Source: Desulfobacula toluolica Tol2
Lineage (GTDB): Bacteria; Desulfobacterota; Desulfobacteria; Desulfobacterales; Desulfobacteraceae
Assembly: GCF_000307105.1 (NCBI RefSeq)
Contig: NC_018645.1
Coordinates: 1,252,578-1,316,577, forward strand
Length of the DNA stretch: 64,000 bases
Direction of reading: 5' to 3'
Both the position numbers and the translations under genes were made by a program. The notes below the pieces were generated by a model. The model saw nothing but the letters and a program-made list of their open reading frames with translations. It was not told the origin of the DNA and did no database searches. Shown piece after piece: positions 1-64,000 of this stretch; position 1 is the stretch's first letter, and every line of letters begins with the position of its first letter.

Positions 1-1
1 G

Positions 2-127
2 CTGCTTCGGCTGACCGGAGGAAATGTGAGCCGGGCAGCAAAGCTTGCCGGTAAATACAGGGCGGATTTTTATGACCTGATGAAAAAATGCGGGGTAAAG
101 GCCGAAGACTTCAGGGATATGGTGTAG
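2..127 (+). CDS. Sigma-54-dependent regulator, C-terminal end only (5' part outside window)
   Basis: An open frame enters from the left edge and ends at TAG 125-127. The 41 visible residues include GGNVSRAAKLAGKYRADFY, the pattern of a Fis-type helix-turn-helix at the end of NtrC-family enhancer-binding proteins (GN.S.AA...G..R..FY..MKK). The AAA+ and receiver parts, if present, lie outside the window. The next gene is read from a candidate sigma-54 promoter at 453-470 behind two identical 17-bp repeats, so this regulator is the obvious candidate activator. The HTH assignment is good; the input signal is unknown. Confidence 0.75.
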   Translation: MLRLTGGNVSRAAKLAGKYRADFYDLMKKCGVKAEDFRDMV

Positions 128-207
128 TGATTTCCATACATGTTTACAAAATCCGGCTCTCTGCAATTGATTGCCGGGAATAATGTCACACAGCGGTTTT
201 TGTATGT

Positions 208-302
208 ATTGTTTTTCATACGCTGATTAATATATAGATATTATTAATATTTTCAAGTATTTATACCAATAATAGGATGAATTGGATTGTTTTTCATACG
301 CT
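208..302. promoter_or_regulatory. Two identical 17-bp direct repeats, candidate activator sites
   Basis: ATTGTTTTTCATACGCT occurs at 208-224 and again, base for base, at 286-302, 78 bp apart. A weaker relative lies at 316-330. The first copy is preceded by GTATG, giving a GTATG/CATAC dyad. They sit about 150-250 bp upstream of the -24/-12 element at 453-470, the usual distance for sigma-54 enhancer sites. The role is inferred from position. The rest of 128-494 is AT-rich and shows no convincing gene. Confidence 0.5.
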
Positions 303-452
303 TTTGAGAAAATTTCTTGTTTTCCATCTGTCCTTTTTTCCTGCTTCCTGAAATGTTTTTATTGTCAGCTCTTCTTTTAACTGTCTGAAATCATAATATC
401 TTAATTTAAACATAACAAGCCTTTTCTAAGTTTTATGCATCGAATCAACCTT

Positions 453-470
453 CTGGTATTGTTATTGCTA
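453..470 (+). promoter_or_regulatory. Candidate sigma-54 (-24/-12) promoter of the FeeM-like gene
   Basis: TGGTAT, five bases, then TTGCT (454-469) matches the sigma-54 pattern TGGCAC-N5-TTGCW, with TGG and GC at the required spacing. Transcription would start near 480, about 100 nt ahead of the ATG at 582. The truncated enhancer-binding protein immediately upstream supports the call. Confidence 0.55.
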
Positions 471-581
471 TAATGTAATATCAAGCTTTGAACAATGTCT
501 TTAAGACAAATATCGGATTCGGGAAAATACCGTTTCACAAGGCTCTGGTTACAGATTAACAAATCAAGGGAAAAGGTAGTT

Positions 582-1388
582 ATGACTAAATTTAATAAAG
601 AATCATTTCAAAATGCGGACTTGAGACAACTGATCAGGATAGATGAATTTAAAATGGCTCAATATTATTTTAAACCTGCAAGTTGTATCAAAGACTATTT
701 TGCCGCATTAAAACTCGTTCAGGATGTATATATTGAAGAGGGGTATGTTAATGCTGATGATTCATCCTGTCCATGCAGAATCCTTGAAAATCATTTTTTT
801 GAGAAAACCATTGTATTTATAGGTAAAAAAAAGGAACAAGTGGTTTTTACGGTCAGCCTTTTTCCTGATTCATCAAACAGATTGCCCATGGACCGGATTT
901 ATAAAAAAGAACTGGATCATCTGAGATCTCAGGGCAGAATGATCGGTGAGGTGGGATGCCTTGCCACACATCCTGAATTCAGGGACGGATCACAAAATAT
1001 TTTAATGCACGGCAACAAGATCATGCTCAAATATGCCATGGAACATCTTAAACTGGATGATCTGGTAATTACCGTTAATCCGAAGCATGCGCTGGTCTAT
1101 AAAGAAATTTTGCTGTTTGAAGAAATCGGGCAAGGAGAAATCAAGGCACACCCCAAAGTGAACGGAAATCCTGCCATTGCAATGAGGTTAAACCTGCATG
1201 AGGTGGAGGAAAAATGCAGGCATTTTTATCAGAACAATCCGTTGGAATCAAATCTTCATCATTTTTTGTTTGTCAAACAAAATGATACCCTTCAGCTTCC
1301 GGAAAACAACGCAGACCAGTGCAATAATTACTCCCGGTTTTTAGCTCCGCTTATCAGCCAAAGCACATACAACAGCCTGTCTATCTGA
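582..1388 (+). CDS. FeeM-like N-acyltransferase (GNAT fold)
   Basis: This protein of about 268 residues resembles the FeeM family of N-acyl amino acid synthases, which move an acyl chain from acyl-ACP to an amino acid and are distant relatives of autoinducer and exosortase-associated acyltransferases. Family-like features are an early EEGYVN stretch, then a block with LPMDRIYKKELDHLR followed by GRMIGEVGCLA, and a late VNPKHALVYKEILLFEEIG block typical of the GNAT core. I chose ATG 582 because AAGGGAAAAGG lies just upstream; an in-frame ATG at 495 would add 29 residues but has no ribosome site. A poorly conserved tail of ~60 residues follows the core. The gene stands alone behind a candidate sigma-54 promoter. 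The substrate cannot be read from the sequence. Confidence 0.6.
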   Translation: MTKFNKESFQNADLRQLIRIDEFKMAQYYFKPASCIKDYFAALKLVQDVYIEEGYVNADDSSCPCRILENHFFEKTIVFIGKKKEQVVFTVSLFPDSSNRLPMDRIYKKELDHLRSQGRMIGEVGCLATHPEFRDGSQNILMHGNKIMLKYAMEHLKLDDLVITVNPKHALVYKEILLFEEIGQGEIKAHPKVNGNPAIAMRLNLHEVEEKCRHFYQNNPLESNLHHFLFVKQNDTLQLPENNADQCNNYSRFLAPLISQSTYNSLSI

Positions 1389-1425
1389 ACATTACCGTTT
1401 ATTAATAGGTAAAAATGTTTTTTTA

Positions 1426-1517
1426 TCTGAAAGTCGTAAAAAAATCATACAAAGACTTTCAATTTTTGTTGTGGGCAAATCTGAGCGAAAGACCAGGTCT
1501 GCCCGTGTCTGTTATAT
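1426..1517 (+). repeat. Interspersed two-hairpin element, copy 1
   Basis: The first hairpin has arms GAAAGTC (1429-1435) and GACTTTC (1454-1460). A linker CAATTTTTGTTGTG follows. The second hairpin has arms GGGCAAATCT (1473-1482) and AGGTCTGCCC (1495-1504): nine of ten positions pair, with one A-C mismatch. The element runs into the stop codon of the minus-strand gene at 1512. It lies between two convergent genes, at the 3' end of the five-gene minus-strand operon. Other copies are at 7076, 63704 and (half) 52652. Confidence 0.8.
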
Positions 1518-2456
1518 GGACTCAATGATGCCTGCTGCGATAAGGGGTATCAGGATTTCATGGTGCCCGACAATGCTGAACCCCTTGCCTTTGCCAAGGG
1601 TGGGGCGGTTCACCACATTGGTCATGGGCCTGTAATGGCGGATAAAATCAAGATTGAGTGTTGTAAAATCATCCAGCGTATGGCCCAGGTTTCTGACCAG
1701 GGTCACGGCCTTCAGAAAAACTTCAGGCATGATGACGGCAGATCCGGCATTGATAAACACGCCTTTTTCAAGACCTGTTATCTGTGAGGCAAACAGCTTG
1801 AAATCATAATGGGAGGCTGCGCCACAGGCCGCTGCATCAAAATCGGGATGCATATGTATGATATCAGTGCCAATGGCCACATGAACGGTCACGGGAATAT
1901 CAAGGGCAGCTCCGGATGCTGTCAAACTCAAATGTTTATAGGTAAGGTCTTTTTCAAGGATCAGCTCTCCTACAGCTTTTCCCAGTCCAATGCCATGTTT
2001 TGCTGCATTTTTTATGGCCTGGTTGAGAAAGGCTGATGTCTCTTTTGCCATTCCAAAACTGCCGTTGCCGATTGATTGTGCCACATCTTCCGAAGTCATT
2101 CCCGTCATGGCGGTTTCAAGGTCATGGATAATGCCGGACCCGTTCATGGAGAGCATGGTAAAAACATTTTTTTTCATCAGATCAATCACAATGGGAGACA
2201 TGCCGGTTTTGATGACATGACCGCCCATGGCAAAACAGACCTGTTTGTTCTGTTTTGCAGCACGGCTGATGGCGTCTATCACGGAGCGCAGATCATTTCC
2301 GGCCAGAATGGAGGGAAGACCTGCAAGAAAATCTGAAAAATTATTGCCTTTTTTCCACGGTATTGAAAAGTCCTTTATATTCACTTTACTGTGTCTATTC
2401 TTGATGGAATAGGTTTTAAGCCTGCCAAAATCCAATTTTTTGAATGAATCACTCAT
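1512..2456 (-). CDS. Deoxyhypusine-synthase-like protein of unknown role
   Basis: This 314-residue soluble protein has no signal peptide. The middle part, with MGGHVIKTGMSPIVIDLM, then FTMLSMNGSGIIHDLETAM, then a late NAGSAVIMPEVFLKAV, recalls the NAD-binding core of deoxyhypusine synthase. True hypusination of eIF5A does not occur in bacteria, so the substrate is probably different. It is the last gene of a minus-strand operon and overlaps the upstream gmhA by 8 nt. That suggests translational coupling and perhaps a cell-envelope or sugar-related job. I am fairly sure of the gene and unsure of its function. Confidence 0.5.
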   Translation of the reverse strand: MSDSFKKLDFGRLKTYSIKNRHSKVNIKDFSIPWKKGNNFSDFLAGLPSILAGNDLRSVIDAISRAAKQNKQVCFAMGGHVIKTGMSPIVIDLMKKNVFTMLSMNGSGIIHDLETAMTGMTSEDVAQSIGNGSFGMAKETSAFLNQAIKNAAKHGIGLGKAVGELILEKDLTYKHLSLTASGAALDIPVTVHVAIGTDIIHMHPDFDAAACGAASHYDFKLFASQITGLEKGVFINAGSAVIMPEVFLKAVTLVRNLGHTLDDFTTLNLDFIRHYRPMTNVVNRPTLGKGKGFSIVGHHEILIPLIAAGIIESI

Positions 2457-3018
2457 TGAACATTATCCTTTCCGTCAGGTCGCACAGTATGTGGGCCAGC
2501 AGGATATGGACTTCTTGTATCCTTGCTGTTGTGTCGCAATCAACACAAAAACAAATATCTGTCAATTGTTTTAATTTGCCATTGTTTCCTGAGAAACCAA
2601 CACTCAAAATCTCCATTTGCTTTGCTTGCCTAACCGCTTTGATAATGTTTGGAGAATTTCCGGAAGTTGAGATGCCAAGGGCAATATCTCCTTTTTTTCC
2701 AAGGGCCTGTATCTGTTTGGAAAAAATATCTTCATAAGAATAGTCATTGCTGATACTGGTGATAACGGATGTATCAGTGGTCAGGGCAATGGCTGCCAGC
2801 GGTTTTCTTTCCATCCTGAATCTGTTGACAAATTCTGCGGCAATATGCTGGCAGTCTGCTGCACTGCCGCCATTTCCGAATAAAAGTATTTTTCTGCCTT
2901 TTTTCAGAGCTGCTGCCATTATGGAGGCACAGGATTCAATGTTTTCAATATTATCGGAGAAAAATTCTTTTTTTACTGTGATACTGTCGTTAACAGATTG
3001 TTGAATAAGATTCTTCAT
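2449..3018 (-). CDS. gmhA: Phosphoheptose isomerase
   Basis: GmhA converts sedoheptulose 7-phosphate to D-glycero-D-manno-heptose 7-phosphate, the first step of heptose supply for the LPS inner core. The 189-residue length is right for the family. The SIS domain shows FGNGGSAADCQHIAAEF near residues 48-64, which carries the phosphate loop and the metal or catalytic His, plus a second loop GISTSGNSPNI and the late His-bearing EVHILLAHILCD. It lies 25 nt after the TPR gene and overlaps the deoxyhypusine-synthase-like gene by 8 nt. No other heptose genes are in the window. Confidence 0.9.
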   Translation of the reverse strand: MKNLIQQSVNDSITVKKEFFSDNIENIESCASIMAAALKKGRKILLFGNGGSAADCQHIAAEFVNRFRMERKPLAAIALTTDTSVITSISNDYSYEDIFSKQIQALGKKGDIALGISTSGNSPNIIKAVRQAKQMEILSVGFSGNNGKLKQLTDICFCVDCDTTARIQEVHILLAHILCDLTERIMFNE

Positions 3019-3043
3019 AATTGACTGATTCTTTCAATAAGTG

Positions 3044-4270
3044 TTATGATGCGGATTTAATTTTTTCTTCCTGACTGGCGTGAACTTCAATTTTTTTCAT
3101 TATTGCTTTTAATCTGTCTTTGAACAGGCTGTTGGCCGGTTGAATGGCAATGCTTTTTTTTGCAAGGCTAATAGCAATGTTCAGGTTTTTATCCTGAAGC
3201 AACATGGATTTTGCATACCCTGACAAAGCAACAGCATCCAGAGGATTGAGTTTGACGGCTTTGTTAAATTCAATCCCGGCTTTTTCAGGCTGATTTTTAG
3301 CCAGATAAATTTCCCCCTTTATCCTGAAAACAAGGCCTGATTCAGGATTTATCCGGCTTGCCGCTTCAAGATGAGCCATGGCCCGGTCAAACTGCTGAAT
3401 TTTAAACAGCAGCTTTCCCAGAAGAAATTCAACTTCAAAAACACAATCATCAATGTCATGGGCTTTGTGCAAACACTGAATTGCCTGGTACAGATTGCCG
3501 TTAATCTGGTAAAGAAGGCCTGTATTATAAATGACCATCACTTCATTGGGATTGATTTTCAAGGCTTTTTCAAATTCAAGTTTTGCATTGTCCAGCTTTC
3601 CCATGACCCCGAAACAGACCCCCAGGCTGTTGATCAGGTTAATGTTATTGGGTTCTATTTCAAGGCCTTTTTTATATTCTTTGATGGCCATGTTGTATTT
3701 GTTCAGCTGATAAAGCCGGTCTGCACTGATATTAATGGATACAGCATCAAAGTGAATCAGGGTGTCAGGCCCGAAAAAGGCTGCGTGATCCGCAGCTTTG
3801 AGAGCATTGACAACTGTTTGGGGTTTTGAAAAATCATGACAGGGAAATTTTGCCACCCCCATAAGAATCTCTGTTCTAAAGGCTGTAGATAGCTTTTCTT
3901 TTAATGAAACAAGGCGATTTGCAGCTTTTTTTTCACTTTCATAGCCACAGAATGCCATAATAAATGATGTTTTGCTTAAGCATTTCCAGATGCCTTTTTT
4001 ATGATCAGGAAAGGAGTTAAAAAAGGTTTCAAGTGTCTCTTTTTTGTTCTTTATGATTGATTCAGACCTGTCCGAATTAAGCTCAAGTACTGCACACAAA
4101 AAATTATTCCAGGATATGGTGACTTCGGACAGCTTTTTTTGAAAGGCTTTGATCCGGTTTTTTTTTGTCAAAAGCAGATCACTGAAATATGTTTCAGGTG
4201 GCTTGATCTTGAAATTATCAGAATCTTTTTTCAGAAAATGAATTTCTTTTGAAGAGAATTTGACAGTCAT
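3044..4270 (-). CDS. TPR protein with an N-terminal degenerate GGDEF-like domain
   Basis: Residues ~190-390 of 408 are tandem tetratricopeptide repeats (YNMAIKEYKKGLEIEPNN, AKLEFEKALKINPNEV, AGIEFNKAVKLNPLDA), a protein-protein binding scaffold. Residues ~60-185 look like the shell of a diguanylate cyclase. SFIMAFCGYESEKKAANRL sits where GGDEF and the following helix would be. LMGVAKFP and then VNALKAADHAAFF match the later 'iGiA.yP' and 'l..AD.AlY' blocks. The GGEEF signature itself is absent, so enzyme activity is not expected. There is no signal peptide. The start overlaps the selA stop by 4 nt, and gmhA follows. The partner is unknown. Confidence 0.65.
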   Translation of the reverse strand: MTVKFSSKEIHFLKKDSDNFKIKPPETYFSDLLLTKKNRIKAFQKKLSEVTISWNNFLCAVLELNSDRSESIIKNKKETLETFFNSFPDHKKGIWKCLSKTSFIMAFCGYESEKKAANRLVSLKEKLSTAFRTEILMGVAKFPCHDFSKPQTVVNALKAADHAAFFGPDTLIHFDAVSINISADRLYQLNKYNMAIKEYKKGLEIEPNNINLINSLGVCFGVMGKLDNAKLEFEKALKINPNEVMVIYNTGLLYQINGNLYQAIQCLHKAHDIDDCVFEVEFLLGKLLFKIQQFDRAMAHLEAASRINPESGLVFRIKGEIYLAKNQPEKAGIEFNKAVKLNPLDAVALSGYAKSMLLQDKNLNIAISLAKKSIAIQPANSLFKDRLKAIMKKIEVHASQEEKIKSAS

Positions 4271-5676
4271 TTTTTTTTCAATATTTTTGTTAGATTTGAC
4301 GAGATAATTGCCTCCTGACCATTTTGAATCGTTCTTGGATCCAAAATATATTTATTATCCTCGATCCTGGCGATAACAGCCGGTGTTGACAGGCGCATAT
4401 GGAGTTCAAGTTTGGATACAGACATATCTTTGGGTTGAATTGTAATACACCTGGTCGGAAGATTCAGTGCAGGAAATGACCCGCCTCCCGGTCTTGAATT
4501 CATGTCTGCAACATCAATGTCTGCAAGCATTCCGATATCCTTTTTAATGGTTTTAAATAAAAGATCGGCTTTTTTACTGATTTCTTTAAAGGGCAGGGTA
4601 AGCATCCTTAACGTGGGGATTTGCCGGATGGCTTTTTTTTCATCCCTGTAAAGGCTTAAGGTTGATTCAAGAGCTGCAAGGGTAAGTTTGTCAATTCTCA
4701 ATGCACGGGTTAAAGGGTTGCGTTTTATCTGATCGATGATATGTTTTTTTCCCACAATAATGCCGGCCTGGGGTCCTCCCAGAAGTTTGTCTCCGCTGAA
4801 TGTGACAACATCCGCACCCGAACCAACCGAATCAGAAACAGTTGGCTCCGGGGGAAGACCATATTTTGAAAAATCAATCAAGGTTCCGGAACCTAAATCT
4901 TCCATGACCGGGATGTTTTTTTCTTTTCCCAGCAATACCAGATCTTTTAAGGCAACGCTTGCCGTAAAACCTTCAATTTTATAATTACTGGCATGAACTT
5001 TTAAAAAAAGGCCGGTTTCATCAGATACCGCACTCTCATAATCTTTTAAGTGGGTCCGGTTTGTGGTGCCGACTTCCTTTAGGATGCATCTGCTTTTTGA
5101 CATCACGTCCGGCACCCGGAAAGACCCTCCGATTTCAACAAGTTCACCCCTGGATACAACAACCTGTCTGTCTTTGGCAATGGTGTTCAATGCCAGTAAA
5201 ACAGCACCTGCATTGTTGTTGACAACAATTGCACTCTGGGCACCGGTCAGTTCGCAGATCAGTTCATCCACTGCTTCATATCGGATACCGCGTTTGCCTG
5301 TTTCAATTTTCAGCTCAAGGTTGGAATAGGATTGCGCAATGGTTTTGATATTTTTTAACGCTGCATCACAAAGAAGCGCACGTCCAAGATTTGTGTGGAG
5401 AACAACTCCGGTTGCATTGATGACATGGACAAGCCTGGATTTGATTTTGTCTTGTGCAAGTATGCCTGCCTCATCAAGGATTGTTTCATCTGTTATGGGG
5501 TGTTCAATATTTTCCGACAGGATATCTTTTCTAGTCCGGTCAAGCGCTTTTCTTATGGAATCAAGAATAACACTTCGGGGGATATCCATTAATTGATCAT
5601 CTTTTTTTGCAAGTTCCAGAAGATGATCAACTCCCGGCAAATTTTTAAGGAGGTTATGTTTGTTGGAATTCGTCAC
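4267..5676 (-). CDS. selA: L-seryl-tRNA(Sec) selenium transferase
   Basis: SelA is a PLP enzyme that turns seryl-tRNA(Sec) into selenocysteinyl-tRNA(Sec) using selenophosphate. The 469-residue length fits the family. Visible marks are INATGVVLHTNLGRALL (near residues 87-102), VNNNAGAVLLAL, RGELVEIGGSFRVPD and the PLP lysine in FSGDKLLGGPQAG (Lys ~297). The gene follows the CheD-HDOD gene by 4 nt and overlaps the TPR gene by 4 nt. It implies that the organism makes selenoproteins. I saw no selB, selC or selenoprotein in this window. Confidence 0.95.
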   Translation of the reverse strand: MTNSNKHNLLKNLPGVDHLLELAKKDDQLMDIPRSVILDSIRKALDRTRKDILSENIEHPITDETILDEAGILAQDKIKSRLVHVINATGVVLHTNLGRALLCDAALKNIKTIAQSYSNLELKIETGKRGIRYEAVDELICELTGAQSAIVVNNNAGAVLLALNTIAKDRQVVVSRGELVEIGGSFRVPDVMSKSRCILKEVGTTNRTHLKDYESAVSDETGLFLKVHASNYKIEGFTASVALKDLVLLGKEKNIPVMEDLGSGTLIDFSKYGLPPEPTVSDSVGSGADVVTFSGDKLLGGPQAGIIVGKKHIIDQIKRNPLTRALRIDKLTLAALESTLSLYRDEKKAIRQIPTLRMLTLPFKEISKKADLLFKTIKKDIGMLADIDVADMNSRPGGGSFPALNLPTRCITIQPKDMSVSKLELHMRLSTPAVIARIEDNKYILDPRTIQNGQEAIISSNLTKILKKK

Positions 5677-5680
5677 TTTT

Positions 5681-7042
5681 TTACCTTTGTGTGGTTAATA
5701 TATCATCGTCATTGCTGAATGTATTGATGGGAATGACATCAACCAGTTCAGGCAGATCCGCCATTTTAAATCCCAGTTGGTCAAGGGCATTTTCAAGGCT
5801 TTGAGTCTGCATTTTTTCAAGGTCAAATCCTACATGAAATTTTTCCATGAGAAGGTCTGAAAGATAGATGATATAAACAAGATCTTTGTTTTTTTTTGCT
5901 TTTTCCGGGGTGTGATGCAATTGAATGACTTCAGATAATCCATCTGAAAAGTTCCATTTTCTGGCCAGAAGAGCGCCTGCCTCACCATGGGTAATCCCCA
6001 ATAGTTTTTTTTCAGCATTTATAAAATTTTCATTTTTTTGATACAGGCTTCTGAAAAAAAGAGGTGATCTGATGGAGACAAATTGATCCAGAATGACTTT
6101 GCCGATATCGTGAAGAAGTCCTGCCGTATAAGCCTCTTTTAAAAGGGGACGGCCTGATTTTTCTGCAATTTTTTCAGCAAAGGATGCCACTCCCACTGCA
6201 TGGAAAAAAAGCCCGCCTTTGCAAAGAGAATAGCCGGATGTCCCTATTTGGTTGTAATACATATCAACCGCAGCGGTGATCACGGATTTGATCAGCATGG
6301 TTTCGCCTAATAAAAGCACGGCCTCTTTGAGTGTATCAATTTTTACAGTCCCGGCAAAAAGTGCTGAATTGCATAGCTTTAAGGTTTGTCCTGAAAGAAC
6401 CTGATCCTTGGAAAGCTCTTCGGTAATATCCGTAATATGGTGTCGGGAGAACTGGAACATCCTGAATATTTTTAATGCTATCTGAGGAATCGGCTTTAAT
6501 TGATCAATGGTGTTTAAGATCTCGTCCATTGACGGTGCTGTAAAACGGTTTTGTGACTTAAAAGTGTCTTCCAGAGCAGGATTTATAAAGGTTTTGCCCG
6601 TGGCCATATTCAATTCAAGAGTGCAGGTAAAAAATCCACCGGTTTCTGATTTTATGGTTTTGATTTTGTAACTTCTAAGTATTGATACGGCAATATCCAT
6701 GGATCTTCCGCCAATATCAAGGTTTATATCCTGCTGGGTGACTGGCCCTATAAGCGCACCTCCGGCAATTGTGGCCTCTAAATTTTCAGGTTTTGCACCC
6801 AGTTTTATCAAATGGTTTATGAGCAGGGGAACACCGGTCGACGCATATTTTTCTGAAAATACTGCACTTGCGATTCCGGTGGGTTCGGGCAGCAGGATAT
6901 GGATCATTCCTCCAACCTGTGTTGACGCGTCATACAGGGCAATGCCCAGGCAGGTTCCAAGATAGGCCTTGTATATGCTTGATTGTTCTTTGCCGACTTT
7001 AAATTGACCTGCTGAAATATGTTCGATTTTCTGATAATTCAT
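5681..7042 (-). CDS. CheD-HDOD fusion protein
   Basis: Residues ~5-160 form a CheD domain (chemoreceptor glutamine deamidase). The catalytic pair appears as Cys31 in LGTCLGIALYD and His48 in MIHILLPEP, followed by the family blocks TIAGGALIG, IGGRSMDIAVSIL and GGFFTCTLELN. Residues ~175-380 form an HDOD domain (LKPIPQIALKIFRMFQ; later LLHDIGKVILDQF and ITHGEAGALLARKW), a signalling relative of HD phosphohydrolases. No membrane segment is seen. It is the first gene of the five-gene minus-strand operon, and an interspersed repeat (7076-7165) lies just upstream. No strong ribosome site precedes the ATG. The domain calls are firm; the job of the fusion is unknown. Confidence 0.8.
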   Translation of the reverse strand: MNYQKIEHISAGQFKVGKEQSSIYKAYLGTCLGIALYDASTQVGGMIHILLPEPTGIASAVFSEKYASTGVPLLINHLIKLGAKPENLEATIAGGALIGPVTQQDINLDIGGRSMDIAVSILRSYKIKTIKSETGGFFTCTLELNMATGKTFINPALEDTFKSQNRFTAPSMDEILNTIDQLKPIPQIALKIFRMFQFSRHHITDITEELSKDQVLSGQTLKLCNSALFAGTVKIDTLKEAVLLLGETMLIKSVITAAVDMYYNQIGTSGYSLCKGGLFFHAVGVASFAEKIAEKSGRPLLKEAYTAGLLHDIGKVILDQFVSIRSPLFFRSLYQKNENFINAEKKLLGITHGEAGALLARKWNFSDGLSEVIQLHHTPEKAKKNKDLVYIIYLSDLLMEKFHVGFDLEKMQTQSLENALDQLGFKMADLPELVDVIPINTFSNDDDILTTQR

Positions 7043-7075
7043 TTGAAAATTATAGTTTCCAGTTTTTTCTTATAA

Positions 7076-7165
7076 GAAAGTCTTTAAAAAATCATACAGA
7101 GACTTTCAATTTTTGTTGTGGGCAAACATGGATGAAAGGCCAAGTCTGCCCGTGGCAGTTATATA
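7076..7165 (+). repeat. Interspersed two-hairpin element, copy 2
   Basis: GAAAGTC (7076-7082) and GACTTTC (7101-7107) form the first dyad. GGGCAAAC (7120-7127) pairs with GTCTGCCC (7144-7151) in the second, with the same internal A-C mismatch as copy 1. Where copy 1 has a T-G pair at position eight, this copy has C-G. It sits between the divergent CheD-HDOD and TolC-like genes, in the same orientation as the other copies. Confidence 0.8.
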
Positions 7166-7173
7166 AAATATTG

Positions 7174-7197
7174 TTTAGATATCATTAATTATCTAAA
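7174..7197. promoter_or_regulatory. 8-bp perfect inverted repeat upstream of the efflux operon
   Basis: TTTAGATA (7174-7181) and TATCTAAA (7190-7197) flank an 8-base spacer. It lies about 110 bp ahead of the TolC-like gene in an AT-rich divergent spacer. The form suits a dimeric repressor or activator site; no cognate regulator gene is adjacent. Confidence 0.35.
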
Positions 7198-7304
7198 GGT
7201 TTCAACTATATTTAAAAAACTATTATATCTTTATAAGATCAGTATTGCCTTATCAGTGAATTTAAATTATTTTAAGGGCTTGATACAAGAGGAAAAAATG
7301 AATA

Positions 7305-8699
7305 ATGAAGTCTGTTTTTTTTGTTATGCTGGCAAGTGTGGTGATCTTTTCCGGTTGTAAGACCCTTAAACCGGAACCTGGAACTCTTCTTTCCCTGAAA
7401 ATTCCTGATCGTTTTTCTGTTGATGCAGGCGACAATGATTCCATTGAAAACTGGTGGTTTTTATTTGAAAGTGATGAACTCACTTCATTGATCAATCATG
7501 CAGTGGACCACAATTTTGATTTGAAAATTTTAAAAACAAAGGTAATTCAGGCAAAAGCTAACCTTGAAAAAGAAGAAGCATCTTTTTTTCCTGAACTTGG
7601 GTTTTCATTTGGAGGGCAGAAAAAAGAAACCCGGGTTAAAAATACATACAGCAGCCCTTCTGACTATGATGGCAGCCATTCATGGGACGGATCATTGAGA
7701 GGGGCTTATAATCTTGATGTATGGGGGCAGTCAAATGCCGGGAAACAGGTTGAAATTTTAAGCCTTAAGGCTGCCGAACAGGATTTAAAGTTTTCCACCC
7801 TTGAATTGACGGCACAAATTGCAGAAAACTGGATTGATATCATTGCGGCCCGGCATAAGAAGAGCATATTGGGCAATCAGATCAAAATAAACAACACCCT
7901 GCTGGAACTTCAAACATTAAGATTTGTGAATGGAAAGGCAAATGCTTTGGATGTGTCTCAGCAGCGCGAAGTTCTGGCAGAGGCAAATTCCCAGTTGCCT
8001 TTGCTTGAAAAGCAGGAAAAGTTGTTGTTGAATAACCTGGCCTTTTTATCCGGGAAAACAGATCTTAAGCCTGTTGAAATGACCACCAAAATTCTTCCTG
8101 ATCCATTGCCCCTGCCCAAGGTCGGGATTCCGTCCGATCTTTTAGAAAATCGGCCGGATATACAGGCGGCTGGAATGCGCTTGTCGTCAGGCCAATGGGA
8201 AATTACGGCTGCCAGGGCAGATCGTTTGCCTTCATTTGATTTGACAGCTCAGGCCCTGTTTTCAAGTGGAAAGCTGGATCTTTTGTTTCACAACTGGGTT
8301 TCAACCCTTGCCGGCAGCATTGCCGGGCCGATTTTGGACGGGGGGCTCAGAAAAGCGGAAATAAAAAGACTCAAAGCTGTTGCAGACGAACAATTGACCC
8401 TTTATGCCAGGACAGTTGCCAAAGCCATTGTCGAGGTTGAAGACAGCCTGGTCAGCATCGACAAACAAGCGGCTTATATCCGATTGCTTGAAGAAGAGCT
8501 GGCCGTGGCAAGGTTGACCTTGAAAGATGCCGGGGTGCAATATCAAAATGGCCAGAGCAGTTATCTGGCTTATCTTACTGCCTGGACTCATATTGAGCAG
8601 CTGGAAAGAAAATTGGTGGGTGAGCGAGCAGCACTTATCAAAGAAAGGATCGGTCTTTACAGGGCACTTGGCTGGAATCCGATTCCTGGAACAACATAA
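7305..8699 (+). CDS. TolC/NodT-family outer-membrane efflux lipoprotein
   Basis: This is the outer-membrane channel of a tripartite RND pump. The N-terminus is a lipoprotein signal (FVMLASVVIFSGCK) with the lipid-bearing Cys near residue 19. The 464-residue body shows the two OEP halves, with ENWWFLFESDELTSLINHAVDHN early and VGIPSDLLENRPDIQAAGMRL in the middle, a typical NodT/CusC signature. AGAGG lies at 7288-7292, 12 nt before this ATG and 5 nt before an out-of-frame ATG (7298) that opens only 20 codons. The MFP and RND permease genes follow in the same direction. Confidence 0.85.
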   Translation: MKSVFFVMLASVVIFSGCKTLKPEPGTLLSLKIPDRFSVDAGDNDSIENWWFLFESDELTSLINHAVDHNFDLKILKTKVIQAKANLEKEEASFFPELGFSFGGQKKETRVKNTYSSPSDYDGSHSWDGSLRGAYNLDVWGQSNAGKQVEILSLKAAEQDLKFSTLELTAQIAENWIDIIAARHKKSILGNQIKINNTLLELQTLRFVNGKANALDVSQQREVLAEANSQLPLLEKQEKLLLNNLAFLSGKTDLKPVEMTTKILPDPLPLPKVGIPSDLLENRPDIQAAGMRLSSGQWEITAARADRLPSFDLTAQALFSSGKLDLLFHNWVSTLAGSIAGPILDGGLRKAEIKRLKAVADEQLTLYARTVAKAIVEVEDSLVSIDKQAAYIRLLEEELAVARLTLKDAGVQYQNGQSSYLAYLTAWTHIEQLERKLVGERAALIKERIGLYRALGWNPIPGTT

Positions 8700-8773
8700 A
8701 TCAAGGACACATCTGATTATGGCTTAAGTTTTAAATTTGAGTTAATAACTTAAATCGGTTTGACGATATCAAA

Positions 8774-9979
8774 ATGTTATGGAGTAAGCTTAAGATGAGT
8801 GGTTTAAAAAAAAGGGGGCGCGCAGTCAGACTGATGATAAAAATCGTTCTGCCACTTTGTCTGATTCTGGCAGGCGTTTCAGGTTGGAATTATTTTAAGG
8901 CCCAGGAACCGAAAATGAAAAGAAAACCACCTGAAAAACAGGCCGCTGTGGTGGAGACCATTTCCATGGAACCGGGCAATTATCAAAGTTCGGTTATGGT
9001 TATGGGGACTGTCATGCCGGACAGAAAGATCATATTAAAGTCCAAAGTCGCAGGAGAAGTGGTTGCCATCTCCAAAAAGTTTGTTCAAGGCGGGTTGATA
9101 AAAAAAGGAGAGACGCTTTTAACTCTGGATGATTCAGATTATCGAATAGAAGTTTTAAAAGCCAGGAGTGCTTTTGATAAGGCGTTATCAGATCTTGCCA
9201 TTGAAAAAGGCAGCCAGATGATTGCAAAAGAGGAACTCAAATTAATCAACCAGGCTTCCCAGGGCGAATTAAAAGCCACGGATCTTGCCTTGCGAAAGCC
9301 CCAGCTTGTCAAGGCTAAGGCCGCAGTGGACAGTGCCGGAGCTGACCTTGAAAAAGCACAATTGAACCTGTCCCGGACAAAGGTAATTGTTCCGTTTAAT
9401 GCACTTATTCTTGAAAAACAGGTCAATTTAGGGTCTCTTGTGACAATACAAGGAGTCCTGGCTACACTTGTGGATGTTGATGCCTACCTGGTGGAAGCAT
9501 TGGTTCCGCCTGACCGGCTGGCTTCCATCATGATCGGTGAGACAACCGGCAGCAGGGCCATTATTCAGTCCCAATATTCAAACCAAACCTGGCAGGGAAG
9601 AGTGGTGCGAACTACCGGAAAGATAACCGGCAAAAGCCGTATGGCAGGCGTGATTATTCTAGTATCCGATCCCTTAGGATTAAACCGCAGGGAAAATATA
9701 CCTCAATTATTGCTGGATGATCATGTGAATGTGCGGATTATGGGCGAATTGTTTGAAAATGTTTTTTCCATGCCCAGATCAGTATTGAGGGATAACAATA
9801 CTGTGTGGGTTATTAATTCAGGTATTCTTGAGATCAAGGAAATAACTCTTGCCTGGAAGGAAGACGGGAGGGTTTTTGTAAAATCCGGTATCAGGGCCGG
9901 GGATACCGTGATTACATCAGACCTGCCGGCTCCGGTAAAAGGGATGGCCCTGCAACAGTCATCAGGAGACCGCTCATGA
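8774..9979 (+). CDS. RND efflux membrane-fusion (periplasmic adaptor) protein
   Basis: This adaptor joins the inner-membrane RND pump to the TolC-like channel. It has one N-terminal membrane anchor (VLPLCLILAGVSGWNYF, near residues 25-42), a split lipoyl domain (KSKVAGEVVAISKKFVQGGLIKKGETLL and later LSRTKVIVPFNALILEKQVNLGSLV), a coiled-coil hairpin between them and a beta-barrel after. An in-frame ATG at 8795 with GGAG ten bases before it is an equally good start. The stop overlaps the RND start by 4 nt (ATGA). Confidence 0.88.
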   Translation: MLWSKLKMSGLKKRGRAVRLMIKIVLPLCLILAGVSGWNYFKAQEPKMKRKPPEKQAAVVETISMEPGNYQSSVMVMGTVMPDRKIILKSKVAGEVVAISKKFVQGGLIKKGETLLTLDDSDYRIEVLKARSAFDKALSDLAIEKGSQMIAKEELKLINQASQGELKATDLALRKPQLVKAKAAVDSAGADLEKAQLNLSRTKVIVPFNALILEKQVNLGSLVTIQGVLATLVDVDAYLVEALVPPDRLASIMIGETTGSRAIIQSQYSNQTWQGRVVRTTGKITGKSRMAGVIILVSDPLGLNRRENIPQLLLDDHVNVRIMGELFENVFSMPRSVLRDNNTVWVINSGILEIKEITLAWKEDGRVFVKSGIRAGDTVITSDLPAPVKGMALQQSSGDRS

Positions 9980-12900
9980 GCCATGATACGGATCAAAAGA
10001 TAACAAAAGGCCCGATTGCCTGGATGGCAGGCAATAGCGTTGCGGCCAACCTTATCATGGCAGTGTTGCTTGTTGGCGGACTTTACATGGGATTTAATAT
10101 CAAGCAGGAGGTGTTTCCGGAATTCAGCCTTGACCTGGTTAATATTTCAGTGGCTTATCCAGGTGCAAGCCCGGAAGAAGTGGAAAACGGAATTTTGCTC
10201 GCCATTGAAGAGGCTATCCAGGATCTGGAAGGAATTGACGAAATTACGGCCACGGCCAGTGAAGGCATTGCCTCCATCAGTGTGGAAGCAATGGAAGGAA
10301 CCGATATCAACCGTTTGTGGCAGGAGATCAAAAGTGAGGTTGACCGCATTGGAACCATGCCGGATGAGGCTGAAGAACCCCAGGTGTCAATTGCAGCCAG
10401 AAAAAGAGAAGTCCTCAGACTTGCCCTGTACGGGGATGCAACGGAAACCACAATGCGTGCCCTGGCAGATCAGATTCGAGATGAGCTGCTCATGGATGAC
10501 GGCATAACCCAGGTGGAGCTTGACGGGGTAAGGGACCGGGAAATCCAGGTGGCTGTTTCAGCACAGACCCTGAGGCGCTACGGCATTACCCTTCAGGATG
10601 TGGCACTTACCTTGTCAAGAGCTTCTGTGGAGCTGGGCGGCGGCAGCATCAAGACCCTGGGAGGAGATATCCTGTTGCGGATCAGGGATAGAAAAGACAC
10701 GGCCCGTCAGTATGCACAGCTTCCCGTCATTACATTGGAAGACGGCTCAAGGGTTCTGCTTGAAGATATTGCAACGGTTACCGAGGGGTTTGAGGCGTCT
10801 GATAACTGGGCCTCTTTTAACGGAAAAAGGGCTGTTATCATAGAGGTTTACCGGGTGGGAGATCAGACTCCAACCCAGGTTGCAACAGCCGGGAAAGCAG
10901 TGGTTGAGCGCATCAATGCGTCATTGCCGGATGGAGTGGCACTGACCGTTTTAAGGGATCTTTCCAAAATTTTTGCCCAGAGAGCGGATCTGTTGCTTCG
11001 CAATGCCTATTTCGGGCTTGGACTGGTATTTTTTTTTCTGGCTCTTTTTCTTGAAATCCGGCTGGCCTTCTGGGTAAGCCTCGGGATTCCCATTTCCTTT
11101 CTGGGTTCTTTTCTTTTTCTTGCTCCGACCGTGTTTTCCATTAATATGGTCAGCATGTTTGCCTTTATCGTTACCCTGGGCATTGTTGTGGACGATGCCG
11201 TGGTCGTGGGAGAAAATATTTATTTTTGCAGGCGGCAGGGAATGCCGGTGCTGGATGCTGCAGTCAAGGGAACCAAAGCCGTTGCCATACCCGTTGTGTT
11301 TAGTGTGATCACCAATATGGTTGCCTTTGTTCCTTTGATTTTTATCCCTGGTTTTATGGGAAAAGCGTTTAAAACCATCCCTTTTGTTGTGATTGCTGTA
11401 TTTGCTGTTTCCCTGATTGAAAGCCTTTATATTTTGCCTGCCCATTTGGGTCACAACCGCCGTAGGCCCTTGTTTTTCCCCTTAAATTATCTTGAAAAAT
11501 GGCAGGAACGGTTCAGCATGTTTTTTGAAACACTTGTCAAAAAATATTATGGCGGATTTTTATTTTGGCTGTTGGATCATAGGTATACGGTTATTGCCTT
11601 TGGCATTGCCCTGCTCATGACAACTGCTGGCTTTGTCTCTTCCGGCAGGATGGGCATGGTTATGTTCCCCAAAGTGGAATCTGATTATGCATTTTGTGAA
11701 GCTTTTTTACCCTATGGCACGCCTGCCCAAACCTTAAAAAATGTTGAACAGCATCTTGTTCAAAAGGCCCGTGAGGTGGTTGAAGAAAATGGAAAACAAG
11801 GCCTTTCCACTGGGATTTTTTCCCAGGTCAGCGACAACCGTGTCCGGGTTAGAATTTATTTGACTGATCCCGAAGAGCGACCCTTAAATACGTCACAAGT
11901 AACCAATATCTGGCGAAACAAAACAGGTACGATTCCCGGACTTGAAACCATTACCTTTGAGTCTGACAGAGGAGGGCCGGGGTCAGGGAAAAATTTGACT
12001 GTGAGCTTAAGTCACAGGAATAAAAATATGCTGGACAGGGCAGGGGAGGATCTGGCCAAAAATCTTTCCGGGTATCCCATTGTCCATGATATTGATGACG
12101 GATCAGCCAAAGGTAAAAAACAATTTGATATTACAATGACTCCGGCAGGAAAAAGGATGGGATTGACCTCCAGGGAAGTGGCCAACCAGATCCGTCATGC
12201 CTTTCAGGGAGTGACTGCCTTAAAAAACCAGCGGGGCAGAAATGAGGTCACCGTAAGGGTATGGCTGCCTGAAGAAGAAAGAATGTTGGAATCTACTTTT
12301 GAAGAGTTGGTTCTTCAGGCACCTCAAGGAGAGGTTCTGCTTCGAAATGCTGTGGAAACCATTACAGGCAGGGCCTATACAACCATAAAAAGGACGAATG
12401 GAAGGCGGGAAATTTCTGTCACAGCCAATATCAGACCCCCTTCCCAGGCAGAAAATGTTTTAAGGGACATGAAAAAAGAAATTCTGCCGGATCTTTTAAA
12501 TAAATATCCCGGACTTTCCTATAGTTTCAAAGGACGCCAGGCAGATATCCGGGAAAGCATAACAGCTCTTTTAAAGGGTCTTGGCATTGCTTTGTTCTGT
12601 ATTTTTGCCCTTTTGGCCATACCTTTTAAAAGCTATCTTCAACCTTTTATCATTATGTTCTGTATTCCTTTCGGTATAATCGGTGCAATTGCAGGTCACA
12701 TTATAATGGGATACTCTCTTTCCGTCATGAGCCTTTTCGGACTGGTAGCCATGTCCGGTGTGGTGGTGAATGATTCGCTGGTGCTGATTGATTTTGCCAA
12801 CCGGCGGTATCTTCAGGGGGTGCCCGTCTTGTATGCAGTTCATTCAGCCGGGATACAGAGGTTCAGGCCTATTTTATTGACTACATTGACCACTTGCGGG

Positions 12901-13104
12901 GGGCTGGCCCCCATTATTACGGAAACATCACGGCAGGCAAGATTTTTAATTCCCATGGCTATTTCCCTGGGGTTTGGTATTTTATTTGCCACTTTCATTA
13001 CTCTTATCATGGTGCCGTGTCTGTACATGATTCTTGAGGATATTAAAGGTATTTTTGAATCAAAAGAAAATCAGCAAGAAAAGATATATTTAATGGAAGA
13101 ATAG
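9976..13104 (+). CDS. RND efflux permease (AcrB/HAE family)
   Basis: A proton-driven inner-membrane exporter of 1042 residues, normal for the family. It shows the N-terminal membrane helix, the porter domain opening VNISVAYPGASPEEVENGI, and the TM4 proton-relay pair in GIVVDDAVVVGENI. The second half repeats the pattern (IIGAIAGHIIMGYSLSVMSLFGLVAMSGVVVNDSLVLIDFANRR). It is the third gene of the tripartite operon. Substrates are not deducible. The stop is followed after 12 nt by the Pat-like gene, which may be co-transcribed. Confidence 0.93.
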   Translation: MSHDTDQKITKGPIAWMAGNSVAANLIMAVLLVGGLYMGFNIKQEVFPEFSLDLVNISVAYPGASPEEVENGILLAIEEAIQDLEGIDEITATASEGIASISVEAMEGTDINRLWQEIKSEVDRIGTMPDEAEEPQVSIAARKREVLRLALYGDATETTMRALADQIRDELLMDDGITQVELDGVRDREIQVAVSAQTLRRYGITLQDVALTLSRASVELGGGSIKTLGGDILLRIRDRKDTARQYAQLPVITLEDGSRVLLEDIATVTEGFEASDNWASFNGKRAVIIEVYRVGDQTPTQVATAGKAVVERINASLPDGVALTVLRDLSKIFAQRADLLLRNAYFGLGLVFFFLALFLEIRLAFWVSLGIPISFLGSFLFLAPTVFSINMVSMFAFIVTLGIVVDDAVVVGENIYFCRRQGMPVLDAAVKGTKAVAIPVVFSVITNMVAFVPLIFIPGFMGKAFKTIPFVVIAVFAVSLIESLYILPAHLGHNRRRPLFFPLNYLEKWQERFSMFFETLVKKYYGGFLFWLLDHRYTVIAFGIALLMTTAGFVSSGRMGMVMFPKVESDYAFCEAFLPYGTPAQTLKNVEQHLVQKAREVVEENGKQGLSTGIFSQVSDNRVRVRIYLTDPEERPLNTSQVTNIWRNKTGTIPGLETITFESDRGGPGSGKNLTVSLSHRNKNMLDRAGEDLAKNLSGYPIVHDIDDGSAKGKKQFDITMTPAGKRMGLTSREVANQIRHAFQGVTALKNQRGRNEVTVRVWLPEEERMLESTFEELVLQAPQGEVLLRNAVETITGRAYTTIKRTNGRREISVTANIRPPSQAENVLRDMKKEILPDLLNKYPGLSYSFKGRQADIRESITALLKGLGIALFCIFALLAIPFKSYLQPFIIMFCIPFGIIGAIAGHIIMGYSLSVMSLFGLVAMSGVVVNDSLVLIDFANRRYLQGVPVLYAVHSAGIQRFRPILLTTLTTCGGLAPIITETSRQARFLIPMAISLGFGILFATFITLIMVPCLYMILEDIKGIFESKENQQEKIYLMEE

Positions 13105-13116
13105 GAAATATAAATA

Positions 13117-15549
13117 ATGAGTACACTTAATTTAAACCGGGTGATAAATCCAGGATCAGTTGCTGTTATTGGTGCCAGTACAAAAAAAGGCAGTGTGGGT
13201 GCTTCCATTATAAAAAATATGTTGGCAGGCGGATTTAAAGGGAATATTTTCCCTGTGAATCCAAAGTATAATAGTATCTTTGGAATTAAAACCTTCCCGG
13301 ATGTAGAAGATCTTCCAAACGATATCGACATGGCGGTTATTGCCGTCCCCCTTGCCAGTGTGCCGGATATTCTTAAAACCTGCAGCCAACAGAATATGGG
13401 GGGAGCCGTTATTATTTCTGCAGGGGATGAGATTCCCGGCGGGTTGAGGGAAAAAATTGAAGCTCAGATTAAAAATATTTCTCAAAAAACAGAACTGCGG
13501 ATCATCGGTCCTGACAGTGTCGGGATAGTAAATACGGCTTTGGGAATGAACGCAAATTTGATGCACAGGATACCGCTTCCCGGAAAGGTTGCATTTTTAT
13601 CCCAGAGTGGCGCAGTCTGTTCCGCAGTTTTGGATATGGCCATGCGTGAGAATGTCGGGTTTTCTCATTTTGTGAATCTCGGGTCCATGCTGGATGTTTG
13701 TTTTGCGGATATGATTGATTTTCTCGGGTCAATATATGAGGTGGAAAGTATTGTTATGTATGTGGAAAGTCTTGTGGATATGCGTAACTTTATGAGCGCT
13801 GCAAGAGCTGTGTCCCGTGTAAAACCAATAATTGCATTGAAATCAGATCGTTCAGATCCCTATTCGCCGACATGTGAAAATGATATCTATGATGCGGCAT
13901 TCAAGCGGGCTGGTATTCTTAGGGTAAAAGAATTTGAAGAACTTTTTGATTGTGCTCAATTTCTTGCAAAGCAACGTCGTCCCAGAGGGGCGAGGCTGGG
14001 CATTGTTTCCAATGGCAGCGGGATTGGTGTGATGGCACAAGATGCCCTGGTCGAACATGGACTTAAGCCGGCACAGCTTTCAAGGCAGACGGTTATCTCT
14101 CTTGAAAAGGTGTTAAAGGAAAAGTGGAGCCGGACCAATCCAATTGATCTGTCAAGAGCTTCGTCAGACAACCAGTATATTGAGACTGTAAAAATATGCA
14201 TGAATGCCCCTGAAATTGATGGTTTACTGCTGTTGAGTTCTCCTGTGGGTGCCTATGACTCCGAACCCCTTGCAAGAGAATTGGCAATGCTTTTAAAAAC
14301 AAGTCCCTGTCCTGTATTTACTTCCTGGATGGGCGGACTGGATATTGATCGTTCCAGACAGATTTTCAAGCAGGCAGGCATGGTGACTTATGAAACGCCT
14401 GAACGTGCCGTACGGGCATTTATAAATCTGTATAAATATGGGAAGAATATAGAAATTCTTCAGGAAATTCCGTATCGTAAGGACAAACGGCTTGAAATAA
14501 ACCGGTCCAGGGCGAATCAAATAATTGAGCAGGGCATCATAAAAGGCGGGCGGCTTCCGAAACATCTGGCAAGAGATCTGGTTGCATCTTATGGGATTCC
14601 CGTGGGTGATACCAGGGTTGAACAGGACTCGGATTATGAACTGAACATAAAAACAATCCGTCATAAAATATTTGGTCCTGTTATTCGGTTTGGCGTGGGC
14701 GGTATCATGACGGATGTGTTCAAGGATTTTTCCATGTCATTGCCTCCCCTGAACCGTCAGCTTGCCGTGACAGCCATAGCAGAGACACGGATTTCAAAAG
14801 TGTTTCAAGGGTGTAAGAATATTGAAAAACTGGACGTGGCATTGCTTGAAGAACTATTGATTCGTCTGAGCCGCCTGGTGACGGATTTTCCAGAGATAAA
14901 AGCACTGGATATCAATCCTGTGCTGGTGAAAAATGGGCAGATCAGGGCTGTGGATGGTCATGTGATATTGGATAAGACAAACTTGAAATCTCCGGCTCAC
15001 CTTATTATCAGTCCTTATCCCTATTGGCAGGAAACAACATTCAGTATCGGGGATGATGAAAATATTTTTGTCAGGCCGGTACGGCCAAGCGATGGTCAGC
15101 TGATGTTTGACCTGTTTTTTGATCTGTCTCCTGAAACCGTTTATTTGAGATTTTTTTCCCCCATTAAAAAGATATCCAAACCCATGCTCATTAAATTGAC
15201 CCAGATTGATTATGACAGGGAAATTGCCCTGATCGCATTTTCAGGGTCAAGTCAGAAGAGAAAAATAGTGGGCGTATCCCGTATCATATTTGTGCCTCAC
15301 CAGAAAAAAGGGGAGTTTTCCATTGTTCTGGCCGATGCATTACAGGGAAAGGGTCTGGGAAAAAAATTGCTTTGGCATGCCTTGGTATGTGCCAAGCGCT
15401 TTGGGCTTGAACAGGTCTGGGGACCGGTTATTACAACCAATACTGGTATGCTCAGGCTGGGTCAGAAACTGGGGTTCCGCGTTGAAAGAGATCCTGATTC
15501 TTCAGAATATAAATTGACCATTGATCTTGAAGACCTGGATAAAGTTTGA
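13117..15549 (+). CDS. Pat-like protein: inactive-looking acyl-CoA ligase (NDP-forming) fused to GNAT acetyltransferase
   Basis: In order: a CoA-binding domain (residues ~10-130; VAVIGASTKKGSVG), succinyl-CoA-ligase-like domains (~145-440; FLSQSGAVCSAVLDMA), a shortened ATP-grasp region (~465-615) and a GNAT domain (~640-800; LADALQGKGLGKKLLWHAL). This is the layout of Pat/YfiQ lysine acetyltransferases, which control acyl-CoA synthetases. The phosphohistidine motif SHTGA of active ligases reads SPTC at ~250-253. The ATP-grasp jumps from ASYGIPVGD almost directly to FGPVIRFGVGG, about 80 residues short. At 810 residues it is smaller than usual (~890). Regulatory acetylation is the likely role; target unknown. 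Confidence 0.8.
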   Translation: MSTLNLNRVINPGSVAVIGASTKKGSVGASIIKNMLAGGFKGNIFPVNPKYNSIFGIKTFPDVEDLPNDIDMAVIAVPLASVPDILKTCSQQNMGGAVIISAGDEIPGGLREKIEAQIKNISQKTELRIIGPDSVGIVNTALGMNANLMHRIPLPGKVAFLSQSGAVCSAVLDMAMRENVGFSHFVNLGSMLDVCFADMIDFLGSIYEVESIVMYVESLVDMRNFMSAARAVSRVKPIIALKSDRSDPYSPTCENDIYDAAFKRAGILRVKEFEELFDCAQFLAKQRRPRGARLGIVSNGSGIGVMAQDALVEHGLKPAQLSRQTVISLEKVLKEKWSRTNPIDLSRASSDNQYIETVKICMNAPEIDGLLLLSSPVGAYDSEPLARELAMLLKTSPCPVFTSWMGGLDIDRSRQIFKQAGMVTYETPERAVRAFINLYKYGKNIEILQEIPYRKDKRLEINRSRANQIIEQGIIKGGRLPKHLARDLVASYGIPVGDTRVEQDSDYELNIKTIRHKIFGPVIRFGVGGIMTDVFKDFSMSLPPLNRQLAVTAIAETRISKVFQGCKNIEKLDVALLEELLIRLSRLVTDFPEIKALDINPVLVKNGQIRAVDGHVILDKTNLKSPAHLIISPYPYWQETTFSIGDDENIFVRPVRPSDGQLMFDLFFDLSPETVYLRFFSPIKKISKPMLIKLTQIDYDREIALIAFSGSSQKRKIVGVSRIIFVPHQKKGEFSIVLADALQGKGLGKKLLWHALVCAKRFGLEQVWGPVITTNTGMLRLGQKLGFRVERDPDSSEYKLTIDLEDLDKV

Positions 15550-15581
15550 GGACATTTGTTTTTCAGAGAGACTTTTTGAAT

Positions 15582-15635
15582 CGACTGTAAAAACCGGAAC
15601 AATTTTAAAAATCGGAACGACTGCAAAAAAAAGAA
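15582..15635 (+). repeat. Degenerate 18-nt tandem repeat, three units
   Basis: Three consecutive 18-nt units (15582-15599, 15600-15617, 15618-15635) share an A-rich centre and an end close to CGGAA; units 1 and 3 both begin CGACTG. The array fills most of the gap between the Pat-like gene and pyrF and ends at the pyrF ribosome site. Confidence 0.6.
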
Positions 15636-15645
15636 AGGTGAAGTG

Positions 15646-16377
15646 ATGCAAAAACAAGGTAAGGATTATATTGTTTTTCCGTTGGATTTTTCTTCCTTAA
15701 AGCAAGCAAAAGAGTATGTGAAGCTTCTTGATGGAAATGTGGGAATGTTTAAAATCGGTCTGGAGCTGTTTATTGACCAGGGGCCTTCCATTATTCAAAT
15801 GGTTAAACAAAACAGTGATGCAAAAATATTTCTTGATCTCAAGCTTCATGATATTTCCGCCACGGTTCAAAGAGCCATGGGGCGGGTGGCAAATCTGGGG
15901 GTGGATCTTGTGACTGTGCATTGTTCATCATCCATGGCAATGCTTGAACGGGCAGTTGCAGGAGGAAACGGGAAAACCAACGTTCTGGGCGTTACTCTTT
16001 TAACGGATAATGATGCTGCTACGGTTGAGGCTGCCGGGTTTAAGGATGAGTTTGTAAAAGACACCGATCTTCTGGTCATGCACAGGGCAAAGATGGCATA
16101 TGCGGCCGGGTGTAAAGGTGTGGTCTGTTCTGGAAAAGAAGTTCAACAGATAAAGACTGTTTTTGGAAAAAAATTTCTGGCAGTAACACCGGGGATCAGG
16201 CCTGCATGGTCTCTGCTTGAAAATGATGATCAAAAAAGGGTAACCACACCTGGTCAGGCTGTTGCACTTGGCAGCGACCTGATTGTCATTGGCCGGCCCA
16301 TAAGGGATGCCAATGATCCTGTCAGGGCTGCCCAAAACGTCATTAAAGAAATTGAAGCAGCCCTGAATCTGTCTTGA
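15646..16377 (+). CDS. pyrF: Orotidine 5'-phosphate decarboxylase
   Basis: PyrF converts OMP to UMP, the last step of de novo pyrimidine synthesis. The catalytic motif is DLKLHDI (Asp64, Lys66, Asp69), with IVFPLDF at the start and TPGIRPAW and VIGRPI later, giving a complete TIM barrel of 243 residues. GAAAGGTG ends six bases before ATG 15646; a GTG directly before it (15643) is less likely. The gene is convergent with lysC. No other pyrimidine gene is in the window. Confidence 0.95.
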   Translation: MQKQGKDYIVFPLDFSSLKQAKEYVKLLDGNVGMFKIGLELFIDQGPSIIQMVKQNSDAKIFLDLKLHDISATVQRAMGRVANLGVDLVTVHCSSSMAMLERAVAGGNGKTNVLGVTLLTDNDAATVEAAGFKDEFVKDTDLLVMHRAKMAYAAGCKGVVCSGKEVQQIKTVFGKKFLAVTPGIRPAWSLLENDDQKRVTTPGQAVALGSDLIVIGRPIRDANDPVRAAQNVIKEIEAALNLS

Positions 16378-16430
16378 CCTGAACCTGTCGTTATTGGATA
16401 AGCTTGAGCAGTAAGGCACTCAAAATCCAA

Positions 16431-16472
16431 TTTATTTTTCCTGGTTTATTTTTCCTGGTTTATTTTTTTTGG
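16431..16472. repeat. 14-nt tandem repeat x3 across the lysC stop codon
   Basis: TTTATTTTTCCTGG occurs at 16431-16444 and 16445-16458, followed by a third unit with two changes at 16459-16472. The third unit holds the last codons and stop of lysC (minus strand, TTA at 16460-16462). The array lies between the convergent pyrF and lysC genes. Confidence 0.75.
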
Positions 16473-17683
16473 TCAAGTCCAAATGCTGAGTGAAGCGTTC
16501 TTACCGCAAGCTCGGCATACTTTGCCAGGATGATGCAGGATATTCTGATCTCGGAAGTGCTGATTAACCGTATATTTATATTTTCAGATGCCAGGGCCTG
16601 GAACATAGTGGCTGCAACACCTGAATGACTTTTCATTCCCAGTCCGATAACCGAAACCTTGGCAATATCTTCTTCAGCCGTGAGAATCTCAGTAGCCCCA
16701 ACTTCCTTGCCCACTTTTTGTGAAATCTCTTTGGCCCGTTCAAAGTCATCTTTGGTAACCGTAAAGGTCAAGTCTGTCTCACCACCGGAACGGGTGTTCT
16801 GGATGATCATGTCCACACCTATTTCCGCTTCTGCAAGCGGCATGAATATTTTTGCGGAAACACCTGGTTGATCCGGAACCTTTCTCAAGGTTATTCTTGC
16901 CTCATTCATATCACAGGTAATACCTGATACAACAGCGCTTTCCATATCAGCACTCTCGTTGACGACCATAGTTCCTTCCTCCTCGTTAAATGATGACCTG
17001 ACATGCACGGGCACATTATATTTTTTTGCAAATTCAACCGAACGGATTTGAAGAACCTTGGCACCCAGTATGGCCATCTCAAGCATTTCTTCATAGGATA
17101 TTCTGTTGATTTTTCTGGCATTGCTGCAGATTCTCGGGTCTGTTGTATAGACACCGTCCACATCTGTAAATATTTCACATACATCGGCTTTCAGGGATGA
17201 TGCAATGGCAACTGCTGATGTGTCTGACCCTCCCCTGCCAAGGGTTGTGATGTCGCCGTTTTCATCTGCACCTTGAAATCCTGCAACAACGGCAATATAT
17301 CCTTTTTCAAGGGATTGCCGGATGCTTTTGCCGTCAATTTCCTGTATTCTTGCCTTGCCCGAGGTTTTATCTGTTTGAATTCCTGCCTGAAACCCTAAGA
17401 AAGATTTTGCCTTGTATCCCCTTGACTTGAGGATCATGGCAAGAAGGGCCGCCGTTGTCTGTTCGCCAGTGGCAAGAAGTACGTCAAGTTCCCTTTTGTC
17501 AGGCGTTTTTGAAGCTTGTTTCGCAAGGGAAATAAGACTGTCGGTCACACCTGACATGGCAGAGAGGACAACAACAACCTTGTCTCCTTGATCGTATGCT
17601 TTCTGGACCCTGTCTGCAACATTATTGATTCGTTCAATGTTTGCAACCGAGGTTCCACCATATTTTTGTACTCTTAAAGCCAT
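16460..17683 (-). CDS. lysC: Aspartate kinase
   Basis: LysC phosphorylates aspartate at the head of the lysine, threonine and methionine pathway. The 407-residue monofunctional enzyme begins [12 protein letters not shown] (the ATP and substrate motif) and contains [13 protein letters not shown] and [13 protein letters not shown]. Two ACT domains occupy residues ~265-400, so feedback by lysine and/or threonine is expected. It follows tsaE by 23 nt in the nnr-tsaE-lysC operon. Its last codons lie inside a 14-nt tandem repeat. Confidence 0.95.
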
Positions 17684-17706
17684 AACAACTCCGATATTGG
17701 TAACTA

Positions 17707-18171
17707 TTATAAAACTAATTTATCTAACAAATTTGATCCTGGTTGTCCAGATGCAAAAAAGGATATAATTCTATTATAGTGTTCATCAAATTTAAAATTT
17801 ATTTCAAGATCAAAGCTAAATAATACATCCTTTAAAATCTGGGGCCATTCAACAACCATAATATGGGTGTCATCAACAAGGTCGTCAAATCCTATATATT
17901 CGAGTTCATCTGCAGATCCAAGCCGGTAAAGATCCAGGTGACAGAGGGTAAACAAACCTGCTGGATACTCATTGATGATGGTGTAGGTTGGACTTGTGAT
18001 ATAGTATTTTTCAGATACGCAAAGTCCTCGGGCAAGCCCCTGGACAAAGGTTGTCTTGCCTGCGCCCAGATCACCGATAAGGGCAATTGATATTCCCTGG
18101 GAAATGTTTTGCCCCAGGGCCATGCCCAAGTTATGCGTTTGTTTTGAACTTTTTGATGTCAGTATTTTCAT
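17707..18171 (-). CDS. tsaE: tRNA threonylcarbamoyladenosine biosynthesis ATPase TsaE
   Basis: TsaE is the ATPase that drives the t6A37 tRNA modification together with TsaB and TsaD. The 154-residue length is normal. Seen are the P-loop [13 protein letters not shown] (near residues 33-45), [11 protein letters not shown] and the block [22 protein letters not shown], which is diagnostic. The start overlaps the nnr stop by 4 nt, the same nnr-tsaE pairing found in many bacteria. Confidence 0.93.
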
Positions 18172-19772
18172 ATTTTGGCGGGGATTGATTTTAAATGTGT
18201 CCCCTTTCCCAAGACGTATTGATGAATGGTTTTTGGAATGGTTTGGATTATATCTGTGGCAATAAAACCAAATCCGCCCATGTCACGGCAAAGAGTGTCA
18301 GCACACAGGCCATGAATGTAAACGCCTGCAAGGCTTGCGTTTTCAGGAGAAAATCCCTGGGCGCAAAAACCTGCGATCATACCGGTCAGCACATCGCCCA
18401 TTCCGCCGGAGGCCATGCCTGGATTGCCGGTGGGACAAATACAGGATCTGCCGTCCGGGAAGCTGACAATGGTCTGGGCTCCTTTTAAGATCAAAATTGT
18501 ATTAAATTCACTGGCAAATCGTGAAGCAGTACCGATCCTGTCTGCCTGGATATCAGAAGGGCTTGCCTTGCACAGCCTTGCCATTTCACCCGGGTGGGGG
18601 GTCAAAATGGCTGGTACTTTTTTTTGCTTTAAGATGTTTGAGTCGTCTGCAATGCAATTGATGGCATCTGCATCAATAATAAGGGGAACTTGACTTGTTT
18701 GAATAAGCTTTTTGACAAGTTGTTTCGTACCGGCCCGGGTGCCGATACCAGGGCCAATGGCAAGTGCCTGTTTTCCTTTTAAAAGTGTTTGAATCTCATC
18801 AAAACAATGATCAGATAAAAATCCTTTGTCCTGTTCCGGTAACGGATGGGTCATTGGTTCTGCGACCAGCGTTTCAATGTTCTGATTGAGGCTTTGGGCA
18901 ACCCCAAGGGTGACCAGGCCGGTTCCGCACCGCATGGCGGCATTGGCGCAAAGGGCGGCAGCCCCTGTTTTTCCAACAGAACCTGCAATGACCAGCAGAT
19001 GGCCGAAGCTGCCTTTATGACTTTGGAACTTTCGTGGAGTAAAGCAGGCGGCAACCTCTTTTTTTTCAATCAATGAGAGCTGAATGGACTGCTCTTGGGC
19101 AATAAAATTTGGAATACCGATATCAATGACCTTAAGATCACCGGTGTAAACATTTCCCGGATACAGAACATGGCCCGGCTTGGCCAAAGCAAATGTGGCT
19201 GTGGCATCTGCCTTGACTGATGCACCAAGGGGCTGTCCTGTATCCGAATGAAGGCCCGATGGGATATCCACTGAGAAAATAGGTTTTGAGGAAGTATTCA
19301 TCACTTCAATGGCATCCTTGAAAAATCCCCTGACATCTGAATTCAGGCCGGTTCCCAAAATGGCATCAATGAAAAAATCATGATGGAGAATTTTGACTCT
19401 TTGTGCTTCAAACGCCTCTGCATCAGGAATTTCAACAATGGAACAGGTTTGGGAGAGGTTGCATAATTTTTGAGCAAGATCCATATTGGCTTTTGCATCC
19501 CCGGTTACCTTTTTTTTTGAAGATAATAAAAAGATGGTCACGGCAATTTTTTTTTCCATTAGATATCGTGCAATGACAAACCCATCACCTCCGTTGTTGC
19601 CTCGACCGGCCATAACGGCAATTTTTTTTGCTGTAAGATTTTTAAATTTTTTGAGCAGGAAATCAAATGCGCCCTTTCCCGCGTTTTCCATTAAAACGCG
19701 TCCGGGAATACCAAAAGATTCTATGGTCTGTTTGTCCATATCCCTCATTTGATTTGCCGTAACAAGAATCAT
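18168..19772 (-). CDS. nnr: Bifunctional NAD(P)H-hydrate repair enzyme (epimerase/dehydratase)
   Basis: The enzyme repairs hydrated NAD(P)H. The N-terminal epimerase (YjeF_N, residues ~1-215) shows MAGRGNNGGDGFVIAR and FIDAILGTGL. The C-terminal ADP-dependent dehydratase (ribokinase-like, ~225-515) shows ILTPHPGEMARLC and NPGMASGGMGDVLTG, which carries the catalytic Asp. The 534-residue length matches two-domain enzymes. Upstream, GGAGGAG gives a strong ribosome site for ATG 19772. First gene of the nnr-tsaE-lysC operon. Confidence 0.93.
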   Translation of the reverse strand: MILVTANQMRDMDKQTIESFGIPGRVLMENAGKGAFDFLLKKFKNLTAKKIAVMAGRGNNGGDGFVIARYLMEKKIAVTIFLLSSKKKVTGDAKANMDLAQKLCNLSQTCSIVEIPDAEAFEAQRVKILHHDFFIDAILGTGLNSDVRGFFKDAIEVMNTSSKPIFSVDIPSGLHSDTGQPLGASVKADATATFALAKPGHVLYPGNVYTGDLKVIDIGIPNFIAQEQSIQLSLIEKKEVAACFTPRKFQSHKGSFGHLLVIAGSVGKTGAAALCANAAMRCGTGLVTLGVAQSLNQNIETLVAEPMTHPLPEQDKGFLSDHCFDEIQTLLKGKQALAIGPGIGTRAGTKQLVKKLIQTSQVPLIIDADAINCIADDSNILKQKKVPAILTPHPGEMARLCKASPSDIQADRIGTASRFASEFNTILILKGAQTIVSFPDGRSCICPTGNPGMASGGMGDVLTGMIAGFCAQGFSPENASLAGVYIHGLCADTLCRDMGGFGFIATDIIQTIPKTIHQYVLGKGTHLKSIPAKI

Positions 19773-19876
19773 GCTATTGCTCCTCCATTTATTTGAATTT
19801 TATTTTAAAAAATACCCCTGACCCCATACCTGAAACAATCTTACACGATTTTATTTAAATTAAAAGCCCATTGTCT

Positions 19877-20440
19877 TTATGTCATGACCTCTTTATGCCT
19901 GAAGCAGGAGACAAGATGATCATTGACCATGCCGACGGCCTGCATATGTGCGTAGATGATGGTTGAGCCGACAAATTTAAATCCCCGCTGTTTAAGATCC
20001 TTTGAGAATGCGTCGGATTGCTTTGTGTTTGCCGGCACTTGATCAGGCGTTTTAAAATGGTTTATTTTGGGTTTATTGTCAACAAACCTCCAGGAATATG
20101 TGTCAAAAGATCCGAATTCTTCCTGGATTTTAATAAATGCCCGGGCATTTGTCACAGCCGCATTGACTTTGAGTCTGTTTCGGATAATACCCGGGTCCGA
20201 AAGAAGATATTTGATTTTTTCAGGAGTGAACCGGGCCACTTTTTCAACATCAAAATCAGCAAATGCTTTTCTGTATCCCTGTCTTTTTTTGAGTATAGTC
20301 AGCCAGGAAAGACCTGCCTGCGAACTTTCAAGTATAATAAATTCAAAGAGCTTTTTATCATCATGTACCGGCACTGCCCATTCCTCATCATGGTATTTGA
20401 TATATGCCGGATCACTTGTTACCCATCCGCATCGTTTCAT
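19877..20440 (-). CDS. tag: DNA-3-methyladenine glycosylase I
   Basis: Tag removes 3-methyladenine from alkylated DNA. The 187-residue protein begins MKRCGWVTSDPAYIKYHDEEW, giving the first two zinc ligands (Cys4, His17) and the substrate Glu. It continues with SSQAGLSWLTILKKR and ends with KFVGSTIIYAHMQAVGMVNDH and a late Cys, the remaining zinc site. It is a separate gene, 104 nt upstream of nnr on the same strand. Confidence 0.93.
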   Translation of the reverse strand: MKRCGWVTSDPAYIKYHDEEWAVPVHDDKKLFEFIILESSQAGLSWLTILKKRQGYRKAFADFDVEKVARFTPEKIKYLLSDPGIIRNRLKVNAAVTNARAFIKIQEEFGSFDTYSWRFVDNKPKINHFKTPDQVPANTKQSDAFSKDLKQRGFKFVGSTIIYAHMQAVGMVNDHLVSCFRHKEVMT

Positions 20441-20558
20441 TTTAATTCCTTATGTTTGTCAATGGTTTTATTCTAATAGCTTGTGTGGTTATGCTATATT
20501 CTTTTTGAAAAATAAACACATTGTTTGAAGAACTGACACATCCGGATCTGGTATTTCT

Positions 20559-20580
20559 GTTTGGTTGCTCGCAACAAAAC
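20559..20580. promoter_or_regulatory. Imperfect 10-bp inverted repeat upstream of the hybrid kinase
   Basis: GTTTGGTTGC (20559-20568) and GCAACAAAAC (20571-20580) match at nine of ten positions around a two-base centre. It lies in the 282-bp spacer between tag and the kinase gene, 143 bp before the kinase start. It could be an operator; no regulator can be assigned. Confidence 0.3.
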
Positions 20581-20722
20581 ATGAAAGTTATAGTTTGGGT
20601 TTTAGAAATGTTTATTATCAAGCAGATTCAAGCCCTGACATCCTGAATTAAATTGTTTTTGCAAATAATTGAATTGGTATGATATAGGAATTTAAAATAT
20701 CGCAAACAGGAGTTTCCAGATA

Positions 20723-23700
20723 ATGACTGAAAAACTTGATTATGAAGTATTGGAAAAGCGCATTCAGGAACTGGAAAAGGAAAATTCCACCTTGCGTCTC
20801 TTTAAATTCGCAATTGATAACCTGTCTGATTCCAGGTGTGCCATCGTCAACAGGGACTGTCGTTTTGAAACGGTGAGCAAAGGGTATTATGAGGCATTTA
20901 ACAAGAATGCCGACCAGATTGCTGGAAAACACATCAGCGAAATACTGGGCAATCAGATGTTTAAAACCATTGTTAAGCCTAATTTTGACAAGGCGTTAGC
21001 GGGTGAAATTGTTAATTTTTCAGGCTGGTTTGATTTGCCGGGCGGCAAAAAAAAATTTATGGATATTCAATATTTTCCTGTTTACAGTGGGGATCAAATA
21101 AATTCTGTTGCAATTTTAGTTCATGATCTTACCCGGATCAAGAAGGCCGAAGGATTATTGCGTGAAAGTGAGGCTAATCTTATAAAAGCCCAGCAAATTG
21201 CCCATATCGGAAACTGGAATTGGGATATGACAGAAGACAGGATATCATGCTCCAAAGAGTTTTATAGGATTTTGGGTATAGTTCCTGAATGTTTTTGTCC
21301 AACCTATGAAGGCTATATGAAATATGTCCATCCTGAAGATCTTGAGATGTTTCAATATTCCGTTAAAAAAGCTTTAACAGAGACAAAGTCCAAAACTATA
21401 AAATATCGCATTGTCCGGCCGTATGGCATTATCAGGACTGTCCATGAACGGGCTGAGGTTACGGTTGATTCTGCAGGCAATCCAATTAATGTTTTTGGAA
21501 CAATTCAGGACATCACAGAGCAGGTTCAGGTTGAAGAACAATACCAGACAATTCTCAAGCTGGCTATTGACGGGTTCTGTCTTGTTGACAAACAGGGGCA
21601 ATTGTTTGATGTAAACGATTCGTATTGCAAAATGCTGGGGTATGAGCGAGATGAACTCCTGAAGTTGAGTATTTCAGATATTGACGTTGTTCAAACATTG
21701 GAACAAAGAGTTCAGCAGTGTAAAAAAATCATTAAAACCGGTCAGGACCGCTTTGAAACAAAACACAGATGCAAAGATGGAACACTCATTGATGTTGAGA
21801 TAAACACCCAGTACTCAGATATGAAAAAAGGGATGTTTATTTGTTTTATACGGGATATTACAGAAAAAAATAAAATTCGTGAAGCGCTTAAAAAAGGTGA
21901 AATACGCTATCGAAACCTGTTTGAGGGTGCGCCGGTGATGTATGCGATAATTAAAAACCAAAAAGAGTCGACAATTATTACGGACTGCAATAAACAATTT
22001 TTGACTACATTGGGATACAGCCGCTCCGAGGTGATCGGAAAATCCATATCTGAGTTTTACACTCAAGAATCACAAAAAAAATTAATCAAGGAAGAGAGCT
22101 TCAGGCGGTCTATGGAAAACAATTTCACCGCTTCAGAAAGGGAACTGATTGGTTCTGACGGACGGATCATCAATACTTTGATTCAAGCCGTGCCTGAATA
22201 TGATGTACAAGGAAATATAATCGGAGGCCGTTCCATGTATATTGATACAACTTCCCAGAAAAGGGCGGAAGAACAGCTAAGAGAAAACCACGAATTGCTC
22301 CTGATGATTGTTGACGGAATTTCAGACCCCTTGATGATGGTGGATGAAAAAATGAATCTGATGATGATGAATGCTGCGGCGGAAAATTATTTTAAAAAAA
22401 ACAATGAGACTTGTCTGGGCCGAAAATGTTACCAGGTATTCAAGATGCGCCAAAGTCTGTGTGAAGGTTGCAAACTGGCCAAGGCAATTTCAAAGGGCCG
22501 GCAGAAGAGTTTTGAAAGAAAAGGCCTGATGAACCCTGAAAAGCTTGAAAGAGTTTGTGTATATCCTGTCAGGAAGAAAGGGGATAACATAAGGACGGCT
22601 ATTCTCAGGATAAGTGACATTACAAGGGTAAAGCGAATAGAAAAAGAATTGATCCAGGCTGATAAGATGATTTCACTGGGGGTTCTGGTGTCAGGTGTAG
22701 CACATGAAATCAACAATCCCAATCATCTTATCATGTTGAATACCCCTATCTTGTGGGAAGCATGGGAAGATATTGTTCCGGTTGTGGAAAAATATTATCA
22801 TCAAAATGGTGATTTCAGTCTTGCCGGCGTCTTGTATAGCGAGATGAGGGACGAAATTCCCTTGTTGTTTGCCGCAATAAAAGAGGGTGCGGTAAGAATT
22901 CAGCGGATTGTTCAGGACCTGAAAGATTTTTCCCGGCAGGATGATACCCATATGGACCAGCTTGTAAATATCAATCAGGTTATTGAAAATTCCATTCGGC
23001 TGACTGAAAATCTTATTAAAAAACACACGGAACATTTCAAAATTGAATACAGTCAAAACCTGCCAATGGTCATGGGGGATCAGCAAAAGCTTGAACAAGT
23101 TATGATAAACCTTATCCAGAATGCCTGCCAGGCCGTTTCAGATAAGAAAAAAGCAATTTTTATAACCTCATTTTTTGATGAAAAAAAAGCAATGATTGAG
23201 GTTGAAGTGCGGGATGAAGGCGTGGGGATTCCTCAAGAGATGCTTGATCGTATCATGGATCCTTTTTTTACCACAAAGCGAAGTAAAGGAGGGACAGGCC
23301 TTGGCCTGGCTGTATCATCAAACATTGTCAAATCTTTTGGCGGAAAAATAGAGGTGGAAAGTGATCTTGGTAAGGGATCGGTTTTCAAGATTTTCATACC
23401 CACAAGAAAGTTTGAATATCCTGTTAAAATCCTTGTGGCGGATGATGATCCTTTTTTCAGAGAATATCTCCATAAAGCTCTTGGGGAAACTGAACGTTAT
23501 TCTCTCCGGGAGGCTGTTAACGGGAAAGAGGCGTTTTTAAAAATAGGCCAGGAGTTGCCGGATCTTTTTATTCTTGATATTCAAATGCCGGATATGGATG
23601 GGCTGGATGTTTGCCGGTTGCTCAAAGAGAAATCCGAACTTTCGGATATCAAAGTGATTATTATTACCGGATTTCCTGAATCTTTTATAGTGGATGAAAT

Positions 23701-23791
23701 CGTAAAAATGGGATTTGATAAGATATTGGCCAAACCGTTTACCATTATAGAGTTAAAAAAAACAATAGAAAAGGTTATGGAGGTTGAATAA
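20723..23791 (+). CDS. Multi-PAS hybrid histidine kinase with C-terminal receiver
   Basis: A soluble 1022-residue sensor kinase with no membrane helix. A short coiled coil (residues 5-25) leads into about five PAS/PAC units to ~640. The last carries four cysteines in GRKCYQVF and LCEGCKL spacing, a possible metal or redox site. The kinase core has the H-box VSGVAHEINNPNHL (~660), N-box MINLIQNACQAV, G1 VRDEGVGIP and G2 GGTGLGLAV. A receiver (~905-1020) has ILVADDDPFF and FILDIQMPDMDG. Its stop and the next gene's start share one base (TAATG), so the NtrC-type regulator is its partner. The signal is unknown. Confidence 0.88.
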   Translation: MTEKLDYEVLEKRIQELEKENSTLRLFKFAIDNLSDSRCAIVNRDCRFETVSKGYYEAFNKNADQIAGKHISEILGNQMFKTIVKPNFDKALAGEIVNFSGWFDLPGGKKKFMDIQYFPVYSGDQINSVAILVHDLTRIKKAEGLLRESEANLIKAQQIAHIGNWNWDMTEDRISCSKEFYRILGIVPECFCPTYEGYMKYVHPEDLEMFQYSVKKALTETKSKTIKYRIVRPYGIIRTVHERAEVTVDSAGNPINVFGTIQDITEQVQVEEQYQTILKLAIDGFCLVDKQGQLFDVNDSYCKMLGYERDELLKLSISDIDVVQTLEQRVQQCKKIIKTGQDRFETKHRCKDGTLIDVEINTQYSDMKKGMFICFIRDITEKNKIREALKKGEIRYRNLFEGAPVMYAIIKNQKESTIITDCNKQFLTTLGYSRSEVIGKSISEFYTQESQKKLIKEESFRRSMENNFTASERELIGSDGRIINTLIQAVPEYDVQGNIIGGRSMYIDTTSQKRAEEQLRENHELLLMIVDGISDPLMMVDEKMNLMMMNAAAENYFKKNNETCLGRKCYQVFKMRQSLCEGCKLAKAISKGRQKSFERKGLMNPEKLERVCVYPVRKKGDNIRTAILRISDITRVKRIEKELIQADKMISLGVLVSGVAHEINNPNHLIMLNTPILWEAWEDIVPVVEKYYHQNGDFSLAGVLYSEMRDEIPLLFAAIKEGAVRIQRIVQDLKDFSRQDDTHMDQLVNINQVIENSIRLTENLIKKHTEHFKIEYSQNLPMVMGDQQKLEQVMINLIQNACQAVSDKKKAIFITSFFDEKKAMIEVEVRDEGVGIPQEMLDRIMDPFFTTKRSKGGTGLGLAVSSNIVKSFGGKIEVESDLGKGSVFKIFIPTRKFEYPVKILVADDDPFFREYLHKALGETERYSLREAVNGKEAFLKIGQELPDLFILDIQMPDMDGLDVCRLLKEKSELSDIKVIIITGFPESFIVDEIVKMGFDKILAKPFTIIELKKTIEKVMEVE

Positions 23792-25209
23792 TGAAGGCAT
23801 CTCTTTTTCCTCTCAATCCAATTTTGCTGGTGGATGACGAGCCTGATATCCTCAGGGGATATAAAATGACATTAGGGTCTGCCGGTATAAATAATCTTGT
23901 GTTGTGCCGTGACAGCAGGGATGTTATTCCAATCCTGCTGGAAAATAAAATTGAAGTGATCCTGCTGGATTTGATCATGCCCAATATTTCCGGTTATGAG
24001 CTTTTATCCATGATAGCCGATGATTTCCCTGATATACCGGTAATTATTATTACGGGAAACAACAAAGTTGACATGGCTGTCCAGTGTATGAAAACAGGCA
24101 CCTTTGATTATATGCTCAAGCCCATTGAAAAAAATCGCCTGATATCAGGCGTAAAGCGTGCCATTGAAATCAGAGGGCTTCAAGATGAGAACCGGTTGCT
24201 CAAAGAACATATTCTTTCAGGAGAACTGAAGAATCCTGATGCATTTTCAGATATTAAAACACAAAACAGGGCTATGCTGGGCCTGTTTCAATATGCCGAG
24301 TCCATCGCTAAAAGTCACCAGCCTGTAATGATTACCGGAGAAACCGGAGTTGGCAAAGAACTCATGGCAAGGGCTATTCACAAACTCAGTTATCGCAATG
24401 GCGCTCTTATCACAATAAATGCTGCAGGAATTGATGACAATGCTTTTTCAGATACATTGTTCGGGCATGTAAACGGTGCATTTACAGGTGCTGACAAGGC
24501 TCGAAAAGGGATGGTTGAAAACGCCTTTGGGGGCACTTTGTTTCTGGATGAGATCGGTGATCTGAGTCCTGATTCCCAGGTGAAACTTTTAAGGCTTTTG
24601 CAAGAGCGTGAATATTTTCCCCTGGGAGCTGATTTGCCTAAAATAGCAGATGTGAAAATTATTGTTGCCACGAATCGTGACCTTTCGGCATTGCAGGAAT
24701 CAGGCGGATTTCGTAAGGATCTGTATTACAGGATTTGTTCTCATCACCTTGACATTCCTCCTCTTCGTGAACGTTTGGATGACTTGCCCCTGCTGGTTGA
24801 CTATTTTGTTGAAAAGGCAGCTCTGGAATTTGATAAAAAAATACCTTCGTGGCCGTTAGAGTTGATTACCCTGTTATCCAATTATCATTTTCCCGGCAAC
24901 GTAAGGGAAATCAAATCCATGATCTATGATGCCGTTGCAGGTCATAAATCAAAGATCATGTCTCTTGAACGTTTTGAAGTCTATATCAAGAAAAATTCAT
25001 CTGTTGACGGCATTGCAACTGAACAGTCTTTTGCTAAGCATGACATAGGGCTTTTCGGGTTCAAATCAATTCCTACTCTGGATCAGGCAACCCGCCTTCT
25101 TTTTTTGGAATCCATGAAACGAACCGGCAATAATAAAACCATGGCTGCCAGGTTATTAGGGATATCACGGCAGCGGTTAGGCCGGTATTTAAAAAATATT
25201 TCCAAATAA
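23791..25209 (+). CDS. NtrC-family sigma-54 response regulator
   Basis: A receiver (residues ~10-125; VDDEPDIL, phosphoacceptor in ILLDLIMPN) is followed by a sigma-54 AAA+ domain (~145-380) with Walker A GETGVGKE, the sigma-54 contact loop GAFTGADKARKG and Walker B GGTLFLDEIGD. A Fis-type HTH ends the protein (NNKTMAARLLGISRQRLGRYL). At 472 residues it is a complete NtrC-type activator. It is translationally coupled to the hybrid kinase. A candidate sigma-54 promoter (25446-25462) with an upstream dyad lies just downstream, ahead of cheW, and is its likely target. Confidence 0.93.
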   Translation: MKASLFPLNPILLVDDEPDILRGYKMTLGSAGINNLVLCRDSRDVIPILLENKIEVILLDLIMPNISGYELLSMIADDFPDIPVIIITGNNKVDMAVQCMKTGTFDYMLKPIEKNRLISGVKRAIEIRGLQDENRLLKEHILSGELKNPDAFSDIKTQNRAMLGLFQYAESIAKSHQPVMITGETGVGKELMARAIHKLSYRNGALITINAAGIDDNAFSDTLFGHVNGAFTGADKARKGMVENAFGGTLFLDEIGDLSPDSQVKLLRLLQEREYFPLGADLPKIADVKIIVATNRDLSALQESGGFRKDLYYRICSHHLDIPPLRERLDDLPLLVDYFVEKAALEFDKKIPSWPLELITLLSNYHFPGNVREIKSMIYDAVAGHKSKIMSLERFEVYIKKNSSVDGIATEQSFAKHDIGLFGFKSIPTLDQATRLLFLESMKRTGNNKTMAARLLGISRQRLGRYLKNISK

Positions 25210-25234
25210 AATTTAATATTACTTGTTTCTTGGC

Positions 25235-25258
25235 TTTGTTTCACATTTGCGAAACAAA
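25235..25258. promoter_or_regulatory. 8-bp perfect dyad, candidate enhancer site upstream of cheW
   Basis: TTTGTTTC (25235-25242) and GAAACAAA (25251-25258) flank an 8-base spacer, about 190-210 bp upstream of the sigma-54 element. Several GTGTAAC or TGTAAC words follow between 25261 and 25300 and again near 25485. The remainder of the 382-bp spacer 25210-25591 shows no gene. It may alternatively act as a weak stem-loop after the regulator gene. Confidence 0.4.
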
Positions 25259-25445
25259 AGAGTGTAACGTTTTGTAACTTAGGGTTATGGTGTAACAAGT
25301 TGTTTGATGTTCTGTCTATCAAGGGTTTTGGCGGGCAACCCATCAAATATGTTATAAAACGAAACACCCTTTTAATCTTATTCGATCTGGTTGTTCTTTT
25401 TTATATTGTTTTGACATAACAGTTGCTTATAATCTCAAATATTAC

Positions 25446-25462
25446 TTGGTACGGTATTTGCA
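25446..25462 (+). promoter_or_regulatory. Candidate sigma-54 promoter of cheW-mcp
   Basis: TGGTAC, five bases (GGTAT), then TTGCA matches the -24/-12 pattern TGGCAC-N5-TTGCW closely. It is about 130 bp upstream of the cheW start. The gene directly before it encodes an NtrC-type activator. Confidence 0.65.
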
Positions 25463-25591
25463 TTTATTTCATCCGTTTGTGTTATGTGTAACACCAAAAT
25501 TTTTAAAATGCTAATTTTGAAATACTATTATGGATACAAGGCTCAGTTCATTAATTTGTGATGTTAACAATGGAAAAGGAGAACATTAAAA

Positions 25592-26104
25592 ATGGCAACG
25601 TTGTTGAAAAAAATGGACCAGGCAATTCAAACCACAACAATTCAAACTGGTAAATACCTTACATTTACTTTGCAAAATGAAGAGTATGGGATTGGGATTC
25701 TCAAAGTTAAGGAGATCATTGGGATGATGCCCATCACATCTGTTCCAAGAACCCCGGAATTTGTAAAAGGTGTTGTCAACCTGAGAGGCAAGGTTATCCC
25801 TGTCATTGATCTCAGGGTTAAGTTCAGCATGGAATCAATTGATTATTCGGAACGTACATGCATTATTGTGGTGGAAGTTGATTCGGAATCAGGGACTATC
25901 CTTCTCGGAATTGTTGTTGATGCTGTATCGGAAGTGTTGAATATTAAGGAGCAGGAGATTGAAGAAACCCCGGCATTCGGCACCCGTCTGAACACGGAAT
26001 ATATTCTGGGCATGGCTAAAATGGAAGGCGGGGTCAAGATTTTGCTTGATATTGATAAAGTTCTCAATCCACAGGAAATCCAAGGGCTTGGTAAAACCGT
26101 TTAA
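25592..26104 (+). CDS. cheW: Chemotaxis coupling protein CheW
   Basis: CheW links chemoreceptors to the CheA kinase. The 170-residue protein has the two-barrel CheW pattern: YLTFTLQNEEYGIGILKVKEI, VPRTPEFVKGVVNLRGKVIPVIDLR, then LGIVVDAVSEVL. A strong AAAGGAG precedes ATG 25592. It is followed after 70 nt by a chemoreceptor gene. No cheA is in the window, so this pair feeds a pathway encoded elsewhere. Confidence 0.93.
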   Translation: MATLLKKMDQAIQTTTIQTGKYLTFTLQNEEYGIGILKVKEIIGMMPITSVPRTPEFVKGVVNLRGKVIPVIDLRVKFSMESIDYSERTCIIVVEVDSESGTILLGIVVDAVSEVLNIKEQEIEETPAFGTRLNTEYILGMAKMEGGVKILLDIDKVLNPQEIQGLGKTV

Positions 26105-26174
26105 TCTATAGTTGTATTGATGTGAACTGACCGAATTTGTTACCATTTTGAATATTTAATCAACGGAGTGAAAA

Positions 26175-28136
26175 ATGTTTAAAAACATGAGGGTAGGAAC
26201 AAAGATTGTGAGTGGTTTTTTTGTAGGCATTCTTTTATCAGTTATTCTTGGTGTTACAGGTGTCTATAATATCAGTAAAATCGGTAAAGTTGTTAACCGG
26301 CTGGCAACACAGGGAATTCCTGAAGCGTCTGCCGTGATTGAGACTGAGCGGGCAACCTGGAATACACTTGTTATGTCATATGAATTTGGTTTAAAACAGG
26401 ATGAAAAAAGCAGACAAGAATGGTTCTCTTACAGTGAAGAAATAAACAAAGGCCTTGATAAACTTGTTCCCTTGGCTACGGCTTTGGATCATAAAGAAAT
26501 ATTAAAGGCAGTTGATGAAATTAAAAATATGCTGGGGGATTACTCAAAAAGCAGTGAAGAATACACATCCCTGGCCCTGGAAAATAAAGAAATCGAAAAC
26601 CAGCTGAAACCGTGTGCATCCATTACTGATAAACAATGGACTGATTATATTGAAGATCAGCATATCAAAATTGAAAAAGCTCTTGCAAACAAGGATGTTG
26701 AAGATGTAATGACAAGGGTTTTAAAGATAAAAACCGCCAATGAGGGTATGAATACATTTGATGATGTACTGAAAAGCCAATTTTTATATTCTCTTTACCA
26801 GCAGGGTGAACATGCCCTGGCAATAAAGGCAAGCATGGATAAACTGATTGCCATTACTAAGGATGTGATTAAAATTTCTGCAGATCCGGTAGATATTAAA
26901 AGAATCGAGACTGTGCTTTCGGTTGAGGAAAAAGCATATAAGCTGTTGGGCAGTTGGCTGCAAAACAAGAAAAAACAGGCAGATCTTTTGGCCAGCTTGG
27001 ATAAGAATGCAAGGGCAATTATCAAGCTTACAACGAAAACAGCATTGGAGGCGGACAAAACTGCCTATGACATGGGAATGAAAACTACAGGGCTTGTCTC
27101 AAATGTCAGGATTCTGCTTGCTGTCATTTTAGTATGTGCTGTCATCATTGGATTGGGGTTGGCTATTTTTATCACTCGTGGTATCACCAAACCATTAAAT
27201 ATTGTTATTAACGGGTTGCAGGAAGGGGCGGATCAGGTTTCTTCCGCTTCAACACAGGTTTCATCTTCAAGCCAGTCTCTTGCCGAAGGTGCTTCCCAAC
27301 AGGCTGCTTCCATTGAAGAGACTTCTTCATCAATGGAGGAAATGTCTTCAATGACAAAGAAAAATGCTGAAAATTCAAGTCATGCTGATCATCTTATGAA
27401 AGAAGGGGCTCAAGGGGTAAAAATTGCCAATGAATCCATGGATCAACTCATCCGATCTATGGAAGATATTTCAAAGGCAAGTGAAGAGACTTCTAAAATT
27501 ATAAAAACCATAGATGAAATAGCGTTCCAAACCAATTTACTTGCGTTAAATGCAGCAGTTGAAGCGGCCCGGGCAGGAGAAGCAGGCGCAGGATTCGCAG
27601 TTGTTGCAGATGAAGTCAGAAATCTTGCCATGAGAGCTGCCGATGCTGCAAAAAATACAGCCGAGCTTATTGATGGCACGGTTAAAAAGATAAATGAAGG
27701 GTCAAGGCTGGTTTCAACCACCAATGAAGCTTTTTTCAAGGTCGCTGAAAGTGCAGGCAAGGTGGGGGATCTGGTTGCTGAAATTTCAGGTGCATCAGAT
27801 GAACAGGCAAAAGGTATTGAACAGGTAAATACAGCCATTGCCGAAATGGACAAGATTGTTCAGCAGAATGCAGCCAATGCTGAAGAATCCGCCTCTGCAT
27901 CCGAAGAGATGAGTGCTCAGGCAGAGCAGCTTAAAGAATTTGTCGCAGATCTTGTTATGATGACAAACGGTGGAAAAGAACAGGGGGCACACAGCGTTTC
28001 CAAAAGAAAAACAACTATTTATACTTCCCATCCAAACCCGGCAAGTCAAAATAAAAAACTGGCATATAAAAGAGATGAGATCAGACCGGATCAGGTAATT
28101 CCTTTTGATGATGACGACGATTTTAGGGATTTTTAA
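26175..28136 (+). CDS. Methyl-accepting chemotaxis protein with large helical sensor domain
   Basis: The 653-residue receptor has TM1 (residues ~12-32; GFFVGILLSVILGVTGVY) and an all-helical outer domain of ~260 residues, the size of an HBM-type bimodular helical sensor. TM2 follows (~305-328; LLAVILVCAVIIGLGLAIF), then the cytoplasmic signalling hairpin with the tip AFQTNLLALNAAVEAARAG. The C-terminus ends in an acidic stretch (IPFDDDDDFRDF) with no NWETF-type methyltransferase tether. It is probably co-transcribed with cheW. The ligand is unknown. Confidence 0.9.
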   Translation: MFKNMRVGTKIVSGFFVGILLSVILGVTGVYNISKIGKVVNRLATQGIPEASAVIETERATWNTLVMSYEFGLKQDEKSRQEWFSYSEEINKGLDKLVPLATALDHKEILKAVDEIKNMLGDYSKSSEEYTSLALENKEIENQLKPCASITDKQWTDYIEDQHIKIEKALANKDVEDVMTRVLKIKTANEGMNTFDDVLKSQFLYSLYQQGEHALAIKASMDKLIAITKDVIKISADPVDIKRIETVLSVEEKAYKLLGSWLQNKKKQADLLASLDKNARAIIKLTTKTALEADKTAYDMGMKTTGLVSNVRILLAVILVCAVIIGLGLAIFITRGITKPLNIVINGLQEGADQVSSASTQVSSSSQSLAEGASQQAASIEETSSSMEEMSSMTKKNAENSSHADHLMKEGAQGVKIANESMDQLIRSMEDISKASEETSKIIKTIDEIAFQTNLLALNAAVEAARAGEAGAGFAVVADEVRNLAMRAADAAKNTAELIDGTVKKINEGSRLVSTTNEAFFKVAESAGKVGDLVAEISGASDEQAKGIEQVNTAIAEMDKIVQQNAANAEESASASEEMSAQAEQLKEFVADLVMMTNGGKEQGAHSVSKRKTTIYTSHPNPASQNKKLAYKRDEIRPDQVIPFDDDDDFRDF

Positions 28137-28318
28137 TCAAATTTATTATAGTATGATATTGGACCCCGTGTTTCATACAAAGAAGCATTGAAAGTATTAT
28201 ACTCGGGTATTTAAAAATTTAAGATAGGGTGTTATAAAATAAAATAAATATTTTGGCAGTGACGGAGATTTAATAAGGGGTGATATCATATTCAACTTAC
28301 TGTGGGAGATAAAATGTA

Positions 28319-31153
28319 ATGACCCAAAATACTGTTCTTGATATAACCTCTGGAAAGTCGACTGCAGGATCATTTAGAATTATTATTCCGTTGTGTCTTA
28401 CATTTGTTTTGTTTACCGTGAGTATTTTTTTTATTTTTGTTCCTTCATTGAAAAAAAATATGATGGATCAGGAAAAGGAGATGCTCCGTGAATTGAATGA
28501 CAGCAGTGTAAGTTTGACCTGTAGCTTGCTGTTAGAGTATGATCAGAGTGTTATATCAGGAGAACTGACCCTTCAAGATGCTCAAAGCAGGGCGAAAAAA
28601 CGTATTCGAAATTTGCGTTACGGCCCTGAAGATCAAGATTATTTCTGGATAATTGATATGCAGCACAGGGTACTCATGCATCCTTTTCTGCCCGATATTG
28701 AAGAAAAAAACTGTAAGGATTTTGTTGATTCCAACGGTAGATATTTTGTTGCTGAATTTGTAAAGACTGCCGAACAAAAAGGTTCCGGTTATGTTGAGTA
28801 TACATGGCAATGGAAAGATGATTCGGCAAAGATAGTTCCGAAAATTTCTTATGTAAAGCTGTTTGAGCCTTGGGGCTGGGTTATAGGAACCGCTGTGTAT
28901 GTGGATGGAATAGATTCTGAAATACGATTTATCACCCAGCGGTTATTTAAAATTTTTACAGGGATATTGATCATTGTCTTGATTTTATCTTTTTATGGCA
29001 GTTCCCAGGCTGTGAAGATTGACAAAAAACGCTCTATAGCGGAAAAAGCCCATCGTCTGGATACCTTGCGCTTTGAAAAACTCAGGGAATTGAATCAGAT
29101 GGCAGAGGCTTCCCTGGAAGAATTGATCGGCTTTGCCCTTGCAGAAGCGATTGAGTTGACTTTTAGCAGTATCGGATACCTGGTATTCTTAAATGATGAT
29201 GAAATCGGGATTTCCCTGTATACCTGGTCAAAGGGTGTTTTGGAGGAATGTCGTATAAAGGACAAAGAAAGTCTATATTATGAGGAACAAAAAAAAGGAT
29301 GTAAGGAAGCTGTCAGACAAAGAAAAGCCGTCATTATCAATGAGGTTCAAAACCTCGGGTATGATAAAGGCAAAGAACTTGCGGACGGTCATGTAAACAT
29401 AATACGGTATATGCATGTTCCTGTGTTTGATGGCAAAAAGATAGTTGCCGTTGCAGGGGTGGGCAATAAAATTGAGAATTATGATATGTCGGATGTCCGT
29501 CAATTGAACCTGTTAATGGATGGTATGTGGAAAATGATTCAGCGCAAACGCTCCGAGGTTGCATTGCGGGAAAGTGAACAACGTTATCGGTTGCTTACGG
29601 AAAATGCCAGTGACAATATCTGGACTTTGTGCTTATCGGATATGCGTATTTTATATGTCAGCCCTTCTGTAGAGAATATTCTGGGATATACTCCTGAACA
29701 GATTAAGGAGCTTCAGTTCAAGGATTATATGACTGAAGATTCTTTGAACAAGATGTTCATGGTCGTTGCCGAAGAATTGAAAAAAGAAGAACAGCCGGGT
29801 GCAGACCCTAAACGGTCCAGGGTAATCCAGCTGGAGCAGATCAAAAAAGACGGATCAAAGATATGGACGGAAATTACGGCAAGCTTTTTACGGGATGAAG
29901 CAGGAAAGGCCTACGGGATAATTGGGGTCACCCGGGATATTAATGAGCGAAGATACATGGAGCGGCAAATTCAGCAATCGCAGAAGATGGAGGCGATTGG
30001 AACATTGGCAGGTGGTATTGCCCATGATTTTAATAATATCCTGTCGTCTGTTTTAGGGTTTACAGAGCTCGCAAAAATGATGTGTGACGGGAATCCGGAA
30101 CTTGAAAAACATCTGGACAAGGTTTTCAGCGCCGGTATCAGGGCCAGGGACCTGGTCAAGCATATACTGGTATTCAGCCGTGAACAGGATGTTCACAGGG
30201 ATTCTATACTTATAGTTCCCCTTATCAAAGAGTGTTTGAAATTTATCAGGGCTTCCGTGCCCAGAAGCATTGATATTATCCAGGATCTTCATGCCTCGGA
30301 TTGCACGGTATTAGCCGATCCTACCCAGATCCATCAGGTTATTATGAATTTGTGCATCAATGCGGCCCATTCCATGAAAGGCGAGGATGGACTGCTTGAG
30401 GTGTGTCTGAAAGCTGTTGAAATCCGGAACAGGGACATACTTCACGCCAAAGAACTGAAACCGGGCAAGTATCTTAAATTAACGGTTTCAGATTCCGGGT
30501 GCGGGATCCCGAAATCTGATATCGGCAGAATTTTTGAACCGTTTTTTACGACAAAAAAGCGGGGTGATGGTACTGGAATGGGGCTTTCTATTGTTCACGG
30601 CATTGTAAAGGATATGGGGGGTGCAATTTCCGTATACAGTGAACTGGGCAAGGGCACAACTTTTCAGCTGTTGTTTCCGGTACACCGGGACAAGGCAATG
30701 GAAAAGATTTCTTTAAGGCCTTTTTTGATAAAGGGAACGGGCAGAATCCTTCTGGTGGATGATGAGGAAAATATTGTTATTTCAGGCCGGCAGATATTGA
30801 TGAAAATGGGATATGAGGTAGTCGGCTTAACGGACAGCCTGGAAGCCCTTGAAGTTTTTAAAAAAGAACCCCATGCATTTGATCTGGTTTTAACAGATGT
30901 GACAATGCCTAAAATGACAGGTATTGAGTTGTCAAAAGAGATCATAAAGATCAGACAGGATATTCCCATTGTGCTGTGTACAGGTTTCAGTGAAGGATTA
31001 ACATCAAGTATGGTTGAGAATATCGGTATTGTTGATACGGTAATGAAACCAATGATTGCCGGTGAACTTGCCGATGTGATCCATAAGGCTTTAAATCGTT
31101 TTACTGGTTTCAAAACCAATAATAAAAACGAGCAGGGAAGGGATCACAAATAG
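28319..31153 (+). CDS. Membrane hybrid histidine kinase: Cache, GAF, PAS, kinase, receiver
   Basis: In order over 944 residues: TM1 (~20-42), a periplasmic single Cache domain (~50-200; DYFWIIDMQHRVLMHP and FEPWGWVIGTAVYVD), TM2 (~212-230), GAF (~265-410), PAS (~420-545), HisKA with H-box GGIAHDFNNILS, HATPase (VIMNLCINAAHSM, DSGCGIP, GDGTGMGLSI) and a receiver (~805-925; ILLVDDEEN, LVLTDVTMPKMTG). ATG 28319 follows GGGAG; an ATG at 28315 meets a stop at once. It lies 182 bp after the chemoreceptor. Its last 63 bp overlap the 3' end of the opposite RND permease gene. Confidence 0.88.
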   Translation: MTQNTVLDITSGKSTAGSFRIIIPLCLTFVLFTVSIFFIFVPSLKKNMMDQEKEMLRELNDSSVSLTCSLLLEYDQSVISGELTLQDAQSRAKKRIRNLRYGPEDQDYFWIIDMQHRVLMHPFLPDIEEKNCKDFVDSNGRYFVAEFVKTAEQKGSGYVEYTWQWKDDSAKIVPKISYVKLFEPWGWVIGTAVYVDGIDSEIRFITQRLFKIFTGILIIVLILSFYGSSQAVKIDKKRSIAEKAHRLDTLRFEKLRELNQMAEASLEELIGFALAEAIELTFSSIGYLVFLNDDEIGISLYTWSKGVLEECRIKDKESLYYEEQKKGCKEAVRQRKAVIINEVQNLGYDKGKELADGHVNIIRYMHVPVFDGKKIVAVAGVGNKIENYDMSDVRQLNLLMDGMWKMIQRKRSEVALRESEQRYRLLTENASDNIWTLCLSDMRILYVSPSVENILGYTPEQIKELQFKDYMTEDSLNKMFMVVAEELKKEEQPGADPKRSRVIQLEQIKKDGSKIWTEITASFLRDEAGKAYGIIGVTRDINERRYMERQIQQSQKMEAIGTLAGGIAHDFNNILSSVLGFTELAKMMCDGNPELEKHLDKVFSAGIRARDLVKHILVFSREQDVHRDSILIVPLIKECLKFIRASVPRSIDIIQDLHASDCTVLADPTQIHQVIMNLCINAAHSMKGEDGLLEVCLKAVEIRNRDILHAKELKPGKYLKLTVSDSGCGIPKSDIGRIFEPFFTTKKRGDGTGMGLSIVHGIVKDMGGAISVYSELGKGTTFQLLFPVHRDKAMEKISLRPFLIKGTGRILLVDDEENIVISGRQILMKMGYEVVGLTDSLEALEVFKKEPHAFDLVLTDVTMPKMTGIELSKEIIKIRQDIPIVLCTGFSEGLTSSMVENIGIVDTVMKPMIAGELADVIHKALNRFTGFKTNNKNEQGRDHK

Positions 31154-34100
31154 GGTAAAGACCGTAGACAGTGCAAGGCCACCCAGTAAAATTGATCCCA
31201 GGCCCCGATACAATTCGCTGCCTGAACCGGTTGACAACACCATGGGAAGCATGGCCAGAAGGCTGGTTGTAGCACTCATGAAAATGGGTCTGATCCTGGT
31301 TTTGACGGCATCTGCCACCGCATATTTCCCCGCAAGTCCGTTATAGCGGACATTATTTAAAGATTGGTGGACAATGAGAATGGCATTGTTGACAACCGTA
31401 CCGATTAAAATGATAAATCCCAGCATACTCAGAACATCAAACCCCTGGGGAGCAATAAAGTTGTTGACGGCCCAAAGCCCGACAAGACCGCCTGCCGCAG
31501 CCAGAGGAATGGTAAAAAGAATGATAAAGGGATATAAAAAGTTTTCAAATAAGGCCGCCATCAAAAGATAGGTGATTATCAAAGCCAGAAGCAGGTTCCA
31601 TTGAAGGGCCTTGCGGGTTTCCACAAGTTTATCTGCATTGCCGCCCACAGACACATTAACGGTTTTCAGTGTTCCTGTTTCTTTTACAGAAGGAATAATC
31701 TCATTTTCAATGAGTTCCATGGCGCTTTGCAGGGCCAGATCGGCAGGCGGTGTTACCTGGAGGGTAATGGTCCTGTTTCGTTCCAGGTGATTTATCTGTG
31801 GCATTCCCTCGCTGTATGATACTTGTGCCACATCCCTGACCCGGATCAGGTCTCCAAAGCTGTTGACAATGGTGCTGTTTAAAATATCCTCTGGTGAGGT
31901 GCCAAACGAATCCCTGCCTTTGAGTACCAGATCAACCTGTTTGATTCCCTCTGGACGGTATTCTTCGATTTTACGGCCATCCATTAGAATATCGACATAA
32001 ACACCCAACTCTTCCGGTGTAAGGCCGTTGGCTGCAAGTTTTTCTTTGTTTGGGATGATTTGCACCTCGGGATAGCTGGCTTCAAGGGACGGAACCGGGC
32101 GGACCTGTGTGTTTTGCATTTTTGATTGTATGGTGCCGAACAGGGCATATGCCGCCTGGAGAATATCTTGAATGTTTTCTCCTGAAATATTGACATCCAC
32201 GGTTCTGCCTTTTCCAATATCTGATTCAAAAATACCGGTTTGAATACTGACGCCGAAAACCCCCGGAATGTCCCCCATTACCCTGGTAAAAAGAGGGATC
32301 AGTTCCCTGGCACGGGTTTCATGGGTGCTGATCCCGCCAAACAGCGTGATACGGTCAGCGCCCACAAAAAACATATGCTTGATCATGGGAAATCCTTCTT
32401 TGTCGTCTTCTTCAAAATACGGCTGGGTTTGCTTGTATATGTTTTTGCCCATGCTTTTGAGTTTTTCCACTGAATAACCAGGTGGCGGAATGAGAATATT
32501 CAAAATAAGATTTCTATTGCCCTGGGGCAGATATTCTGCACTGGGAAGCAGCCATGATGTCAGGCCAATGGACAGGCTGGTAAACACAATAATGGTTGCC
32601 AGCCGGGTAATGGTGTTTTTCATGCTCAGGTTGCTGAGTTTCATTATTATGCCGGACAGAAAAGGGCCTACAATGCTTTTTTGCAGACGGTTGGTCTTGA
32701 TGTCGTTTCTTTTTTTGTAAAACAGGTGAAACAGTGTGGGAATAACGGAAACAGAAACAATGAGACTCAGGAAAATGGAAGATGTAATGGCAATGGCGAT
32801 GTCACGGAACAACTGCCCTGCCTCTTCCTGGATAAAGATGACCGGTAAAAATACGGCAACAGTTGTGGCTGTGGAAGCAAGAACCGCGCCCCATACCTCT
32901 TTTGTCCCTTCATATGCGGCGTCAAAAGCGCTTTTGCCGGTTTTGCGGTGCCGGTCTACATTTTCAAGCACCACAATGGAGTTGTCCACCAGCATGCCCA
33001 CGGCAAATGATATTCCCGCCATGCTCACAACATTAAGGTTTCTTCCCAGCAGCCAGAGAAAGATAAAACAGCCTATAGCTGAAATGGGAATTGCAATGCC
33101 TGTGATCAGCGTTGTCCTGACACTTCTTAAAAACAGCAGAAGAACACCGATTGCCAAAAGACTTCCGATGACTATATTGCGTTTAACCAGGTCGGTTGCT
33201 GTATTAATGTAAGGACGTTGATCATATACTATTTCCAGGTTCAGGTTGTTGTCGGCAAGGATGGTGCTGTTCAGCTTTATAACAGCTTTTTCCACGGCAT
33301 CTGTCATGCTTAAAACATTGGCCCCTTTTTCCTTTTTTACACCCACTACAATTACCTGCACTCCATTGGTCAGAACTGAAGCAGCTTCTTTTTTATACCC
33401 TTTTTCAACCTTTGCCACATCCCGCAGATAGACCCGTTTGATTCCGTCATCAAAAATAACCACATCAAGGGCATCCTCAGGAGTTTGAAACTGGTTTATG
33501 GTTCGGATGCGGTAATTTTTTTTGGACATGCCGAGAATGCCTGCGGAAATATTCTGGTTTGCATAGCGTATGGATGTGATGATCTGGTTTATGGACACAT
33601 TATAGCGGGCCATTTTCTGGGCATCAATAATTACATCCAGAGTGGTGTCAGTGCCGCCAAATACCAGAAGGGAGCCTACACCGTTAATACGTTCCAGGTG
33701 TTGCCGGACATTATCCTCAAAAAATGTTTTGAATTGATTGATATGATTCTTGTTTTCATGTGTTGTTTTAAGGGTCATCCAGATGATGGGCGAGCTGTCA
33801 GCCCCGGAAGATTCTATGATGGGTTCGTTTACGTTTTCCGGATAATTGCCGACCTCTGCCATTTTATTGGATACTCTGAGCAGCGCGTCATCCAGGTCTG
33901 TACCGATTTTAAAGGACAGGGTGATTTCACCTAAGCCGTTGTAACTGGAACTTTCCATTTTGGTGAGTCCCTGCAGACCTTTCAGTACTTTTTCCTGTTT
34001 TTCAATGATTTCTTTTTCAATTTCATATGGTGTTGCGCCATACCAGGTCGTATTCACGGTAATCAAAGGAGTTTCAACATCCGGTGTCAGCTGGACCGGA

Positions 34101-34195
34101 AGTCTTTGGAGTCCGATCAGTCCGAACATGACCGTCATGATAACGCCCACTGCCACGGTTACCGGTTTGTTGATAAAAAAACTGATGATATTCAT
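31091..34195 (-). CDS. RND efflux permease (second system)
   Basis: An inner-membrane proton-coupled exporter of 1034 residues. Porter domain: INTTWYGATPYEIEKEIIEKQE. TM4 carries GMLVDNSIVVLENVDRHR, a D-N pair where AcrB has D-D; many RND pumps of the VDNS type share this. The C-terminal half has LGFIILIGTVVNNAILIVHQ. It follows its adaptor gene by 82 nt on the minus strand; no outer-membrane channel gene is linked, so it may share one. The final TM (TLFVIPSLLVFIIGF) is encoded in the stretch that overlaps the convergent kinase gene. Confidence 0.92.
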   Translation of the reverse strand: MNIISFFINKPVTVAVGVIMTVMFGLIGLQRLPVQLTPDVETPLITVNTTWYGATPYEIEKEIIEKQEKVLKGLQGLTKMESSSYNGLGEITLSFKIGTDLDDALLRVSNKMAEVGNYPENVNEPIIESSGADSSPIIWMTLKTTHENKNHINQFKTFFEDNVRQHLERINGVGSLLVFGGTDTTLDVIIDAQKMARYNVSINQIITSIRYANQNISAGILGMSKKNYRIRTINQFQTPEDALDVVIFDDGIKRVYLRDVAKVEKGYKKEAASVLTNGVQVIVVGVKKEKGANVLSMTDAVEKAVIKLNSTILADNNLNLEIVYDQRPYINTATDLVKRNIVIGSLLAIGVLLLFLRSVRTTLITGIAIPISAIGCFIFLWLLGRNLNVVSMAGISFAVGMLVDNSIVVLENVDRHRKTGKSAFDAAYEGTKEVWGAVLASTATTVAVFLPVIFIQEEAGQLFRDIAIAITSSIFLSLIVSVSVIPTLFHLFYKKRNDIKTNRLQKSIVGPFLSGIIMKLSNLSMKNTITRLATIIVFTSLSIGLTSWLLPSAEYLPQGNRNLILNILIPPPGYSVEKLKSMGKNIYKQTQPYFEEDDKEGFPMIKHMFFVGADRITLFGGISTHETRARELIPLFTRVMGDIPGVFGVSIQTGIFESDIGKGRTVDVNISGENIQDILQAAYALFGTIQSKMQNTQVRPVPSLEASYPEVQIIPNKEKLAANGLTPEELGVYVDILMDGRKIEEYRPEGIKQVDLVLKGRDSFGTSPEDILNSTIVNSFGDLIRVRDVAQVSYSEGMPQINHLERNRTITLQVTPPADLALQSAMELIENEIIPSVKETGTLKTVNVSVGGNADKLVETRKALQWNLLLALIITYLLMAALFENFLYPFIILFTIPLAAAGGLVGLWAVNNFIAPQGFDVLSMLGFIILIGTVVNNAILIVHQSLNNVRYNGLAGKYAVADAVKTRIRPIFMSATTSLLAMLPMVLSTGSGSELYRGLGSILLGGLALSTVFTLFVIPSLLVFIIGFETSKTI

Positions 34196-34231
34196 TTGAT
34201 CTTCTCCGGCAATTTTGATTTTTTAAATAAT

Positions 34232-34291
34232 TTCAGGTTATTTTGATTCAGATTGTTTCAACTCAGGCTGTTCTGATTTAATTGGTTCCGA
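34232..34291. repeat. Degenerate 15-nt tandem repeat, four units, across a stop codon
   Basis: Four exact-length 15-nt units (34232, 34247, 34262, 34277) read like TTCAGGTTATTTTGA with substitutions. They fill the gap between the adaptor gene (upstream on the minus strand) and the RND permease. The adaptor stop (TTA at 34278-34280) lies in the fourth unit. Confidence 0.6.
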
Positions 34292-35330
34292 CAATGACAA
34301 CAGACTGGCCCGGCCGAAGCCTTTCATTTCCCTCAACAATTATTGGCAGGCCATCTGTAAAATGTGCATTGTTAGCGCCAACACTGTTCCCCAGATAGGT
34401 CACTATGCTGACCGGCAGCATGGCTGCTTTTTTTTCCCTGATGGTATAAACAAAATCATTTCCCTGGAATTTTATTAATGCATCTCTTGGGATCATGGCC
34501 AGTTTTTGCGGGGTGCCGGTGGAAATAAACACCGTGGCCGACATGTTCTGGGCCACTTTTTCCAACATGGGAATGCGTATTTTCAAGAATACGTTTTTGG
34601 TTTTTGGATCTGCTATGGGAATTAGATTATCAATGGTTCCGGTGAGTTTTTTGTTATAGGCATTGATGGTGACCGGTACTTTTTGACCCACAAAAATAAA
34701 TTTTAACAAGGTTTCAGCTATTGGTACTTTGATAAAAAGATCATTGACCGACCCGATACTGATCAAAATTTTTCCCTGCTGAACCCAGTCACCTGAATCC
34801 ACATTTTTTTCAAGAATAATGCCGTCAAACGGCGCATTAATAACGCTTTTTCTTTTTTGGATCAGCAGTTTTTCCAGGGTTTTTTGTGCAGCGTATTTTT
34901 TTAAAACAGCCTCTTGATAAACAAACTCTGCATCATCATAATCTTTTTCCCTGATCGTGCTTTTTTTATACAAAGACGCCATTCGCTGATAATTTTTTTT
35001 TGAATGATTGATACTAAGCTCTGCCTGCTCAACTTGATTTTGATGGAGGACAATCTCTTTTTCAAGTATTTCAGTGTCCAGGTGAACCAAAGGGCTTGTT
35101 TTGGTAATCCTGTCACCTGTACTGACATCAATACGGGTGACCAGCCCTGAAACTTCTGAAGATACATAGCTTATACGTTCATAATAAAGTGTGCCGATAA
35201 AAGAACGGTTTTGGGCTACTTCTTGAAACATGATTTTTGAGATGACTACTTTTGCAGGGGGCGGCTCTTGAGCATAAACCATTGAACCATGGATAAAGGC
35301 CATAATCAACAGGAGTTGTAAAATACGCAT
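34278..35330 (-). CDS. RND efflux membrane-fusion protein (second system)
   Basis: This is a periplasmic adaptor with a cleavable-looking signal peptide (MRILQLLLIMAFIHGSMVYAQ), a split lipoyl domain (RTFIGTLYYERISYVSSEVSG region; later SVINAPFDGIILEKNVDSGDWVQ) and a coiled coil between. Three in-frame ATGs lie within 24 nt at 35354, 35342 and 35330, created by a duplicated ATGAGAGGAT unit. Each of the last two is preceded by GAGAGG. I chose 35330 because the signal peptide then starts normally (~350 residues). The RND permease follows. Confidence 0.85.
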   Translation of the reverse strand: MRILQLLLIMAFIHGSMVYAQEPPPAKVVISKIMFQEVAQNRSFIGTLYYERISYVSSEVSGLVTRIDVSTGDRITKTSPLVHLDTEILEKEIVLHQNQVEQAELSINHSKKNYQRMASLYKKSTIREKDYDDAEFVYQEAVLKKYAAQKTLEKLLIQKRKSVINAPFDGIILEKNVDSGDWVQQGKILISIGSVNDLFIKVPIAETLLKFIFVGQKVPVTINAYNKKLTGTIDNLIPIADPKTKNVFLKIRIPMLEKVAQNMSATVFISTGTPQKLAMIPRDALIKFQGNDFVYTIREKKAAMLPVSIVTYLGNSVGANNAHFTDGLPIIVEGNERLRPGQSVVIVGTN

Positions 35331-35409
35331 AGATCCTCTCATAAATCCTCTCATAGCTTAGGGTGAATAGAGTACGGTGAAAATTATATAGAACCTATTT
35401 TTTGCCGGA

Positions 35410-35448
35410 TTAAAAGTCAAGGTTAAAAGTAAAGGTTAAAAAAAATGC
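35410..35448. repeat. Degenerate 13-nt tandem repeat
   Basis: TTAAAAGTCAAGG (35410-35422) is followed by TTAAAAGTAAAGG (35423-35435) and a diverged third unit (35436-35448). It lies in the divergent spacer between the adaptor gene and ispF. Confidence 0.5.
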
Positions 35449-35460
35449 CGGTGTGAGTTT

Positions 35461-35489
35461 TTGACTTTTCAAGTAAAAGTGACTATATT
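35461..35489 (+). promoter_or_regulatory. Sigma-70-type promoter of ispF
   Basis: TTGACT (35461-35466), a 17-bp spacer and TATATT (35484-35489) form a near-consensus -35/-10 pair, about 62 bp before the ispF start. It is the best housekeeping promoter I see in the window along with the tetR one. CTTTT and AAAAG form a small dyad inside the spacer. Confidence 0.65.
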
Positions 35490-35519
35490 ATGCTTCACTT
35501 TTTTTGGGGGGATGGGTAA

Positions 35520-35570
35520 ATGATGAACAAAAAGGCTCACTTTTTAAAATATGACAATACCCGGAATTAA
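35520..35570 (+). CDS. Possible 16-codon leader ORF overlapping the ispF start
   Basis: ATG 35520 opens MMNKKAHFLKYDNTRN and stops at TAA 35568-35570, 20 nt inside ispF in another frame. GGGGGGATGGG lies upstream as a ribosome site, whereas the ispF ATG itself has none and is preceded by an in-frame stop at 35545. Translational coupling would explain both facts. There is no conservation evidence from a single sequence. Confidence 0.25.
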   Translation: MMNKKAHFLKYDNTRN

Positions 35571-36054
35571 AATAGGATCAGGATATGATGTTCACAGGCT
35601 TGTGCCGGACAGAAAGCTGATTATCGGCGGTGTGAATATTGAGTTTCATTTGGGTCTTGAAGGCCATTCAGATGCAGATGTGTTGATTCATGCGGTGTGT
35701 GATGCTGTTCTGGGTGCTGCAGGTCTTGGTGATATAGGAGATCATTTTCCTGATACAGATCAAAAATACAAAGGGATTTCAAGTATGACCCTGCTTGAAA
35801 TATGTTCTGCAAAGCTAAATAAGGCAGGATATGAAATATCCAATATGGATTGCATAGTGTTTGCACAGGTTCCCAGGATCAGTCCGTACAAGAAAAAAAT
35901 GGAAGCAAACATTGCAAGGGTGTTGAACATGGATTCAAACCTTGTAAATGTAAAGGCTACCACAACTGAAAAGTTGGGGTTTGTTGGAAAAGAGCAGGGC
36001 ATTGCCGCCCAATGTACTTTATTGGCAATCAGTAAAACAAAAATAGTAAAATAA
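35551..36054 (+). CDS. ispF: 2-C-methyl-D-erythritol 2,4-cyclodiphosphate synthase
   Basis: IspF forms the cyclic diphosphate in the MEP isoprenoid pathway. The 167-residue protein begins with GSGYDVHRL, giving the metal ligands Asp13 and His15. It has the family blocks GLEGHSDADVLIHAVCDA (third metal ligand), GDIGDHFPDTD and KATTTEKLGFVGKEQGIAAQ. An in-frame stop just upstream fixes the start at 35551. A sigma-70 promoter precedes it. cysS follows after a repeat-filled gap. Confidence 0.95.
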   Translation: MTIPGIKIGSGYDVHRLVPDRKLIIGGVNIEFHLGLEGHSDADVLIHAVCDAVLGAAGLGDIGDHFPDTDQKYKGISSMTLLEICSAKLNKAGYEISNMDCIVFAQVPRISPYKKKMEANIARVLNMDSNLVNVKATTTEKLGFVGKEQGIAAQCTLLAISKTKIVK

Positions 36055-36097
36055 CACAGTAAAACAAAAACAAAAAAAGCCATTTCCCGGAAAACCT

Positions 36098-36169
36098 AAC
36101 AGGTTAAAATATAACTGGGGAAAACATAACAGACTAAATATAACAGGCTAAAATATAACGGGAAAATAC
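36098..36169 (+). repeat. Degenerate ~15-nt tandem repeat, five units, ending at the cysS start
   Basis: Units of 15, 15, 14, 15 and 13 nt begin AAC at 36098, 36113, 36128, 36142 and 36157; the best pair is AACAGGTTAAAATAT and AACAGGCTAAAATAT. The array stops 2 nt before the cysS ATG and supplies its only weak ribosome site. Just before it, CAGTAAAACAAAAA at the ispF 3' end (36030) recurs at 36057. Confidence 0.65.
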
Positions 36170-36171
36170 AA

Positions 36172-37635
36172 ATGAGTTTAAAAGTATACAATACATTACA
36201 TGGCAGAAAAGAAGAATTTGTACCCTTGAATGAAGGCAAAGTAAAAATGTATGTATGCGGCCCCACCGTATATGATACAAGCCACATCGGCCATGCCCGT
36301 TCCGTTGTCGTGTTTGACACGATTCTCAGATGGCTTCAGGAACTTGAATATGAGGTCACTTATGTCAGGAATTTTACAGATGTGGATGATAAGATCATTA
36401 AAAAATCCAATGAGACAGGTGAAGCTTGTTCTGCCATTACAGAAAAATATATTGATGAATTCCACAATGAAATGGATGCTCTCAACGTATTAAGGCCCAC
36501 TGTTGAACCCAAGGCCACCGAGCATATCCGGCACATTATTGATTTTATTCAGATGTTGATTGATAAAGGCAAAGCCTATCCTGTTGAGGGCGGAGACGTC
36601 TATTTTTCCATTGATTCTTTTAAGGAGTATGGAAAGCTTTCCGGCAGGAATCCCGATGACATGAGGGCAGGGGCCAGGATTGCCGTGGATGATAAAAAAA
36701 AGAGTCCTCTGGATTTTTCTTTGTGGAAGCCGGCAAAGCCGGGAGAACCTTGCTGGGAAAGCCCATGGGGCAAGGGACGTCCAGGTTGGCATATTGAGTG
36801 TTCTGCCATGAGTTATGAATATCTGGGAGAAGGGTTTGATATCCATGGGGGCGGCAAGGATTTGATTTTTCCCCACCATGAAAACGAACTGGCACAGAGT
36901 GAGGCGGTATTTGGCCGTCAATTTGTTAAATATTGGATTCACAACGGGTTTGTGGACATCAACAATGAAAAAATGTCAAAATCCCTGGGCAATTTCACCA
37001 TGATCAAGGAAGTTCTGGATACCTATTCTCCCGAGGTTATCCGAATGTTTCTTTTGTCCAATCATTACAGAAGTCCCATTGATTACAGCGAAGATTCCAT
37101 GCGGGAAGTTTCCATGGGTCTGGACAGAATTTATGCTTTTCTGGAGAGACTGGAAAATGCCGGTGTCAGCCTTTATGAGTCTCAACTTGACGGCTCTCGG
37201 ATTGACGGCTCCCGGAAAGGAGAGCTGTGGAATGATTTTTGTGCTGCCATGAATGATGATTTTAATTCAGCCAAGGCCATAGCCTGTGTCTTTGAAGCGG
37301 TTAAAAAAGGTAACAGGCTGCTGGATGATGCAAATGACAGTCCTGGTGCAGATCTTCTTGAAACCTTGAATCTTTTCTATAACGACATTCATGCCATTTC
37401 CAATGTTCTGGGCATATTTTTACTGGATTCTAAATCCTATTTTAAGGCTAAAAAAGAAAAGGGTATGGCAGATATGGCCATTGATCCAGCTCAAATTGAA
37501 GCGTTTATTCAGGAGCGGGTGGATGCCCGTAAAAACAAGGATTTTGCAAGGGCGGATGAGATCAGGGACCATCTTCAAAGCATTAATGTTGTCCTTGAAG
37601 ATGGCCCTCAGGGAACCACATGGCGATTTGAATAA
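36172..37635 (+). CDS. cysS: Cysteinyl-tRNA synthetase
   Basis: This class I synthetase charges tRNA-Cys. HIGH-type motif TSHIGHARS lies at residues ~37-45, zinc ligands are Cys29 in [10 protein letters not shown] and later WHIECSAMS and [10 protein letters not shown], and the KMSKS loop is [10 protein letters not shown] near 266. The 487-residue length is normal. A short in-frame 15-nt duplication encodes [10 protein letters not shown] near residue 343, in a surface region. It converges on glnS with only 4 nt between the stops. Confidence 0.96.
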
Positions 37636-37639
37636 CGCT

Positions 37640-39388
37640 TTATTTTTTTTTCATCTTTGCCCAGGCATCCCTTAAAGTCACGGTCCTGTTAAACACGATC
37701 TGGCCGGTTGCGGCATCGTTTGAACCCGGATGTTCGGCGTCCGGGTTTTTATTATTCTGATTTTCAGAATCCGGATCTTTAGCGTCCATACTTTTAGAAT
37801 CAGGGCAAAAGTATCCCAGACGTTCAAACTGGTATACGGTTTCAGGGGTTGCCAGAGCAAGAATTTTTTCCAGTTTGCAGGATTCAAGTTCTTCCAGGGA
37901 ATGGGGATTTAAGTTTTCAATAAAATCCTGTTTGTCCTGTTCCGGGTTCTCATCTTTGAACAGACGGTCATAGAGCCGTACCTTTGCCTCAATGCAGTCA
38001 TTGGCATTGACCCAGTGAATGGTGCCTTTGACTTTTCTTCCGTCAGGGGCGTTTCCCCCTTTTGTTTGCGGATCATAGGTGCAGATCAATTCTATTACAT
38101 TGCCTGCTTCGTCCTTTACAATATCCTTGCAGGTCACAAGATAGGCATATCGTAACCTCACTTCCCGGCCTGGACCCAGGCGGAAGAATTTTTTGGGCGG
38201 ATTTTCCATGAAATCATCTTGTTCCACATAGATGGTTTTGGAAAAAGCTATGGTTCGTGTGCCCATTTTTTCATTCTGAGGGTGATTTTTAGCTACAAGC
38301 TCTTCTGTCAGGTCATCGGGATAATTTTCAATAGTGACTTTCAAGGGTCTTAATACACCCATGACTCTGGGGGCTTTTTCGTTCAGGTCGTCTCTCAGGC
38401 AGCTTTCCAAAAGCCCCATATCAATTCGGCTGTCTTTTTTGGAAATGCCGATAATATTGCAGAATTTCCTGATGGATTCAGGCGTATATCCTCTCCTTTT
38501 CATGCCTTCAAGAGTTGGAAGCCTTGGGTCATCCCATCCCTGGACATGGTTTTCTTCCACAAGCCGCTGAAGTTTGCGTTTGCTCAAAATGGTAAAGTTG
38601 ATATTCATTCTTGCAAATTCAATCTGCCTGGGATGGCATGGGGTTTCAAGTTCATCTAAAATCCAGTCATACAAGGGCCTGTGATCTTCAAATTCAAGAC
38701 TGCACAAAGAGTGGGTAATGCCTTCCATGGCATCGGAAAGACAATGGGTAAAATCATACATGGGGTAGATGCACCACTGATCCCCTGTCCTGGGGTGGGA
38801 GGCTTTTTTTACCCTGTAAATGATTGGATCACGAAGATTGATGTTGGGCGAAGCCATATCTATTTTTGCCCGCAGGGTATGCTCACCCTCATCAAATTCA
38901 CCGTTTTTCATCCGGGCAAACAGTCTTAAGTTCTCTTCAATTGATCTGTCCCTGTAAGGGCTGTTTTTACCTGGTTCTGTCAGGGTGCCTCGATATTCTC
39001 TGATTTCGTCTGCCTTAAGGCTGCACACATAGGCTTTGCCTTTTTTAATCAGCTGAACAGCGAAATCATGAAGCCTGTCAAAATAGTCGGATGCAAATAA
39101 AGGGGTTCCAAATTCAAATCCCAGCCAGCTGACGGTTGATTTGATGGAATCAATATAGACCTGTTTTTCTTTTGTCGGGTTGGAGTCATCAAATCTTAAA
39201 TTACATTTGCCGTTAAACTGACTTGCCATATTGAAATTCAGACAAATGGATTTTGCATGCCCGATATGAAGATATCCATTGGGTTCAGGAGGAAAACGTG
39301 TGAGTACTTGACCGTTATTTTTATTGTTTTTTATATCTTCTTTGATAATCGATTCGATAAAATGTGTTTTTTTGATTTCTTCTTCCAT
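37640..39388 (-). CDS. glnS: Glutaminyl-tRNA synthetase
   Basis: A class I enzyme that charges tRNA-Gln. HIGH motif [15 protein letters not shown] lies at ~33-47, the KMSKS-equivalent is ILSKRKL near 268, and the anticodon-binding beta-barrels follow. The presence of GlnS implies direct glutaminylation. Near the C-terminus (residues 529-558) an unusual hydrophilic stretch of six 5-residue units ([30 protein letters not shown]) interrupts the normal tail before the final [15 protein letters not shown]. Confidence 0.95.
37715..37804 (-). repeat. In-frame 15-nt minisatellite inside glnS
   Basis: Ninety bases made of six 15-nt units encode six pentapeptides of the form P-D-(S/A)-(K/E)-x. The period equals that of the intergenic arrays nearby (36098, 34232). 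It lies in a loop close to the C-terminus, where extra residues are likely to be tolerated. Confidence 0.65.
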
Positions 39389-39635
39389 TATCTTGGTATC
39401 CTTAAGCTTTTGTGATTAAATAGGAGCTTTTTAATTATCACATATTTGATTTGTGAGGCAAACACTAATACCCTGTGCTAAATAATTTACAGAGGCTTGA
39501 TCACAACATCGGCCATTGGCATATTAACATCAGCAACAAACACCTCATGCTTAAACAGGCAAGGTGTTTATAAAATTTGGTAATGCCGTATTCTTGAAAA
39601 ATCGTTTGCTTGAGCTTGATCGGTTTTTTAGAATT

Positions 39636-41249
39636 TTAGATCATGGATTCCCTGATTTTTGCAACTTCATTGCTTTCAATATATTCGTCAAAGGTCATTA
39701 GGCGATCAATAACCTCGCCTGGGGTTATTTCGATAATTCGGTTTGCCACGGAATTGACGAACTCGTGGTCGTGGGAGGTGAAAAGAATCACCTCCTGGAA
39801 TTTGACCAGGCTGTCATTTAATGCCGTTATTGATTCCAGGTCAAGGTGGTTGGTGGGTTCATCCAGTATCAAGGCATTTGATTGGGAAAGCATCATCTTT
39901 GAGAGCATGCAGCGTACCTTTTCTCCACCAGAGAGCATGCTGATTTTTTTTAAGGCTTCTTCCCCGGAAAATAGCATGCGTCCCAGGAATGTCCGGGCAA
40001 AGCTTTCACCTTCTTTGGGTGGGGCAAACTGCAACAGCCAGTCGATAAGGCTCTGGTCGCCTTTGAAATAGGTGCTGTGTTCTTTGGGAAAATAAGACCG
40101 GGTGATGGTTATACCCCATTTGAACGTACCGCTGTCCGGTTCCATCTCTCCTGCCAGGATCTGGAAAAGAGTTGTCTTGGCCGGGCTGTTTTGGCCCACA
40201 AAGGCAATTTTATCACCGCCGTTGACTGTAAAGCTTACATTATTCAATACTTTTTCACCATCAATGGTTTTGGTGAGGTTCTCCACTTCCAGAATCACAT
40301 TCCCGCATGACCGTTCCGGCTTAAAGCAAATAAAAGGGTATTTTCTTGACGACACCGGCATGTCTTCTAAAGTGAGTTTTTCTAAAAGTTTTTTACGGGA
40401 GGTGGCCTGCTTTGATTTGGAGGCATTGGAACTGAATCGCTGGATAAAAGCTTTAAGTTCATTGGCCCGGTCTGTGACCTTCTTGTTTTCCGCCTGTTTT
40501 TGTCTCAGGTTCAGGCGGCTTGCCTGATACCAGAAGTCGTAATTTCCCACATAAACACAGATTTTACTAAAATCAATGTCTGCAATGTGGGTACACACCT
40601 GATTCATGAAATGACGGTCATGGGATACCACGATGACCGTGTTCTGGAAACGGTATAGAAAATCCTCAAGCCAGGCAATGGATTTGATGTCCAGGTTATT
40701 GGTGGGTTCATCCAGAAGCAGGATGTCTGGATTCCCGAACAGGGCCTGGGCAAGAAGAACCCTTACTTTTTCCCCGCCTTCGAGTTCTTTCATCTTTTTT
40801 TCATGCAAATCTTCGCTGATTCCCAGGCTGTTTAAAAGAACTGCGGCTTCAGATTCTGCCTCATAGCCGTTCATCTCCCCGAATTCTATCTCAAGCTCAC
40901 CGGACCGTATTCCGTCTGCTTCGGAAAAATCGGGTTTGGCATAAATCGCATCTCTTTGTATCATGATTTTATACAGTTTTTCATATCCCATGATAACCGT
41001 GTTTAAAATCGTTTCTTCATCAAAGGCAAAGTGATCCTGCCGTAACACTGCGATCCTTTCCCCGGAACCAACTGAGACGGTTCCTGTGTCTGATTCAATA
41101 TCACCTGAAAGAATTTTTAAGAATGTTGACTTTCCTGCACCATTGGCACCGATAAGTCCGTAACAATTGCCCGGTGCAAATTTTATATTGACATCTTTGA
41201 ACAGAACTCTCTTGCCATAGGCGAGGGTGACGTTGGTTGTGCAAATCAT
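39636..41249 (-). CDS. ABC-F family ATPase (translation factor type)
   Basis: This soluble protein has two ABC domains and no membrane part, the ABC-F layout of ribosome-associated factors. Domain 1 has Walker A GANGAGKS (residues 34-41), signature LEGGEKVR and Walker B ILLLDEPTNNLD. A linker of ~80 residues rich in Lys and Gln follows. Domain 2 has signature LSGGEKVR and Walker B ALILDEPTNHLD, but its Walker A reads GQNSPAKTT, with Ser and Ala where glycines are expected. The 537-residue length is normal. The subfamily looks YbiT/YkpA-like, with low certainty. Confidence 0.85.
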   Translation of the reverse strand: MICTTNVTLAYGKRVLFKDVNIKFAPGNCYGLIGANGAGKSTFLKILSGDIESDTGTVSVGSGERIAVLRQDHFAFDEETILNTVIMGYEKLYKIMIQRDAIYAKPDFSEADGIRSGELEIEFGEMNGYEAESEAAVLLNSLGISEDLHEKKMKELEGGEKVRVLLAQALFGNPDILLLDEPTNNLDIKSIAWLEDFLYRFQNTVIVVSHDRHFMNQVCTHIADIDFSKICVYVGNYDFWYQASRLNLRQKQAENKKVTDRANELKAFIQRFSSNASKSKQATSRKKLLEKLTLEDMPVSSRKYPFICFKPERSCGNVILEVENLTKTIDGEKVLNNVSFTVNGGDKIAFVGQNSPAKTTLFQILAGEMEPDSGTFKWGITITRSYFPKEHSTYFKGDQSLIDWLLQFAPPKEGESFARTFLGRMLFSGEEALKKISMLSGGEKVRCMLSKMMLSQSNALILDEPTNHLDLESITALNDSLVKFQEVILFTSHDHEFVNSVANRIIEITPGEVIDRLMTFDEYIESNEVAKIRESMI

Positions 41250-41279
41250 TATTGGTTTATTTCCTTTTTATTAAACAAA

Positions 41280-41306
41280 AAACCACAGGAATTAATCCTG
41301 TGGTTT
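41280..41306 (-). terminator. Intrinsic terminator after the adenine deaminase operon
   Basis: A perfect 11-bp stem (41280-41290 with 41296-41306) and 5-base loop is followed on the minus strand by a run of T. It separates the adenine deaminase gene from the ABC-F gene downstream. A-rich flanks would also allow weak action on the other strand. Confidence 0.8.
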
Positions 41307-41352
41307 GAAAATTGGCTGTATTTTATCATTTTTTTGGATTAAAAGGAAATTT

Positions 41353-43119
41353 TTATTTGACAAAAAGCCCGATGGTTTTTCCATCTTTCAGGTTGACAAG
41401 GCCTTCCTCGCATATTTTTAAATAGGGAATGGCCGGGCTGGTCATTGTGATCAGGGATAATATGGGATCTTCAAAAACAACTCCCAGCTCTTTGGCAGCC
41501 TGGTTGACCTGTTTTGTGCGCCCGGCAATCTGTTCAATGGAAAGATCCGACATAATGCCCATGATGGGCATGGGAAGCTCGGCCAGCACGCGGCCATTTG
41601 AACAGACAACAACTCCGCCCTGCAATTGACCGATCCTGTTCACCGCCAGGGCCATATCTGCTTCATCGGCTCCCATAACCGTGATGTCCCGGGTATCCCA
41701 GGATGCACTGGCGGCAATGGCACCCTGTTTCATTCCCACACCGGAAACCAGGCCGGTAAAGCATTGGTTTGACTTTTTTACCCGGTCCACTGCCGCAATT
41801 TTAATAATGTCCTTTTCAATATCCACTTGTATCTGGTTATTCTTCACGGGCATGGACAGAATCTGTTCCTTGGTCACAAGCTGGGTTATCTTTTCAATGA
41901 TTCTCACCTCTGCCTTTTTGGTTCCCGTTGGTGCCTGTATCTGAAAATCATTTTGTGAAAATGTTTTTTTCAGGTTCACACTGTTCAGACTTTTGGGGGA
42001 ATAGGTATGGACTCTTGGTAAAACTTTGCATTCCCCGTCCCTGGCAATGACTTGTCCATTGCTGATTACCCAGGCAGGTTTAATAGTCCTGATGTCCGGA
42101 ATAATGCACAGATCAGCAAACCGTCCAGGTGCAATGCCTCCGACCATATGATCAATCCCGAAATGTTCTGCTACGTTCAAGGTCACCATCCTGACCGCAT
42201 CCACCGGGTCAAAGCCTAACTTAATGGCTTTCTGGAGTACATATTCCAGAGTCCCGTTTTTCATCAAAAATTCGGGTGACACACTGTCTGTGACCAGGAT
42301 CAACCGACGAAGGTCGATTTCCAGGTCTTTTATTGTGGAAATCGCTTCAAGATCTTCTCGAACACCGCCTTCCCGTGCCATGACATAGATCCCCATTCTC
42401 AACCGTTCCAGGGCCTGCTCCATGGTAATGGGTTCATGGCAGGATGATACCCCCGCCCCCACATAGGCAGCAAGTTTTTCACCCCTGGCTCCTGCGGAAT
42501 GGCCTTCCACGGTTTTTCCCATAGCCAGTGTCATGTTCATTAGCGGCAGGATGCGTTCCGGATACTGGAGCATGGATTGCCAGTACACCTCGCCCAGGCC
42601 CAGCACGTCCTCCCTTTTTAAAAGCTTTTCCAGCTCATCTTCAGGAATCCCGTTGGTGGCTTTGCTGATGGACACCATCACGGGAGCCGTGTTGAAAACC
42701 TTGACCGGCTGGTCCTGGTAAGATTCAATGAAATCTATTACACCGTCAATCCCTGCAACCGGATAGGCCTCTGTGGTTTCCGTCACCATGCAGGTGGTTC
42801 CTCCGGCAATGGCATAGGGTAGAAACTGGGTTGGTGAAAAATAATTGGCCAGATGGGTATGTCCGTCAATCAACCCTGGAATAACCGTCATCCCTTTTGC
42901 ATCAATCACCAGGGTATTTGGCCCTGTTTGTGCATCTGCATCCTGGCTGATACAGGCAATCCATTTGTCCTTGATGCAAATGGAATGGTCATCCATTATT
43001 TCGCCTGTATAGACATTTAAAATTTTGCAGTTTAAAATTACCAGATCCGCTTTTTGAATCCCGGCAGCAACATCCATCAGCGTTTGTTTGTTTTGATTGA
43101 AAAACATCTTTTTTTTCAT
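41353..43119 (-). CDS. ade: Adenine deaminase
   Basis: The amidohydrolase converts adenine to hypoxanthine and ammonia for purine salvage. Metal-site motif VIPGLIDGHTHL is present, then HSAGARGEKLAAYVGAG and VTDSVSPEFLM, and the C-terminal adenine-deaminase domain with MGADEADMALAVNRIGQLQGG. I start it at ATG 43119 (588 residues), because GGAGG lies nine bases upstream. The open frame runs 47 codons further to 43260, but that part overlaps the previous gene and resembles nothing in the family. It is the last gene before a terminator. Confidence 0.92.
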   Translation of the reverse strand: MKKKMFFNQNKQTLMDVAAGIQKADLVILNCKILNVYTGEIMDDHSICIKDKWIACISQDADAQTGPNTLVIDAKGMTVIPGLIDGHTHLANYFSPTQFLPYAIAGGTTCMVTETTEAYPVAGIDGVIDFIESYQDQPVKVFNTAPVMVSISKATNGIPEDELEKLLKREDVLGLGEVYWQSMLQYPERILPLMNMTLAMGKTVEGHSAGARGEKLAAYVGAGVSSCHEPITMEQALERLRMGIYVMAREGGVREDLEAISTIKDLEIDLRRLILVTDSVSPEFLMKNGTLEYVLQKAIKLGFDPVDAVRMVTLNVAEHFGIDHMVGGIAPGRFADLCIIPDIRTIKPAWVISNGQVIARDGECKVLPRVHTYSPKSLNSVNLKKTFSQNDFQIQAPTGTKKAEVRIIEKITQLVTKEQILSMPVKNNQIQVDIEKDIIKIAAVDRVKKSNQCFTGLVSGVGMKQGAIAASASWDTRDITVMGADEADMALAVNRIGQLQGGVVVCSNGRVLAELPMPIMGIMSDLSIEQIAGRTKQVNQAAKELGVVFEDPILSLITMTSPAIPYLKICEEGLVNLKDGKTIGLFVK

Positions 43120-43244
43120 GGGATTTATCCTCCAGTCTTTTTTTTGTACGCTCCCTGCCGGTCTTTCCTTTTTTACATCTGTTTTTTTTGTTCGGTATAT
43201 TCCGGTAAAGTTTGCACAGGACATATTGATTTTGTTTGCAATGG

Positions 43245-44198
43245 TCATTTCCATTGCCATGCATCTTTTTTTTTCAGCACTGAATTTGGGCCATCACCAT
43301 GAAGCCATGCGTCTGCAGAAACATTTTCGCCCAGCCAGGTGTCCCAAAAAGCCGTACTCAGAGCAACTATAGCCTGATTATAATGCAGATTTGTTGCTTT
43401 TGTGTTTTTTGATAAAGAACGAATGCTAAAATCCGAGTGTTTAGCCTCGTAAAGCACAAGTTCGTATTTGCCCCCGGGCGGCAATGCCGGGAACACTGCC
43501 AGACGCGATTTCATGTCAACAGTACCAATGGGAGCAATATCTTTTGTGCCGGTTATCAGCATCCACGGTATTTTTACATTGCCGAACATCTGCGTGGTGT
43601 CCTCTCCATGGGGAGTGCTGGGGCTGAAGATGATGGCGGCTTTTATTCGTAAGTCGGTAAAAGACGCATTACCTAAGCTTGTTGTTTGCCCGCTTACTGC
43701 CTGTGTGGTCATGGCACCAAATGAATGTCCTGACATGCCGATCCGGTCAAGGTCCATGCGTTCGTGTAAAGCATGTCCTTTGGTGGTGTTCCATTTTTCG
43801 AGCTGATCCAGTACCAATGGGATATCCTTTAACCGCAGCATGAAGTTCCGGGGGCTGGCTGCTCCTTTCAGGGCTGTTATCCGCTCATCCGGTGCTTTAC
43901 CCTTCCATATGGAATCATCACTTCCCGGATGCTGGATAAATATGGCCATGTAGCCGTTTGCAGCCCAGTGTTGACCCAGGTAGGCATTGTCTTTGCATGA
44001 TCCTCCCAAGCCATGGCAGAACATTACTACAGGTGCAGGTGAATATTGTGCCGGAAGATAGACAAGAACCGGAACAGCGCGATACCTTATTGGGTCATTG
44101 ACCACAAGTTCAAGTCTTTCTGGGTTTTGTTGATGAAAAATCATTGCAGGGTCATAGGCATTGATTTGTTCCTGAACAGGTGCTTGGAATGAAATCAT
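43245..44198 (-). CDS. Alpha/beta hydrolase (dienelactone/PAF-acetylhydrolase-like)
   Basis: This is a 317-residue serine hydrolase. The oxyanion motif is MFCHGLGG, the nucleophile lies in GMSGHSFGAM (Ser near 170), and a late KHSDF supplies the probable catalytic His. There is no signal peptide, so it is probably cytoplasmic. The fold is clear; substrates are unknown. It lies between a CoA-binding protein gene (20 nt upstream) and adenine deaminase on the same strand. Confidence 0.8.
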   Translation of the reverse strand: MISFQAPVQEQINAYDPAMIFHQQNPERLELVVNDPIRYRAVPVLVYLPAQYSPAPVVMFCHGLGGSCKDNAYLGQHWAANGYMAIFIQHPGSDDSIWKGKAPDERITALKGAASPRNFMLRLKDIPLVLDQLEKWNTTKGHALHERMDLDRIGMSGHSFGAMTTQAVSGQTTSLGNASFTDLRIKAAIIFSPSTPHGEDTTQMFGNVKIPWMLITGTKDIAPIGTVDMKSRLAVFPALPPGGKYELVLYEAKHSDFSIRSLSKNTKATNLHYNQAIVALSTAFWDTWLGENVSADAWLHGDGPNSVLKKKDAWQWK

Positions 44199-44218
44199 GG
44201 GAAAAAGCTGTTTTGTCC

Positions 44219-44581
44219 TTAATACTGATTGGTTTTCAGCAGCACAAGGGTGCAGGCTTCAACTACATCAATGCCGGCCTGTTTTAATTGATCATATACG
44301 TTTTTGTTTTCCGTGCCGGGATTAAAAATGATTCGTTTGGGGGCTAACTGAATGATGTCCTTGATGATGGATTCCTGTCGTGCCGGGCCAAGGTACAGGG
44401 TAACAGTATCTATTTTTTCAGGAATATCTTCAAGGGCCTGATACACTTTTTTGCCTTCTATCTCTTTGTGTTTTGGTGCAACCGGTATGGGGGTATGGTT
44501 ATATTCAATCAACATTCGGATGGCTTTGTTTGAATATCTGTCCTGGTTTGGACTGGCACCAATGACTGCAACATTTTCCAT
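44219..44581 (-). CDS. CoA-binding domain protein (YccU type)
   Basis: A 120-residue single Rossmann domain. VAVIGASPNQDRYSNKAIRML gives the nucleotide loop, and later blocks PVAPKHKEIEGKKVYQ and IIFNPGTENK match the succinyl-CoA-synthetase-alpha-like CoA-binding family. No catalytic partner domain is attached. It is the first gene of a three-gene minus-strand group and is divergent from uvrB. The physiological role of this family is not established. Confidence 0.85.
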   Translation of the reverse strand: MENVAVIGASPNQDRYSNKAIRMLIEYNHTPIPVAPKHKEIEGKKVYQALEDIPEKIDTVTLYLGPARQESIIKDIIQLAPKRIIFNPGTENKNVYDQLKQAGIDVVEACTLVLLKTNQY

Positions 44582-44833
44582 GTCAAAGTTCCTTGTTTCG
44601 GGTTATATTTTTATCGCAGGTATCATCATTACACATTGTTTGAGGAGTTTCAACTTGATAAAATGAAAATTTGGTCTTAACTTGAAGGAAAAAGAATGCT
44701 TATGATTGAATTTTGTCCGATTAACGGCCAAGGCAGATTGAGCTGCCACAATAAAAAACGAAAGAATTTTGATTCCAAGCGGTTATAAGTTCTTTTATAT
44801 TAAGATTTTGTTTGAGGTGATACAAATAATATT

Positions 44834-46825
44834 ATGGGGTTATTTAATTTAGTTTCAGATTTTTCTCCCACAGGCGATCAGCCGGGTGCCATTGAATATC
44901 TTTCAAAGGGTGTTTTGAATAATGAAAAGCATCAGGTATTGTTAGGGGTGACCGGTTCCGGCAAGACATTTACCATGGCAAATATTATCGCAAGTGTTGA
45001 AAAACCAAGCCTGATTATCGCCCCCAACAAAACCCTGGCAGCCCAGTTGTATAACGAATTCAAGGGGCTTTTCCCGGATAATTGTGTGGAATATTTTGTT
45101 TCCTATTATGACTATTATCAGCCGGAAGCTTATCTTCCTTCCAGCGATACCTATATTCAGAAGGATTCATCCATCAATGAGGTTATAGACAAAATGCGGC
45201 ATTCTGCCACACGATCGGTGCTTGCCAGAAAAGACGTGATTGTGGTGGCCAGCGTATCCTGCATTTACGGCCTTGGAGCGCCCGAGGATTACCTGGCTTT
45301 AAGGATTACACTGGATGTTGATCAGGAAATTTCACGGGAAAAGGTATTGGAGGAATTTGTTAATATCCAGTATACCCGCAATGATACCGATTTTCATCGC
45401 GGGGTGTTCAGGGTCAGGGGAGACAGGGTTGAAATTTTTCCCGCTTATGAAGAAGAAAAAGCAGTGCGGATTGATTTTTTCGGGGATACAATTGAAGGCA
45501 TTTGTGAAATTGATCCCTTAAAAGGAGATGTACTCAAGCGTTTTGACCAGATGGTTATTTATCCGGCCTCCCATTATGTCACCAAGCAGCAGACGCGTCA
45601 AAGGGCCATGAAAGGCATTGTTGAAGAGTTGAAAATGAGGCTTGAGTATTTTTACAGTAACAACAAGCTTGTGGAAGCCCAGCGCCTTGATGAAAGAACC
45701 CGGTATGATCTGGAAATGCTCAATGAAATAGGCTATTGCAACGGAATTGAAAATTATTCCAGGCACCTGACCGGGCGTAAATCAGGAGAGCCGCCGCCAA
45801 CACTTCTGGATTATATGGATGAGGACTTTTTGCTTTTTTTTGATGAAAGCCATATCTCTGTTTCACAGTTAGGTGCCATGTACAAGGCTGACCGGTCAAG
45901 AAAAACAACCCTTGTGGAACACGGATTTCGCCTGCCGTCAGCCATAGACAACCGTCCACTTAAATTTGAAGAATTCAGACAAAAAAGTCCCCAGGTGATT
46001 TATGTGTCTGCCACACCTGCAGACTATGAGATGGAAAAGGCAATGGGAATGGTGGCCGAACAGATTGTACGGCCAACAGGACTGCTTGACCCTGAGGTTG
46101 AAATCAGGGATGCTGAAACTCAGGTGGATGATCTTTATGAAGAGATCATGAAACGTGTTGAAGCCGAAGAACGGGTTCTTGTAACCACTTTGACCAAGAG
46201 AATGGCGGAAGATCTGACCGATTATTATGCAGATCTGGGGATAAAGGTAAAGTATCTTCATTCAGATATCGCTACAATGGAACGAATTGATATCATACAG
46301 GATCTTCGCAGAGGATTGTTTGATGTGCTTATAGGAATCAATCTTCTCAGGGAGGGGCTTGATATCCCGGAAGTCACACTTGTGGCCATACTTGATGCGG
46401 ACAAAGAAGGCTTTTTAAGGTCTTACAGGTCCTTTATCCAGATTTTCGGACGGGCTGCCAGAAATGTTTACGGAAGGGTTATCATGTATGCCCAAAAAAA
46501 GACCGCGTCCATGAACAGAGCCATTTCAGAGACCCGGCGGCGGCAAAAAATTCAAAAAGCATATAACGAAAAGCACCATATTGTGCCCACAACCATCAAA
46601 AAACAACTAAATTCAGCTGATTATTCTGCCAGGGCCAGGGTGACTGTTCTTGAAGGGTCTGTAAACGAAGACATTAAAGCATATGAGGCAGGAGAATTGA
46701 ATTTGGAGGATATTGTCAAAGATCTGGAATATAAAATGAAACTGGCGGCTGAAAACCTTGAGTTTGAAAAAGCTGCAGAGTACAGGGATAAAATCAAGGA
46801 ATTGATGGAGATACAACGATTTTAA
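44834..46825 (+). CDS. uvrB: Excinuclease ABC subunit B
   Basis: UvrB is the damage-verifying helicase of nucleotide excision repair. P-loop [11 protein letters not shown] (residues ~36-46), the beta-hairpin segment [18 protein letters not shown] (~91-108), helicase motifs [11 protein letters not shown] and [10 protein letters not shown], and the C-terminal UVR motif binding UvrC (last ~35 residues) are all present. The 663-residue length is normal. uvrC follows after 5 nt. A TTTGT/ACAAA dyad overlaps the leader just before the ATG, but I cannot tie it to LexA. Confidence 0.97.
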
Positions 46826-46830
46826 ATTCC

Positions 46831-48654
46831 ATGACATCTGCAATACTGGAAAAATACCGGCAAGCCCCTCATCTACCCGGCGTTTATCTTATGAAGGATG
46901 TCAAGGGTAAAATTATTTATGTGGGCAAGGCCAAGGATCTGAAAAAGCGGCTGTCATCGTATTTTGTAAAAAAAAATAATCATGATGCAAAAACAATGGC
47001 ACTTCTTGAAATGATCAAGGATTTTGAAATTATTATCACCTCTTCGGATCATGAAGCTTTTATCCTTGAATCAAACCTGATCAAAGAATACAATCCAAAA
47101 TATAATGTGATTCTCAAGGATGGGAAAAATTATCCATTGCTTTGCATTAACATGAATGAGATGTATCCGGCCATTCAAAAGGTCAGAAAAATAAAGGATG
47201 ACAAGGCTTTGTATTTTGGTCCTTATTCATCCGGTCGCAGCGTGAACAAGACTCTGAATCAGATTCAAAAAATATTTAAGCTTAGAAAATGCAGAAACAC
47301 CCAGTTTAAAAACCGGTCCCGGCCTTGCCTTAATTTTCAGATCAAGGCCTGCTTAGGGGTTTGCTGTAATGATATTTCTTCTGTGGAATATAAAAAACAT
47401 GTGTGGGATGCAATCCTTTTTTTAAAGGGAAGATCAAAGCAGGTGGTAAAAAAACTCAAAAAGCGTATGATAGAGCATTCTGCATCCCTGGAGTATGAAA
47501 AAGCAGCACAGATAAGGGACTCTATCATTGCCATTGAAAACATCATGGAAAAACAGGTGGTGGTAAGCCCTGACATGCAAGATCGTGATGTACTTGCCTT
47601 TGCTGCAGCCAGGGGCAGGGCGGTTATAACCGTAATGCAGGTTAGATCAGGGCTTTTGATTGATAACGCCCATTATCCTTTTGACCTGGGGTTTAAAGAG
47701 CCCCATGAGATATTGTCCGCATTTATGGTGCAATATTATAGAAATACTGGTTTTTTACCATCGTTTATCCTGTTGAATCAGGCTATTGAAAACAAGGCTT
47801 TGCTGGAGGACAGGTTTTCTGAAAAAAAAGGGAAAAAGGTGGGCATCCATGTCCCTGTTAGGGGGGAGAAAAAAAAGCTGGTTGAGATGGCCTTTGTCAA
47901 TGCATCCGGAGAACTTGAAAAAAGATTGCTCAAGGAAGAAGAAGAAAGGGCCTCCATTTCCATGCTCAAGGAACTTTTGGGAATGGAAAAACTGCCTTCA
48001 AGAATTGAATGTTTTGATAATTCCAATCTTTCCGGGCAGGACCCTGTGTCTTCCATGGTTGTGTTTAAAGACGGAAGAGCCTTTAAAGACGGGTATCGAA
48101 AATTTATTATCCGGGATTTGGATTTTCAGGATGACTATGCATATATGTTCCAGGTTTTAAAACGGCGGTTTTCACATGATCCTTCTCAAATGCCTTACCC
48201 TGACCTTTTAGTGGTTGACGGGGGCAAAGGTCAGCTTTCAATGGCATTGGCCGTCATAAAAGAATTGAATATTGAAAATAAATTTATGGTGGCAGGGCTT
48301 GCAAAAAAGAATGCACAAAAAGGTGAGGCATTTGATAAGATTTATATTCCGGGGCGATCCAACCCATTAAATACCAGTCAGGCTAAAAAAGCACTGTATC
48401 TGCTGCAGCAGGTCAGGGACGAAGCCCACAGAGTTGCCATTACGTTCCAGAGAAACCGTCGTGAAAAACGGGCAGGACTGTCCGTTCTTGACGGTATCCC
48501 CGGCATAGGGCCTAAGAAAAAGAAGGTTTTGCTGAACCATTTCAAGGGGCTTGTTCGGATGAAGGCAGCTACTGTTGATGAGATTGCCGCACTTCCCGGA
48601 ATGAATAAATCCCTGGCGGAAAACCTTATACATGCGCTTAATCAAAACAACTGA
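46831..48654 (+). CDS. uvrC: Excinuclease ABC subunit C
   Basis: UvrC makes both incisions in nucleotide excision repair. The N-terminal GIY-YIG nuclease shows LPGVYLMKDVKGKIIYVGKA (residues ~11-30). The UVR motif is near 205-235, the RNase H-like nuclease has ECFDNSNLSGQDPVSSMV and LLVVDGGKGQLSMAL, and two helix-hairpin-helix motifs end the protein (LDGIPGIGPKKKKVLLNHF). The 607-residue length is normal. It is coupled to uvrB. Confidence 0.97.
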   Translation: MTSAILEKYRQAPHLPGVYLMKDVKGKIIYVGKAKDLKKRLSSYFVKKNNHDAKTMALLEMIKDFEIIITSSDHEAFILESNLIKEYNPKYNVILKDGKNYPLLCINMNEMYPAIQKVRKIKDDKALYFGPYSSGRSVNKTLNQIQKIFKLRKCRNTQFKNRSRPCLNFQIKACLGVCCNDISSVEYKKHVWDAILFLKGRSKQVVKKLKKRMIEHSASLEYEKAAQIRDSIIAIENIMEKQVVVSPDMQDRDVLAFAAARGRAVITVMQVRSGLLIDNAHYPFDLGFKEPHEILSAFMVQYYRNTGFLPSFILLNQAIENKALLEDRFSEKKGKKVGIHVPVRGEKKKLVEMAFVNASGELEKRLLKEEEERASISMLKELLGMEKLPSRIECFDNSNLSGQDPVSSMVVFKDGRAFKDGYRKFIIRDLDFQDDYAYMFQVLKRRFSHDPSQMPYPDLLVVDGGKGQLSMALAVIKELNIENKFMVAGLAKKNAQKGEAFDKIYIPGRSNPLNTSQAKKALYLLQQVRDEAHRVAITFQRNRREKRAGLSVLDGIPGIGPKKKKVLLNHFKGLVRMKAATVDEIAALPGMNKSLAENLIHALNQNN

Positions 48655-48692
48655 AGCAAGTATCCGGCAATCTCGCCATAAATACCGTGTTT

Positions 48693-48726
48693 GTTAAAAA
48701 AAACAACTTTCATTGTTTTTTTTAAC
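48693..48726. repeat. Perfect 14-bp AT-rich inverted repeat between uvrC and rpsA
   Basis: GTTAAAAAAAACAA (48693-48706) and TTGTTTTTTTTAAC (48713-48726) flank a 6-base loop; outer GTGT and ACAC extend the pairing past a short internal loop. The T8 run lies in the 3' arm, so it might end uvrBC transcription, but a stem of mostly A-T pairs is atypical for a terminator. Confidence 0.5.
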
Positions 48727-48795
48727 TTTACACTTTGACCGGTAACGTATAGTACAGAATGCAAGAAAGAAAAATAAGTCTTCAGGAGAATAAAA

Positions 48796-50265
48796 ATGAC
48801 AGATCCGATTGATGATAATGCCAATGATAATAAGGGTGATAACACCGATGAAATGAGCTTTGCCGAACTTTTTGAATCATATGATACAAAAATAGGCCGT
48901 GAGCTGAGTCAGGGAGATATGGTTGAAGGAGAGATCATTTCCATTGGCAGCACAAATGTCTATGTTGATACTGGAACCAAAAGTGATGGTGTTGTGGCAA
49001 AAATTGAACTTTTGGATGAAAATGGAGAATTTGTATATAAAGCCGGTGACAAGCTAAAGCTTTATGTGGTCTCATTAAGTGAGAGTGAAGTCATATTGTC
49101 CAAGGCGCTTTCAGGTGCCGGTAAAGCCGCTATGCTTCAGGACGCATCCCAGGACGGAACTCCTGTGGAAGGAAAGGTTACCGAGGTTATTAAAGGTGGT
49201 TTCAGTGTGGATATCATGGGCAAGAGAGCCTTTTGCCCCGTCAGCCAGATGGATGTTAAATATGTGGAAAACCAGGAAGAATATATTGGGCAGACTCATC
49301 ATTTTTTAATTACCCGGTATGAGGAAAACGGAAGAAATATTGTTGTGTCACGCCGGGAATTGCTCAACGAAGAAATCAAAGAAAAACAAAAAATTTACTT
49401 TGAAAAAGTAAAAGAAGGGGATCTGGTTCAGGGTACGGTCACCAAGCTGATGTCTTATGGTGCATTTATTGAACTTATTCCGGGTGTTGAAGGGATGGCA
49501 CATATTTCAGAGTTGTCCTGGTCCCGTATTGAAAAACCCGAAGAGGTGCTTCAGCCGGGTGATGTGGTTACGGTAAAATTATTAAAAATAGAGTCTGCAA
49601 AAGAATCGGATAACCTGAAAATTTCCCTGTCAATGAAACAGACCTCCGCCAATCCCTGGGACAGCATGGAAAGTTCTTTTAATACCGGAGATCAAGTGAC
49701 CGGAAAAGTTGTCAGGCTGACCTCTTTTGGGGCATTTGTGGAAATTGTGCCGGGTGTGGACGGTCTGGTTCATATCAGTGAAATGAGTCATACCAGAAGA
49801 ATTCTCAAGCCTGACGATGTGGTACAGGTGGGAGAACAGGTCCAGGTTGTGATCAAATCCATTGATATGGACAGTAAAAGAATTTCCTTGAGTATCAAGG
49901 ATGCTCTGGGAGATCCATGGACAGGGGCTGCTGCCAAATATGAAATCAATTCAATTGTAGAAGGCCGCCTGGAAAAAAAAGAAAATTTCGGTCTTTTTAT
50001 TAATATTGAACCGGGTGTGACCGGTTTGATGCCGGCATCCAATATCAGTAACGCTGCAAATTCTTCGGATTTTGAAAAATTAAAACCCGGAGATTCGGTC
50101 CAGGTTATGATTCAGGCGGTTGATGAGGAAAACAGAAGACTTACTTTGACATCACCTGATCAAAAAGACGGTGACAATTGGAAACAATTTGCAGGCAGCA
50201 AAAAATCATCGTCCCTTGGAACCATGGAGAGTTTGTTTCGTGAAGCCATGAAAAAGAAAAAATAG
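48796..50265 (+). CDS. rpsA: Ribosomal protein S1-like protein with five S1 domains
   Basis: RNA-binding S1 repeats begin near residues 40, 118, 205, 295 and 382 (GDMVEGEIISIG, GTPVEGKVTEVI, GDLVQGTVTKLM, GDQVTGKVVRLT, NSIVEGRLEKKE). The middle ones are closest to consensus (GAFVEIVPGVDGLVHISEMS). At 489 residues it is one domain shorter than E. coli S1. AGGAG precedes ATG 48796. It is likely the S1 that helps ribosomes load mRNA, though another S1 gene elsewhere cannot be excluded. Confidence 0.85.
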   Translation: MTDPIDDNANDNKGDNTDEMSFAELFESYDTKIGRELSQGDMVEGEIISIGSTNVYVDTGTKSDGVVAKIELLDENGEFVYKAGDKLKLYVVSLSESEVILSKALSGAGKAAMLQDASQDGTPVEGKVTEVIKGGFSVDIMGKRAFCPVSQMDVKYVENQEEYIGQTHHFLITRYEENGRNIVVSRRELLNEEIKEKQKIYFEKVKEGDLVQGTVTKLMSYGAFIELIPGVEGMAHISELSWSRIEKPEEVLQPGDVVTVKLLKIESAKESDNLKISLSMKQTSANPWDSMESSFNTGDQVTGKVVRLTSFGAFVEIVPGVDGLVHISEMSHTRRILKPDDVVQVGEQVQVVIKSIDMDSKRISLSIKDALGDPWTGAAAKYEINSIVEGRLEKKENFGLFINIEPGVTGLMPASNISNAANSSDFEKLKPGDSVQVMIQAVDEENRRLTLTSPDQKDGDNWKQFAGSKKSSSLGTMESLFREAMKKKK

Positions 50266-50279
50266 GCCTGGGTCTTTTA

Positions 50280-51173
50280 TCAGGAATATTGTTGAATAAA
50301 AGCACCTGTTTTTTGAATCGCCTGTCTTCCCTCGGAAAGATATTTGGCAAAATAGTGCCACACATGAAACATATCTTCCCAGATCTCCAGTTTGACTGTT
50401 GCACCTGATGCTTTTAGTTTCTGTGCCAGTATTCTGGAGTCGTCAATCAGTATTTCATGTTCTCCTGCCTGGATCAGTATGGGGGTTATTCCTGAAAAAT
50501 TATTGTTAATGGGAGATATCAAGGGATTTGAAAGGTCTTGATCCGTATAAAGACGGGCTGTTTTTTTTAATACGGATTGAGTGAGCATGGGGTCTTTTTC
50601 CTGGTTTTTAATGTGAGACTTGTTTTTACACTCAAGGTCAATCCAGGGAGATATCAATACCGAACATACCGGCAAAGGGGATTTTTCCATGAGCAGGCCT
50701 GACAAAAGAGCAAGTGTTAGGCCTGCACCTGCGGAATCGCCTGCAAGGCTTATCTTATGCGTGTTCCCATAGTTGTCCAGCAGCCATTGATACACGGTTT
50801 TTACATCTTTAAGCCCCTGGGGAAAAGTATGCTCAGGGGCCAGGCGGTAGTTGAAAATTAAAAGTTTTGCACTGCAGGCGGTTGCTATGCGTGATGCAAG
50901 ATCCCTGTGGGAGTTGATGGAGCCGGCAATGTATCCTCCCCCGTGGGTATACATGACAATCCGGTTTTCATGGTGATGCAACGGAATAAGCCATTCAGCG
51001 TCAATGGTTTTGATGCGAACAGGTACACGGTTTACGGATTTGTCCGGTTTGAATGCAATAGCACTTTTTTCAAGAAGCAGCCTGTAGTTGTCAACCCCAA
51101 CCGATTCATAGGTGGGACGTGATCTTAATTGCTTGAAAATGGCTGATAATATGTGTGATGTCCGTTTGTTCAT
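50280..51173 (-). CDS. Hormone-sensitive-lipase-family esterase
   Basis: This 297-residue alpha/beta hydrolase carries the oxyanion-hole motif HGGGYIAGS, the nucleophile motif GDSAGAGLT, a later Asp in the DDSRIL region and His in MFHVWHYF. There is no signal peptide. This is the HSL (family IV) type that acts on short acyl or aryl esters. The gene stands alone on the minus strand, convergent with rpsA (14 nt apart) and divergent from the HAD gene. Confidence 0.88.
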   Translation of the reverse strand: MNKRTSHILSAIFKQLRSRPTYESVGVDNYRLLLEKSAIAFKPDKSVNRVPVRIKTIDAEWLIPLHHHENRIVMYTHGGGYIAGSINSHRDLASRIATACSAKLLIFNYRLAPEHTFPQGLKDVKTVYQWLLDNYGNTHKISLAGDSAGAGLTLALLSGLLMEKSPLPVCSVLISPWIDLECKNKSHIKNQEKDPMLTQSVLKKTARLYTDQDLSNPLISPINNNFSGITPILIQAGEHEILIDDSRILAQKLKASGATVKLEIWEDMFHVWHYFAKYLSEGRQAIQKTGAFIQQYS

Positions 51174-51272
51174 AATGTACCCCCATGTTTTTAACTGGTG
51201 TAAAAAAACATAAAAAAAGAGGTATCACAGTTTGCTGGAAAACCAAATGTTTTTTATAAAAAGGAGACTGAT

Positions 51273-52139
51273 TTGAAATCTGTCCCCAAAGTAAAACAGC
51301 TGTTTGTTACGGATTTTGATGGAACCTTGTTAAAAGACGACAAAACCATTTCACATGAAGATTTTACAACGCTTGAAAAGCTCAGGCAAAAAAAAGTGGT
51401 GACTGCCATTGCCACCGGCCGGTCTCTGGGTTCATTTATGAAAGCTTTGACGGCTATCGGTATGGATAGCGAAGACCGATTTTTGCCAGTTGATTATGTT
51501 ATCTTCTCAACCGGTGCCGGAATAATGCAATTTCCAAGCTGCAAGATAATCTGGCAACGGTCTTTGTCACCGTTGGATGTTAAAAAGATAACCCGTTATT
51601 TTGATCATCAAAAATTTGACTATATGGTGCATCAATCCATACCCGATACAATCCGGTTCCTCTATAAATTTCATGGCAGTCACAATCCTGATTTTCATGC
51701 CCGGCTTGCGCTTTACAGGGAATATGCCTTTCCTCTGGCAGGAACGGATTTTGATTTTGGAGCAGCCACTGAAGTATTGGCCATTATACCGGGCCAAGCG
51801 GATATGGATGTCATAGAGCTTATAAAAAAAGATTTATCAGAGTTCAGTGTTATTCATGCCACATCTCCTCTTGATCATCAATCTGCATGGATAGAGGTTT
51901 TCCATAGGGATGTATCTAAAGCCAAGGCTGTTTCCCGGCTTGTTTTAAAGCTTGGCATAAGCCGGGAAAATGTTGTTTCAGTGGGAAATGATTATAATGA
52001 TCAGGACCTTCTGGCCTGGTCAGGTATCGGATTTGTTGTGGAAAATGCACCCGGCACTCTTAAACAGCAATATAAGACTGTACCGTCCAATAATCAAAGC
52101 GGCATGACAAGGGCGGCAAGAGAGTCGGGATTGGTGTAG
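51273..52139 (+). CDS. HAD-superfamily Cof-type phosphatase
   Basis: The 288-residue protein begins with the HAD motif I VTDFDGTLLKDDKTIS, has the Cof-type cap (IIB) in the middle, and ends with motif IV SVGNDYNDQDLLAWSGIGFVVENA. Such enzymes dephosphorylate sugar phosphates, FMN or similar small molecules; the substrate here is unknown. The start is TTG 51273 with AAGGAG six bases ahead; no ATG fits. Convergent with the response regulator gene, 14 nt apart. Confidence 0.85.
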   Translation: MKSVPKVKQLFVTDFDGTLLKDDKTISHEDFTTLEKLRQKKVVTAIATGRSLGSFMKALTAIGMDSEDRFLPVDYVIFSTGAGIMQFPSCKIIWQRSLSPLDVKKITRYFDHQKFDYMVHQSIPDTIRFLYKFHGSHNPDFHARLALYREYAFPLAGTDFDFGAATEVLAIIPGQADMDVIELIKKDLSEFSVIHATSPLDHQSAWIEVFHRDVSKAKAVSRLVLKLGISRENVVSVGNDYNDQDLLAWSGIGFVVENAPGTLKQQYKTVPSNNQSGMTRAARESGLV

Positions 52140-52153
52140 CCGGTTCAAATCAT

Positions 52154-52582
52154 TTACCAACCCTTGCTTCCCATAATGTCCTTGATTCGTTCTTCGGATT
52201 CTTTTTCAACGATAATCATTTTTTTTGCCTGGGCCTTGTGAATTTTTTCTGCCAGTACTGACAGATCAGTCGGTTTTTCCAACAGATCCATAGCCCCTAG
52301 CTTCATGGCTTCAATTCCCTTTTCCAGAGTGGCGTGTGCCGTCAGTAAGATAACCTGAATTTCCGGTCTTTTGGCTTTTAATATTTTTAACGTTTCCAAT
52401 CCATCCATTTCAGGCATTTGAAGGTCTAAAACAACAGCATCAAATGACTTTTCTTCCACAAGATGCAATGCTTTTGAAGGTGATGTCTCTGCTGTGACAT
52501 CCATTCCTCTTACCCGCATCCGTTCTCCTAATGAGTCGATGAAATCTTGTTCGTCATCAATGATCAATACTTTTTCTTTCAT
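52154..52582 (-). CDS. Single-domain response regulator (last gene of the SulP operon)
   Basis: A 142-residue receiver with KVLIIDDEQDFI, the phosphoacceptor in AVVLDLQMPEMDG and the Lys of EKPTDL. No output domain follows, only a short charged tail (KESEERIKDI). It is the last gene of the minus-strand SulP signalling group, 115 nt after the kinase-like gene. Half of an interspersed repeat lies in that gap. Probably a phosphorelay intermediate or a protein that acts by binding a partner. Confidence 0.88.
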   Translation of the reverse strand: MKEKVLIIDDEQDFIDSLGERMRVRGMDVTAETSPSKALHLVEEKSFDAVVLDLQMPEMDGLETLKILKAKRPEIQVILLTAHATLEKGIEAMKLGAMDLLEKPTDLSVLAEKIHKAQAKKMIIVEKESEERIKDIMGSKGW

Positions 52583-52651
52583 GGCGATTCTCCTTTTTTA
52601 GAACAATTATATCAAGTTATTTAACATTATTTCCAGATTTTGTTTTTTATA

Positions 52652-52689
52652 TATGAAAGTTTTTAAAAAACCAAACAGTGACTTTCATA
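52652..52689 (+). repeat. Interspersed element, half copy (first hairpin only)
   Basis: TATGAAAGT (52652-52660) and ACTTTCATA (52681-52689) form a perfect 9-bp dyad around the same A-rich loop and ACAGTG word as in the full copies. The linker and GGGCA hairpin are missing. It lies just after the stop of the kinase-like gene at 52698. Confidence 0.6.
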
Positions 52690-52697
52690 ACTGATAT

Positions 52698-53366
52698 TTA
52701 TCCCTGCGTCTTTTTGGCAACTTTTAATATTATCTCATTGTCTGTTTCGCTGAAAATTAGTTGGGCTGAAAGTGTTTTCATTGTTTTTTGGGCGGCTTGT
52801 GAACATAGTATGCTTTCAAATCCTTTTTTGATATTGCCCTGAGAACAAAAGCTGATTTTTAATTCGGAAATTTGATCAACGGGTTTTATTTCCATTGTTT
52901 TGTCAGGCCCTACAGCTGTCATTGTCGAATCCATAATTAGCCACACAAGGTGGAGCAAAAAGAAAAACTGTGTGGAAAGAAAAATTTTATGTTTGGGGAG
53001 AATCAGCTTGATTTCTATCATTCGATTAGAAGCAATTCGTGAGCCAAGCAAAACAGCTAAATTGAGAACCTCCCCAACATCAATTGTTTTTTCCGGTAAA
53101 TCAACACTATGTGAGAATACATTCATTCTTTTGGTGATATCATCAATCCGGTAAATTTGTTTTGTAATTCTATTGGAAATTTGATCAATTTGATTCAGGT
53201 CAAGCTGTCTTCCTGTTTGTACGGCTGCCAATAAATCCTGAAGTAACCCTGCATTTTCATTCATTATTGCAAGACAATTTTTTATTTCATGGGATATGGA
53301 TGCCGTCATATCACCGAAATAACGCAATCCTCCCTGATTGATAATGTCCCATGATTCAGTATTCAT
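52698..53366 (-). CDS. Kinase-like protein with phosphoacceptor His but no clear ATPase domain
   Basis: The 222-residue soluble protein opens with a HisKA-type helix pair: TASISHEIKNCLAIMNENAG (His26) and a second helix ending RITKQIYRIDDITKRM. The rest is the size of an HATPase domain and keeps strands such as IEIKLILPKHKIFLS, but the N-box, G1 and G2 glycines are absent. It therefore looks like a histidine phosphotransfer or adaptor protein derived from a kinase. It overlaps the preceding receiver gene by 4 nt. Confidence 0.65.
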   Translation of the reverse strand: MNTESWDIINQGGLRYFGDMTASISHEIKNCLAIMNENAGLLQDLLAAVQTGRQLDLNQIDQISNRITKQIYRIDDITKRMNVFSHSVDLPEKTIDVGEVLNLAVLLGSRIASNRMIEIKLILPKHKIFLSTQFFFLLHLVWLIMDSTMTAVGPDKTMEIKPVDQISELKISFCSQGNIKKGFESILCSQAAQKTMKTLSAQLIFSETDNEIILKVAKKTQG

Positions 53367-53734
53367 AATTTTCCTTTTTGAGCTAATACTTTATTCATTT
53401 TTTCAACAAGCTGGTCGATTTGAACCGGTTTTACCAGATAAAATTCCTCTCCGGTTTCCGTACACCCGATGTCATAACATTCTTCCGAACCATGGCCGGT
53501 CATGAAAATATATTTCAATTTTGGTGAATACTCCTGCAGTTTTCTTTTGAGTTCAAAACCATCTATCCCTGGCATTTTTACATCCAGTACAGCAATATCA
53601 TAGATTTTTTTTTGAGTCATGACAATGGCATCATCAGGCGTTATTGCCCAATCGGCTTCGATTCCCCGGTAACCCAATCGCTCTGCAAGTGTTGATACCA
53701 GTTCCTTTTCATCATCAACCAAAATTACGCGCAT
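53363..53734 (-). CDS. Single-domain response regulator (REC1 of the SulP operon)
   Basis: A 123-residue CheY-like receiver: MRVILVDDEKELV acidic pair, phosphoacceptor in IAVLDVKMPGIDG, FMTGHGS, and Lys in LVKPVQIDQL. No output domain is attached. It starts 4 nt after the dCache kinase stop and overlaps the next gene by 4 nt, so it is most likely phosphorylated by that kinase. Confidence 0.9.
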   Translation of the reverse strand: MRVILVDDEKELVSTLAERLGYRGIEADWAITPDDAIVMTQKKIYDIAVLDVKMPGIDGFELKRKLQEYSPKLKYIFMTGHGSEECYDIGCTETGEEFYLVKPVQIDQLVEKMNKVLAQKGKL

Positions 53735-53738
53735 GCTA

Positions 53739-55463
53739 TTATTCCTTTTTCTTAACCATCATTGGTAAAAAAATTGAAAATTTTGTTCCATCATTAATAA
53801 CACTTTCCACCTCGATACGTCCACCGAGTTCCTGTACCAATCCATATGTGATGGATAATCCAAGTCCGGTTCCACCCTCGGACGTTTTGGTGGAAAAAAA
53901 TGGTTCAAATATATCCTTCAGGTTCTCCTTGGAAATCCCACAACCATTGTCTTCAATATCCATTTTTATCATATCTTTTGAAGTCTCATTTGCTGTTATT
54001 TTCAAACATCCTTCAGGATCCATTGCTGAAAATGCATTATTTATAATGTTCAGTAAGATCTGCTGTAATTTTCCACGGTCACATATAAATTCAGGTATTG
54101 TTTCAGATATGTTGATTAAAACCTGAATGCCCCTGAATTCCGCTTCTTTTGTCAGAAAGATCAGCACTTCATCCAGTACGGATTTTAAGTTGATGGTTTG
54201 CAGTTTGATCTCCATGTGGCGGCCAAAACTCAGCAATTGATGTGTTATCCGGCTGCATCTTTCAACGGAATTTAATATAGTGTCAATAATTTCAATGAGC
54301 CTTGGGTCATTTTGGTAAGCTTTTTTAAAACGAAACAGGTCCTTTATCAGGCCTCCTTTTTCATTGATTATGGCCAGGGGATTATTGATTTCATGTGCTA
54401 CACCTGCGGCAAGCCTGCCAATAGATGCCATTTTGTTTGCATATTCGGCCATGTGAAAATATTTTACCCTTCTTCTGTCAATAATTTTCAAACGGTTAAC
54501 CAGGTATGTTGTAATGCCCCAGATCCATAGCAGAATAACCGTTATGCTGACAGACAGATATTTAATAAGGTCTGTCCGGCTCTGTTGCCAGGTGGCCATA
54601 AATTTTTTTTTGCTTTTAACGACCATCAGTATGAACGGGGTATTGGGTATATATCTGTAGGCAATAATGGAATCCTCTCCAAAAGTTTTTCCTGGGTTTT
54701 CAATTATACTGGTTTCATCCGTCTGAGAGGGAACCCTTATGGGCGTTTCTTTCAGCACATCGCCATAGAGCCTGGAACTGGTTTGCAGAATCCCGTTTTT
54801 ATTGATCAAAAATGTATCACCGGAATCTATGGTTTTTACCTGTGATAAAATTTGTGTTAACTGGTCCTCAATGGTTGCCCGTAAGATATAGAATTTTTTA
54901 TCCGGCAATTCATGTTTGATGGCAATAGAAAGGTGAGGTACTTGTCTATAACCTAAAAACACTTCACTGATAAAGGTTCCGTGTTCCATGACTTTTTTAA
55001 ACCAGGGTTGCCGGCTGTAATTTTTCCCTTCCAGGCCATATGGTCCAACATATGTCTTCTGATTCCCCTTTGCATCAATAACGCCTATGTCAACAAAGCC
55101 ACTAAAGCTTTTGTTCAGATTTGTTAATATTTCTGATAATCGTTCAGGAGTTGTTAATACTTCAAACGAGTTATCCTTCACAACATAGTTTAATGCATTT
55201 TTTCGTTCATTAAGGAAAAAAGAAACGGATCGCCAGGTATTTGAGGCCAGTCGAGAGGTTGTTGCAACGGCATCCTGTCCCATTGACCGGTGAGTAAGGT
55301 TGTAGTCGATAGCCGCAAAAAAACACACCGGTATGATTGCAAACCCGGAGGTAAGAAGAAAAGAAAGCAGCCAGATGAGTCGAAAATTAAAAAGTTCTCC
55401 TGTTAAATAAGGTAAAATTTTTCCAGAAGAAATGGGAATACTGTTTTTTTTCTGTCTTGCCAC
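53739..55463 (-). CDS. Membrane histidine kinase with double Cache sensor
   Basis: Over 574 residues: TM1 (~30-52; LIWLLSFLLTSGFAIIPVCF), an extracytoplasmic dCache-type domain (~60-290; SGFVDIGVIDAKGNQKTYVGP and GDTFLINKNGILQTSS), TM2 (~300-320), HisKA with GVAHEINNPLAII, and HATPase with QQILLNIINNAF, DIEDNGCGI and GGTGLGLSI. It is an orthodox kinase with no receiver. It lies between the kinase-like/BON/REC gene and the REC1 gene. It probably senses a small ligand outside the membrane. Confidence 0.9.
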   Translation of the reverse strand: MARQKKNSIPISSGKILPYLTGELFNFRLIWLLSFLLTSGFAIIPVCFFAAIDYNLTHRSMGQDAVATTSRLASNTWRSVSFFLNERKNALNYVVKDNSFEVLTTPERLSEILTNLNKSFSGFVDIGVIDAKGNQKTYVGPYGLEGKNYSRQPWFKKVMEHGTFISEVFLGYRQVPHLSIAIKHELPDKKFYILRATIEDQLTQILSQVKTIDSGDTFLINKNGILQTSSRLYGDVLKETPIRVPSQTDETSIIENPGKTFGEDSIIAYRYIPNTPFILMVVKSKKKFMATWQQSRTDLIKYLSVSITVILLWIWGITTYLVNRLKIIDRRRVKYFHMAEYANKMASIGRLAAGVAHEINNPLAIINEKGGLIKDLFRFKKAYQNDPRLIEIIDTILNSVERCSRITHQLLSFGRHMEIKLQTINLKSVLDEVLIFLTKEAEFRGIQVLINISETIPEFICDRGKLQQILLNIINNAFSAMDPEGCLKITANETSKDMIKMDIEDNGCGISKENLKDIFEPFFSTKTSEGGTGLGLSITYGLVQELGGRIEVESVINDGTKFSIFLPMMVKKKE

Positions 55464-55485
55464 CAGGTTTATCCTTTTCAGCTGA

Positions 55486-56712
55486 TTAGGATTTTTGTTT
55501 TTTTGCGTCTTGAATTTTTTTGTTTGCAGCTTTTAATGCCTGGCTTAGCAGGTCAATATCCACAGGTTTTTGAAAGTATGCATAAGCACCAAGCTGCATG
55601 CAGATTTCTTTGTCTGCTTCAGACCCATGACCTGTTAATATGATTACCTCTATATCAGGCTGGGTTGTTTTTACTTTTTTCAGCACTTCGATACCATCTA
55701 TGCCCGGCATTTTTAAGTCTAAAATCATCACATCAGGTTCATCTTCAGCAACAAGATTTAATGCCGATTCACCGTCATAAGCAACGGCCGATCCCATATC
55801 ACGCATTTGCAAACGTTCTGAAAGCGTTTGAACAAATTCACGTTCATCGTCCACCAGTAAAACCTTTGAAGGAACTTGAAAATCATATTTCCGGTAAATG
55901 TCAGCCTTATAAAAACCTTTTCCGATTCGAGTCTCCACCGTATTAACCCCTTCAACCTTGCCGGCAATTGATTTTAATTCTTCTTCAAGCCGGCTCAACA
56001 ATAAAACATTTGTATGTATTGTTAAGGTGACATGTCCATCCCGCACACTTACATCAACCGCATGTCCTTCATTTGATAAGGCAACTTCCACATGGGCGGC
56101 CTGTAAAAAATCTTCTGCTGCTTTCATTGATGCCTTTGTGGGCTGGATGACCTCACTTTTCAAGTTGCTGTCTATCAATGAAATAATTTCTTTGTCGGTC
56201 ATTTTATCTGTGGGGATTATGATGTCATAAAGCGAGGTATCCCAGGGGTCACTCATTTTATAAAGACTGTCTATCCATACACGAAAGACGTCGTCATCTT
56301 TTTGGATATGAGCGCAAGCCTCTTTTTCACTCATCCTTTTTTCTTTCATTGCCTGTGCAATTCTGTGTTTCATATCTGCAATCAAACAAATTCTAAGCAC
56401 ATGACTTACTGAATGTGGAATTAAAACACCTGCAAACCCGTCAATTAAAAAATTATTGCCTGATAAAGCCTGTGCCAATGCTAATCTTAAATAAGCTAAA
56501 GAGCGTTCCTTTTCATGGGTGAACCTGTTAAATACAGAGGTTTTGTTAAAAAAAACATTGTTAATTTTTTGTCCCGGGATACCTGAAAGCTGACTTGCGC
56601 GATCAATCAAATCCTGGTCTGATAGAATATTATAACTGCTTTTTTTTAAAATTTTTTCAATAATTATTTCTTTCCCGCAAAATGTTCCGCTTAAAAATGT
56701 CATGGCCGACAT
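55486..56712 (-). CDS. Cytidylate-kinase-like / BON / receiver fusion
   Basis: Residues ~1-200 resemble the cytidylate-kinase-like family 2: a P-loop-like SGTFCGKE, DQDLIDRAS, a helical lid with FLIDGFAGVL and RICLIADMKHRIAQAM, and YDIIIPTDKM. The glycine-rich loop is weak, so catalysis is doubtful. Residues ~205-270 look like a BON domain (VEVALSNEGHAVDVSVRDGHVTL split over VEGVNTVET). Residues ~285-400 are a receiver (KVLLVDDEREFV; MILDLKMPGIDG). It lies 27 nt after sulP and 22 nt before the kinase gene. Confidence 0.72.
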   Translation of the reverse strand: MSAMTFLSGTFCGKEIIIEKILKKSSYNILSDQDLIDRASQLSGIPGQKINNVFFNKTSVFNRFTHEKERSLAYLRLALAQALSGNNFLIDGFAGVLIPHSVSHVLRICLIADMKHRIAQAMKEKRMSEKEACAHIQKDDDVFRVWIDSLYKMSDPWDTSLYDIIIPTDKMTDKEIISLIDSNLKSEVIQPTKASMKAAEDFLQAAHVEVALSNEGHAVDVSVRDGHVTLTIHTNVLLLSRLEEELKSIAGKVEGVNTVETRIGKGFYKADIYRKYDFQVPSKVLLVDDEREFVQTLSERLQMRDMGSAVAYDGESALNLVAEDEPDVMILDLKMPGIDGIEVLKKVKTTQPDIEVIILTGHGSEADKEICMQLGAYAYFQKPVDIDLLSQALKAANKKIQDAKKQKS

Positions 56713-56739
56713 GGAAAGTCTCCTTTTTATTCTATTGAT

Positions 56740-58875
56740 TTATAGACCCTGTCTTAAACAGGTCGTCAACAGGGGGCATTTTTTTTCTGAAGCGCCCTCA
56801 TGTGTGTGTTGATGAACTTTTGCAATGGCTTTTTCCATGGTTGGATAAATGTTATGCTCACCTATCTCTTCAAGAAGATGAGTGCGTTTCATAACCTTAT
56901 AGACGGATTCATTAACACCACTCAGAGAAATGCCATACCCGGCACTGCGCAACCATTGAACTATCACTGCCAGCATTTCTTCCCCGGATGCATCCATATC
57001 GTTTATTCCATTGGCTGCGATAATGATATGGCGCAATTCAGGGTTTTTGTTTATTCTGTCATTAATCTCATCTTCCAGATAGCTCGCATTTGCAAAAAAA
57101 AGTGGGCCCTCAAAACGTATCAGGTCAATGTGTTTACAGGTCATTAATTGATTCGTTTCTGAACATCTTAATGCCTTGTCTTCCGCCCTTGATAAATAGG
57201 AAACCTTTGGGCGCATACTTTTGTATAAGAATACTCCCAAGGAGAGTGCAACTCCGATATAGATGCCTTTTTCAAGATGTGGAGCAAGCAAAAGTGTTGC
57301 AACAAAAGTGATAACCGAAATAAGTCCGTCATACCATTGAGCCCGCCAGGCATGAACAAATCCTGATATGTTTACAAGTCCGATAACCGCCATCATGATT
57401 ACTGATGCCAGAACCGCCTGGGGCAGATGGTATAAAAGGGGGGTGAAAAATAAAAGGGTTATAATGACAATTAAACTTGTAATAACACTGGATAAACCTG
57501 TTAAAGCACCTGCCTGTAAATTTACCGCGCTTCTGGAAAATGATCCTGAAACAGGGTAGCTCTTTCCAATGGCCCCAATCATGTTGGATATCCCCTGACC
57601 AATCAATTCCTGGTTCGGATCTAACCGCTGCCCGGTTTTGGCTGCCATTGCTTTTGCAATGGCAATGGCTTCCATAAAGCCCAGAAGAGAAATGATGACG
57701 GCAAAGGGAAAAAGCTGGATAAAAACGGAGAAGTTCAGTTGGGGTATGCTCAGTGAGGGAAGTCCCTTTGGAATATTTCCGACGACCGCACCTCCTCCCA
57801 TTAACGACAGCTTTTCCGTATCAATTGGTTTGTTCCCGATTTTAATATGATAAACACGACCGTCTGATTCAACAGGCTTAAACGATTTTGAAGCAGGATA
57901 AAATAACTCCTGACCGGAAGGCGTTTTTACTGCTGTAAATTTAACCTTTCTCAAATTTGATCTGAGTTGGCCAGCCTGTTCTTTAAACTGGTTTATTTTT
58001 GATGTCATCAAGTTGATTTCAAAATTTTCTTCTAATAAATTTAAAGATTTTCCTTTGTCTGAGTGCATTGAATCAAGTTTTGATGTTGCAATTGCCCTGT
58101 TTTTGCTTAATTCTTCTATTGACATTAATGTTGCATTAAAATTTTTAATTTGATGACGAATATCAGTCGCCTCAATTTGTTCAATGGGTACTTTGACATT
58201 ATGCTCAAACCCGGTTGACCATGAAATCAAGGTGGTTGTTACTACGGCTGCAAGGACATAAGGGATTTTAGGATTTAATCGCTTAAGTCCTATCATGATA
58301 CCAATCGACAAAAGACCTATAAAAAGCGTTGGCAGATGTGTAAAATCCATTGCAGCCACGATAACCCTGTAAATGGTTTCATAATGGTGATTTGCTTTAT
58401 CAACATATACTCCAAACATTTTTGACAACTGGGATGAAGCAATTATAATCGCAGCAGCATTTGTAAAACCGTTTACAACAGGATGAGAAAGAAAATTTAC
58501 AATCAATCCCAATCTTAATACACCCAATAAAAATTGAAAAATTCCCACGGTCAGTGCCAGCATTATGGCATACGCAATGAACGCTTCACTGCCTGCCGTG
58601 GCAAGGGGTTCTAAGGATGCTGCGGTCATGAGGGAGACGACGGCTACAGGTCCGGTTGCAAGCTGCCTGCTTGATCCGAACAAAGATGCCATCATTGGGG
58701 GTAAAAAGGCTGCATAAAGTCCATAATATGCTGGTAATCCGGCCAGTTGGGCATAAGCCATAGATTGGGGGATTAACACCAAAGCAACCGTTAATCCAGC
58801 CAGGAAATCAATTCGAAATTTTCCTATTGTATAATCTTTAAACCACTCCAAAAAAGGAAAAAATTTGGTAAGCAT
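56740..58875 (-). CDS. SulP-family anion transporter with STAS domain
   Basis: A 711-residue inner-membrane transporter of the SLC26/SulP family, typical of sulfate or bicarbonate uptake. The N-terminal core is LAGLTVALVLIPQSMAYAQLAGLPAYYGLYAAF. The C-terminal STAS domain (~585-690) has IDLIRFEGPLFFANASYLEDEI and IIAANGINDMDASGEEML. Unusually, residues ~224-360 form a hydrophilic, partly coiled-coil insertion between membrane helices, where family members pass directly to a motif like VVGNIPKGLPS. The start overlaps the tetR stop by one base. The transported anion is not deducible. Confidence 0.9.
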   Translation of the reverse strand: MLTKFFPFLEWFKDYTIGKFRIDFLAGLTVALVLIPQSMAYAQLAGLPAYYGLYAAFLPPMMASLFGSSRQLATGPVAVVSLMTAASLEPLATAGSEAFIAYAIMLALTVGIFQFLLGVLRLGLIVNFLSHPVVNGFTNAAAIIIASSQLSKMFGVYVDKANHHYETIYRVIVAAMDFTHLPTLFIGLLSIGIMIGLKRLNPKIPYVLAAVVTTTLISWSTGFEHNVKVPIEQIEATDIRHQIKNFNATLMSIEELSKNRAIATSKLDSMHSDKGKSLNLLEENFEINLMTSKINQFKEQAGQLRSNLRKVKFTAVKTPSGQELFYPASKSFKPVESDGRVYHIKIGNKPIDTEKLSLMGGGAVVGNIPKGLPSLSIPQLNFSVFIQLFPFAVIISLLGFMEAIAIAKAMAAKTGQRLDPNQELIGQGISNMIGAIGKSYPVSGSFSRSAVNLQAGALTGLSSVITSLIVIITLLFFTPLLYHLPQAVLASVIMMAVIGLVNISGFVHAWRAQWYDGLISVITFVATLLLAPHLEKGIYIGVALSLGVFLYKSMRPKVSYLSRAEDKALRCSETNQLMTCKHIDLIRFEGPLFFANASYLEDEINDRINKNPELRHIIIAANGINDMDASGEEMLAVIVQWLRSAGYGISLSGVNESVYKVMKRTHLLEEIGEHNIYPTMEKAIAKVHQHTHEGASEKKCPLLTTCLRQGL

Positions 58876-59480
58876 CAGTCTATACCTTCCATGTTTAAGT
58901 TGTTTGATTTTAATATTTTTTTACAGGCAATGATCATATCATTGAACAAAGCACTGGCATCATATAAATTATAAGTTTTGAACCTTACCACTCCATCCAC
59001 CATGGAAAAAATGATTAATGCTGTTTTTCGTGAAGGCATAAAATCAATTGATCCGTCTTTTTGTCCGGTTTCTATGGCATTTTCGTATATGCTTACCAGA
59101 CAATCATAAATTGCTTCTAAATTCCGGCGACACTCTGGAAACTCTTGAGCCATCTGATACGGATAATAACGATGCAGCAAAAGAAACTGATTTTCCATTT
59201 TTCCGGCCAGATAAAGGTGGAATGCAATCGAACTTTCAATCATATTCATTCCGTTTTTGAACTGCTGTTTTTCCATATAGTTTTCAAATTCCTCAAGAAT
59301 CATTTCCCGGGTATGTTCAAGCACCGACAGAAACAACGTTTCTTTGTTTTTGAAATGATAAAAAATAGTCCCCTCAGCAATGCCAATAATTTTAGACAAC
59401 TCTGCAGTTGAAGTCTCTCTGTATCCATTTCGAGAAAATAAAATTGTTGCAGTTTCTAAAATTGCCTGTTTGCGTTTCAT
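58875..59480 (-). CDS. TetR-family repressor of the SulP operon
   Basis: The 201-residue protein starts with a TetR HTH (MKRKQAILETATILFSRNGY, then TAELSKIIGIAEGTIFYHFKNKETLF), followed by an all-helical ligand domain. I use ATG 59480; the frame can be extended to a GTG at 59507, but that lies inside the operator. It is the first gene of the SulP operon and shares a base with sulP (TGATG). Two TGAGT/ACTCA palindromes right upstream indicate autoregulation and control of the operon. The ligand is unknown. Confidence 0.9.
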   Translation of the reverse strand: MKRKQAILETATILFSRNGYRETSTAELSKIIGIAEGTIFYHFKNKETLFLSVLEHTREMILEEFENYMEKQQFKNGMNMIESSIAFHLYLAGKMENQFLLLHRYYPYQMAQEFPECRRNLEAIYDCLVSIYENAIETGQKDGSIDFMPSRKTALIIFSMVDGVVRFKTYNLYDASALFNDMIIACKKILKSNNLNMEGID

Positions 59481-59496
59481 TGCACATATCCCATAT

Positions 59497-59531
59497 TGAG
59501 TATTCACTCAGATAAACTGAGTATTTACTCA
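59497..59531. promoter_or_regulatory. Tandem TetR operators
   Basis: TGAGTATTCACTCA (59497-59510) and TGAGTATTTACTCA (59518-59531) are near-identical TGAGT-N4-ACTCA palindromes whose centres are 21 bp apart, two helical turns. They lie directly downstream of the -10 element of the tetR promoter, where bound protein would block initiation. Confidence 0.75.
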
Positions 59532-59560
59532 GGAATAGCGCCTTTTGTTTGTGTTGTCAA
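59532..59560 (-). promoter_or_regulatory. Sigma-70-type promoter of tetR-sulP operon
   Basis: On the minus strand TTGACA (59560-59555), a 17-bp spacer and TATTCC (59537-59532) form a strong -35 and a moderate -10. The two TetR operators begin at the next base. Confidence 0.6.
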
Positions 59561-59739
59561 GATTTTTTTGATGGATTATTTCAATTATTGTGATTTTTTT
59601 TGTTTCAGGAAATAATCTTTAATTTAAGACAATCAGGTAAAATTAAAAATTGCTTTTTTGTAAAAGATCTATTATTCAAAGGCGGTGTTTTTATATTAAA
59701 TTTTTATCAGCGCCTTGGATTTGCTTTCAGGAATTGGCA

Positions 59740-59771
59740 TGACCTAATTATAGAATTAGGAGGTCATTTTT
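59740..59771 (+). terminator. Stem-loop plus T-run in the leader of the NhaD gene
   Basis: CCTAATT (59743-59749) and AATTAGG (59754-59760) form a perfect stem with a 4-base loop; outer TGACC and GGTCA add pairing with a small bulge. TTTTT follows (59767-59771). It sits 76 bp before the antiporter ATG, so it could act as an attenuator rather than a true terminator. The rest of the spacer 59561-59739 shows no gene. Confidence 0.4.
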
Positions 59772-59779
59772 CTTATGGT

Positions 59780-59809
59780 TTGACCCCCTGACGGCTTGAC
59801 CCTGAAGGC
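59780..59809 (+). repeat. Imperfect direct repeat upstream of the NhaD gene
   Basis: TTGACCCCCTGACGGC (59780-59795) is followed directly by TTGACCCTGAAGGC (59796-59809), the same word with a two-base deletion and one change. It lies between the stem-loop and the start codon. Confidence 0.5.
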
Positions 59810-59846
59810 TTAATATGGGGTGCTGGAATTGAAAAGGAATTATGAA

Positions 59847-61712
59847 ATGAAGAAATTGTTTTTGGCATTGCTTGCCCTGTTGGCTGCCCCGGTTTTGGTT
59901 TGGGCATCGGGTGGAGATACCGGTCATTCGGAATTAATAGATTTTACAAAAACCACATATGGCTACCTGGGTATCGGCCTTTTTGTGGCGGCATATGCAT
60001 TAGTGCCCCTTGAGAATACCATTCACCTTCGCAAGAGCAAACCCGTACTTCTTGCCGCCGGTTTTATCTGGGTACTGGTCGCATTTGCCTATATGAGCGT
60101 CGGGGATACACATACGGCTCACGAAGCCATTAAAGACAGTTTGCTTGAGTATGCAGAGTTGTTTTTGTTTCTGCTTGCTGCCATGACTTATATAAACTCC
60201 ATGGAGGAGCGGAATGTGTTTCAGGCCCTGAGGGCCTGGCTGGTTTCAAAGGGATTTTCCCTTAGGGTCTTGTTCTGGATTACCGGACTTCTGGCTTTTG
60301 TCATCTCGCCGGTGGCCGATAACCTGACCACGGCACTTCTTATGGGTGCAGTCATCATGTCTGTTGGCGGTGATGACAAAAAGTTTGTCGCCCTGGCCTG
60401 TGTTAATATCGTTATCGCGGCCAATGCAGGGGGTGCATTTTCTCCGTTTGGGGATATCACAACCCTGATGGTGTGGCAGAATGGCAAGGTGGCCTTTACT
60501 GAATTTTTTCATATCTTTGTTCCCTCCCTGGTCAACTGGCTTGTGCCTGCTATCTGTATGAATTTTGCCGTTGCCAAGACTTCTCCCAAGAAACTGGATG
60601 AGAAGGTTGAGATGAAATACGGTGCCAAGGTTGTTATGGCTCTTTTTCTTTTGACCATCATCACTGCTGTCAGCTTTCATAATTTTCTTCAACTCCCCCC
60701 TGCAGCAGGTATGATGCTTGGACTTGGGTATCTTGGTTTTTTCAGTTACCATATCAAGCGCAAAGAAGGGAGGATGCTTTATTATGACAATATTCTTGGT
60801 TCCAGAAGCAAGAGTTCTGCAACAAATGCACTCTCTGCTCTGCAGGGCAAGACCCATGATGAGATCACCGGGCTGGTCAATGATCTTCCAACTCCCGCTT
60901 TTATTCTTGACAAAGAGCATGTGATAACCCATTGGAACACGGCCATGGAGAAGTTGACCGGTGTTTCGGCCAAAGATAAGATCGGTACTAAAGATCAGTG
61001 GAAGCCGTTTTATCCAAAAGAAAGACCCCTTCTTGCCGATATGGTTCTGGAAGGCGATTCAAAGAAATTGATTGACAAGTTTTATCATGGCAAAAACATG
61101 CTCAATAATTTTCTTGAATCTGCTTATGAAGTGTCGGATTTTGATCCTTCTCTTGGAGAAGAGGGCAGGTGGCGTTATTTTACGTCAGCACCCCTTAAGG
61201 ATAAAACAGGCCAGGTGGTGGGTGTTATCGAAACCATTGAGGATATGGAAAATGTCCAGGAGACAAAGAAGTACTTTGACATCATGGAAAGAATTTCCAG
61301 GGCGGAATGGGACACTCTGCTGTTTTTTTACGGGGTAACCCTTTGTGTCGGAGGCCTTGGCCAGTTTGGTTATCTTAGTCTTGTATCTAATTTCATGTAC
61401 GGTGACCTTGGACCAACAGTGGCAAATTCCCTTGTTGGGGTGTTATCTGCCATTGTTGATAATATTCCGGTCATGTTTGCAGTTCTCAAGATGGATCCTG
61501 TCATGTCCCACGGCCAGTGGTTGCTGGTTACCCTGACAGCTGGTGTAGGAGGAAGTCTTCTCTCCATAGGTTCTGCGGCAGGCGTTGCCCTGATGGGAAC
61601 CGCCAGGGGGGTTTATACCTTTGGCGCCCATTTTAAGTGGGTTCCGGTTATAGCGCTTGGCTATGTTGCAAGTATACTGGTTCATCTTTTGATTAATGCC
61701 AAATTTATGTAG
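59847..61712 (+). CDS. nhaD: NhaD-type Na+/H+ antiporter with an inserted PAS domain
   Basis: The 621-residue protein has a signal-like N-terminus (MKKLFLALLALLAAPVLVWAS) and the ion-transporter halves of NhaD: FVISPVADNLTTALLMGAV and ANAGGAFSPFGDITTLMVW in the first, then GVLSAIVDNIPVMFAVL and GGSLLSIGSAAGVALMG in the second. Between them, at residues ~335-470, lies a complete PAS/PAC unit (LVNDLPTPAFILDKEHVITHWN; RWRYFTSAPLKDKTGQVVGVIETIEDM). Usual NhaD proteins are ~450-490 residues. ATG 59847 has AAGGA ahead; an in-frame GTG at 59820 is less likely. It is divergent from tetR and ends at a terminator. Confidence 0.88.
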   Translation: MKKLFLALLALLAAPVLVWASGGDTGHSELIDFTKTTYGYLGIGLFVAAYALVPLENTIHLRKSKPVLLAAGFIWVLVAFAYMSVGDTHTAHEAIKDSLLEYAELFLFLLAAMTYINSMEERNVFQALRAWLVSKGFSLRVLFWITGLLAFVISPVADNLTTALLMGAVIMSVGGDDKKFVALACVNIVIAANAGGAFSPFGDITTLMVWQNGKVAFTEFFHIFVPSLVNWLVPAICMNFAVAKTSPKKLDEKVEMKYGAKVVMALFLLTIITAVSFHNFLQLPPAAGMMLGLGYLGFFSYHIKRKEGRMLYYDNILGSRSKSSATNALSALQGKTHDEITGLVNDLPTPAFILDKEHVITHWNTAMEKLTGVSAKDKIGTKDQWKPFYPKERPLLADMVLEGDSKKLIDKFYHGKNMLNNFLESAYEVSDFDPSLGEEGRWRYFTSAPLKDKTGQVVGVIETIEDMENVQETKKYFDIMERISRAEWDTLLFFYGVTLCVGGLGQFGYLSLVSNFMYGDLGPTVANSLVGVLSAIVDNIPVMFAVLKMDPVMSHGQWLLVTLTAGVGGSLLSIGSAAGVALMGTARGVYTFGAHFKWVPVIALGYVASILVHLLINAKFM

Positions 61713-61742
61713 TCTGGTATTGTTAAAATAAATTGATAGAGG

Positions 61743-61778
61743 TATGGCTCGGTCTTTGGCTGGGCCATATCTGTTTTT
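61743..61778 (+). terminator. Intrinsic terminator after the NhaD gene
   Basis: TATGGCTC (61743-61750) pairs with GGGCCATA (61762-61769), eight pairs with one G-T. A T-rich tail (61774-61778) follows. It lies 30 nt after the antiporter stop. Confidence 0.7.
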
Positions 61779-61890
61779 GCAGGTAAGCACAAGAGAGTTT
61801 GTCTGCAAGCGTAATAGTATGTTTAGCCCAAATATTTGACGACTTTTGTTGTTGGTATGGATTGTTTAATATGCTGCTTGCACAGGGCTT

Positions 61891-62892
61891 TTAGAGGTCA
61901 TTCTCGTTCTTATCCAAGACTGAGAAGTCAAATCCAGGATATAATTTTTCACAGCATGCAGGGCATATACCGTGGGAAAACACAATGGTTGAAAAATAAT
62001 CTTCAACCTGCACCCAATTGTTTTTTTCTATTTTGATGCTTTTGCAATTTGCACAGATAGGGAGAATATCCTTTGAATTTGAATCTTTTTGCAAGAGAAA
62101 TCTCTGGAATTTTTTTCTAAGCTCAATGAATTTTGTGATATCCCGGACAACTGAGATAGACCCTTTGTATATGTTTGTGTCACTCCAAATAGGGCTGCAG
62201 GCCAGTTCCACGTGAACAGGATGGTTGCTTTTATCAAATATTTGTATCTCATACCTGCTGCTTAATCCGGTTTTTCTGTTCTGGGTTTGTTGTTGAATAA
62301 TCTTAAAATTGTCTTCATCAGAGAGATCTTTGATGTTTTTTTTCAGTATCTCATCACTTGAATACCCTGTCATGATGCAAAATGCCTGGTTGGTATAGGT
62401 AAAGTTTTCATGTTCATCCACTGTGAAAACACCCTCAACAATATTTTCCGTAATGGTTCTGTACTGGTGTTCACTTTTTTCAAGCTGCTTTCGATATCGC
62501 TTGTTTTCTTCAAACAACCTTTTGTTTTCAAGAACCTGCTTAACAGTATGGCTTATCATGTCAAGATCTTCAACGGGTTTTGTAATATAATCTTTGGCCC
62601 CCATGCGCAGAGCCTTGATAATATCTTCTTTTTTCCCGGCCCCGGATATCACGATCAATGGCGTATCCGGTTTTGATTTGTGAATAGTTTTCATGACTTC
62701 AATGCCATCCATTCCAGGCATCCTTAAGTCAGTGATAACAATATCAACCTGGTTATTGAAAAAAATATCCAGGCCGCTTTCACCATTTTCTGCAGAAAAG
62801 ACAAGATAGTCCTCATCTTCAAAAAAAGATTTCAGACTATCTCTAATGGTTACTTCATCGTCAATTATTAATATCGTTTTTTGATCGGTCAT
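61891..62892 (-). CDS. Response regulator: receiver, PAS and Cys4-type C-terminal motif
   Basis: Residues ~5-120 of 333 are a receiver (ILIIDDEVTIRDS; IVITDLRMPGMDG; ITKPVEDLD). A coiled-coil linker leads into PAS/PAC (~145-265; GVFTVDEHENFTYTNQAF). The tail carries CANC (280-283) and HGICPACC (307-314), a layout seen in many PAS-type regulators of this phylum that may bind metal. No DNA-binding or kinase domain is present. It converges on the NhaD-PAS gene, 178 bp apart. Confidence 0.85.
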   Translation of the reverse strand: MTDQKTILIIDDEVTIRDSLKSFFEDEDYLVFSAENGESGLDIFFNNQVDIVITDLRMPGMDGIEVMKTIHKSKPDTPLIVISGAGKKEDIIKALRMGAKDYITKPVEDLDMISHTVKQVLENKRLFEENKRYRKQLEKSEHQYRTITENIVEGVFTVDEHENFTYTNQAFCIMTGYSSDEILKKNIKDLSDEDNFKIIQQQTQNRKTGLSSRYEIQIFDKSNHPVHVELACSPIWSDTNIYKGSISVVRDITKFIELRKKFQRFLLQKDSNSKDILPICANCKSIKIEKNNWVQVEDYFSTIVFSHGICPACCEKLYPGFDFSVLDKNENDL

Positions 62893-62960
62893 TATTGCTT
62901 TTTAAAATTTAAGAGGTTTTATGTTGATAACTTTTCAATCTACCATAATTTTAAAAATTT

Positions 62961-63680
62961 TTAAAGTGCTCCAATTAATTGTTTCATATCCCTGACAGCC
63001 TGGTCCATTCCTGTCAGGATGGCTCTTGCAACAATACTGTGTCCGATGCTGAATTCACTGATTTCGCTCAGTCCTTTAAAGGCTTGGATGGTATTGTATC
63101 CGATTCCGTGGCCGGCGTTTACTTCAAGTTTTAACTTGGTTCCGATTTTTGCAGCATCAACGATTCTTGAAAATTCACTTTGCTTCTGGGCATCGTTTGT
63201 GGCATCGCAAAAAGCACCTGTATGGATTTCAATCATGTCAGCATCAATTTTATGTGCAAGTTTGATCTGGTCAAGATCCGGGTCGATAAAAATGCATACG
63301 GCAATACCTGCATTTTTCAAGGTTGCTATGGCTTGTCTTATGTTGTTTTCATGGGTGATAAGATCCAGCCCCCCCTCGGTGGTGAGCTCTTCTCTTTTTT
63401 CAGGGACAAGGGTAACACAGTCAGGCTTGACATCAAGTGCAATTCCCAGCATTTCACTGGTAGCACCCATTTCCAGTATGAGTTTTGATTGTACGATTTT
63501 TCTCAGCAGCCTGACATCTCTTTCGTTGATATGTCGCCGATCTTCTCTTAAATGAACAACTATTCCGTCAGCCCCTGCTGTCTCGGCAGCAACAGCAGCG
63601 GCAATTGGTTCAGGAAATGTAACTCCCCGGGCATTTCTCAAGGTTGCCACATGATCTACATTTACAGCAAGTTGGGCCAT
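62961..63680 (-). CDS. pdxJ: Pyridoxine 5'-phosphate synthase
   Basis: PdxJ condenses 1-deoxyxylulose 5-phosphate with 3-amino-2-oxopropyl phosphate to pyridoxine phosphate. The 239-residue TIM barrel begins LAVNVDHVATLRNARG and has GIVVHLREDRRHI, CVTLVPEKREELTTEGG, EIHTGAF and a final EVNAGHGIGYNTI with GHSIVARAI. GGAGGAG precedes ATG 63680. It follows ybeY on the minus strand with an interspersed repeat in the 110-bp gap. Confidence 0.96.
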   Translation of the reverse strand: MAQLAVNVDHVATLRNARGVTFPEPIAAAVAAETAGADGIVVHLREDRRHINERDVRLLRKIVQSKLILEMGATSEMLGIALDVKPDCVTLVPEKREELTTEGGLDLITHENNIRQAIATLKNAGIAVCIFIDPDLDQIKLAHKIDADMIEIHTGAFCDATNDAQKQSEFSRIVDAAKIGTKLKLEVNAGHGIGYNTIQAFKGLSEISEFSIGHSIVARAILTGMDQAVRDMKQLIGAL

Positions 63681-63703
63681 TTGTTCTGCTCCTCCATTTT
63701 TTA

Positions 63704-63792
63704 TGAAAATTTTAAAAAATTAATACAGTGACTTTTAATTTTGTTGTGGGCAAATCTAAAGGAAATACAAGATCTGCCCATGGCAGTTGTTT
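63704..63792 (+). repeat. Interspersed two-hairpin element, copy 3
   Basis: The first dyad is decayed (GAAAATT versus GACTTTT at 63730-63736), but the linker TTTTGTTGTG is kept. The second hairpin is the best of the three: GGGCAAATCT (63748-63757) pairs with AGATCTGCCC (63770-63779) except for the same A-C mismatch. Position eight is T-A here. The element abuts the ybeY stop codon at 63791. Confidence 0.8.
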
Positions 63793-64000
63793 AAAAAGCA
63801 TTTAAATTTTTATTTGTCTCAATCTCTCTTAACAGTTCAAGGCTTTTATCTTCCATTTTTTTTGAATCTGCCGGGCTTGTTTCATGATCAAAGCCCATTA
63901 AATGAAGAATTCCGTGGATCAAAAGCTGGGACATTCTTTCCAAAAGAGTTATATCAGACATATCCGCCTCTTTTTGAGCTGTTTTACAAGAGATGACAAC
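63791..64000 (-). CDS. ybeY: Endoribonuclease YbeY, C-terminal part (5' end outside window)
   Basis: The 69 visible residues include the zinc motif LLIHGILHLMGFDHE (H-x3-H-x5-H), which defines YbeY, the RNase for 16S rRNA 3'-end maturation and ribosome quality control. The sequence ends at TAA (63793-63791) after KNLNAF. Its stop codon adjoins copy 3 of the interspersed element. pdxJ is next on the same strand. Confidence 0.9.
   Translation of the reverse strand, partial: VVISCKTAQKEADMSDITLLERMSQLLIHGILHLMGFDHETSPADSKKMEDKSLELLREIETNKNLNAF

Follow-up and report, generated by a model that had tools for sequence, protein, structure and literature searches.

A gene of the marine sulphate reducer Desulfobacula toluolica Tol2 that appears to place a PAS domain inside an NhaD Na+/H+ antiporter raises the question of whether such a domain can control a transporter directly; the switching of finished secondary transporters is less understood than the regulation of their genes. 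The gene lies in a 64,000-nucleotide stretch of contig NC_018645.1 (positions 1,252,578 to 1,316,577), hereafter the window, for which a first-pass annotation had proposed two NhaD transport halves separated by a single PAS domain at residues 335-470 and had suggested direct allosteric control of antiport without a kinase (features in Table 1).

Both transport halves were recovered. The protein matched NF038006 (NhaD_1) at 594.3 bits (E 1.1e-178, cut-off 80) in two segments, of which residues 61-311 scored higher, and Pfam CitMHS at 128.3 bits (cut-off 31.9). It did not reach the cut-off of TIGR00775 'NhaD' (429.7 bits vs 577.1), a miss that is not discriminating because the PAS-less NhaDs tested fall short too: 6/6 further NhaDs missed it (418-470 bits), four of them PAS-less proteins, including those of Colwellia and Psychromonas, at 444-470 bits. 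As in the NF038006-type NhaDs of V. cholerae, V. parahaemolyticus and Halomonas, both halves are present with their DN hairpin motifs and an AEWDT motif bearing the likely critical Asp-Thr pair. This pair, D489-T490, is invariant in 58 aligned sequences and is very likely the equivalent of V. cholerae residues 344/345, since the Colwellia NhaD (L143, 473 aa) has its sole D-T at 344-345; judged in the same way by position, the pair falls at 344 in L105 and at 348 in L136. Asp344 and Thr345 are described as critical in V. cholerae NhaD by the title of Ostroumov et al. (2002), as cited in PMC9408914 and PMC1552076, and the latter names Asp369 and Thr370 of H. elongata NhaD as a conserved crucial pair. 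Judged from sequence, the gene is intact, and its product is an NhaD-type Na+/H+ antiporter, a member of the ion-transporter (IT) superfamily, with both halves complete. Its open frame spans 59820-61712 (+), with an in-frame GTG at 59820 as an alternative start that would add 9 aa. A frame error or a fusion of two genes was ruled out by the 621 open codons and by the identical architecture in 36/389 genomes. The nearest named relatives are 86-87% identical in the PAS-NhaD protein. As it is the only NhaD found in the D. toluolica genome, where one CPA-type exchanger and no NhaA were found, PAS-NhaD may be important for the sodium balance of this organism.

Table 1. Features of the PAS-NhaD gene and its immediate flanks, in window coordinates
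Feature	Position	Strand	Basis or detail
TetR-type gene, before PAS-NhaD	58875-59507	-	ORF list and Pfam
AAGGAA, likely ribosome-binding site	59834-59839	+	7 bases 5' of ATG 59847
PAS-NhaD gene	59847-61712	+	621 aa + stop, ATG start (ORF list, Pfam/NCBIfam matches)
N-terminal transport half, residues 30-310, with SPVADN hairpin motif and GDITT	59934-60776	+	NF038006, alignment, model
Linker before PAS, residues 311-334; K..EG....YD.ILG conserved immediately ahead of linker and into it	60777-60848	+	Alignments, charge analysis
PAS domain, residues 335-472 (approximate)	60849-61262	+	Pfam, alignments, structure search
PAS-to-transporter linker (FD.M..I), low model confidence	61263-61298	+	Models, alignment
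C-terminal transport half, residues 485-621, with AEWDT and VDN	61299-61709	+	NF038006, alignment, model
Asp489-Thr490, by position likely to correspond to Asp344-Thr345 of V. cholerae NhaD	61311-61316	+	Alignment
Terminator-like hairpin, 15 pairs, T-rich tail	61740-61772	+	3' of PAS-NhaD gene
Receiver-PAS protein gene, after PAS-NhaD	61891-62892	-	ORF list and Pfam

The single PAS domain between the halves was borne out with nearly the same limits as first proposed. PF00989 (PAS) matched residues 342-380 at 30.2 bits (cut-off 22.6) and PF08448 (PAS_4) residues 345-468 at 28.0 bits (cut-off 23.1), with PAS_8, PAS_9 and TIGR00229 below their own cut-offs in the window protein. A chance match was ruled out by the PAS fold in the structure search and by the homologues, each of the two models matching 31/31 PAS segments at E ≤ 0.001 (31 of the 38 unique ones, the window's included). 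Pfam detected neither a kinase domain, as had been expected, nor any other output domain in PAS-NhaD. The suggestion of a redox or cofactor signal found no specific support: the window's PAS contains no Cys, and inspection of its residues picked out none typical of haem or LOV-flavin binding. Inspection of the 38 PAS sequences showed Cys in at least five of them at column 367 alone (8/38), and H362 in 37/38. When the PDB was searched by profile for close relatives of the PAS with a bound ligand, the best matches were phytochrome B (1.9e-12) and DosP (1.5e-5), which do not name a ligand.

The insertion is not an ordinary NhaD loop. Across 132 unique proteins the length of the central loop was bimodal, at 172-174 residues in 38 PAS forms vs 9-41 in 94 PAS-less forms with none between, in agreement with the earlier statement that this loop is short in ordinary NhaDs; six added rows fell into the same two groups (PAS-less loops of 14, 27, 32 and 30 residues, PAS loops of 172 and 172). 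With a significant PAS match and a loop foreign to ordinary NhaDs, neither of the two outcomes that would have undone the first-pass reading was observed. Short loops among the best 80 loci of the named-record scan, which covered close relatives only, belonged to NhaDs of Desulfobulbaceae, gammaproteobacteria, Gemmatimonadota, Nitrospinota, Planctomycetota and others, and PAS-NhaD was found there in Desulfobacula sp., Desulfobacterium sp., Desulfosarcina alkanivorans, Desulfatitalea and further Desulfobacteraceae. Four of these 80 loci stood outside the loop check, namely L082, L144 and L145 (N half only, at contig ends) and L120 (PAS absent, gap of about 40 residues), and none of the four shows a PAS between complete halves.

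The search of Desulfobacterota for the same architecture that the annotation had called for showed it to be widespread within one order. A full-length PAS-NhaD was present in 1/395 genomes of the phylum sample, the window's own, and NhaD relatives outside the order gave a two-piece match omitting the PAS. In the order sample, NhaD matches occurred in 50/389 genomes, of which 36 encoded full-length PAS-NhaD (42 rows), eight members of the window's family had PAS-less forms only, two from other families (G495, G529) were PAS-less, one had a broken gene and three were too fragmentary. Within the family, 24/86 genomes matched NhaD at 1e-45, comprising 14 with full-length PAS-NhaD, eight with PAS-less NhaD only, one with a broken PAS-NhaD and one fragment; a PAS-less NhaD stood beside PAS-NhaD in 5 of those 14. 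Among individual loci, the PAS-NhaD gene of L060 (G429 contig 251) is disrupted by stops and frame shifts and its PAS can still be recognised, L072 (10126 bases) is a palindrome-like contig with two mirror PAS-NhaD copies that is probably an assembly artefact, and L102 and L081 carry tandem pairs of PAS-less NhaD genes on the same strand.

An AlphaFold2 model built from 58 aligned sequences (mean pLDDT 81.3, pTM 0.71) combined an ArsB/INDY-type transporter with a PAS fold. The top PDB matches in Foldseek were ArsB (10tp_A, E 1.3e-7), Pho90, NaS1, Drosophila INDY, NaCT, NaDC1 and the bacterial dicarboxylate symporter 4f35, with the PAS proteins DosP, Rv1364c and BvgS also under 0.001. A PAS-only model (12 sequences, pLDDT 78.8) matched 374 PDB chains at E ≤ 0.001, DosP first, and the best 50 of the 374 were all PAS/LOV proteins or fusions by title or family knowledge; the five-strand antiparallel sheet and flanking helices of a PAS were seen in both models. 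Using helix limits taken from the AlphaFold2 model, we counted K+R in the loops of the 58 sequences. Loops on the PAS side averaged 2.24 (residues 53-63), 3.53 (119-138) and 3.12 (240-259), with 3.17 immediately before the PAS (305-316) and 2.03 after it (478-488), whilst N-half loops on the other side averaged 0.36, 0.05 and 0.00, with an exception of 1.22 at 212-217, and C-half loops averaged 0.00 except for 2.24 at 585-599. Because the loops beside the PAS are rich in K+R, the positive-inside rule would place the domain on the cytoplasmic side, consistent with the superfamily fold and with the location that the annotation had proposed checking. The seating of the PAS on the transporter is not predicted, because pLDDT was below 50 in both linkers (310-322 and 471-483, the second being low in the PAS-only model too), and the AlphaFold models contained no confident PAS-transporter interface or rigid helix.

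On balance, it seems probable from the sequences and models that a ligand in the cytoplasm is sensed by the PAS, which then tunes NhaD antiport without a kinase. The domain would face the cytoplasm and bind the sort of small molecule to which this PAS type responds in Desulfobacterota signalling proteins; binding would alter its contact with the linker into the Asp489-Thr490 helix, or the tension on that linker, and so shift the antiport rate or the pH set-point. Sensor and effector would thus share a single polypeptide, dispensing with kinase, regulator and partner gene. About 17 residues separate the PAS from the A-E-W-D489-T490 helix, and since the domain leads into the helix with the very likely critical D-T pair, a ligand-driven change could act on a functionally sensitive element. 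As PAS-less forms exist in sister genes, the domain probably tunes a pump able to work without it and is not required for transport. The low-confidence linkers, the faster divergence of the PAS and a raised dN/dS in one clade count against ligand tuning.

The same three observations would suit a dimerisation or stability module, which joins two NhaD protomers or protects the loop and senses no ligand. PAS domains often dimerise, and dimerisation may be the sole role of this one; the PAS does diverge fast, with 36-79% identity to the window across 23 sequences, against 73-92% in the N half and 79-95% in the C half. Ten PAS positions are nevertheless invariant in all 38 sequences (W363, N364, G380, T381, W385, F388, D398, Y413, G459 and E462), and nine of them, all but W363, are invariant or at least 90% conserved when 10 NhaD and 13 signalling-protein PAS are taken together; aromatic and polar positions held in common with signalling proteins argue against a purely structural module. 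So do the PAS-less sister genes, which keep both transport halves conserved and therefore do not need a PAS for assembly, and we consider the dimerisation reading unlikely. Simple Nei-Gojobori counts gave PAS dN/dS of 0.07-0.17 in the pairs L163/L165, L152/L153, L070/L071, L157/L156 and L150/L149, and of the 40 close pairs listed from 214, the majority stayed under 0.6. In the clade of L046, L048, L051 and L064, five pairs reached 0.71-0.86 at a low PAS dS (0.11-0.21), with 0.21-0.41 in the N half, so that here the PAS may be relaxed or changing its ligand. Direct allosteric control as first suggested is plausible, given that the insert is kept across the order, has ten invariant positions and leads into the D-T pair, whilst the models gave no confident interface through which it would act.

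The surroundings of the gene bear on a second alternative, that PAS-NhaD is a transceptor, its PAS informing other signalling proteins of the ligand or of the state of transport and not controlling transport itself. Receiver-PAS, histidine kinase and cytidylate-kinase-like/receiver fusion genes do lie within about 6 kb of PAS-NhaD in the window. The transceptor is nonetheless very unlikely given the absence of an output domain from the protein, the opposite strand of both flanking genes, between which PAS-NhaD stands alone, and the varied neighbours among loci, where no conserved partner emerged and no family occurred in more than 4/12 (flanks up to 6-7 kb, several shorter). The hairpin downstream of the gene fits transcription of PAS-NhaD as a single gene; terminator-like sites were not enriched (3 found vs 3.0 expected in shuffles), and a promoter scan was uninformative (6 found vs 4.4 expected). 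A tRNA scan of the window and a search against the PADLOC anti-phage library each returned 0 matches. The fusion gene itself, at 55486-56712 (-), joins a cytidylate-kinase-like domain (PF13189) to a receiver domain by Pfam; a PF13189 gene directly precedes PAS-NhaD in L073, and another possibly stands beside it in L068, where clustering alone indicates it.

The history of the insertion was read from the transport halves of 71 of the 132 unique proteins (the 72 nearest the window on a first tree, minus one long-branch row). One clade (100/99) united the 38 PAS rows with 11 PAS-less rows from the window's family, and within it the 11 PAS-less rows were nested among the PAS rows as a clade of their own (100/99). 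Forcing the PAS rows into one clade, a group named after the first tree was seen, lowered the log-likelihood by 17.35 (AU p 0.0539). A 77-row tree (40 PAS, 37 PAS-less), which added the PAS-less G495 and G529 from other families of the order and G451 and G476 from the window's own, again required two changes, placed 13 PAS-less family rows together (100/99) and penalised the same constraint by 22.29 (AU p 0.0408); G495 and G529, both long-branched, joined the outer PAS-less rows. With these AU values, one PAS gain followed by one loss is favoured as the shortest account and not forced, the loss being likely and not proven. The edges of the insertion are sharp, between YD.ILG.R and FD.M..I.RAEWDTLL, and both edges are kept in the PAS-less sisters. 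A near-neutral, functionless insertion inherited by descent would be content with a single origin, the favoured loss (at least one) and the raised dN/dS of one clade, and is very unlikely, because 38 unique proteins spread over the order all keep a loop of 172-174 residues, most of the listed close pairs have dN/dS under 0.6 and ten positions are invariant.

The PAS itself belongs to the same subfamily as the PAS of histidine kinases, sigma-54 regulators and PAS-GAF proteins of Desulfobacterota, with identities to the window's PAS of 37-46% (L026-L038) and 38-40% (L169, L170, from the D. toluolica genome). Domains were determined in 10 of the 13 former proteins and in the latter two: those from other genomes combined histidine-kinase, sigma-54, receiver, GAF and further PAS domains, and both from D. 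toluolica carried histidine-kinase domains. Whereas the signalling PAS sit in kinases or regulators, the NhaD PAS form a separate group, a PAS-only tree placing the 38 NhaD PAS and these 15 signalling PAS, a small sample picked as best matches, on opposite sides of one branch (100/99). Recurrent shuffling of the PAS with kinases is therefore not supported, and we favour a single insertion, of a PAS type also present in Desulfobacterota signalling proteins.

One Desulfobacula MAG encodes two PAS-NhaD paralogues (L068 and L069, 6001-7863). At the DNA level they are 100% identical in the N half between residues ~45 and ~185 and 92-100% identical through most of the C half; third-position identity is only 59-61% in the PAS and 76% over residues 211-310. 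The gap for this pair is 31 points, the next being 8 among 16 pairs with N-half third-position identity of at least 70%, and similarity of the flanks ends about 100 bases upstream and directly after the gene. The pattern resembles patchy gene conversion in which the PAS stayed different between the copies; the tracts are few, and the sparing of the PAS may be chance, or the pattern a MAG assembly error. A broader reading, tentative and somewhat short of probable, is that PAS-NhaDs constitute a class of kinase-free, ligand-gated Na+/H+ antiporters, in which a signalling PAS would have moved once into the NhaD loop and become an allosteric regulator. As the transport halves of L068 and L069 are nearly the same and their PAS differ, one pump type would here come with a choice of sensors, and certain genomes would also have it sensor-free.

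Transporters regulated by attached domains are already familiar in broad terms, and a PAS inserted in NhaD extends them. Within the IT superfamily, some CitMHS/DASS transporters likewise have a regulatory-type domain between their halves, although it is TrkA_C in place of PAS and these are not NhaDs; since two CitMHS proteins of the D. toluolica genome (L001, L002) carry TrkA_C there, the central loop already hosts such domains in the superfamily. According to a 2023 review (PMC10710835), many transporters bear additional domains whose function is not known; those fused to MFS transporters include PAS, CBS, cyclic-nucleotide-binding and UspA domains, and there too a PAS is joined to a secondary transporter. 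The MFS is another superfamily and its fusions are usually C-terminal, whereas the PAS-NhaD insert is internal. Among the listings and passages retrieved from the open-licence PMC library, including those of PMC9408914, PMC5942162, PMC5840216, PMC12421958 and PMC1552076, none described a PAS-NhaD. Other pairings occur in the D. toluolica genome (contig C1): around 2250767, a 691-residue protein (L007:721-2793, +) has a receiver domain (16-125) ahead of a DASS-type transporter, and around 2798300 two genes (L169:340-2418 and 2471-3385, -) encode a CitMHS_2 transporter and, about 50 bases further along that strand, a PAS histidine kinase whose first PAS is of the NhaD PAS subfamily.

The PAS-less sister genes provide natural controls for the role of the PAS. 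With a PAS inside the transporter near the D-T pair, a readable history and these sisters at hand, direct gating by the PAS would be simple to test in vesicles. If the proposal is true, it would also let the metabolic state of sulphate reducers bear directly on their sodium and pH balance.
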